DNA of 29,686 nt, taken from the IMG/VR virus record IMGVR_UViG_3300009103_000119, positions 1 through 29,686 of that record, one strand, 5' to 3'. Source of the DNA: a virus. The notes below the pieces were generated by a model. It made no database searches. It was given only the letters and a program-made list of their open reading frames with translations, and had not been told where the DNA came from. Position numbers and translations under genes: made by a program. Positions 1 through 29,686 of the stretch are shown piece by piece (within the stretch, counting starts at the first letter, position 1; every line of letters starts with the position of its first letter).

Positions 1-27
1 CTTTCCCAATACCATAAGGAAATTGAA

Positions 28-531
28 ATGGGAAGTTATGCAAAAGTAATTGATGGTAAGGTTGTTAATGTTATTGCCGCTACAAAAGATTTCATAGATA
101 ACTATGATGATGGTTTGGGGGGTGAGTGGATTAAAACGTCTTACAATACGTTTGGTGGAAAACATTACGATCCTAAAACTGGATTAGAAGATGATAAACC
201 AGCAATAAGATATAATTATGCTGGAAAAGATTATACTTATGATTCAGTAAAGGATGCGTTTATACCTCCGAAACCATATCCAAGTTTTGTATTAAACGAA
301 ACAATTATGAGGTATGAACCTCCAATTCCATATCCACAAGGATTGCCAGGAGGGCCTACTAGATTTATTTGGGATGAAGATCATTATCAAGAACATGGTG
401 AGTGGTTTGATCGCTGGGATACATCCGATTCTCATTCACAATATAATCCAGATTCAAAATATTATTTGGAAGATTTACCTAAGTATGAAGATGAAGATTA
501 TCCATTTGATGATAAAGGATGGAGATGGTAA
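28..531 (+). CDS. Conserved marine-phage protein, function unknown
   Basis: A 167-residue protein starting at an ATG 7 bases after AGGA. The N-terminus (about residues 5-30) reads as a short beta-strand region. The middle carries a Gly/Tyr-rich stretch (GEWIKTSYNT, then an NYAGKDYTYD motif) and a proline/tyrosine segment (IPPKPYPSFVLN). The C-terminus is very acidic and aromatic (YEDEDYPFDD, ending WRW). This arrangement is familiar from small proteins beside tail-fibre genes of marine T4-like phages, but I know no assigned function. The next gene starts 3 bases after its stop, so the two are probably co-translated. No signal peptide or membrane segment is visible. It could be a minor virion or fibre-accessory protein; that is inferred only from position. 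Confidence 0.8.
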   Translation: MGSYAKVIDGKVVNVIAATKDFIDNYDDGLGGEWIKTSYNTFGGKHYDPKTGLEDDKPAIRYNYAGKDYTYDSVKDAFIPPKPYPSFVLNETIMRYEPPIPYPQGLPGGPTRFIWDEDHYQEHGEWFDRWDTSDSHSQYNPDSKYYLEDLPKYEDEDYPFDDKGWRW

Positions 532-534
532 TTT

Positions 535-825
535 ATGAAAAGTGGAACTGAGGTAAGACAAGCACAACGTACTCAAGCAGAAAAAGAAAAGAGTATGACA
601 TGGCAGGAAATTCGTGATGACTCCATTAGTAAATTTAGAGATATCACCGAAGCAGTAGGAAGTGGTTTTATAGAAAAAGAAATACAAGCAGAAAGATATG
701 CAATTTGTGAATCTTGTTCGCATTTTAAAAAACTAACAAGACAATGTAAAGTATGTGCTTGTTTTATGCCTGCAAAAACATTGTTTAACAAATCAAAATG
801 TCCTAAAAGTTATTGGAATAAATAA
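535..825 (+). CDS. Small cysteine-cluster (zinc-ribbon-like) protein
   Basis: A 96-residue protein. The first half is charged and helical (residues 1-56). The second half holds six cysteines: C58-x2-C61, C71-x2-C74, C76 and C89. The two CxxC knuckles suggest a zinc ribbon, although which four cysteines bind metal cannot be read from sequence. It starts 3 bases after the preceding stop, with the purine-rich GGATGGAGATGG as the likely ribosome site. Short proteins of this type occur near tail-fibre genes in marine T4-like phages. A nucleic-acid or protein-binding accessory role is possible; nothing more specific is supported. Confidence 0.8.
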   Translation: MKSGTEVRQAQRTQAEKEKSMTWQEIRDDSISKFRDITEAVGSGFIEKEIQAERYAICESCSHFKKLTRQCKVCACFMPAKTLFNKSKCPKSYWNK

Positions 826-840
826 AAAAGGTAAAATCTT

Positions 841-2391
841 ATGGCTAAACAAGTAAAAAGACGAAGGGGTACTACCGCTGAACATAGTGCGTTCACAGGG
901 GCTCCAGGCGAGATAACTGTTGATACCACAGCTAATACAGTCGTGGTACATGACGGAATCTTGGCTGGGGGTTATCCATTAGGAAAAGCGGATGCATCTA
1001 ACATTAATCTTTCAAATCAGATTAATGTTAATGAGTTAGCTACAAGTGATGGAAATGCTGGAGATGTTTTAACTACAGATGGTACTGGGAATGTTTCATT
1101 TACAGCTCCAGGCGGTATTAGTCCGAACTCGGTTGGTGTAACAGAACTTAATCTTTCAGACGGTCTTGCTGGAACATTTTTAAGGACAGATGGTGCTGGT
1201 ACTATTACGTTTGGAGCGCCAAGTATTGGTATTGATGAATTGGAGTGTGTTGACGGCACAGACGGTCAAGTAATAACTACAGATGGAAATGGTACTATAG
1301 CATTTGAAACAGTATCTAGACTTGAAACTAATTCAGTTGGTATAGCAGAACTTGATGTTTCAGATGGTAGCAGTGGCCAGGTTCTTTCTACTAATGGAGC
1401 TGGTGGATTATCATTCGTTAATCAAACAGGTGGCGGAGGCGGAGGCGGAGGCTCTTCTACTTTTGTTGAAAATACTTTTACTGGTAATGGTTCAACTACA
1501 ACATTTACTTTGAGTACAGCTGCACCTTATGAAGAATCTCTTTTAGTTTATCTTGATGGTGTTTCTCAACCAACTACTGCTTATACATTACCAACAACAA
1601 CTAGTATTACATTTTCTTCTGCTCCCCCTAATAATTGTGCAATAAAAGTATTGCATTTAGGAATCGCAAGTAATGTTGCTTCTAATTCTATTGGTGTAAC
1701 AGAACTTAATCTTTCAGATGGTTCTGCTGATATGGTATTGACAACGAATGGTGCTGGTACTATTTCTTTTTCTCATGTTACATCAGCGATGATTGGAAGT
1801 GGTACAATTATAGCACAGGATATTGCTACTAATGCTGTTAATGGAACACATATTGCTATGGGTTCTGATGCTGCTGGTGATATGCTATATTACAATGGAA
1901 CGGATTATGTTAGACTTGGAGTTGGAAGTGCTGGACAAACTTTAACCGTAAATTCTGGTGGTACTGCTCCCGAATGGGCAGCTGGTGGCGGTGGGGGTAG
2001 TTTTTCAACTGGAATGATTATGATGTGGAGTGGTTCAGTTGCTTCTATACCTAGTGGATGGGTTTTATGTGATGGTAATAATAGTACGCCAGATTTAAGA
2101 GATAAATTTGTTATCGGTGCTGGTAGTACTTATAACCCATCAGATACAGGTGGTTCTACAAGTACTGGCGCTCATACATTGACAGTTGCGGAAATGCCTT
2201 CTCATAATCATACTTTTAGTTATAATGCTCCACATCAAAATACTCCAGCTTCCTCGCAGACTCTTGCTAATAATATTGGTTGGCCAGGAACTGTAAATGC
2301 AACAACAGGTAATGTTGGTGGTGATGGATCACATAGTCATACTGGTACATTACCGCCTTACTACTCATTAGCGTTTATAATGAAAACATAG
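841..2391 (+). CDS. Tail fibre with C-terminal phage tail-collar domain
   Basis: A 516-residue virion fibre. Residues 1-50 resemble the small N-terminal domain found at the start of many phage fibres (KRRRGTTAEH, then GEITVDTTANTVVVHDG). Four copies of a beta repeat of the form G-(V/I)-x-E-L-x-(L/V)-S/V-D-G follow near residues 99, 129, 167 and 285. A poly-glycine linker (about 197-204) separates a domain with the LLVYLDGVSQ motif (about 208-275). Residues 390-435 match the phage tail-collar family (MMWSGS, IPSGWVLCDG, TPDLRDKFVIGAG), and the last 65 residues contain two HxH motifs (H455-N-H457 and H498-S-H500). Such HxH sites bind metal in T4 gp12 and gp37. It is probably trimeric and receptor-binding. 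AAAGG lies 9 bases before the ATG. Confidence 0.9.
   Translation: MAKQVKRRRGTTAEHSAFTGAPGEITVDTTANTVVVHDGILAGGYPLGKADASNINLSNQINVNELATSDGNAGDVLTTDGTGNVSFTAPGGISPNSVGVTELNLSDGLAGTFLRTDGAGTITFGAPSIGIDELECVDGTDGQVITTDGNGTIAFETVSRLETNSVGIAELDVSDGSSGQVLSTNGAGGLSFVNQTGGGGGGGGSSTFVENTFTGNGSTTTFTLSTAAPYEESLLVYLDGVSQPTTAYTLPTTTSITFSSAPPNNCAIKVLHLGIASNVASNSIGVTELNLSDGSADMVLTTNGAGTISFSHVTSAMIGSGTIIAQDIATNAVNGTHIAMGSDAAGDMLYYNGTDYVRLGVGSAGQTLTVNSGGTAPEWAAGGGGGSFSTGMIMMWSGSVASIPSGWVLCDGNNSTPDLRDKFVIGAGSTYNPSDTGGSTSTGAHTLTVAEMPSHNHTFSYNAPHQNTPASSQTLANNIGWPGTVNATTGNVGGDGSHSHTGTLPPYYSLAFIMKT
1432..1452 (+). repeat. GGCGGA hexanucleotide repeat encoding a poly-glycine linker
   Basis: About 3.5 tandem copies of GGCGGA lie inside the collar-domain fibre gene and encode a run of eight glycines with the preceding codon. 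The repeat is strikingly GC-rich for this AT-rich genome. Its unit is a multiple of three, so copy-number changes would alter linker length without a frameshift. Confidence 0.8.
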
Positions 2392-2401
2392 GAGATTGTA
2401 A

Positions 2402-2746
2402 ATGAAATATTGTACAGAAAAAACTACTGGGAAATTTATTTGTATGCATGAAACAGAGGAAGGTATTAATGCTTATCTTGCTGCTTTGGGTGGACAATGG
2501 GATACTAATAATATTTTGATAGAGGATATAGATCAACAAGAATTTAATATGAGATTGAATGCTGGTGTACCTTATAACTCGCATATTGCAGATAGTGTTA
2601 GTTATGAAGTAAAAAGAAAAAGAGAGTATCCAAGTATTATGGAGTTAGTTGTTGCTCTTGCAGAAAAAGAAGAAGGAAACTCTGTAGCGTGGGATGAACT
2701 TTCTGCAAAAAGAACTGAAATAAAAAATAAATACCCGACTGAATGA
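2402..2746 (+). CDS. XkdW-like protein, probable tail-fibre assembly chaperone
   Basis: A 114-residue protein. The C-terminal 42 residues carry the pattern of the XkdW/phage fibre-chaperone-like family: REYPSIMELVVALAEKEEG, then a variable part, then EIKNKYPTE. In relatives this segment reads roughly REYPSIxEQLDLIYHDG...IKxKYP. The N-terminal 70 residues are not recognised. The gene follows the collar-domain fibre by 10 bases, and AGGAG sits 7 bases before the ATG. Fibre followed by a small chaperone gene is a common phage arrangement, so assistance in folding or attaching the upstream fibre is a reasonable inference, not proven here. Confidence 0.75.
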   Translation: MKYCTEKTTGKFICMHETEEGINAYLAALGGQWDTNNILIEDIDQQEFNMRLNAGVPYNSHIADSVSYEVKRKREYPSIMELVVALAEKEEGNSVAWDELSAKRTEIKNKYPTE

Positions 2747-2767
2747 GGAAACATGGGTTGTTCAAAT

Positions 2768-2775
2768 TATAAATA
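2768..2775 (+). promoter_or_regulatory. T4-type late promoter motif TATAAATA
   Basis: An exact copy of the T4 late promoter octamer lies in a 45-base gap, 17 bases before the ATG of the next fibre gene. Several exact copies are expected by chance in an AT-rich window this size, so the evidence is its placement, not its existence. Confidence 0.5.
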
Positions 2776-2791
2776 TTGGGAGAAGTAGGTT

Positions 2792-3664
2792 ATGGCACTA
2801 GTAAGTGTTAACTTAATAGACACGTTTGATGAATGGAGAATAAAGACAAACTCCATTAGTAGTGGTGGTGGCGACTTAGTTGCTTTAACAACGACTGATA
2901 AAACTAATTTAGTTAATGCTATTAATGAGGTTAAGGTTGTTGGACAAGGTAAGTTAGAAAATGTCGTTGAAGATACAACGCCTGAACTCGGTGGCGATTT
3001 AAGTTTAAATAATTATAATATTACTGGTACTGGTAATATATCTATCACAGGCTCTTATACTGGAACTTTAGATACTAGTGTTACTGGTGTTACACAAGCT
3101 AATGGTGATAACTCAACTAAAATAGCAACAACAGAATATGTTCAAAATACTTTTGGTACTGTTGCAGTTGGTGGAGATATATCTGGAACAGTTGGTAATG
3201 CACAAATAGCATCCAACGTAGTTGGTATAACAGAACTTGATGTTTCAGATGGTACAAATGGTCAAGCATTATGTACTAATGGTGCTGGTGTTTTGAGTTT
3301 TGCTACTCTCGACTTAACAGTAGGTGGAGATATATCTGGAACATTATCCAATGCACAAATCGTATCTAATACTATTGGAACAAATGAACTTAATTTATCC
3401 GAAGGTACTGCTGGTCAGGTAATAACTACAGATGGTGCTGGTACTATCAGTTATCAATCTTTATTTGCAGAAACTACTATATCACCAACAGCTGGTCAAA
3501 CAGTATTTAATATAACATATACAGTTGGTAGAATTGTAATGTTCTTAAATGGTGTGAAGTTAGTTGATGGTGTAGATTTTACAGCTACTAATGGTACAGA
3601 TGTAACTTTAACCACAGGTGTTTTAAATGTAACAGATGTCGTGGAGTTTCATACTTTTGTTTAA
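2792..3664 (+). CDS. Repeat-rich tail fibre / structural protein
   Basis: A 290-residue fibre-like protein. It contains the segment VVEDTTPELGGDL with LNNYNITGTGNI, which is typical of marine-phage fibres. Two GGDISGT..NAQI repeats and two G-x-x-E-L-(D/N)-(V/L)-S-(D/E)-G repeats follow. The C-terminal domain of about 65 residues is built on MFLNGVKLVDG and DFTATNGTDVTLTTG. The same C-terminal domain recurs in the genes at 9185 and 10514. The protein is a close relative of the 299-residue product at 9185. No membrane or signal segment is visible. It is most likely a trimeric beta-rich virion fibre or adhesin; its exact position in the virion cannot be told. Confidence 0.85.
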   Translation: MALVSVNLIDTFDEWRIKTNSISSGGGDLVALTTTDKTNLVNAINEVKVVGQGKLENVVEDTTPELGGDLSLNNYNITGTGNISITGSYTGTLDTSVTGVTQANGDNSTKIATTEYVQNTFGTVAVGGDISGTVGNAQIASNVVGITELDVSDGTNGQALCTNGAGVLSFATLDLTVGGDISGTLSNAQIVSNTIGTNELNLSEGTAGQVITTDGAGTISYQSLFAETTISPTAGQTVFNITYTVGRIVMFLNGVKLVDGVDFTATNGTDVTLTTGVLNVTDVVEFHTFV

Positions 3665-3679
3665 TATAAGGACAACTAA

Positions 3680-4546
3680 ATGACTGGTACTGTTTTAAAT
3701 CAAGAACAACTTAATAAACAAGATAAATATCTTGGTGGACATCCTTTAGATGGAAATTTAAAAATAACTCCCGAATGGGTTACACCGATAGGTCAAGTAG
3801 AATTAAATTTACCAGAACCTATGCGGATTGGATTGATTGAATATATTGCTTCTAAGGGTTATTGTACAACAATGGGTACTCATAAGAGAGTACAGACGAT
3901 AGAGTTTGAGAAAAATCATTACAATATGTTTAATGATAGTGATAATAATCCTGCTATAAAGGGTTATCAAGATATATCATCTGAATTAATTAGATATTAT
4001 ATGGCTCATGCTTATCATGTAGAAAACGCTGATAAATTAGATATTGAGTGTAGAGCGTTTGGTAATATGCAGACACCTGGCCGAAGAACTTTTCCACATT
4101 ATCATCATGCTTTTGATGGTGTTATGATTACATACTTAACTCTCGGTGGTGAATTCGCTTTAACTAGTGATGTTCAAGGTGATGATGATTTGCAGCTAGT
4201 AGCTCCTGGCTCAACAATTTGTGAACTCAAAACCAATGATATTATTGAAGAAAGAAAAGGAACGGTTGCGAATTATGCTGACTTTGATTTAAAGAAAGAA
4301 GATATGCCGAATGAGACTAATGGTGCGTTATTATTACTAGACCCAAGACCTGCTATTAATTATCCATATAATAATAAGGCAAAAGATTACGTTCCTAAAA
4401 TTGGAACAACAATATTCCATCCTGCTTATATTTGGCATGAATCTAATACTTATACTGGTAAAGGTATTAGAGCAGCTGTTGTAATTAATTATCGTATTAA
4501 TACATATAATAATAGTGGGTTGGTAAAACCATTGATTAAAACATAA
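3680..4546 (+). CDS. Putative 2OG-Fe(II) oxygenase, paralogue A
   Basis: A 288-residue protein with the double-stranded beta-helix signature of the 2OG-Fe(II) oxygenase group common in marine T4-like phages (PF13759-like). Visible motifs are CRAFGNMQTPG followed by PHYHHAFDGV (H140, H142, H143, D146), LLLLDPRP (221-223 DPR), a conserved H247-P, WHE (H253), and R264 in GKGIRAAVVINY. H140 or H142, D146 and the distal H253 are candidate iron ligands, and R264 is the likely 2-oxoglutarate anchor. It is homologous over its length to the genes at 6203 and 6922. Relative to those it has an acidic insertion of about 35-45 residues between 164 and 213. AAGGA is 7 bases before the ATG. The substrate is unknown; the surroundings are fibre genes. 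Confidence 0.8.
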   Translation: MTGTVLNQEQLNKQDKYLGGHPLDGNLKITPEWVTPIGQVELNLPEPMRIGLIEYIASKGYCTTMGTHKRVQTIEFEKNHYNMFNDSDNNPAIKGYQDISSELIRYYMAHAYHVENADKLDIECRAFGNMQTPGRRTFPHYHHAFDGVMITYLTLGGEFALTSDVQGDDDLQLVAPGSTICELKTNDIIEERKGTVANYADFDLKKEDMPNETNGALLLLDPRPAINYPYNNKAKDYVPKIGTTIFHPAYIWHESNTYTGKGIRAAVVINYRINTYNNSGLVKPLIKT

Positions 4547-4600
4547 CTAATGTAAGAGCTCTTATATTTACATGATACTATATTAAAATAATTTTTAACT

Positions 4601-4608
4601 TTTAAATA
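4601..4608 (+). promoter_or_regulatory. Possible late promoter, TTTAAATA
   Basis: One mismatch to the T4 late octamer TATAAATA. It lies 11 bases before the ATG of the cysteine-rich fibre, at the end of a 73-base gap. This is weak evidence in AT-rich DNA, and the predicted leader would be very short. Confidence 0.25.
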
Positions 4609-4619
4609 GGAAATAAAAA

Positions 4620-5108
4620 ATGTCAACTTCAAGACTTATTGCTGATTTGTTGGATGCTGGCGGAGATGTTGTTTCTGGTGCATTGGATAATGTTCCAGCA
4701 AGCGATTGGACAACACTATTAAATAAGCCTGGTCATGCTGATACTGATACAACTAATGCTTCTAATATCAGTTCGGGAACGCTACATAATGATCGCTTAT
4801 CAGGTGTACCCAATGCAAAAATTAGTGGGTTAGCAACATCAGCAACAACTGATACAACTAATGCTTCTAATATCACATCTGGTACGCTAGCGACAGCCCG
4901 TATGGGTTCTGGCACAAACAATAGTTCAACTTACTTGCGTGGTGATGGAACATGGCAAACCAACTGTACAAACCATGCTAATTGTGCTACTGGTGGTGGT
5001 GGATTTACTAACTGTAACAATACATCTGGTAACTGTACAAACCATACTGCTTGTACTAATTGTGGTAACTGTAACTATGCTTGTTCCGCTTGTGCGTGTA
5101 ATTGTTAA
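4620..5108 (+). CDS. Tail-fibre-like protein with a cysteine-rich C-terminal tip
   Basis: A 162-residue protein. Residues 1-112 are ordinary phage-fibre sequence: two [12 protein letters not shown] repeats (about 43-54 and 78-90) and a TYLRGDGTW module (104-112) shared with the 587-residue fibre downstream. The last 50 residues are entirely different. They hold eleven cysteines, at 116, 122, 132, 139, 145, 148, 151, 155, 158, 160 and 162, and end in Cys. Seven of the eleven are preceded by Asn, with Asn/Thr/Gly filling the spaces. All eleven codons are TGT. The N-terminal part has no cysteine. The tip could be a disulfide knot, a metal site, or a substrate for the radical SAM enzyme encoded 2.7 kb downstream. 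The first two are general possibilities and the third is my hypothesis. The gene sits between oxygenase A and the 335-residue unknown. Confidence 0.85.
4962..5045 (+). repeat. In-frame 15-base direct repeat in the Cys-rich tip
   Basis: The sequence aactgtacaaaccat occurs at 4962-4976 and 5031-5045. The copies are 69 bases (23 codons) apart and in the same frame. They encode NCTNHANC and NCTNHTAC. This suggests the cysteine-rich tip grew by internal duplication. Confidence 0.8.
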
Positions 5109-5142
5109 TCTATCAATCATATTGAATAAAAGGAGAATTTAA

Positions 5143-6150
5143 ATGTTTAGAAAAATGTATGATAGCTTATCAATGGATGTTCATTTGGAGCTATTAATCA
5201 AAGGGGATTTAATTTGTTTGAAATCATGGCAACCTATTTCCCAAGAAGATTATGAGAATGACACCTCGCAGTTGGAACGTGAGATGTTTTGGGCGGGAGA
5301 ACGTAGTTTAAATAGTGCTTATCTTGCAGATTATATGCAATGGCCTGCTGATGTTTCAGGCGTGTTTCATACTCGAATGCCTAGTATGAAAATGGCTGGT
5401 AGTAATAAAATAATGGGAGAAGAATTTTTACCCAATATACCTGCCGAGATTAGAGATGCTTATGCAGCTCGATTGTCTGGAAAATATTTCCAAGCAGTTT
5501 CTTATTCTTGGATTGATCCTAGTGATCCTTCAATCGGCACAGGTGAATTAGATGATGGTGCTTGTTGGACAATCGGTGTTGACCATCTTAGAGCGGTTTC
5601 GCCTGCACAGAATACAATCGCTTATAGTAGAAATGCAAAAACACATCCATTGAGAGAAGCACGACGCTGGAAAGCACCTGTTTCTTTGATGCTGTATGTT
5701 CCGTTTAAAGACATGGCATTTACAGATTGTTCCATGACTCTTAAATATAATAGAGGATATGGTTTCAGTACCAATATATTAGATGGATGGACAGTTGGAG
5801 CAAATGATGCAGAGATTTTTGAGAATTCTGCCTTTAATTATACTGGACATATCAACGACGCTATGCCTAGTTTTGTAGTTACAAGTGGTGGTGGAAGTAT
5901 TGATGCTGGTGGTTCTGATACAGTTGAATTTAAAATGGTAGATGAAAACGGTGATACCATTAATAGAAATACAGTTATATATCTTGAACATACTGGCGGT
6001 TATTTACCACATCAGCGTGTTACACTTAACAATGGTGTAGGAACATTTGATGTTCATGCTTTGCATATGACTAGTGGTGATACATTCAAAGTTAAAATTG
6101 GATTCAGATCATATGTTGGTATGACAGATGTTGATTATACTGTTGCATAA
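5143..6150 (+). CDS. Unrecognised 335-residue protein with C-terminal Ig-like region
   Basis: I do not recognise residues 1-240. They contain helical and aromatic stretches (REMFWAGERSLNSAYLADYMQW, split here as REMFWAGERSL and NSAYLADYMQW) and a few cysteines (25, 141, 196). Residues 241-335 read as an immunoglobulin-like beta sandwich of the bacterial/phage type: FVVTSGGGSIDAGGSDTVEF, a VDENGDTI turn, LEHTGGYLP, NNGVGTFDVHA and GDTFKVKIGF. Ig-like domains are common on phage virion proteins and often bind carbohydrate weakly. The gene begins 34 bases after the cysteine-rich fibre, has AGGAG 7 bases before its ATG, and ends 10 bases before a strong terminator. It therefore closes the transcription unit that contains oxygenase A and the cysteine-rich fibre. 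A virion role is likely but unproven. Confidence 0.8.
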   Translation: MFRKMYDSLSMDVHLELLIKGDLICLKSWQPISQEDYENDTSQLEREMFWAGERSLNSAYLADYMQWPADVSGVFHTRMPSMKMAGSNKIMGEEFLPNIPAEIRDAYAARLSGKYFQAVSYSWIDPSDPSIGTGELDDGACWTIGVDHLRAVSPAQNTIAYSRNAKTHPLREARRWKAPVSLMLYVPFKDMAFTDCSMTLKYNRGYGFSTNILDGWTVGANDAEIFENSAFNYTGHINDAMPSFVVTSGGGSIDAGGSDTVEFKMVDENGDTINRNTVIYLEHTGGYLPHQRVTLNNGVGTFDVHALHMTSGDTFKVKIGFRSYVGMTDVDYTVA

Positions 6151-6160
6151 ATGAATTATT

Positions 6161-6190
6161 ATAAGGGGGGTTTCCCCCCTTATTTTAATA
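6161..6190 (+). terminator. Rho-independent terminator
   Basis: A perfect 10-base-pair inverted repeat (ataagggggg / ccccccttat, 6161-6170 and 6174-6183) has a 3-base loop and is followed by TTTAATA. The G/C block is conspicuous in this AT-rich genome. It lies between the 335-residue gene and oxygenase B and would separate the two halves of the island. Confidence 0.85.
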
Positions 6191-6202
6191 GAAAGGTAGA
6201 AG

Positions 6203-6925
6203 TTGAATATTACAGAATGCTGGACTACTGCTTTAGGTTCAACTGATATAAAACTGGACTCTCTACTAAAAGAAAATCTTGTTCGTTTTTTTGAGTATGT
6301 TGGCGACCAAAACCGAGTTTATACATCTTCAACTTATGATGAAAAAAATATTGGAAGTGGTTTAGGCCAATTTGAATCAAAGGTATATAATTTGTTTGAT
6401 TATGAACATGAAAGATATAAAATTTTTCCTGATATAATACCTCAAATGATGAAGTTTGAGAAAATACTTGCAGTACCTATAAGAGATTACATAAGTAAAG
6501 CGTGGGGTTTTGATAGAAATGTAAATATTAAAACAAGATGTTTTGGAAATGTACAAGCTACAGGTGGAACTAGAATTCCTCCACATTTTCATCATGGATG
6601 GGATGGTGTTTTAGTTCATTATTTAACAGCTGGAAATGAGTATGAATCTAAACTTGCTAAAGAACAGTATCAACCAACAAATACAAAGAATAGTGGTGAA
6701 TTATTATTACTTGATCCTAGACCTAATATTAGCAAACCCTATAATGATAAAGCAAAGATATACAAACCCTATTCTGGAATGACACTAATTCATCCAGGCT
6801 ATGTTTGGCATGAAACAGAAACTTTCACCGAGAGTGGATTAAGAGTTTGTGTTGTAGTTAATTTTACAATATTAAATCAGAATATAGATTACTTACCAGT
6901 ACTGTTGCATAACGAGGAACAATGA
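6203..6925 (+). CDS. Putative 2OG-Fe(II) oxygenase, paralogue B
   Basis: A 240-residue homologue of the gene at 3680 and the most compact of the three. Motifs in order are TRCFGNVQATG, PPHFHHGWDGV (H128, H130, D134), LLLLDPRP (171-173 DPR), H197-P, WHE (H203), and R214 in ESGLRVCVVVNF. H128/H130, D134 and H203 are candidate iron ligands, and R214 the probable 2-oxoglutarate contact. The start is TTG, the only non-ATG start I chose here. It is supported by AAGG 6-7 bases upstream, and no in-frame ATG lies nearby in the 20 bases after the terminator. The gene overlaps the next oxygenase by 4 bases (ATGA), so B and C are translationally coupled. The substrate is unknown. Confidence 0.8.
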   Translation: MNITECWTTALGSTDIKLDSLLKENLVRFFEYVGDQNRVYTSSTYDEKNIGSGLGQFESKVYNLFDYEHERYKIFPDIIPQMMKFEKILAVPIRDYISKAWGFDRNVNIKTRCFGNVQATGGTRIPPHFHHGWDGVLVHYLTAGNEYESKLAKEQYQPTNTKNSGELLLLDPRPNISKPYNDKAKIYKPYSGMTLIHPGYVWHETETFTESGLRVCVVVNFTILNQNIDYLPVLLHNEEQ

Positions 6926-7779
6926 ATAAACCTTCAATAAGTTTCGACCAGTTTAGAGATGCAAGAACAATGAATAAACCAGAAAAACCAGAACACATAG
7001 AATTTTACGAAACAAGAAAACCAGAAGAGCCCGATACTAGAATAGACACATTAGATAACTTTGCAAAAATAGAACATAGATGGTCAACGCCATTTATGGA
7101 AATGGAGTCTCAACTTCCAGAAAAAATGCGCCGTGATTTGATTGAAGTATTAATCAAAAAAGAAACGGCGATGACAGATTTAAAAAAGACAGAACCTCAA
7201 TTTTATTCTATGGCAGAAGCTAAAGGATTTTATGCTACTACGCATTATAATCTTTTTGCTGAAAAAGATTTAGAAGAATTTCCCGAATATAGAGATTCTA
7301 TATTGGGTTATGAACAAATTGCTTTGAAACAAATACGATATTATATTCGTAAAGGTTGGGGTGTACAACAAGCAGATGATATGGTAATAGAGGGACGTTG
7401 CTTTGGTAATGTTCAAGAACCTGGCGCTAGAACTTATCCTCATTATCATCAAGACATCAATGGAGTGTTAGTCAATTATTTACAGGTTGGAGATGAAAAT
7501 CGAAACCTTGATGAACAACTTGCAAGAGATTCATACAACTCGCCTCGACACGGCTCACATAATGTTTTATTTTTAGACCCCCGCCCTGCTATTTCATATC
7601 CTTATTGGGAAAAAGTTTATGCTGTAACACCTAAAGTTGGATTAACTATTATACATCCAAGTAATCTTTGGCATGAAACTAACCAATGGTTAGGGGATGG
7701 GATACGAGTTGTTATTGTTGTAAATTTTAGAATTTTATCGCATGGATATAACGAACTATTAGAAACATTTAGAGGATAA
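6922..7779 (+). CDS. Putative 2OG-Fe(II) oxygenase, paralogue C
   Basis: A 285-residue member of the same group. An N-terminal extension of about 45 charged residues (KPEKPEHIEFYETRKPEEPD) precedes the shared core. The core starts HRWSTPF...LPEKMRRDLIE, matching W-x-TP...LPEPMRIGLIE in paralogue A. Motifs are GRCFGNVQEPG, YPHYHQDINGV (H174, H176, N180), FLDPRP (219-221 DPR), H245-P, WHE (H251), and R262 in GDGIRVVIVVNF. The position that is Asp in A and B (HHxxDG) is Asn180 here, with an Asp two residues earlier. The metal site may therefore differ, or N180 may show that Asp is not a ligand in this group. It overlaps B by 4 bases and lies 4 bases before the radical SAM gene, so the three form one translation-coupled set. 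Confidence 0.8.
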   Translation: MNKPSISFDQFRDARTMNKPEKPEHIEFYETRKPEEPDTRIDTLDNFAKIEHRWSTPFMEMESQLPEKMRRDLIEVLIKKETAMTDLKKTEPQFYSMAEAKGFYATTHYNLFAEKDLEEFPEYRDSILGYEQIALKQIRYYIRKGWGVQQADDMVIEGRCFGNVQEPGARTYPHYHQDINGVLVNYLQVGDENRNLDEQLARDSYNSPRHGSHNVLFLDPRPAISYPYWEKVYAVTPKVGLTIIHPSNLWHETNQWLGDGIRVVIVVNFRILSHGYNELLETFRG

Positions 7780-7783
7780 TATA

Positions 7784-9181
7784 ATGGCACAATTTAATTT
7801 TCATTTACAGAACCAACCGCCCGAAGGCGAAAAAGCTATAGAATTAATTTTATATTATGATAATATGACATCTAGATTGTGGACTCAAGAAGGTGATGTT
7901 GTTATACCACAGGAGTTGTTTCACGATTGGACTCAAAATGATTATTATGGAATGTCTGCTGGTAAAAGTAATCTAAAGAAAATAAAAATTAATTTGGGAT
8001 TAAAATGTAATTACTCTTGTGATTATTGTTCACAAAGATTTGTACCTAGAAATAAAGACGATCATTTGGATACATCTGATTTTTATAGTATCGAAGATTC
8101 TGAAATTGAAGCATATGTTAAGAAGTTTGATAATATAACTGTAGATGAAAAACCACACTTTGAGTTGTGGGGTGGAGAACCATTTTTATATTGGAAAACT
8201 ATGAAACCTTTGATTGAAAGGTTACATAAAAAATATCCAGATTCTACTTATAGTGTTATTACTAATGGTTCAATGTTTACAGATGAAATTATAGATTTTA
8301 TTGAAGAGCATGAAATTTCTATTTCTGTTTCACATGATGGGCCAGGACAACCAACTAGAGGCCCAGACCCATTTGATGATCCAGAAAAAGCTAAACAACT
8401 TCATAAATTAAAAAATAAACTCGCACCTAAAGGAAAGATTTCTTTTAATAGTATGGTTCATAAAGACAATCCAAGTCGTGCCGATATACAAAGATGGTTT
8501 CGTAATAAAGTTGGATTGATTGGTATTGGTGAAGGCGGTGTTGTTGATGCTTATGATGAAGGTGGAGCAAATAATTCTTGGAAAGGTGTTGACGAACATA
8601 TAGATTATAGAAGAAAAGCATTTTCTGAGGTTCTTAAAGGTGGAACAGACAACTTTGTTATAAGAAAACAAAAAATTAATGCCTTTATTGATTCATTAAA
8701 ACATCAAAGACCTGCTGAAGCATTAAATCAAAAATGTGGAATGGATCAACCAAATACTATTGCAGTTGATATGAACGGTAACGTAACAACTTGTCAAAAT
8801 GTTACAGCATCATCATCTAATACTGCTGGAGTAAGTCATAATATTGGAACGATTAATGACGGTGATGCAGGACTCCGCAAAATTAAAATTAATCCAGGCA
8901 CACATTGGTCAGATAGAGCAGAATGTTCTAATTGTCCAGTATTACAATTATGTCAAGGTTCTTGTTTATTTCTTGCACCTGATTCTGAATATTGGGAAAT
9001 ATCTTGTAACAATGCATATAGTGATAATATTGTTTGGTTAGCAGCTGCATTGTATGACATTACTAATGGATATATACTTTATAGAATTGAAGGCCCGCAT
9101 AGAAAAGAACGGTGGGATGTTTTTGGATTTGACAGAGAAAAAGAAAAAGAAGAAAAACAATTAGAGTTAGAAATGGAATAA
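7784..9181 (+). CDS. Radical SAM protein with SPASM domain (peptide-modifying type)
   Basis: A 465-residue enzyme. The radical SAM core begins at KIKINLGLKC, with C75-x3-C79-x2-C82 for the [4Fe-4S]/SAM cluster, followed by a GGEP SAM-binding motif (130-133) and VITNGS (158-163). The C-terminal half carries a textbook SPASM domain: C318-x13-G332-x4-C337, then C381-x2-C384-x5-C390-x3-C394, then C408. This fits the CX9-15GX4C...CX2CX5CX3C...C rule of the family. SPASM proteins mature peptides or proteins, by thioether or other cross-links in RiPPs or by formylglycine formation in sulfatases. No clear peptide-recognition (PqqD-like) domain is visible in residues 1-65. The C-terminus is highly charged (450-465). 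It lies 4 bases after oxygenase C and 3 bases before a fibre gene. The substrate is unknown; fibre proteins, especially the cysteine-rich one, are the suspects. Confidence 0.9.
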   Translation: MAQFNFHLQNQPPEGEKAIELILYYDNMTSRLWTQEGDVVIPQELFHDWTQNDYYGMSAGKSNLKKIKINLGLKCNYSCDYCSQRFVPRNKDDHLDTSDFYSIEDSEIEAYVKKFDNITVDEKPHFELWGGEPFLYWKTMKPLIERLHKKYPDSTYSVITNGSMFTDEIIDFIEEHEISISVSHDGPGQPTRGPDPFDDPEKAKQLHKLKNKLAPKGKISFNSMVHKDNPSRADIQRWFRNKVGLIGIGEGGVVDAYDEGGANNSWKGVDEHIDYRRKAFSEVLKGGTDNFVIRKQKINAFIDSLKHQRPAEALNQKCGMDQPNTIAVDMNGNVTTCQNVTASSSNTAGVSHNIGTINDGDAGLRKIKINPGTHWSDRAECSNCPVLQLCQGSCLFLAPDSEYWEISCNNAYSDNIVWLAAALYDITNGYILYRIEGPHRKERWDVFGFDREKEKEEKQLELEME

Positions 9182-9184
9182 ATT

Positions 9185-10084
9185 ATGGCAGTCGTAGAGA
9201 TAACAAAAAAGGATAGTTTTCAATCATGGGTTGATAAGACTAATGAAATCCCTGAGATTTTTGGTGATTTAGATAATCTTACTACAACCGTTACTACTAG
9301 TCTTGTAGATGCACTTAACAGTATAGTTGCATCTAATAGTTTAAGTCTAGACAATATAGTTGAAGATACAACGCCAGAGCTTGGTAGTCATTTAGATTTA
9401 AACAATAATAATATTAATGGTACTGGTAATATAAACATAACGGGCGAATTTGTTGGTACTTTAGATACTAGTGTTACAGGAATAACTCAAGACCCAAGTG
9501 ATACTTCTACAAAAATAGCAACGACTGAATGGGCAGAAACTAAAGTTGCTTCATTAGCACCAAGTATTACTTTTGGTGGTGATTTGTCTGGTGCTTCTAA
9601 TAATGTAAGTATTAACGCCAATACAGTAGGAAGTTCTTCATTAGGAACAGAAAGTGGTGGAAATGTTCAAGAGTTTTTAGTAACAGACGGTTTAGGAACT
9701 TTAAGTTTTATAAATATTAATGATTTCGGTGGGGCTGCTGGTGGTGATTTATCAGGCGGTGCTGCTTCGATAGAAATAAATTCCAACACAGTTGGTATTA
9801 ACGAATTGAATTTAGTTGATGGTTCAGCGAATCATATTATAACTACGGATGGTGCTGGTACAATTACCTTTAAACCTTCCGTAACATTAAGCTCGGTATC
9901 ACCCAATGTAGGCGATCAAACATTTAATATTAATTATAATGTTGGTGGTATCGTAGTATATTTGAATGGTATCAAATTAGTTAATGGTGTAGATTTTACA
10001 GCTAATAATGGATCAAGTGTAGTGTTAACCTCTGCAATAGGTTACGCAAACCAAATTATTGATTTTCAAAGATATAGTGTGTAA
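9185..10084 (+). CDS. Repeat-rich tail fibre, paralogue of the gene at 2792
   Basis: A 299-residue protein with the same plan as the 290-residue fibre upstream. An N-terminal segment (SFQSWVDKTNEIP) matches the earlier DTFDEWRIKTNSI. IVEDTTPELGSHLDLNN and TLDTSVTGIT follow, then STKIATTEWAE, GGDLSG repeats, a GINELNLVDG repeat, and a C-terminal domain with VYLNGIKLVNG and DFTANNGSSVVLT. No cysteines were seen. It begins 3 bases after the radical SAM stop, using GGAAT within the end of that gene as a ribosome site. It is probably a trimeric beta-rich virion fibre. Duplication with divergence from the 2792 gene is the simplest history. Confidence 0.85.
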   Translation: MAVVEITKKDSFQSWVDKTNEIPEIFGDLDNLTTTVTTSLVDALNSIVASNSLSLDNIVEDTTPELGSHLDLNNNNINGTGNINITGEFVGTLDTSVTGITQDPSDTSTKIATTEWAETKVASLAPSITFGGDLSGASNNVSINANTVGSSSLGTESGGNVQEFLVTDGLGTLSFININDFGGAAGGDLSGGAASIEINSNTVGINELNLVDGSANHIITTDGAGTITFKPSVTLSSVSPNVGDQTFNINYNVGGIVVYLNGIKLVNGVDFTANNGSSVVLTSAIGYANQIIDFQRYSV

Positions 10085-10139
10085 AAAACTGGTTAAAATA
10101 TATATTTACTTAATAACATTAAGATAAGGAAAAACAAAA

Positions 10140-10466
10140 ATGGCAACTAATGTTTTCAAAAATGCTCAATCGTCAACAGTAACGAGTCAAACTACAATTT
10201 ATACAGCTCCAGCTGGACAAGCCTCTATCCTTCTTGAGTTGGATGTAGCTAATACTACCTCTGGTACAGCAGAAGTTGATGTAAGAGTTTATGATAACTC
10301 TGCTGGAACAAATGCATATTTGGTAAAGACTGCTAATATATTAGCGGGTTCTGCTATGAAAGTAGTTTCTGGACAGAAAATAGTTTTAGATGGTCAGGAT
10401 TATGTTTCAGTAACAAGTGATGTAGCAGTTGACGTTGTTTGTTCAGTTTTAGAAGATGTTAACTAA
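10140..10466 (+). CDS. Small beta-rich structural protein
   Basis: A 108-residue protein of regular beta-strand composition. Segments include QTTIYTAPAGQASILLELDVAN, cut here as TIYTAPAGQ and SILLELDVAN, then EVDVRVYDNS, AGSAMKVVSGQKIVLDGQDY and a VSVTSDVAVDVVCSVLED end. The T-x-Y-T-A-P opening and closing strands resemble small virion-associated proteins found among fibre genes of marine phages. It could form a compact sandwich decorating the tail or head; no enzymatic motif is visible. AAGGA sits 9 bases before the ATG, and the gene lies in its own short interval between two fibre-type genes. Confidence 0.8.
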   Translation: MATNVFKNAQSSTVTSQTTIYTAPAGQASILLELDVANTTSGTAEVDVRVYDNSAGTNAYLVKTANILAGSAMKVVSGQKIVLDGQDYVSVTSDVAVDVVCSVLEDVN

Positions 10467-10483
10467 TAATCTTTTAACTCAAT

Positions 10484-10491
10484 TATAAACA
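10484..10491 (+). promoter_or_regulatory. Possible late promoter, TATAAACA
   Basis: One mismatch to TATAAATA, in the 47-base gap and 22 bases before the next ATG. Placement is reasonable but the motif alone is weak. Confidence 0.25.
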
Positions 10492-10513
10492 ACTTTTAAT
10501 AAAGGATAAAAAT

Positions 10514-10771
10514 ATGTCATCACATCACGAATTTATAGGGAATCATCCATTTACAGTTAGGTCTGATGTTCAAGTACCAACTGCTGGTCAAACGACTTGG
10601 AATATGACGTATATCCCTGATCGTCTTATGGTTTTTCTAAATGGTGTTAAATTGATTAGCGGCACAGACTATACAGCTACTAATGGTACAAGTATTGTTC
10701 TAGCGTCTGGTGCTGATACTGCTGACCATATTGAATTTTTATGTTTCGATTTGGGTGAAGCAGACGTATAA
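10514..10771 (+). CDS. Stand-alone fibre C-terminal domain protein
   Basis: An 85-residue protein that is almost entirely one copy of the domain found at the C-termini of the fibres at 2792 and 9185. It reads PTAGQTTWNMTYIPDR, then VFLNGVKLISGTDYTATNG, then TSIVLASGADTADHIEFL. The first 15 residues (SSHHEFIGNHPF) are unique and histidine-rich. AAGGA lies 7 bases before the ATG. As a free-standing domain it could be a separate virion adhesin, a trimer cap, or a remnant of a shuffled fibre. The intact reading frame, ribosome site and possible promoter favour a real gene. Confidence 0.8.
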   Translation: MSSHHEFIGNHPFTVRSDVQVPTAGQTTWNMTYIPDRLMVFLNGVKLISGTDYTATNGTSIVLASGADTADHIEFLCFDLGEADV

Positions 10772-10820
10772 AACGTATAATCAAAAATTAATTTAGAAAC
10801 TTAAACTTAGGGGTAAACAA

Positions 10821-12584
10821 ATGGCACAAGTCAATGCTGCTTTATCAATAAACTCAAGTGAACATAAGACTGATCTTATTTCGTTCACTCGAGCTAGTAA
10901 TGCGACTAGAGTAAACAAGATTGGTCTTGTAGAAACAGTCGGAAATAATACAATTCGTTTCGATCATTATCCCGAACCATCATTGATTGGTATTCATAAA
11001 GGATATTTGATTGAACAAGCTTCAGAAAACCTATGTTTGCAATCTGCTGATATGTCTACGACATGGGCGCAAACAGCGGGTACAAAAACTAATCTTGCTA
11101 GTATTACTGCTAACCAAACTGATTGGTTAGACCCAGCTGGTACACATACATCTGATACAATGTCAGCTGGTTCTACTGCTTCTGGTATTGTTGCAAACCG
11201 TCAACAAGGTTTTACTTTTACAGACGGTCAAAAGTATACTGTATCTGTTTGGGCAAAAAAACCTGCTTCTACTGGTTATACTTATCTTGAAATCTCCAAT
11301 GAAGATGATAGTGGCGCTGGTGGTTTTACTTTCGCACAAACATTTAATCTGGCTACAGGTGCAGTTGGTAGTGGAACTGCTGGTACGGTAGATTCTACTT
11401 CCATTGAAGCATATTCTGGTGGATGGTATAGATGTTCTGTATCATTCACAGGTTCTAGTAGTACTGGTGAAATTTATTTGGGAGCTCGTCAAGATGATGC
11501 TGTACTTACAGCAACTAATCATACAGCGGGTGATAAAATGTATTTGTGGGGAGCACAAGTAGAAAATCAAGAAATGATGACTTCTTACATTCCAACAACA
11601 ACAGCCGCAGTATCAAGAGCTGCTGATGTTGCTTCTGTTTCAGATACAGATGGAATGTGGAACTGGAATGCTGGTCTTTCTCTTTATGTAGATTATATAG
11701 TTCGTAAAGCAGATGGAACAGAAACACCAATAGTTCATTATGCTGATGCTACTAATGATAACTATGTAACTTTTATGAATAGTGGTAAATTAAGAGTACA
11801 TACAAGTGGTGCTACACAGTTGGGTAGTGATCCTTTTGATACTGGTTTTTCTACTGTTGCTGGAACGCAATATCGTTCAATCGTTGCTATGAAAACAAAT
11901 GATTTGCATTATGCATCTAATGGTGCTTTATCTGCTAATCTACCTGATACAAGTGTTGATGTACCTTTGAAATCTAATGCTTCTAACTATAGCATTAAAT
12001 TCTTTCATGGTACAGGATATGCTACATCTGGTGCTGGTTGGATTAAAAACTTCCGTATTTATTCTCAAAGACTTTCCAATAACGATTTGCAGAATTTATC
12101 TGTTGAAGTTAATACAGCATTATCTTCAATTCAAATTTCTGCATTGGGAACGGTTGGAGATAACACGATTAATGCTCAGAAGTTAATGGCGGATTCAGTT
12201 ATCGAATCTAAAATTCTTGATGGTGCGGTAACAATTAATAAAATTGGTGCTGACGCTGTTGATGGAACTAAGATTGGCGATGATAGTATTGCTTCTGAAC
12301 ATATAGCTGATGATGCTGTTTTGAGTGCTCATATTGCTGATAATCAAATTACATCAGCACATCTTGCTTTGGATGTTATTGTTGCAGAGGATATTGCTAA
12401 TAATGCAGTTACAGTTGCTGAATTAGCGGACAATGCAGTTACTATGCCAAAGATTAATGCTTCTGGAACTGCTTCAGCTACAACCTACTTGCGTGGGGAT
12501 GGTACATGGGCAACATTTACAGCGGCTGAAACTGATCCACACGCAACATCTAAAGCAATTCCAATGGCGATTGCTCTTGGATAA
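10821..12584 (+). CDS. Large tail fibre with carbohydrate-binding-like region
   Basis: A 587-residue fibre. Residues 1-75 match the opening of many phage receptor-binding proteins (LISFTRASNATRVNKIGLVE, then GYLIEQASENL). Residues about 80-260 read as a jelly-roll, carbohydrate-binding-like domain (GQKYTVSVWAKK, YSGGWYRCSVSF, KMYLWGAQVE, TSYIPT). A second beta domain covers about 280-430. Residues about 455-545 are a long series of short repeats (DGAVTINKIG, DDSIASEHIAD, DNQITSAHLA, NNAVTVAELAD) typical of an extended trimeric fibre shaft. The end has a TYLRGDGTW module (about 555-563), shared with the cysteine-rich fibre, and a short tail ending in PMAIALG. It is probably receptor-binding. 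An AGGGG site precedes the ATG. Confidence 0.85.
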   Translation: MAQVNAALSINSSEHKTDLISFTRASNATRVNKIGLVETVGNNTIRFDHYPEPSLIGIHKGYLIEQASENLCLQSADMSTTWAQTAGTKTNLASITANQTDWLDPAGTHTSDTMSAGSTASGIVANRQQGFTFTDGQKYTVSVWAKKPASTGYTYLEISNEDDSGAGGFTFAQTFNLATGAVGSGTAGTVDSTSIEAYSGGWYRCSVSFTGSSSTGEIYLGARQDDAVLTATNHTAGDKMYLWGAQVENQEMMTSYIPTTTAAVSRAADVASVSDTDGMWNWNAGLSLYVDYIVRKADGTETPIVHYADATNDNYVTFMNSGKLRVHTSGATQLGSDPFDTGFSTVAGTQYRSIVAMKTNDLHYASNGALSANLPDTSVDVPLKSNASNYSIKFFHGTGYATSGAGWIKNFRIYSQRLSNNDLQNLSVEVNTALSSIQISALGTVGDNTINAQKLMADSVIESKILDGAVTINKIGADAVDGTKIGDDSIASEHIADDAVLSAHIADNQITSAHLALDVIVAEDIANNAVTVAELADNAVTMPKINASGTASATTYLRGDGTWATFTAAETDPHATSKAIPMAIALG

Positions 12585-12607
12585 TAATCAATCATAAGGA
12601 GAATACA

Positions 12608-12955
12608 ATGAAAGATATTTTGCTAATGACGACTAAAGGTGAAGCAAAAATGATGAAGGATTTATGGATGCTTACTTCAACGGATATTTTTGATGCTCAA
12701 AAACTTAAAACTATTTGGAATACTGTTTCAAATGATTTTTCGATAAATCCGTTTGGTAAACTCTATAAGACTAAAGGAAGATATCTACCTAATGGTAGAG
12801 TTCAGACTTATCCTAGTTACTTTCATGGTTGGTTTGCTTCTCTTAAATGTACTGATGAATTTTATGAGCAACATAAAGTTGCTCTTAAAGATTATGACGT
12901 TTCTGATGAAAAATATTATTCAAGAGAACATATGCCAAAGTGGTTTACTTCATAA
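12608..12955 (+). CDS. Unrecognised 115-residue protein following a fibre gene
   Basis: I do not recognise this protein. It is basic and rich in aromatic residues, with a helical first half (KGEAKMMKDLWML, FDAQKLKTIWNTV) and a Tyr/Phe-rich second half (YPSYFHGWFASL, DEFYEQHK). It has one cysteine and no membrane segment. AAGGAG lies 6 bases before the ATG, 23 bases after the 587-residue fibre. Small genes directly after large phage fibres are often fibre-specific chaperones, which is a guess from position only. Confidence 0.7.
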   Translation: MKDILLMTTKGEAKMMKDLWMLTSTDIFDAQKLKTIWNTVSNDFSINPFGKLYKTKGRYLPNGRVQTYPSYFHGWFASLKCTDEFYEQHKVALKDYDVSDEKYYSREHMPKWFTS

Positions 12956-12983
12956 CAACAAAAAAAGGAAACTGTTAAATTAT

Positions 12984-13003
12984 TAATTTATAATTATAAA
13001 TTA
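12984..13003 (+). promoter_or_regulatory. Perfect 20-base palindrome containing a late-promoter-like motif
   Basis: TAATTTATAATTATAAATTA is its own reverse complement. It contains TATAAATT (12995-13002), one mismatch from the T4 late octamer, on both strands. It lies 14 bases before the ATG of the LamG fibre, which has no visible Shine-Dalgarno sequence. It may be a promoter, an operator, or an AT-rich coincidence. Confidence 0.4.
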
Positions 13004-13017
13004 TCGGTTGTCTGATT

Positions 13018-14961
13018 ATGGCGAATATAATAAAACTGAAAAGAAGTGAAACAGCAGGGTCTGCTCCTACTTCTGGTGATTTGGAAATCGGCGAAGTTTG
13101 TATAAACATTGTTGATGGAAAAATTTATACTAAGAAGTCGGATGGGACTATTGTTACAGTTTCAGATAAAACGACAGGACAGGCAGAGTTAGAACTAACA
13201 TCTACGGATGCTAGTTCCTCTGCTGGGCCTGGTTTGGATTTATTTAGAAATTCTTTTTCTCCTTTTGATTCAGATGAATTAGGGAAAATTGATTTTTCTG
13301 GTGAGAATGATAATAGTGATAAGAAGGTATTTGCAAAATTACTTAGTAAGATAGTTGATGCGAGTGCTACAACAGAAGATGGTGAGTTAGAAATTCATGT
13401 TATGAATGCTGGTACGGTTGAAGAAATTGCAACTGTAAAATCGGATGGTTTACATATTGCAAGTGGTAAAGCAGTAAACTTTGCAGATGGAACATCCATG
13501 ACAACTACTACTGGACTTGGTGGGGGTCAATCATACGGAATTGCACTAGACGGTCTTTTAGTTAAATGTCCAGACGGTACTAGTGGTGGTATTGCACTTG
13601 ATGGGTTATTAACCAAAGCGGGTGCGAATGATGCAGTAGGAAAGATTAGTAGATTGCAAGATGATACTTCACCAATGTTGGGTGGTAACTTAACTTTAAA
13701 TGGAAATAACATATCTGGTACTGGTACGGTAACTGCAACAAGTTTTCACGGTGATGGATCAGGACTAACAGGGGTTGGAGTTGATCTATCTGGTATTCAA
13801 CAGGACATTTTAAATTTAGCAATCAATCAAGCGATTGCAGATAATAGAATCGCATTTAATTTAACTGATTCATTTGTAGATGGCTTCGAAGATGACTCTG
13901 GAATAGATGATGGTGGAAACCTAACAGGTTGTGTTAGAGATACAGGTAACGAATTTGTTTGTACAATATCAGGTGAAGCAGTTGATTCCAATTATGTTTT
14001 AGTTGTTCAATCAGATACAAGTGGTGGTGGAAATAGTTTCACAGATGAATCTGATACAGGTCATACATTAAGTATTAGTAGCGATCCAGAACACTCTACA
14101 ACTCAAAGTCATATTGGTCAATCATCAATTCATTTTGACGGTGATGATAAAATATATGCATCCGCTGATCATTCTGATTTTGCTTTTGGTACTGGTGATT
14201 TTACATTAGAAACGTGGATATATTGGACAAATAACAGTACGTCAAATTGTACATTAATTGGAAACAGAACGGCCGCATCAACTACTCAATGGATGTTTTA
14301 TCTAGGTACAGGGCCTGGACTGTTGACTTTTTCAGATGCATCTGCAATTCAAGTAATAAGTAATTCGGCACTCACAGGAAATACATGGCATCATGTCGCT
14401 CTTACAAGGGATAGTGGAACATTAAGAATATATCAAAACGGTGTGCAAACTGCAAGTGCTGCTAATAGTTTAAATCTTAGTGCAACAAATAAAATTTATT
14501 TGGGAGCTGGTGATATAGCAGGATGGAATAATAATTTTCAAGGATATATGGATGGAGTTAGAGTAAGTAAAACTTGTCGTTATCCAAATGGAACAACATT
14601 TACACCTTATACTGAAAATCTTGGATTGGTTGCAAATGCAACTGGTACTTTAATATCGGATGTACAAACCGCACCAGAAAGTACGACAACTGCTTCGGGT
14701 GTAATTCTTTACGAAGATGAACATGGCACTGCTACATTAGGTACAGATTTAAAATTATATTTTTCTGCTGATAATAAAAGTACATGGACTGAAGCAAGTT
14801 CGTATTCAACGCCTACTACATATACTGGTTCTAAAAAGTTAGTTAAGTTGGGTAATACAACCGTAACAGGCGGAACGCAAGTAGCGATAAAGGCAGAGTG
14901 GGCTAATCAATCAAGTGGTTCTAAAGTAACTCGACTTCATGGATGGGCAGTTAACTATTAA
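13018..14961 (+). CDS. Tail fibre with LamG/concanavalin-like lectin domain
   Basis: A 647-residue fibre. Residues 1-50 are the short N-terminal fibre domain (MANIIKLKRSETAGSAP, GEVCINIVDGKIYTKKSDGT). A middle region holds the two GIALDGLL repeats (174-198), SPMLGGNLTLNGNNISGTG (about 218-236), and a short coiled segment (258-280). Residues about 365-532 match a LamG/concanavalin A-like fold: SIHFDGDDKIY, FTLETWIYW, GNTWHHVALTRDSGTLRIYQNG and FQGYMDGVRVSKTCRY. Such domains bind sugars, so this is a likely receptor-binding fibre. A further beta domain (560-647) ends in LHGWAVNY. No convincing ribosome site precedes the ATG, which is unusual among these genes; a 20-base palindrome lies just upstream. 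Confidence 0.85.
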   Translation: MANIIKLKRSETAGSAPTSGDLEIGEVCINIVDGKIYTKKSDGTIVTVSDKTTGQAELELTSTDASSSAGPGLDLFRNSFSPFDSDELGKIDFSGENDNSDKKVFAKLLSKIVDASATTEDGELEIHVMNAGTVEEIATVKSDGLHIASGKAVNFADGTSMTTTTGLGGGQSYGIALDGLLVKCPDGTSGGIALDGLLTKAGANDAVGKISRLQDDTSPMLGGNLTLNGNNISGTGTVTATSFHGDGSGLTGVGVDLSGIQQDILNLAINQAIADNRIAFNLTDSFVDGFEDDSGIDDGGNLTGCVRDTGNEFVCTISGEAVDSNYVLVVQSDTSGGGNSFTDESDTGHTLSISSDPEHSTTQSHIGQSSIHFDGDDKIYASADHSDFAFGTGDFTLETWIYWTNNSTSNCTLIGNRTAASTTQWMFYLGTGPGLLTFSDASAIQVISNSALTGNTWHHVALTRDSGTLRIYQNGVQTASAANSLNLSATNKIYLGAGDIAGWNNNFQGYMDGVRVSKTCRYPNGTTFTPYTENLGLVANATGTLISDVQTAPESTTTASGVILYEDEHGTATLGTDLKLYFSADNKSTWTEASSYSTPTTYTGSKKLVKLGNTTVTGGTQVAIKAEWANQSSGSKVTRLHGWAVNY

Positions 14962-14973
14962 AGGATAATAATT

Positions 14974-15519
14974 ATGGCATCAACAATATGGAATCAAAAT
15001 TTAAACGCTGGTGAAGCTTGGGAAGCAGAAATTGTTCTTGCAACTCCCGCTGGTGCGGCTCGTAGTTTAAGAGGGTGTGAATTTGAATCTCAAATTCGGA
15101 GACATTATAAATCTGCTAGTGCGAAAACAACAATTAATGTTTCAATCATAGCTGCAGCTACAGGTGAAATGAAATTATCTTTATCTGAAGCACAAACAAC
15201 TGCTTTAAAAAATGGGATGTTTATTTATGATGTAGAAATGATAAATGCACCAACTTTAGAAGTTGCAGATGCATCAGGTGCTTTTGTTGTAGATGAGGTG
15301 ATTACAGGAACAACGTCTGGTGCAACTGGTGTAGTTCTTGCTCATAGTGGTACAAAAGTAACTTATGCTAGATCAACTGGTGTATTTCTTTTAAGTGAAG
15401 TAATTACTGGTAGCGCAAATGGAGTTACTGCAACTACCACAAATGATTCAGATGTAATAGGAAAGAGGGAAAGAATTATAGAAGGTTCAATAGAAATTAG
15501 ACCAGAGGTAACGAGATGA
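14974..15519 (+). CDS. BppU-like baseplate/fibre-associated protein with inserted repeat module
   Basis: A 181-residue protein. Residues 1-95 resemble the N-terminal beta sandwich of phage BppU-type baseplate proteins (WNQNLNAGEAWEAEI, AARSLRGCEFESQIRRHYKS, GMFIYDVEMI), and the closing strand is RIIEGSIEIRPEVTR (167-181). Between these lies an inserted module (about 101-154) made of two similar halves: SGAFVVDEVITGTTSGATGV and TGVFLLSEVITGSANGV. A related two-part module occurs in gp14 of this phage. The stop overlaps the next ATG (ATGA), indicating coupling to the 87-residue protein. It is probably a virion attachment protein for fibres; this is inferred from family resemblance. Confidence 0.75.
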   Translation: MASTIWNQNLNAGEAWEAEIVLATPAGAARSLRGCEFESQIRRHYKSASAKTTINVSIIAAATGEMKLSLSEAQTTALKNGMFIYDVEMINAPTLEVADASGAFVVDEVITGTTSGATGVVLAHSGTKVTYARSTGVFLLSEVITGSANGVTATTTNDSDVIGKRERIIEGSIEIRPEVTR

Positions 15520-15779
15520 TAGTTGTAAAAAATAACACTTCTAGTTCAGTAACTTTTTCATCACCAACGGAAGGTGGGATACAGATGACACCAACTCCCC
15601 CTGCTACAGAAACAGCAGTATCACTTTCTGTTGATCCTGATACATATATGACAAAGTTAGGTGATGTTGAGCCTGAAGGATTAGATCACAATGATGTTTT
15701 AGTTTACGATCAAGTTACAGGAAAATTTAAACCTGTTGACGCTGAAGTAATTAATAATAATGATGGTGGTACATGGTAA
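15516..15779 (+). CDS. Small structural protein ending in DGGTW
   Basis: An 87-residue protein coupled to the preceding gene by a 4-base overlap. It has a beta-rich N-terminus, a proline-rich linker (TPTPPATET), a segment LGDVEPEGLDHNDVLVYDQVTGKFKPVD familiar from marine-phage fibres (given here as GDVEPEGLDHNDVLVYD), and a C-terminal NNNDGGTW. The same VLVYD-type element and the same C-terminal DGGTW appear in the 407-residue fibre that follows. It may be a minor fibre or attachment subunit. Confidence 0.8.
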   Translation: MIVVKNNTSSSVTFSSPTEGGIQMTPTPPATETAVSLSVDPDTYMTKLGDVEPEGLDHNDVLVYDQVTGKFKPVDAEVINNNDGGTW

Positions 15780-15905
15780 CGAATAAAAAATATTGATGCG
15801 AATCAACCAATGTAAATAAAAATATATCGAATTATATATTGACAATATTATGTTAACAATGAAATTAATTGAAAATTAATAATCTTTATTAATAGGGAAT
15901 AAAAA

Positions 15906-17129
15906 ATGGCTAATAATATTCAAATAAAAAGGAGTAACACTAATACCGCTCCTTCTGGATTACTTGCTGGTGAACTTGCATGGACTGATAATAATGCAAG
16001 TGCTGGTGCTGGTGGTGCTGCTGGTATTCTTTATATCGGTGATGTTACGACTGCTGGTGCAGTTAACCGAAAGATTGGTGGGCCAGGTTGGGGATTGGAA
16101 CTCTTAACTGATTCTGCACTTACTGGTACTCCTACTGCTCCAACTGTAAGTCAAAGTGATAATTCAACATCTATCGCTACAACTGCATATGTTGATTTAG
16201 CAGTATCAAGTGCTACACCTGCTATGGATGACATATCTGATGTTACCCTTTCTGGTATATCAGATGCTGATATGTTGGTTTATGATAATGCTAATAGTTT
16301 ATGGAAGAACCAAACAATGTCTGGACATATCAGTATGGATAATACTGGTGATGTTAGTGTAAACAATGTTGCAGCTAATGCTGTTGCTCTTGGTTCACAA
16401 ACAACTGGTGCTTATATTGCTACTCTTACTGGCGGTGATAACATTACTGTTAGTGGTAGTGGTGGTGAGTCTGCTACAGCAACTGTTGCTTTGGATACCA
16501 ACGTAACAATCGCTGGTACATTGACAGTTAACGGTGCTACAACTACAGTTGATTCTTCAACGGTAACTGTTGCTGATCCTATTTTCGTAATCGGTGAAGC
16601 GGGTGGTTCTGATGACGGAAAAGATCGTGGTATTGAATTCAATTACCATGATGGTACAAGTGCAAAAGTTGGTTTCTTTGGTTGGGATAACTCCGCCGAA
16701 GCTTTCACTTTTATCGGAAATGCGACAAATAATGCTGAAGTTTTCTCTGGTAATGCTGGGGACGTTGCTTTCGGTAACATCGCTGGTACATTGACAACCC
16801 CTTCACAAACAAACATTACTGGTGTTGGTACAATCGGAACTGGTGTTTGGAACGGTACATCCATCGCTCCTCTATATGGTGGTACAGGTGGAGATTCTTC
16901 ATCTGCTACTGGTGTTGCAGTTGTAACAGGTGGAACATGGTCATATGAAGGTAATCTTGACGTAGGACTTGGTGGAACTGGTGTTTCAACTGTTGCTACA
17001 GACGGTATCCTCTTGGGTGCTGGTGCTGGTAACATGACAGTTCTATCTCCTGGCTCTGAAGGACAAATGATGCGTATCGTATCTGGAAGTCCTGTATGGT
17101 CTGATGCTTTAGATGGTGGTACTTGGTAA
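15906..17129 (+). CDS. Tail fibre / virion structural protein
   Basis: A 407-residue fibre after the window's longest gene-free gap (126 bases, AT-rich, no convincing element). Residues 1-60 are the N-terminal fibre domain (MANNIQIKRSNTNTAPSGL, GELAWTDN). Residues about 88-140 hold STSIATTAYVDLAV and DISDVTLSGISDADMLVYDN. A conserved marine-phage segment follows (GTLTVNGATTTVDSSTV, ADPIFVIGEAGGSDDGKDRG, KVGFFGWDNS). The C-terminal part has repeats GVGTIGTGVWNGT, LYGGTGG and GLGGTGVST, and ends in DGGTW. These features are typical of trimeric virion fibres near the neck genes in marine T4-like phages. A strong terminator follows 37 bases after the stop, closing the fibre region. Confidence 0.85.
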   Translation: MANNIQIKRSNTNTAPSGLLAGELAWTDNNASAGAGGAAGILYIGDVTTAGAVNRKIGGPGWGLELLTDSALTGTPTAPTVSQSDNSTSIATTAYVDLAVSSATPAMDDISDVTLSGISDADMLVYDNANSLWKNQTMSGHISMDNTGDVSVNNVAANAVALGSQTTGAYIATLTGGDNITVSGSGGESATATVALDTNVTIAGTLTVNGATTTVDSSTVTVADPIFVIGEAGGSDDGKDRGIEFNYHDGTSAKVGFFGWDNSAEAFTFIGNATNNAEVFSGNAGDVAFGNIAGTLTTPSQTNITGVGTIGTGVWNGTSIAPLYGGTGGDSSSATGVAVVTGGTWSYEGNLDVGLGGTGVSTVATDGILLGAGAGNMTVLSPGSEGQMMRIVSGSPVWSDALDGGTW

Positions 17130-17166
17130 GATTAGTTTTAATTTAACGGAGTACAGAGTTTGACTG

Positions 17167-17203
17167 AAAGGGGATGAGGATTAATCCTTATCCCCTTTTT
17201 TTT
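17167..17203 (+). terminator. Strong rho-independent terminator
   Basis: A 14-base-pair stem (left arm 17167-17180, right arm 17185-17198) with one G-U wobble has a TTAA loop and is followed by a run of T to 17203. It separates the fibre region from the neck and packaging block. Confidence 0.9.
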
Positions 17204-17207
17204 CCAG

Positions 17208-17215
17208 TATAAATA
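17208..17215 (+). promoter_or_regulatory. T4-type late promoter TATAAATA
   Basis: An exact T4 late octamer starts 5 bases after the terminator T-run and 26 bases before the next ATG. The terminator-promoter pairing makes this the most believable promoter in the window. It implies a sigma55-like, sliding-clamp-dependent late transcription system elsewhere in the genome (known for T4, inferred here). Confidence 0.65.
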
Positions 17216-17233
17216 TAACTAGGTAGGTGAAGA

Positions 17234-17527
17234 ATGGAATTCGACCAAACCGCAGACCTAATTGAAAAGTTAGGTATGCCGATTGTTGGTTTGTTATTGG
17301 TTGGGTGGGGTTTCTGGAAGATTGTAAAATGGTTACAAGATTCTATGACTGGCAAGATTGGGTATCAAACAGATATTTTAATACAGTTAATAGATCGTAT
17401 TAGAGTATTGCAAACAGACATTTTAAAATTAGATACCATGATAAGAACACGTTATGGACTTGATGCAGACGAAGAACGCATATCCAGAGCAGATGAAGTT
17501 AGAAGAAAAAACAAAAGAACTAAATAA
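17234..17527 (+). CDS. Small membrane protein, possible holin (BhlA/UviB-like layout)
   Basis: A 97-residue protein. One hydrophobic segment (about residues 13-33, with GMPIVGLLLVGWGFWKIVKW) is followed by an amphipathic coiled-coil stretch (about 42-75, with ILIQLIDRIRVLQTDILKL) and a strongly basic end (RRKNKRTK). One N-terminal membrane helix, a coiled coil and a charged tail are the layout of BhlA/UviB-type holins, so a lysis role is possible. No endolysin gene lies in this window to support it. The gene opens the core late operon, just behind a terminator and an exact late promoter. A membrane-anchored assembly factor is an alternative. Confidence 0.8.
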   Translation: MEFDQTADLIEKLGMPIVGLLLVGWGFWKIVKWLQDSMTGKIGYQTDILIQLIDRIRVLQTDILKLDTMIRTRYGLDADEERISRADEVRRKNKRTK

Positions 17528-17553
17528 TAATTTTATATTAAGGAGTAAGTGAA

Positions 17554-17799
17554 ATGAATGAAACAGCAGCAGTACCCGAGCAGAAACAGTTTGAAGATAT
17601 GACTGATCCCGAAAAGGTTGTTGAATTATCTGGTCAGGTACGATACGCACAAACAATTATTAAAAATTTACAACAAAAGTTAAATGACTTTCATGGTATT
17701 GTTGTACAGTTAGAAGCAAAATTACAATTAGCATTAGAAGATAAAGCTGGAATTGAAGCACAATTAAAAGATTTCGGTATTAAATCAGAAAAAAAATAA
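17554..17799 (+). CDS. Small coiled-coil protein
   Basis: An 81-residue protein that is mostly one long helix with heptad character (about residues 20-70: VVELSGQVRYAQTIIKNLQQ, FHGIVVQLEAKLQLALEDKA) and a basic end. It has no cysteine or membrane segment. AAGGAG precedes the ATG, and gp13 begins 14 bases after its stop. Small coiled-coil genes at this position are known in marine T4-like phages without assigned function. A neck or lysis accessory role cannot be told apart. Confidence 0.8.
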   Translation: MNETAAVPEQKQFEDMTDPEKVVELSGQVRYAQTIIKNLQQKLNDFHGIVVQLEAKLQLALEDKAGIEAQLKDFGIKSEKK

Positions 17800-17813
17800 A
17801 GGAATGAAATACT

Positions 17814-18560
17814 ATGGCTAGTGTAAATTCAAGACAGGGTTTAATAGATTATTGTTTACGCAGATTAGGTCAGCCCGTCATTGAAATAAATATTGATGAC
17901 GATCAACTAGACGAAAGAGTTGATGATGCTTTACAATTCTTTCAAGAATATCATTTTGATGGTGTAGAAAAAGTTTTTACCAAACATACAATTACTGCTG
18001 GTGATATCACTAATGAATATATCACTACAGATGATTCTGTTATTAGTGTTGTTAGAGTATTACCTATTCCTAGTTTTGATTCTTTTTCTGGTGGTTTCTT
18101 TAACGAAGAATATCAATTACGATTAAATGATTTGAATAATTTTAGTGGTTCGTCTTTAATTCAATGGAGTATGAGTTTACGAAACTTTGCAGAAATTGAA
18201 CAGTTGTTTCAAATTACACCAACATTGTTGTTTAATAGAAAACAAGATAGAGTTTATTTAGAAACGGATTGGAATGAAAAATTTAGTGTTGGGGATATAC
18301 TAATTATTGAAGCATATAAAATACTTAATCCTGATGTTTGGACACAAGTATATAATGATATGTTTTTAAAACAATACGCTACCGCATTAATAAAAAGACA
18401 ATGGGGAGAAAACTTAAAGAAATATCAAGGTGTGGTTTTGCCAGGCGGAGTAACACTTGATGGTAAAACAATTTATGATGAAGCGGTAGAAGAAATAAGA
18501 GCGATAGAAGAACAAATGAGTCTTAAATATGAACTTCCTGCTGATGGATATATGGGGTAA
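17814..18560 (+). CDS. 13: Neck protein gp13
   Basis: A 248-residue homologue of T4 gp13 (309 residues in T4). It is recognised by the opening SRQGLIDYCLRRLGQPVIEI, the IDDDQLDERVDDALQFFQEYHFDG segment (given as DQLDERVDDALQFFQEY), and a C-terminal region with LKQYATALIKRQWGENLKKY and PGGVTLDG. gp13 and gp14 form the neck that closes the packaged head and provides the tail-docking site. It is shorter than T4 gp13, as is usual in marine relatives. It is followed after 3 bases by gp14, fitting T4 gene order. Confidence 0.92.
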   Translation: MASVNSRQGLIDYCLRRLGQPVIEINIDDDQLDERVDDALQFFQEYHFDGVEKVFTKHTITAGDITNEYITTDDSVISVVRVLPIPSFDSFSGGFFNEEYQLRLNDLNNFSGSSLIQWSMSLRNFAEIEQLFQITPTLLFNRKQDRVYLETDWNEKFSVGDILIIEAYKILNPDVWTQVYNDMFLKQYATALIKRQWGENLKKYQGVVLPGGVTLDGKTIYDEAVEEIRAIEEQMSLKYELPADGYMG

Positions 18561-18563
18561 GAT

Positions 18564-19427
18564 ATGGCTACAAATCAATATTTTAAAAACTTTTCATCCG
18601 TACCTCAACAAGATTTAGTTAGAGATGTGATGAAAGAAGTAATACAACTAAATGGTATTGATGTTGTTTATCTTCCTAGAAAAAATGTAGGTCGGGATGA
18701 AATTTTAGGGGAAGATGCTGCTTCAAAGTTTACAACTGCATACCAAGTAGAAATGTATGTTAATAGCACAGATGCTTTTGGTGGTGCTGGAGATCAGTTA
18801 ACAAAATTTGGTTTAGATGTTCAAGACGAATTAATACTTACAGTTCATAAAGATAGATTTACAAAAGAAACTACAATGAGTGCGCCTAGAGAGGGCGATC
18901 TTTTATATTTTGAATTAAGTAAAAGTTTATTTCAAATTTCATTTGTTGAACATGAAAAACCATTTTATACATTAGGGAAAAATCATGTTTTTGAATTAAC
19001 TTGTGAGAAATTTGTTTATAGTAATGAGAAATTTGAAGTTCCTGCTGGTCAAATGGGTACTGTATTTGATGCGATTGAAAGAGACTTTACCCAAACTGAA
19101 ATTCTTAAAGTTTCAGCTGGTGCTGGAGCCTTTATGCTTGGTGAGAAAATTTATCAGGGAGTAGATGAAAATTCTTCTACTGCAGCTGCTGAGGTTGCTA
19201 GTTGGAATGCTACACAAAACACATTAGGTATATTTAATAAAGTGGGAACATTTGTTAATTCAGAAAATATTACTGGCGTGATTAGTTTGACAACAAGAAC
19301 TATAAGTTCACAAGACGATCAAGATAGTCCTAACTTATCACATTCAGATAATAAAGTATTTGAAACAGAAGGTGATAACATATTAGACTTTAGTGAAATT
19401 GATCCGTGGGCTGAAGGAGACTTATAA
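18564..19427 (+). CDS. 14: Neck protein gp14
   Basis: A 287-residue homologue of T4 gp14 (256 residues). The opening NQYFKNFSSVPQQDLVRD and the GIDVVYLPRKNVGRDEILGE segment are characteristic. With gp13 it seals the head-neck joint. Residues about 186-242 form a two-part module (GAGAFMLGEKIYQG, then ASWNATQNTLGIFNKVGTFVN split as ASWNATQN and GIFNKVGTF). This module resembles the insertion in the 181-residue baseplate-like protein and explains the extra length relative to T4. The stop codon shares one base with the gp15 start. Confidence 0.92.
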   Translation: MATNQYFKNFSSVPQQDLVRDVMKEVIQLNGIDVVYLPRKNVGRDEILGEDAASKFTTAYQVEMYVNSTDAFGGAGDQLTKFGLDVQDELILTVHKDRFTKETTMSAPREGDLLYFELSKSLFQISFVEHEKPFYTLGKNHVFELTCEKFVYSNEKFEVPAGQMGTVFDAIERDFTQTEILKVSAGAGAFMLGEKIYQGVDENSSTAAAEVASWNATQNTLGIFNKVGTFVNSENITGVISLTTRTISSQDDQDSPNLSHSDNKVFETEGDNILDFSEIDPWAEGDL

Positions 19428-20188
19428 TGTTTGGAAAATATTTCTATAATCAAAATATTAGAAATATTGTTATATTGTTTGGTACAATATTTAATGATAT
19501 TACTATAAAAAGAAAATCATCAGAAGGTATAGCAGAAAATCAATTTAAAGTTCCAATTTCTTATGGGCCGAAAGAAAAGTATTTAGCAAGACTAGATGGA
19601 AGAAATATTGGAACTAATGAATATAGTATTGCTATGACTTTACCAAGAATGTCATTTGAAATTACAGCGATGACATATGATGGACTTAGAAAATTACAAA
19701 AAACAAAAAAATATAAAAATGCAATAGATGGGGATAATACAAAAGTTTTAACATCTTATACGCCTGTTCCTTATAACTTTGACGTTGAATTAAATGTTAT
19801 GGTTAAGAATAGTGATGACGGCGCTCAGATATTAGAACAAATAATGCCTTATTTTAGTCCAGAATTTCATGTTACCATGAATGAATCGACTGCTTTAGGT
19901 ATTAAAAGAGATATACCTATTGTTATGAATTCTATAACTACTAGTGATACATATGAAGGTGATTTGATTAGTCGAAGAGCATTAATTCACACTTTAACAT
20001 TTACCGTAATGGGATTTGTTTATGGGCCTACATCAAATGTTGGTATTATTAGAGAAGTTGATGTTAATGTAGGAGCTACAATACCAGAACCCGAACAAAA
20101 GAATTTGAACATTGATGTTAAACCTAATCCTGTTGATGCTAATCCTGATGATGATTTTGGATTTACTACTACGGTAACTGATTTGTAA
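19427..20188 (+). CDS. 15: Tail sheath stabiliser / tail completion protein gp15
   Basis: A 253-residue homologue of T4 gp15 (272 residues). Diagnostic features are the N-terminal FGKYFYNQNIRNIVILFGTIF segment (given as FYNQNIRNIVILFGTIF), PISYGPKEKYLARL, IAMTLPRMSFEITAM, YDGLRKLQ and TPVPYNFDVELNVMVKN. In T4, gp15 forms a hexameric ring capping the tail tube and sheath and joins the tail to the neck. The last 30 residues are proline- and aspartate-rich (NPVDANPDDDFGF) and probably flexible. It overlaps gp14 by one base. Confidence 0.93.
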   Translation: MFGKYFYNQNIRNIVILFGTIFNDITIKRKSSEGIAENQFKVPISYGPKEKYLARLDGRNIGTNEYSIAMTLPRMSFEITAMTYDGLRKLQKTKKYKNAIDGDNTKVLTSYTPVPYNFDVELNVMVKNSDDGAQILEQIMPYFSPEFHVTMNESTALGIKRDIPIVMNSITTSDTYEGDLISRRALIHTLTFTVMGFVYGPTSNVGIIREVDVNVGATIPEPEQKNLNIDVKPNPVDANPDDDFGFTTTVTDL

Positions 20189-20204
20189 CCTATAGGAGGC
20201 AATT

Positions 20205-20351
20205 ATGGGATGGGGTAATTGCGAAGATCATTATAGTAGAGTTGCTAAACAAAATGAAAAATTAAAACCTATGAGTAAACGAACTAAAGGAATTATCATA
20301 GGTTGGATAGTATTTTTAATTGGTATTATTTGGTTATTGAGTAAACTATGA
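20205..20351 (+). CDS. 48-residue single-pass membrane protein
   Basis: A short gene that simple length cut-offs would miss. The ATG at 20205 has a perfect AGGAGG (20194-20199) 5 bases upstream, and the stop overlaps the gp16 ATG (ATGA). Both facts argue strongly that it is translated. The product has a polar N-terminal part (MGWGNCEDHYSRVAKQNEKL), a basic stretch (KPMSKRTKG), one hydrophobic helix of about 17 residues (IIIGWIVFLIGIIWLL) and a short SKL end. No family is recognised. Its location inside the gp15-gp16 boundary is not part of the T4 arrangement. Confidence 0.8.
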   Translation: MGWGNCEDHYSRVAKQNEKLKPMSKRTKGIIIGWIVFLIGIIWLLSKL

Positions 20352-20764
20352 AAAAAGAAAATATACAAAAATTAAATGATGTTTTAGATATTGCTGATGA
20401 TATTATTGATGTTGAAGAACCTAAAGAAATTGTAAAGAAATCACCAACCGTAAATGTTAACACTACGGACTTAACAAGTGATTATCAATTTTCAAGAGAT
20501 CAATATCAAACATTAATTGAAAAAGGTAACACCGCACTTGAAGAACTCTTAACGATTGCAAGGGAAGGTGAAGCACCTAGAGCATTTGAGGTTGCAACTC
20601 AATTAATAAATTCATTAACAGCAACAACTAAAGAACTTTTGCAGTTACAAAAAACTAAAAAAGAGATTGAGGTAAAAGATAATAAATCTGTAAAAACGGA
20701 AAACAATCTTTTTATTGGAAGTACAAAAGAACTGCAAGAGTTGTTAGAACAAAAGAAAAAATAA
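20348..20764 (+). CDS. 16: Terminase small subunit gp16
   Basis: A 138-residue homologue of T4 gp16 (164 residues). The central segment DYQFSRDQYQTLIEKGNTAL, followed by PRAFEVATQLINSLTATTKELLQLQK (given as PRAFEVATQLINSL), is characteristic and forms the coiled-coil core of the ring that recognises DNA and stimulates gp17. The N-terminus is acidic (IADDIIDVEEPKE) and the C-terminus ends with a charged helix (KELQELLEQKKK). It is coupled to the 48-residue gene by ATGA overlap and lies 1 base before gp17, which itself lacks a good ribosome site. gp17 translation therefore probably depends on gp16. Confidence 0.88.
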   Translation: MKKENIQKLNDVLDIADDIIDVEEPKEIVKKSPTVNVNTTDLTSDYQFSRDQYQTLIEKGNTALEELLTIAREGEAPRAFEVATQLINSLTATTKELLQLQKTKKEIEVKDNKSVKTENNLFIGSTKELQELLEQKKK

Positions 20765-20765
20765 T

Positions 20766-22382
20766 ATGGCAGATGATAATTCTTATTTAGGTAATAACCT
20801 TTTAAAAGGTTTGAACGTACCGCATAATTTTACTAAAAAAGAAATAGCGGAATACATTAAGTGTAAAGATGATGTTGTTTACTTTTTGGAAAACTATGTC
20901 AAGATCGTACACGTTGATGAAGGACTTGTGCCTTTTAAGATGTACAAGTTTCAAAGAGAATTAGTTGAAGCTATAACTGAAAATAGAAATGTTATCGTAA
21001 AAACTGGTAGACAGGTTGGTAAGACTACAACGACTATTGGATGGTTATTACATTATATTCTTTTTAATTCAGAAAAAATTGTAGGTATTCTAGCGAATAA
21101 AGCCATCACCGCTCGAGAAATTCTTAGTCGAGTTCAAACATCCTACCAACATCTTCCAAAGTTTTTACAACAAGGATTAAGAGAATGGAATAAAGGTTCT
21201 ATGGAACTTGAAAATGGAAGTAAGGTTATTGCTTCTTCTACATCTTCAAGTGCAATTCGTGGATTTTCTTTTTCTTGTATTCTCTTAGATGAGTTTGCCC
21301 ATGTTCAAAGACATATTGCAAACGAGTTTATTCGTTCAGTTTATCCTACGATTTCATCTGGTAAAGAAACGAAAGTTATTATAGTATCTACTCCAAACGG
21401 ATTTAATTTGTTTTACAAGTTCTGGAATGATGCTGAAAATGGAAATAATACTTTTTATCCATTCAAAGTACATTGGTCTAATGTGCCAGGCCGAGATGAA
21501 GCATGGCATAAAAGAACTGTCTCAACTATTGGTGCTGATTCTTTCAGACAAGAGTATGAAGCTGAGTTTTTAGGTTCTACTAATACTTTGATTTCTGTTG
21601 AAAAATTACAGGAAATGTCTTATAATGATCCGATCTTTTCTAGAGAAGGATTAGATGTACATGAAGAGCCAAAAGAAGGACACAGTTATACTATCACAGT
21701 TGATGTGGCAAGGGGGCAAGGAAACGACTATTCTGCCTTTTCGGTGTTCGATATTACCGAAATTCCGTACAAAATAGTCGCAAAATACAAGAATAACACA
21801 GTAGCACCCCTACACTTTCCCAATATTATAAATACAGTAGGAAAGAGATATAATTATGCGTATATTCTAGTAGAAATAAATGATATTGGTTCACAAGTTG
21901 CTGATGTGCTTCACCATGATTTAGAGTACGAACATTTGTATTCTTGTTCATGGTATGGGAGGCATGGTCAGCAAATTAGTGGTGGGGCAAAGAAAGATTC
22001 TTATTTTGGTGTTAGAACAACAAAGGCTATGAAAAAGATTGGTTGTTCTAATTTAAAATCACTTATAGAAGAAAACAAACTTTTGTTTACCGACTATGAT
22101 GTTATATCAGAACTAACAACATTTATCTCGCAAGGCGAGTCCTATGCAGGCGAAGATGGAACAAATGATGATTTAGTAATTACATTAGTTTTATTTGCGT
22201 GGTTAGTAGATCAACAATATTTTAAAGAGTTGGCAAATTTAAATATTAGAGATAATTTATATAAAAATCAGTTAAGTCAAATGGAAGATTTAACAACGCC
22301 TTTTGGTATTATTGATAATGGTTTAAATCAAGATAAGTATGAAGTGGATTCGGATGGGACGATTTGGGAAACAGTTTCTTAG
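20766..22382 (+). CDS. 17: Terminase large subunit gp17 (packaging ATPase/nuclease)
   Basis: A 538-residue homologue of T4 gp17 (610 residues). The ATPase domain has a Walker A TGRQVGKT (80-87, the deviant form usual in terminases), Walker B ILLDE (172-176; D175, E176) and coupling motif STPNG (208-212). The nuclease domain has D313 in ITVDVARGQGNDYS, E370 in ILVEIND, and D468/D469 in GTNDDLVIT, a RuvC/RNase H-like acidic triad. The protein drives headful DNA packaging at the portal and cuts concatemers. It starts 1 base after gp16, with only AAAAGAAA upstream as a poor ribosome site. A TATAAATA octamer inside the gene (21827) is probably chance. Confidence 0.97.
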   Translation: MADDNSYLGNNLLKGLNVPHNFTKKEIAEYIKCKDDVVYFLENYVKIVHVDEGLVPFKMYKFQRELVEAITENRNVIVKTGRQVGKTTTTIGWLLHYILFNSEKIVGILANKAITAREILSRVQTSYQHLPKFLQQGLREWNKGSMELENGSKVIASSTSSSAIRGFSFSCILLDEFAHVQRHIANEFIRSVYPTISSGKETKVIIVSTPNGFNLFYKFWNDAENGNNTFYPFKVHWSNVPGRDEAWHKRTVSTIGADSFRQEYEAEFLGSTNTLISVEKLQEMSYNDPIFSREGLDVHEEPKEGHSYTITVDVARGQGNDYSAFSVFDITEIPYKIVAKYKNNTVAPLHFPNIINTVGKRYNYAYILVEINDIGSQVADVLHHDLEYEHLYSCSWYGRHGQQISGGAKKDSYFGVRTTKAMKKIGCSNLKSLIEENKLLFTDYDVISELTTFISQGESYAGEDGTNDDLVITLVLFAWLVDQQYFKELANLNIRDNLYKNQLSQMEDLTTPFGIIDNGLNQDKYEVDSDGTIWETVS

Positions 22383-22423
22383 TAAAAATTATATTATATT
22401 TTATTTGATGACAAATATATTAA

Positions 22424-22431
22424 TATAAAAA
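22424..22431 (+). promoter_or_regulatory. Possible late promoter before gp18, TATAAAAA
   Basis: One mismatch to the late octamer. It is 30 bases before the gp18 ATG in a 79-base AT-rich gap. The sheath gene needs strong late expression, which makes a promoter here plausible, but the motif is weak. Confidence 0.3.
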
Positions 22432-22461
22432 ATGTAACTAATTTGCAAAAGGAGAATTAAA

Positions 22462-24231
22462 ATGGCATTTCAAGTATCGCCAGGAGTTCAAATCAATGAA
22501 ACTGATTTAACATCCGTAGTTCCTAATGTTGCAACAAGCATCGGAGCAATCGCTGGTTCTTTTCAATGGGGCCCAGTTATGGAACGCACAACAATTACAA
22601 GAGAAGAAGAATTAAGAAAAACATTTGGTGAACCAAATGATACAGTCGCAAGAACTTGGTTTTGTGCATCTAATTATCTTTCATATTCTAACAACTTGAT
22701 TGTTGTAAGAAATGTTTTAGACTCAGCACGTAATGGTGTTGTTGGAGATAATGATGCTGGAACAGCAATCAGGGTTGATAACGCTGAAGGTACAAGTCAT
22801 TCTTATGACAACATAAAAGGAAATTTTACAGATCAATTATTCGTTGCTAAATATCCTGGCGCATTAGGAAATAGTTTAGCAATTTGGGCGATTGACTCAC
22901 ATGGTTGGGGAGTTGCAGCTGCTAAAGCGGCAAGTGCTCGCTCTACAACTGAAGCATACTTTATCAACAACTTTGATCGAGCTCCAGGCACATCAACTGA
23001 TTGTGCTAACTCTGGTGGTTCTAATGACGAGATGCACGTTGTTGTAGTTGATGAAGATGGTTTAATGTCTGGAACACCAGGCAACGTACTTGAAAGACAC
23101 GAATATGTAAGTAAAGCATCTGATGCTAGACGTATTGATGGTTCTTCAAACTATGCTCTAGAAGTTTTGAATAGAGAATCAGAATATGTTTGGTTAGGTG
23201 ATATAACAGAACTAACAAATAATTCAGTTGCAGCTGGTGCAGATGCTGGTTCTGCAAAATCAAGTTCTTTTAAATCATTCGATAGTGCAACTCTCGCTGA
23301 AACAATGCCAGGCGGATCAATGACTGGCGGAACAGCTGATGCTCAAACAGACGTATTAACAAATTCAGAGTTAACAGCAGCTTATGCTCTTTATGTAGAG
23401 CCACAAGTTGTTGACTTTAACCTTGTCATGGGCGGTGAGGGTAATACCACAGTTGGTAGGTGGATTATCGACAATGTTGCAGATGTAAGGAAAGATTGTG
23501 TTGCTTGTGTTTCTCCAAACTTGTCATCTGTTGTTAATGCTGGAACTGGTCAAGTTGCTTCTTTGACAACTGATAATACAACATTGGGTTCTTCTAGTTA
23601 CGCTATTATGGATAGTGCATATAAGTATCAGTACGATCCGTATAATGATGTTTTCCGTTACATTCCAATGAACGGTGATATCGCTGGTTTATGTGCAAGA
23701 ACAGATTTTACACACGATACATGGTGGAGTCCTGCTGGTTTGACAAGAGGTACAATTAAGAATGTTGTTAAACTTTCTTGGGAGCCAACTCAAGCAGACC
23801 GAGATACAATGTATCAGTTGTCAATTAATCCGATTATTACTCAAAGAGGTTCTGGTGTAGTTCTCTTTGGTGATAAAACAATGCAGACAGTACCAAGTGC
23901 ATTTGATCGAATTAATGTACGAAGATTGTTTATTATCCTTGAGAAAGCAATCTCAATCGTTGCTAAGTCAATGTTATTTGAATTCAATGATGAGTTTACA
24001 CGTTCTCAATTTGTTAATCTTATTGCTCCTTTCTTACGAGAGGTACAAGGGCGTCGAGGTATTACAGACTTCAAAGTAGTTTGTGATAGTTCAAATAATC
24101 CTGGCCAGGTAGTTGATTCTAATCAGTTTGTTGGAGATATTTTTATCAAACCGACAAGATCAATTAACTTTATCCAGTTGAACTTTATCGCTGCTCGTTC
24201 TGACGTATCTTTCTCAGAAATCGGTGGATAA
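22462..24231 (+). CDS. 18: Tail sheath protein gp18
   Basis: A 589-residue homologue of T4 gp18 (659 residues). The N-terminus QVSPGVQINETDLTSVVPNV and the following GAIAGSFQWGPVME, RTWFCASNYL and LIVVRNV are typical. The C-terminal sheath core is equally clear (INPIITQRGSGVVLFGDKT, RINVRRLFIILEKAI, DSNQFVGDIFIKPTRSINFI given as FVGDIFIKPTRSINFI). It polymerises around the tail tube and contracts on infection. AAGGAG precedes the ATG. The variable, surface-exposed middle (about residues 120-320) is where it departs most from the T4 pattern. Confidence 0.96.
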   Translation: MAFQVSPGVQINETDLTSVVPNVATSIGAIAGSFQWGPVMERTTITREEELRKTFGEPNDTVARTWFCASNYLSYSNNLIVVRNVLDSARNGVVGDNDAGTAIRVDNAEGTSHSYDNIKGNFTDQLFVAKYPGALGNSLAIWAIDSHGWGVAAAKAASARSTTEAYFINNFDRAPGTSTDCANSGGSNDEMHVVVVDEDGLMSGTPGNVLERHEYVSKASDARRIDGSSNYALEVLNRESEYVWLGDITELTNNSVAAGADAGSAKSSSFKSFDSATLAETMPGGSMTGGTADAQTDVLTNSELTAAYALYVEPQVVDFNLVMGGEGNTTVGRWIIDNVADVRKDCVACVSPNLSSVVNAGTGQVASLTTDNTTLGSSSYAIMDSAYKYQYDPYNDVFRYIPMNGDIAGLCARTDFTHDTWWSPAGLTRGTIKNVVKLSWEPTQADRDTMYQLSINPIITQRGSGVVLFGDKTMQTVPSAFDRINVRRLFIILEKAISIVAKSMLFEFNDEFTRSQFVNLIAPFLREVQGRRGITDFKVVCDSSNNPGQVVDSNQFVGDIFIKPTRSINFIQLNFIAARSDVSFSEIGG

Positions 24232-24235
24232 GTCT

Positions 24236-24243
24236 TATAAATA
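24236..24243 (+). promoter_or_regulatory. T4-type late promoter TATAAATA before gp19
   Basis: An exact late octamer sits 25 bases before the gp19 ATG, in the 37-base gap after gp18. Its position matches the need for abundant tail-tube protein. Confidence 0.5.
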
Positions 24244-24268
24244 TACAAAAACAAAGGAGTAATAAACA

Positions 24269-24865
24269 ATGTCAACAATTTCGGATTTTAAGAATAATTT
24301 CAGAGGTGGGGTAAGACCTAATCTCTTTCAAGTTATAATTAATGCTCCAATCTTTGGCCAGATGAATTTGGAATTCTTGGGTAAAGCTACTCAGATTCCT
24401 AGTTCTACTGTAGCTCAATTTAATGTAGATTATCGTGGACGACAACTTAAAGTGCCAGGTGATCGAACATTCGCAGACTGGACAGTAACAATCTTGAATG
24501 ATCCTAATTGGGTTAATCGCACAAAGATAGAACAATGGATGAATGCTATTACTGAACATTCACAAAACATTAGTTCAATTAGTAATGCTGCTGTTTATGG
24601 TGATGCAGCTGTATCTCAACTAAGTCGAGAAGGTAAAGTTTTGAGAACATATCGTATTCAAGATATATTCCCAACTGAATGTGCCGCTATCGAATTAGGT
24701 ATGGGAACAAACGATACAGTAGAAGAATTCCAAGTAACATTTGCAGTTAACAATTACACCATTGATGGTGCTGGTGTTGATGGTACTGCTAATGGTACTG
24801 GTATTGATATTGCATTGTCTGGACAGATTAATCTCGGTGGTGTTAATATCCGAGGTAGTATCTAA
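24269..24865 (+). CDS. 19: Tail tube protein gp19
   Basis: A 198-residue homologue of T4 gp19 (163 residues). Characteristic segments are ISDFKNNFRGGVRPNLFQV, FLGKATQIPSSTV, VDYRGRQLKVPGDRTFADWT and WVNRTKIEQWMNAI. It forms the inner tail tube through which DNA passes. The protein is about 35 residues longer than T4 gp19, owing to a Gly/Asn-rich C-terminus (GAGVDGTANGTGIDIA, ending NIRGSI). AAGGAG is upstream. A terminator directly follows, so tube and sheath probably form a short, highly expressed unit. Confidence 0.95.
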   Translation: MSTISDFKNNFRGGVRPNLFQVIINAPIFGQMNLEFLGKATQIPSSTVAQFNVDYRGRQLKVPGDRTFADWTVTILNDPNWVNRTKIEQWMNAITEHSQNISSISNAAVYGDAAVSQLSREGKVLRTYRIQDIFPTECAAIELGMGTNDTVEEFQVTFAVNNYTIDGAGVDGTANGTGIDIALSGQINLGGVNIRGSI

Positions 24866-24872
24866 TTTTGAA

Positions 24873-24900
24873 AAGGGGGAGTTCGCTCCCCCTTAATTTT
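24873..24900 (+). terminator. Rho-independent terminator with TTCG loop
   Basis: A perfect 9-base-pair stem (aagggggag 24873-24881, ctccccctt 24886-24894) has a TTCG tetraloop and is followed by aatttt. It lies between gp19 and gp20 and would uncouple tail-tube from head-gene transcription. Confidence 0.88.
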
Positions 24901-24923
24901 CATAATGAATAAAGGATAAAAAT

Positions 24924-26441
24924 ATGGCTTTCGATTTATTTGGATTTACCGTATCAAAAAAGAAAACAGAAAAAACATTTGTAACGCCTGAGAATGATGA
25001 TGGTTCTTTAACATATGTTGAAGGTGGCGGGTTTGTAGGAACATATTTCAATACTGATATTGATGCAAAGGATGAAAATCTTTTAATCAAAAAGTATCGG
25101 GAAATGGCGATGACTCAAGAAGTCGATCTTGCACTTACAGATGTAGTTAATGAAGCTGTTTTGCATGAATACGGAAAAGATGCTGTTAGACTGTCGCTTG
25201 ACATAGATTTGCCAGAAAGTATTCTTAACAAAATACATGATGAATATTCTAACATAATAAAACTTTTAGATTTTAATAAAGTTGGTAGTGATATTTTCCG
25301 TAAGTGGTATGTTGATGGTAAACTCTATCATCATATTGTTGTTGATTCAGAAAATATGAAAGCGGGAATCAAAGCATTAATTCCAGTTGATGCACTTGAC
25401 ATCAAAAAAGTAAGAGAAGTTAAAAAAGAAAAACACGCTGAAACTGGTATAGAATATGTAGATAAGATAGAAGAATATTTTGTTTACACGCCCGACATGG
25501 CAACTGGACAACTGATGCCTGGTTGGAATCAAGGTCAAGAAATTAGAGTAACAACAGATGCAATTTCCTACGTTCACTCAGGAATGATTGATGCAGAAAA
25601 AAGAGTTGTTATTGGTTATCTTTATAAAGCAATTAAACCTTATAACCAATTAAGGATGATTGAAGATTCTCTTGTTATCTATCGCTTAGCAAGAGCACCA
25701 GAACGAAGAATATTTTATATAGATGTTGGTAATTTACCAAAACTAAAAGCAGAACAATATTTACGTTCTGTTATGGATAAGTATAAACAGAAAGTTGTAT
25801 ACAATCAATCTACTGGTGAAGTAGAAGATCAGAAAAAACAATTATCAATGTTGGAAGATTTTTGGTTGCCACGAAGGGAAGGCGGTAGAGGTACAGAGAT
25901 TAATACCTTACCTAGTGGACAGAATCTTGGTGAGATCGAAGATATAGAATATTTTAGAAAGAAACTTTATCAGTCTTTGAATGTTCCTATCTCTAGAATA
26001 GAGGGAACGGAACAAACTGCTTTCAATCTTGGAAGAACATCTGAGATTAATAGAGATGAAATTAAGTTTTCTAAATATATCACAAGAATTAGAAATCGTT
26101 TTATTTCTTTATTTACAGATTTACTTAAAATTCAGTTAATCCTTAAAGGGATTATTAAAGAGGAAGATTGGGAAGAAATAAAAGATGGCATAGATTATGT
26201 TTGGACTAGAGATTCACATTACGTTGAATTGAAAGAAAACGAAATCTATAGAGAGAGATTTGAAATCATGCAATCAATGGAAGAATACATTGGTAAGTAT
26301 GTTTCTAATGAGTGGGTTCGTAAAAATATCCTCAGACAAACGGATGAGGATATAAAAGAGATCAATAAACAAATTGATCGTGAAAAAGCGGATGATGAAG
26401 AATTTCCTGGCGATGATGGAGATGGTGGCGATGACTTCTAG
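24924..26441 (+). CDS. 20: Portal protein gp20
   Basis: A 505-residue homologue of T4 gp20 (524 residues). Diagnostic segments are TQEVDLALTDVVNEAVLH, FRKWYVDGKLYHHIVVD, IPVDALDIKKVREV, LVIYRLARAPERRIFYIDVG, PRREGGRGTEINTLPSGQNL and SLNVPISRIE, with EDWEEIKDGIDYVW near the end. It forms the dodecameric portal vertex that initiates prohead assembly and carries the packaging motor. The C-terminus is very acidic and Gly-rich (DDEEFPGDDGDGGDDF). The reading frame of the next small gene starts inside its last codons. Confidence 0.96.
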   Translation: MAFDLFGFTVSKKKTEKTFVTPENDDGSLTYVEGGGFVGTYFNTDIDAKDENLLIKKYREMAMTQEVDLALTDVVNEAVLHEYGKDAVRLSLDIDLPESILNKIHDEYSNIIKLLDFNKVGSDIFRKWYVDGKLYHHIVVDSENMKAGIKALIPVDALDIKKVREVKKEKHAETGIEYVDKIEEYFVYTPDMATGQLMPGWNQGQEIRVTTDAISYVHSGMIDAEKRVVIGYLYKAIKPYNQLRMIEDSLVIYRLARAPERRIFYIDVGNLPKLKAEQYLRSVMDKYKQKVVYNQSTGEVEDQKKQLSMLEDFWLPRREGGRGTEINTLPSGQNLGEIEDIEYFRKKLYQSLNVPISRIEGTEQTAFNLGRTSEINRDEIKFSKYITRIRNRFISLFTDLLKIQLILKGIIKEEDWEEIKDGIDYVWTRDSHYVELKENEIYRERFEIMQSMEEYIGKYVSNEWVRKNILRQTDEDIKEINKQIDREKADDEEFPGDDGDGGDDF

Positions 26442-26661
26442 TTTTATAAAAAACTATAAGAATAAAGTTTCAGAAAAGACTGAAAGTAAATTAATGGAAG
26501 CAGTCTATTACGCATTTGATTTAACAGATCAATATGGTATTGTTAGAATCAATAAAGCGATTTCAGAGGCTTCATTAAAATATAACATCAATGAAGATGT
26601 ATTAAGAGAAAAGATTAATGATGATTCTTTTGTTTTAACAGAAAGGAAAAAACATGAGTGA
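26431..26661 (+). CDS. Small prohead-region protein, unassigned
   Basis: A 76-residue protein if started at the ATG at 26431. I prefer that start because GGAG lies 9 bases upstream and the overlap with gp20 is only 11 bases. Longer in-frame starts run back to 26374 but would translate the acidic gp20 tail DNA in another frame. The product is charged and helical (FIKNYKNKVSEKTESKLMEA, then YAFDLTDQYGIVRINKAISE), with a compact second half that reads like a small helical domain. It occupies the place of T4 gene 67 (prohead core), but I see no clear similarity. The next gene overlaps its end by 8 bases. Confidence 0.7.
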   Translation: MTSSFIKNYKNKVSEKTESKLMEAVYYAFDLTDQYGIVRINKAISEASLKYNINEDVLREKINDDSFVLTERKKHE

Positions 26662-26848
26662 TAAAGATGTTTCAAACGGTCAAATTAAAATGATTAAAGA
26701 TATATTGGATAAAAAATTTACTAAAGCAAATACTAGTATTGGTGATATGTTGAAGAACAAAGCATTTAATGCTATTCAAGATTTTAAAAGTGGTTTTAAA
26801 TATGTTAGTATAGGAAAAACCGATACAGAACCATCAAAAGAGGCATAA
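26654..26848 (+). CDS. Small prohead-region protein, unassigned
   Basis: A 64-residue protein overlapping the previous gene by 8 bases, with AAAGGAAA upstream of its ATG. It is lysine-rich and probably helical (GQIKMIKDILDKKFTKANTS, then IGDMLKNKAFNAIQDFKSGF). No family is recognised. Its place among head genes and its tight coupling suggest an internal head or scaffold-core protein; that is inference from location. Confidence 0.7.
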   Translation: MSDKDVSNGQIKMIKDILDKKFTKANTSIGDMLKNKAFNAIQDFKSGFKYVSIGKTDTEPSKEA

Positions 26849-26849
26849 A

Positions 26850-27185
26850 ATGGAAGAAGCTCTAACTACAGCGCAACGACTGAAGCGTGGTAGAATAATG
26901 AAACAAAAAGCAAAGATTATTCAAAGGAAACGTGAGATTTCTTTGCGTAAAAGAGCTACGCCCGAAAAATTACAAAAACGAGCGATGAAAAAAGCTCGTG
27001 AGATATTAAGAAGTAAAATTGCCGCTGGTAAAAGTAAAGATGATACAGGATTTGCACAAAGACAACAAATAGAAAAAATGCTTGATAAGAAAAAAGCGAA
27101 GATTAAAGCAATCGCTAAAAAATTATTACCAGCTGTTAAGAAGGGTGAAAACGAAAGATTAAAACAAATGAGAGGAAAAAAATGA
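26850..27185 (+). CDS. Highly basic prohead-core-type protein
   Basis: A 111-residue protein in which about a third of residues are Lys or Arg (39 by my count), almost entirely helical. Examples are RLKRGRIMKQKAKIIQRKRE, LQKRAMKKAREILRSK and LDKKKAKIKAIAKKLLPAVK. It stands immediately before the prohead protease, the place of T4 gene 68 (prohead core protein). Basic core or internal proteins are plausible partners for the very acidic scaffold gp22 or for DNA. Sequence identity to T4 gp68 cannot be judged by eye, so no symbol is given. Its stop overlaps the gp21 ATG. Confidence 0.75.
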   Translation: MEEALTTAQRLKRGRIMKQKAKIIQRKREISLRKRATPEKLQKRAMKKAREILRSKIAAGKSKDDTGFAQRQQIEKMLDKKKAKIKAIAKKLLPAVKKGENERLKQMRGKK

Positions 27186-27805
27186 AACTTATAACTGAAC
27201 ATACTAACGAGGTTGAATATATTGTTGAAGGTAAAAACAAACAACAGTATATTAAAGGTATCTTTTTACAATCTGATATCAAAAACCAGAATGGTAGAGT
27301 TTATCCTTTCAATGTTCTCAAAAAACAAGTAAGATCATTTAATGAGAACTTTGTAAAGAAAGACAGAGCTTTGGGAGAACTTGGACATCCAATGGGCCCA
27401 ACTGTTAATCTTGATAGGGTTTCTCATATGATAACAGAATTATACGAAGATGGTAAAAACTTTGTAGGTAAAGCAAAAGTAATAGATACGCCTAATGGAA
27501 AGATTGTAAAAAATCTTCTTGAATCGGGCGTTCGTTTGGGTGTTTCATCCAGAGGACTAGGTTCTGTAAAAACAAATAAAGCTGGAGTAAACGAAGTTCA
27601 AAATGATTTCGTTTTATCTACAGTTGATATTGTTGCTGATCCAAGTGCTCCAGATGCATTTGTTAATGGTATTATGGAAGGAAAAGAATTTAGTTTGACG
27701 GGCGAACTTGAGTATGATATTCGTAAAGAGATTAAGAGTACAATATCCAAAAGACTAGATGAAAAGAAGATTAAATTATTTCAAAAATTTATAAACAACT
27801 TATAG
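27182..27805 (+). CDS. 21: Prohead core protease gp21
   Basis: A 207-residue homologue of T4 gp21 (212 residues), a serine protease of family S80. Visible catalytic-region motifs are GELGHP with H69, GVSSRGLG with S122/S123, and the STVDIVADPSAPDAF strand with conserved aspartates. The N-terminal IKGIFLQSDIKNQNGRVYP is also typical. It is embedded in the scaffold core and cleaves head proteins, including itself, after assembly. It overlaps the preceding basic-protein gene by 4 bases. The last 40 residues are a charged helix probably removed or used for targeting (inference). Confidence 0.94.
   Translation: MKLITEHTNEVEYIVEGKNKQQYIKGIFLQSDIKNQNGRVYPFNVLKKQVRSFNENFVKKDRALGELGHPMGPTVNLDRVSHMITELYEDGKNFVGKAKVIDTPNGKIVKNLLESGVRLGVSSRGLGSVKTNKAGVNEVQNDFVLSTVDIVADPSAPDAFVNGIMEGKEFSLTGELEYDIRKEIKSTISKRLDEKKIKLFQKFINNL
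27790..27797 (+). promoter_or_regulatory. Possible late promoter before gp22, TATAAACA
   Basis: One mismatch to the late octamer, 25 bases before the gp22 ATG and inside the last codons of gp21. Scaffold is made in large amounts, so a promoter is plausible, but the evidence is slight. Confidence 0.25.
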
Positions 27806-27822
27806 TTTAAAGGAGTATTTCA

Positions 27823-28959
27823 ATGGCTGAAGAAAATGGACAAATTGAAGAAGCTGAGAATATGGAAAATCGTGAGATTGAAGAAAAAATTAAAAAGGTA
27901 AAAGAAGAAGGCGTTCCAGGCGAAGTTAAAATTGATCCAGAAAAGGGTCGTGATGAAGGTGAAGAAGATGAAACTGCTGGTTTGAAAAAATCGCCAGAAA
28001 ACAAAACTTCTAAGTCTAATGCATCTGCTAAAGCTGAATCCAAGAAAACTCGTAAAGAGATGGATCACGAAGATGATGAAGAAGATGAAGAAGATTGGGA
28101 AGAAAATAAAAAGTCTAAAAAAGAATCTAAGAAATCTAAGAAAGAGGAATTCCCCCCTGCTGATGACGAAGATGAAGAAGAAGATGAGGAAGAAGCAGAA
28201 GAATCTAAGAAAGAAGAAATCGAAATTAATGTAGACGAAGATGTAGCTGCATTGGTTGATGGTGAAGAACTTTCTGAAGAATTCAAATCTAAAGCTGCTA
28301 CAATCTTTGAAGCTGCTGTCAAATCTAAAATTGCAAAAATACGCAAACAGATTCGTGAAGAATCTAAGAAAGAACAAGATGAGCGTATTGAAACAATGCA
28401 AACAGAGATGTCTAGTAATGTTGATGAATATCTCAATTATGCAGTTAAAGAGTGGATGACAGAAAACAAACTTGCTGTTGAGTCTGGTGTTCGTAACGAA
28501 GTTACCGAGTCATTCATCAATGGTTTGAAAAAATTGTTTGAGGAACATTATATTGATGTTCCCGAAGAAAAAGAAGATGTATTTGAAAGTCTAGTTGTTG
28601 AAGTTGCAGAACTTGAACAGAAATTAGACGAACAAACAGAGAAGCATATGGACACCGTGAAAGAATTAAATACCTATAAAGCTGCTTCTGTTTTCAAGAC
28701 CGTATCTGAAGGTATGGTTGACACAGACGTTGAAAAGTTTAAAGAGTTGACAGAAGATGTCTCTTATGATACTGATGAACAGTATGCAGAGAAATTGAAT
28801 GTCATCAAGAACAGCTATTTCAAGTCTGATAAAAAGGAAACTGCTGTAACAGATAACAAGACAACTGCCGGCACTAACAACCCTGTTGTTGATGGAACAA
28901 GTGATGCTCGTATGGATAGTGTTATGAGTGCTATTGCAAGTTTATCTAAAAAACAGTAA
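27823..28959 (+). CDS. 22: Prohead scaffold protein gp22
   Basis: A 378-residue homologue of T4 gp22 (269 residues), identified by position and by the ELSEEFKSKAATIFEAAVKS segment (150-169), the EYLNYAVKEWMTENKLAVES stretch (202-221) and the long coiled-coil (about 250-285). It forms the core around which the capsid assembles and is then degraded by gp21. The N-terminal 145 residues are an extension of alternating charge blocks: acidic 82-94, lysine-rich 96-108, acidic 113-128. Simple GAA/GAT/AAG-type codons there create misleading long open frames on the other strand. AAGGAG precedes the ATG. Confidence 0.9.
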   Translation: MAEENGQIEEAENMENREIEEKIKKVKEEGVPGEVKIDPEKGRDEGEEDETAGLKKSPENKTSKSNASAKAESKKTRKEMDHEDDEEDEEDWEENKKSKKESKKSKKEEFPPADDEDEEEDEEEAEESKKEEIEINVDEDVAALVDGEELSEEFKSKAATIFEAAVKSKIAKIRKQIREESKKEQDERIETMQTEMSSNVDEYLNYAVKEWMTENKLAVESGVRNEVTESFINGLKKLFEEHYIDVPEEKEDVFESLVVEVAELEQKLDEQTEKHMDTVKELNTYKAASVFKTVSEGMVDTDVEKFKELTEDVSYDTDEQYAEKLNVIKNSYFKSDKKETAVTDNKTTAGTNNPVVDGTSDARMDSVMSAIASLSKKQ

Positions 28960-29024
28960 CCTAAGATTTATGGAATGAGTGTTTTAAAGTAAATTAATTA
29001 AATAAATTTTTAAGGAGTAGAATT

Positions 29025-29686
29025 ATGTATTTATCCGAACAGATCAAAGAGAAGTGGCAACCAGTAATGGAACACGCCGATCTTCCTGAGATCAAAGACT
29101 CATATCGCAGAGATGTTACTTTGCGTTTGTTGGAAAACCAAGAGAAGTTTCTTCAAGAAGCAGCTCCTACAAATCACACAGGTAGTGATGTAGAAAACTG
29201 GGATCCAATTTTAATTAGTCTAGTTAGACGTTCTATGCCTCAAATGATCGCTTATGATGTTTGTGGTGTTCAACCTATGACTGGGCCAACGGGTTTGATT
29301 TTTGCTATGAAAGCAAAATATGGAACTCAAGGTGGTGGAGAAGCATTTGGTGCTGCTGGTACAGGTGCAGACGAAGCTGATACCGATCATTCTGGTACAG
29401 GTACGCACGTTACCACAGACAACACCAATAATCCTTTTGGTGGTACATGGACATACGGTACTGGTATGGCTACCGCAGACGCTGAAGATTTAGGCGCTGG
29501 TGGACAGTTCGCAGAGATGGCTTTCACTATCGACAAAACTTCCGTAACTGCTAAATCACGTGCTTTGAAAGCAGAATACTCTACTGAGTTAGCACAAGAC
29601 TTGAAAGCAATTCATGGTCTTGACGCTGAAACAGAATTGGCTGGTATTCTTTCTACGGAAATCTTGCAAGAGATTAACCGTGAAGT
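29025..29686 (+). CDS. 23: Major capsid protein gp23 (5' part, runs off the window)
   Basis: The open frame from the ATG at 29025, with AAGGAG 8 bases upstream, stays open to the window end and gives 220 codons. The sequence is unmistakable marine T4-like gp23: GSDVENWDPILISLVRRSMP, MTGPTGLIFAMKAKYG, FTIDKTSVTAKSRALKAEYS and TELAQDLKAIHGLDAETELA. In T4 the precursor (521 residues) is cut by gp21 after a short N-terminal propeptide at a (L/I)-x-E site. Here LQE at residues 43-45 (FLQE-A) is the obvious candidate, giving a propeptide shorter than the 65 residues of T4. The 65-base gap upstream has only a weak late-promoter-like sequence. Confidence 0.96.
   Translation, partial: MYLSEQIKEKWQPVMEHADLPEIKDSYRRDVTLRLLENQEKFLQEAAPTNHTGSDVENWDPILISLVRRSMPQMIAYDVCGVQPMTGPTGLIFAMKAKYGTQGGGEAFGAAGTGADEADTDHSGTGTHVTTDNTNNPFGGTWTYGTGMATADAEDLGAGGQFAEMAFTIDKTSVTAKSRALKAEYSTELAQDLKAIHGLDAETELAGILSTEILQEINRE

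Follow-up and report, generated by a model that had tools for sequence, protein, structure and literature searches.

The question raised by this locus is whether a tail fibre with a Cys-rich end is the substrate of a radical SAM enzyme encoded a short distance downstream. The DNA analysed here (the window) is a stretch of 29,686 nucleotides, IMG/VR virus record IMGVR_UViG_3300009103_000119. We consider it likely that the phage encodes, in this window, a cassette for maturing one of its virion fibres, with a dedicated radical SAM/SPASM enzyme that would act on the Cys tip of the neighbouring fibre.

The tail fibre with the Cys-rich C-terminal tip, the presumed enzyme substrate, is encoded at positions 4620 to 5108 on the + strand (162 aa). 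Its N-terminal part is homologous to other marine phage fibres and contains no Cys before residue 116. An earlier note on this DNA had confined eleven Cys to the fibre end, and the count bears this out: all 11 lie within the last 47 residues, at positions 116, 122, 132, 139, 145, 148, 151, 155, 158, 160 and 162. The tip, the presumed ‘core’, comprises residues 112–162 (4953 to 5105, + strand) and ends ...CSACACNC. The background in the other 26 window ORFs counted is 47 Cys in 7963 residues (0.59%). Homologous tips with endings CACNC or similar were found at loci L004, L005, L007, L008 and L012–L032, and L007 has four tandem tips. The spacer residue in CXC is N in 263, A in 82 and D in 43 of about 440 cases. 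The tip codons are synonymously mixed (AAC/AAT, TGC/TGT), so selection acts at the protein level. Tip-bearing fibres are mutually unrelated, comprising marine myophage fibres, JWF-like fibres, and tandem ORFs of 81–98 aa. Set against a RiPP precursor, a short genetically linked protein with a conserved N-terminal leader and a variable core, the tip proteins are linked to a radical SAM gene, Cys-rich at the C-terminus, and conserved at the N-terminus inside one fibre family, but they are fibres of 81 to more than 600 aa, with N-termini that vary among phage groups.

The radical SAM/SPASM enzyme, the presumed fibre-tip maturase, is encoded at positions 7784 to 9181 on the + strand (465 aa), and its ORF starts 2676 bp past the fibre stop. 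The CX3CX2C motif (C75, C79 and C82) is invariant in 43 homologues, and a score of 40.6 bits against Pfam Radical_SAM PF04055 (cut-off 29.5) places the protein in the radical SAM superfamily. The 7-Cys SPASM pattern is complete (C318-x13-G332-x4-C337 ... C381-x2-C384-x5-C390-x3-C394 ... C408). In the alignment of 43 homologues C318, C337, C381, C384, C390, C394 and C408 are kept in at least 90%, and SPASM TIGR04085 scores 35.8 bits (cut-off 27), which assigns the protein to the SPASM subfamily. Motifs and HMM scores thus agree with the earlier claim of a full SPASM radical SAM gene within 2.7 kb of the fibre. The protein is also a member of PHROG 1802 (E 7.8e-62, profile positions 10–416 of 556). 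The best PDB folds for its AF2 model (pLDDT 91.9) are CteB (thioether), anSME and ChlB. It is a complete SPASM-type enzyme whose fold is closest to thioether-forming and sulfatase-maturing peptide enzymes.

Assignment to a characterized family was less successful, as the enzyme fell below every NCBIfam equivalog cut-off. The best NCBIfam match, PapB (E 3.8e-19), reached 69.1 bits against a cut-off of 340, and membership of the PapB family was rejected. Identity as a SCIFF maturase (33.8 against a cut-off of 425) was likewise rejected. A QhpD-type identity, the second-best NCBIfam match, was rejected at 64.9 bits for TIGR03906 against 453, and the QHNDH subunit is absent among the window ORFs examined. 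An N-terminal winged-helix RRE was not seen in the AF2 model; residues 1–63 form three short strands with no helix of four or more residues. The lack of a cleared equivalog cut-off and of an obvious RRE are both points against the maturation reading.

Known enzyme systems were compared with the pair. Ranthipeptide/SCIFF maturases (PapB, CteB, NxxcB) share the SPASM architecture and a Cys-rich substrate encoded nearby, and they supply both the best NCBIfam match and the best PDB fold. Unlike them, the window enzyme has no RRE, lies far under the equivalog cut-offs and is encoded by phages and prophages, and its presumed substrate is a phage fibre C-terminus rather than a short leader-core peptide. 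QhpD, the intraprotein thioether radical SAM enzyme of quinohemoprotein amine dehydrogenase, is alike in that it modifies a structural protein subunit and not a free peptide, but its substrate is unrelated. Anaerobic sulfatase-maturating enzymes share the fold and the SPASM domain, and gp30 of Achromobacter phage JWF, a homologue of the window enzyme, is annotated as one. This likeness would fit formylglycine formation at a tip Cys in place of crosslinks. The window enzyme, however, scores only 54.2 bits against the TIGR03942 cut-off of 349.45, and the target motif C-x-(A/P)-x-R (also C/S-x-P/A-x-R) does not occur in the window tip. Identity as an anaerobic sulfatase maturase was therefore rejected. 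With dozens of alternating Cys, an iterative or bridging reaction seems the better fit, and we regard formylglycine formation as very improbable.

The linkage between tip and enzyme was examined in both directions. In the forward test loci were collected by the radical SAM gene alone, which generated 159 further loci. Counts were made on 95 non-redundant loci with at least 5 kb of upstream sequence, and on 73 loci for the downstream control. An ORF counted as having a tip if C.C.C lay within its final 45 residues or preceded a Hint domain; the stricter pattern C.C.C.C misses the window tip and the Hint forms. The same strand downstream served as the control, replacing an opposite-strand control that was noisy (17/118). 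A CxCxC tip was found upstream on the same strand at 82/95 loci and downstream at 0/73, and residue shuffling gave an expectation of 3.2%. The 82 tips comprise 76 ORFs with a C-terminal CxCxC, 5 with a tip then a Hint domain, and 1 with an internal tip. In the reverse test contigs were collected by tip DNA alone, which yielded 65 genuine records. Sixty of these encode the radical SAM clade (E≤1e-99), and in the remaining five the sequence ends 72–1420 bp past the tip. The base rate in the same collection is at least 368 relatives in 2.9 million contigs. In a third set, 301 genomes of one bacterial family, 5 genomes have the radical SAM gene and 4 of these a true tip, while true tips occur in 0/296 genomes of that family without the gene. 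The earlier note had paired enzyme and tip, and had stated that frequent tips in phages lacking a SPASM gene would refute the pairing. That outcome was not seen, and the pairing is strongly supported: all 4 true tips in the genome set are in genomes with the enzyme, and the only tip contigs lacking it are the five that end early. In unrelated tailed phages and prophages, whether found in seawater, fresh water or a bacterial genome, the enzyme clade and the (N/D/A)C-rich fibre tip hardly ever occur apart.

Microsatellites of the type (AACTGC)n are present elsewhere in genomes, and the (NC)n tips could in principle be neutral hexamer-repeat expansions lying near the enzyme gene by chance or hitchhiking. 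Those repeats are either not in frame or confined to tiny ORFs, whereas true tips lie at fibre C-termini beside the enzyme gene, vary in synonymous codons, and are recovered by both searches. Being out of frame or within a tiny ORF also disqualified the other 29 pattern matches in the 301 genomes. Three extra matches in the reverse search were discarded on the same grounds as not genuine, and L185 and L211 were dismissed as exceptions since the pattern is out of frame in a tail sheath gene. The frame checks, the 301-genome test and the forward counts effectively refute a chance or microsatellite origin, which we give almost no credence.

Thirteen non-redundant enzyme loci lack a tip in the 6.5 kb upstream, and these are mostly distant homologues or truncated loci. 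Six form a YcaO-linked branch (L153, L155–158 and L164). At L132 a tip pattern lies about 11 kb away in the genome, and at L083 it lies downstream. L039 is probably truncated and L110 looks degraded, which leaves L147, L151 and L167. At L009 and L010 the N-terminal family of the window fibre is found with no Cys tip, and phages that share the fibre N-terminus but not the Cys tip are missing the cassette. In L010 the preceding gene, the fibre N-terminus and the following gene are homologous and in the same order as in the window; the fibre is Cys-free, and the X/oxygenase/radical SAM cassette is absent.

The conserved cassette has further members that the earlier note overlooked: ORF X and three ORFs resembling 2OG-Fe(II) oxygenases. 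No protease gene belongs to the conserved set. ORF X (5143 to 6150, + strand, 335 aa) has an N-terminal domain with phage relatives only and a C-terminal invasin/intimin-like Ig domain. Foldseek with its AF2 model (pLDDT 89.9) matched InvE/intimin, along with uncharacterised phage proteins at E 2.6e-21. Pfam Big_1 was found in 7/38 X members, and tblastn of X against annotated phages gave no match. Fibre tip adhesins and chaperones such as T4-like gp38 and Tfa are encoded directly after the fibre. X is placed likewise and its product may bind the tip, but it is not a recognised homologue of these and its C-terminal domain is Ig/invasin-like. X is possibly a tip cap, adhesin or chaperone. The oxygenase-like ORFs, all on the + strand and all in PHROG 81 and cluster ox2, lie at 3680 to 4546, 6203 to 6925 (TTG start as called) and 6922 to 7779. 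Two of the three pass the PF13759 cut-off of 27 bits, with 27.9 and 31.3 bits respectively; the upstream copy remains under it (16.1 bits, E 0.015) and matches PHROG 81 at E 1e-6. An intrinsic-terminator-like hairpin at 6164 to 6181 (+ strand; stem AGGGGGGTTTCCCCCCTT followed by ATTTT) splits fibre and X from the two oxygenase-like ORFs and the radical SAM gene. The terminator noted earlier between fibre and enzyme genes is thus present, located between X and the next gene. It counts against the maturation reading; gene order and co-occurrence are conserved across loci nonetheless.

These companions raise the possibility that the enzyme modifies something other than the tip (X, a 2OG-type protein, or a molecule on the host surface), with the Cys tip a co-selected receptor-binding module. 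The X family (cluster 1) is present at 62/95 non-redundant loci and oxygenase-like ORFs at 55/95, in conserved order. The most constant partner, however, is the tip (82/95). Tip and enzyme occur without X, oxygenase or c17 at 9/95 loci, and X stands beside a tip-less enzyme at two loci only, the probably truncated L039 and L167. We therefore think another substrate quite unlikely. The linkage by itself identifies neither the reaction nor the substrate, whether tip or tip-bound partner.

Two cultured phages of Achromobacter, JWF and 2-1, also have the pair, and in both the tip is followed by a Hint domain. These two phages were the only matches among annotated phages when the Rhodobacterales and Limnohabitans enzymes were used as queries. 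The JWF tip reads ...VKPRQNCNCDCNCNCS, and of X, oxygenase and c17 its cassette has only c17. The radical SAM gene of phage 2-1 is annotated PHROG 1802. More distant radical SAM proteins of Campylobacter, Thermus and Erwinia phages match in the core only.

In strict CxCxCxC alternation, a β-strand would have all Cys on one face. The Cys could then face the three-fold axis of the fibre trimer and bind a metal or iron-sulfur cluster, the radical SAM enzyme aiding cluster assembly or modifying something else. HxH iron sites in the T4 gp37 long fibre tip are a precedent, and with a C-terminal Cys/Asn-rich make-up a plain metal site or disulfides are possible. A metal tip has no need for a dedicated radical SAM/SPASM enzyme, yet the two are nearly inseparable. 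SPASM enzymes of known substrate in the cited literature modify peptides or proteins, and the window and many marine loci have unevenly spaced Cys (C..C.C.C, NCxxxxxNC), a poor fit to an axial column. We judge a metal tip unlikely.

Under the maturation reading, the enzyme most likely crosslinks the tip Cys, perhaps by thioethers to Asn or Asp. It would act on the tip before or during virion assembly, removing hydrogen from a side chain (Asn/Asp between Cys being the most plausible donor), and the abstracted position would be joined to a neighbouring Cys thiolate. Cys-Asn and Cys-Asp Cβ thioethers have precedents in NxxcA and QhpD respectively, and QhpD makes Cys-Asp/Glu thioethers (review PMC8326336). 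What starts as a floppy, oxidisable Cys tail would become rigid and irreversibly cross-linked, either inside single chains of the fibre trimer or from chain to chain. In some of the phages the 2OG oxygenase-like proteins may add a second modification, such as hydroxylation of Asn/Asp; X may cap, present or chaperone the tip; and the Hint domain of JWF would free it as the mature C-terminus. On balance we lean towards permanent non-disulfide crosslinks made at the attachment-fibre tip by a viral radical enzyme, probably Cys-Asn/Asp thioethers and possibly interchain, with an optional oxygenase step and Hint release in some phages, as a widespread, modular and transferable covalent maturation of adhesins.

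A description of the tip-enzyme pair was not found in the open-access PMC literature. The nearest mention is PMC7029224, which describes radical SAM cassettes inserted among the host-recognition genes of abundant marine phages. These are very likely cassettes of the same kind; the paper makes no mention of cysteine, and its excerpts propose no substrate or function. The present analysis offers a likely function for them and for PHROG 1802.

Phage host range is set by receptor-binding tips, and the co-occurrence of tip and enzyme suggests that phages use radical chemistry to alter the tip of the fibre by which they attach. If so, sequence and structure prediction does not capture what such fibres really are chemically, and fibres produced recombinantly without the enzyme may be non-native. 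Having so many apparent substrates for a single enzyme clade is valuable for radical SAM chemistry, and since the pair is present in cultured phages JWF and 2-1 the question is directly testable. A crosslinked tip, if true, would be unlike any known phage tail biology.

The window comes from a T4-like marine myophage (IMG/VR contig, 29.7 kb); its terminase shares 55-56% identity with the terminases of Synechococcus and Methylophilales phages. Within its tail-fibre region, the ORF at 4620-5108 encodes a 162 aa fibre with zero cysteines through residue 115 and 11 cysteines, all within the last 47 residues (the tip). It is followed by ORF X (5143-6150), a terminator-like hairpin (6164-6181), and a stretch holding two 2OG-Fe(II) oxygenase-like ORFs and the radical SAM/SPASM gene (rSAM, 7784-9181). 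A third oxygenase-like ORF (3680-4546) lies 5' of the fibre. An earlier note had placed a fibre with a Cys-rich C-terminus near a SPASM radical SAM gene, and the Cys counts, ORF layout and domain matches bear this out.

Further ORFs surround these genes. The tail protein encoded by 841-2391 combines a collar-like domain with Mtd_N (PF18454, E 8.8e-13). The 96 aa product of 535-825, kept in 11 loci at about -6.3 kb from rSAM, has a Cys-rich CxxC-type C-terminus (CESC...CKVCAC...KCP); it looks like a zinc-finger protein with no relation to the fibre tip. ORFs 2792-3664, 9185-10084, 10514-10771 and their relatives are paralogous small tail proteins with common N- or C-terminal modules (cluster c8). 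They stand on both flanks of the cassette and could possibly help its exchange via recombination.

The window rSAM is a SPASM radical SAM enzyme, with a CX3CX2C motif and all seven SPASM cysteines kept across an alignment of 43 diverse homologues, and it belongs to PHROG 1802. Its closest NCBIfam models are PapB (ranthipeptide), QhpD and CcpM (Cys-rich peptide maturase), and it falls far under the cut-offs of all three. TigE (8vpo) is the nearest PDB sequence. The AlphaFold2 model (pLDDT 91.9) is closest to CteB, anSME and ChlB, and has no RRE winged helix in its N-terminal ~63 residues. The enzyme is a new subfamily within a known kind, the SPASM maturases with Cys-rich substrates.

Five aligned rSAMs (A1) served as the query against IMG/VR and GTDB, blind to any fibre, and the best 80 loci per collection were taken. 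The resulting 161 loci, including Achromobacter phage JWF and the window, comprised 117 distinct loci at 90% identity. Many contigs are fragments and some stand for near-identical viruses; the counts here use de-duplicated loci, 95 with at least 5 kb upstream and 73 for the downstream count. In 76/95 loci an ORF upstream on the same strand carried CxCxC within its final 45 residues, compared with 3.2% for a residue-shuffle null. A further 5/95 had an upstream repeat followed by a Hint domain, 1/95 had an internal repeat, and 0/73 had a downstream tip. Tip endings include ...NFNCNCNCNCDCYC, ...TNCNCNCNCNCNC and ...ACACDCACACNC. The residues separating the cysteines are Asn (263), Ala (82) and Asp (43), together most of about 440 cases. 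Metal or Fe-S binding is a rival account of the tip.

Thirteen of the 95 loci had no upstream tip. Six (L153, L155-158, L164) form one branch in which rSAM mostly adjoins a YcaO-nitroreductase fusion. L153, L155, L156, L157 and L158 come from Variovorax, Ramlibacter and a gammaproteobacterial MAG, and carry the fusion (e.g. L156:7214-9514) and no NC tip; they resemble chromosomal RiPP clusters with a relative of the phage rSAM. The L132 genome carries the tip pattern about 11 kb from rSAM, the L083 tip stands downstream of rSAM, truncation probably accounts for L039, and L110 has the look of a degraded locus. That leaves L147, L151 and L167 unexplained. L083 (11555-12466) and L087 (5066-5977) encode a Cys-repeat protein downstream of rSAM, its repeat followed by a conserved 'SKIICTKL(F/Y)Q.G..PYGIF.ADQEYGEW' domain.

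The reverse search used DNA patterns for CNCNCNC-stop and CACACNC-stop in IMG/VR. Genuine fibre-type tips were present in 65/68 newly fetched records, and 60/65 encoded rSAM (E <= 1e-99) anywhere in the record. Frequent tips in phages without any SPASM gene would have spoken against the pairing; the five rSAM-less records (L192, L197, L201, L204, L234) all stop 72-1420 bp past the tip. The co-occurrence expected from the earlier note thus held. Among 301 genomes of the Limnohabitans lacus family, rSAM is present in 5. A loose NCNC[NDAT]C DNA pattern occurred in 33 of the 301; after frame inspection only four true tips remained, each in a genome with rSAM. In 33 rSAM-bearing genomes (2.6-8.8 Mb) the tip pattern has mostly one or few copies, typically at the rSAM locus. 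Tip and enzyme are linked, and the linkage is specific; chance pairing is effectively excluded. A natural absence occurs in contig L010, which retains, in the same order, homologues of the pre-cassette gene, the fibre N-terminus (53% identical) and the post-cassette gene. Its fibre C-terminus is Cys-free, the X-oxygenase-rSAM block is missing, and rSAM was not found anywhere in the 33 kb record.

The common gene order is fibre(s), X, oxygenase-like ORF(s), rSAM. X is a rival candidate substrate. Its structure, predicted with high confidence (pLDDT 89.9), has an invasin/intimin-like Ig domain in the C-terminal part, and the only structural resemblances of the N-terminal part are to uncharacterised phage proteins. 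In JWF and some other loci a different, cluster 17 protein (230-290 aa) stands in the place of X. Beside rSAM, the tip occurs in 82/95 distinct loci, X in 62/95 and oxygenases in 55/95, and some loci have tip and rSAM without X or oxygenases. The tip is therefore the best candidate substrate.

Tip architecture varies. Tandem Cys-tipped fibre genes number four in L007 (10001-12178) and three each in L017, L051 (3431-4211) and L076 (7694-8574); in L007, L051 and L076 the fibre genes of an array differ and share one rSAM, as if alternative tips were stored together. In JWF (L002:5631-7082), Achromobacter phage 2-1 (L011:3796-5238), Burkholderia paludis, Rhodospirillaceae and L266 (3181-4692), the NC repeat runs directly into an intein/hedgehog-like Hint domain starting at Cys (CFPAGT...); loci with such fibres include L116:7610-9139 and L159-L162. 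By analogy with known Hint autoprocessing, this suggests that autoproteolysis would free the tip as a C-terminus. The fibre gene of both JWF and 2-1 is the second gene past the Tal/baseplate-hub gene. In L066, two tail proteins (2-3520, 1172 aa; 3551-9805, 2084 aa) adjoining rSAM have internal rather than terminal NC repeats, immediately preceding a DPLxQxF...GGxF motif.

On Cys-rich substrates, SPASM enzymes join sulfur to an alpha, beta or gamma carbon; NxxcA has a Cys-Asn bond, and QhpD makes Cys-Asp/Glu bonds within a protein (PMC8326336). Since the spacers are mainly Asn and Asp, which place acceptor beta-methylenes beside thiols, our leading guess, a tentative one, is that rSAM forms Cys-Asn/Asp thioethers in the tip; formylglycine formation is a rival reaction. 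The oxygenase-like ORFs might hydroxylate Asn/Asp of the same tip. A thioether-crosslinked tip would be rigid and stable in oxic water, and inter-chain links could lock the fibre trimer.

Radical SAM cassettes have been noted in pelagimyophage host-recognition clusters, in passages of that report that offer no explanation (PMC7029224). A search of open-access PMC articles found no paper in which Cys-rich fibre tips are tied to a radical SAM enzyme of phages. A virion fibre tip as the substrate of a SPASM maturase, a role we infer from linkage, is new.
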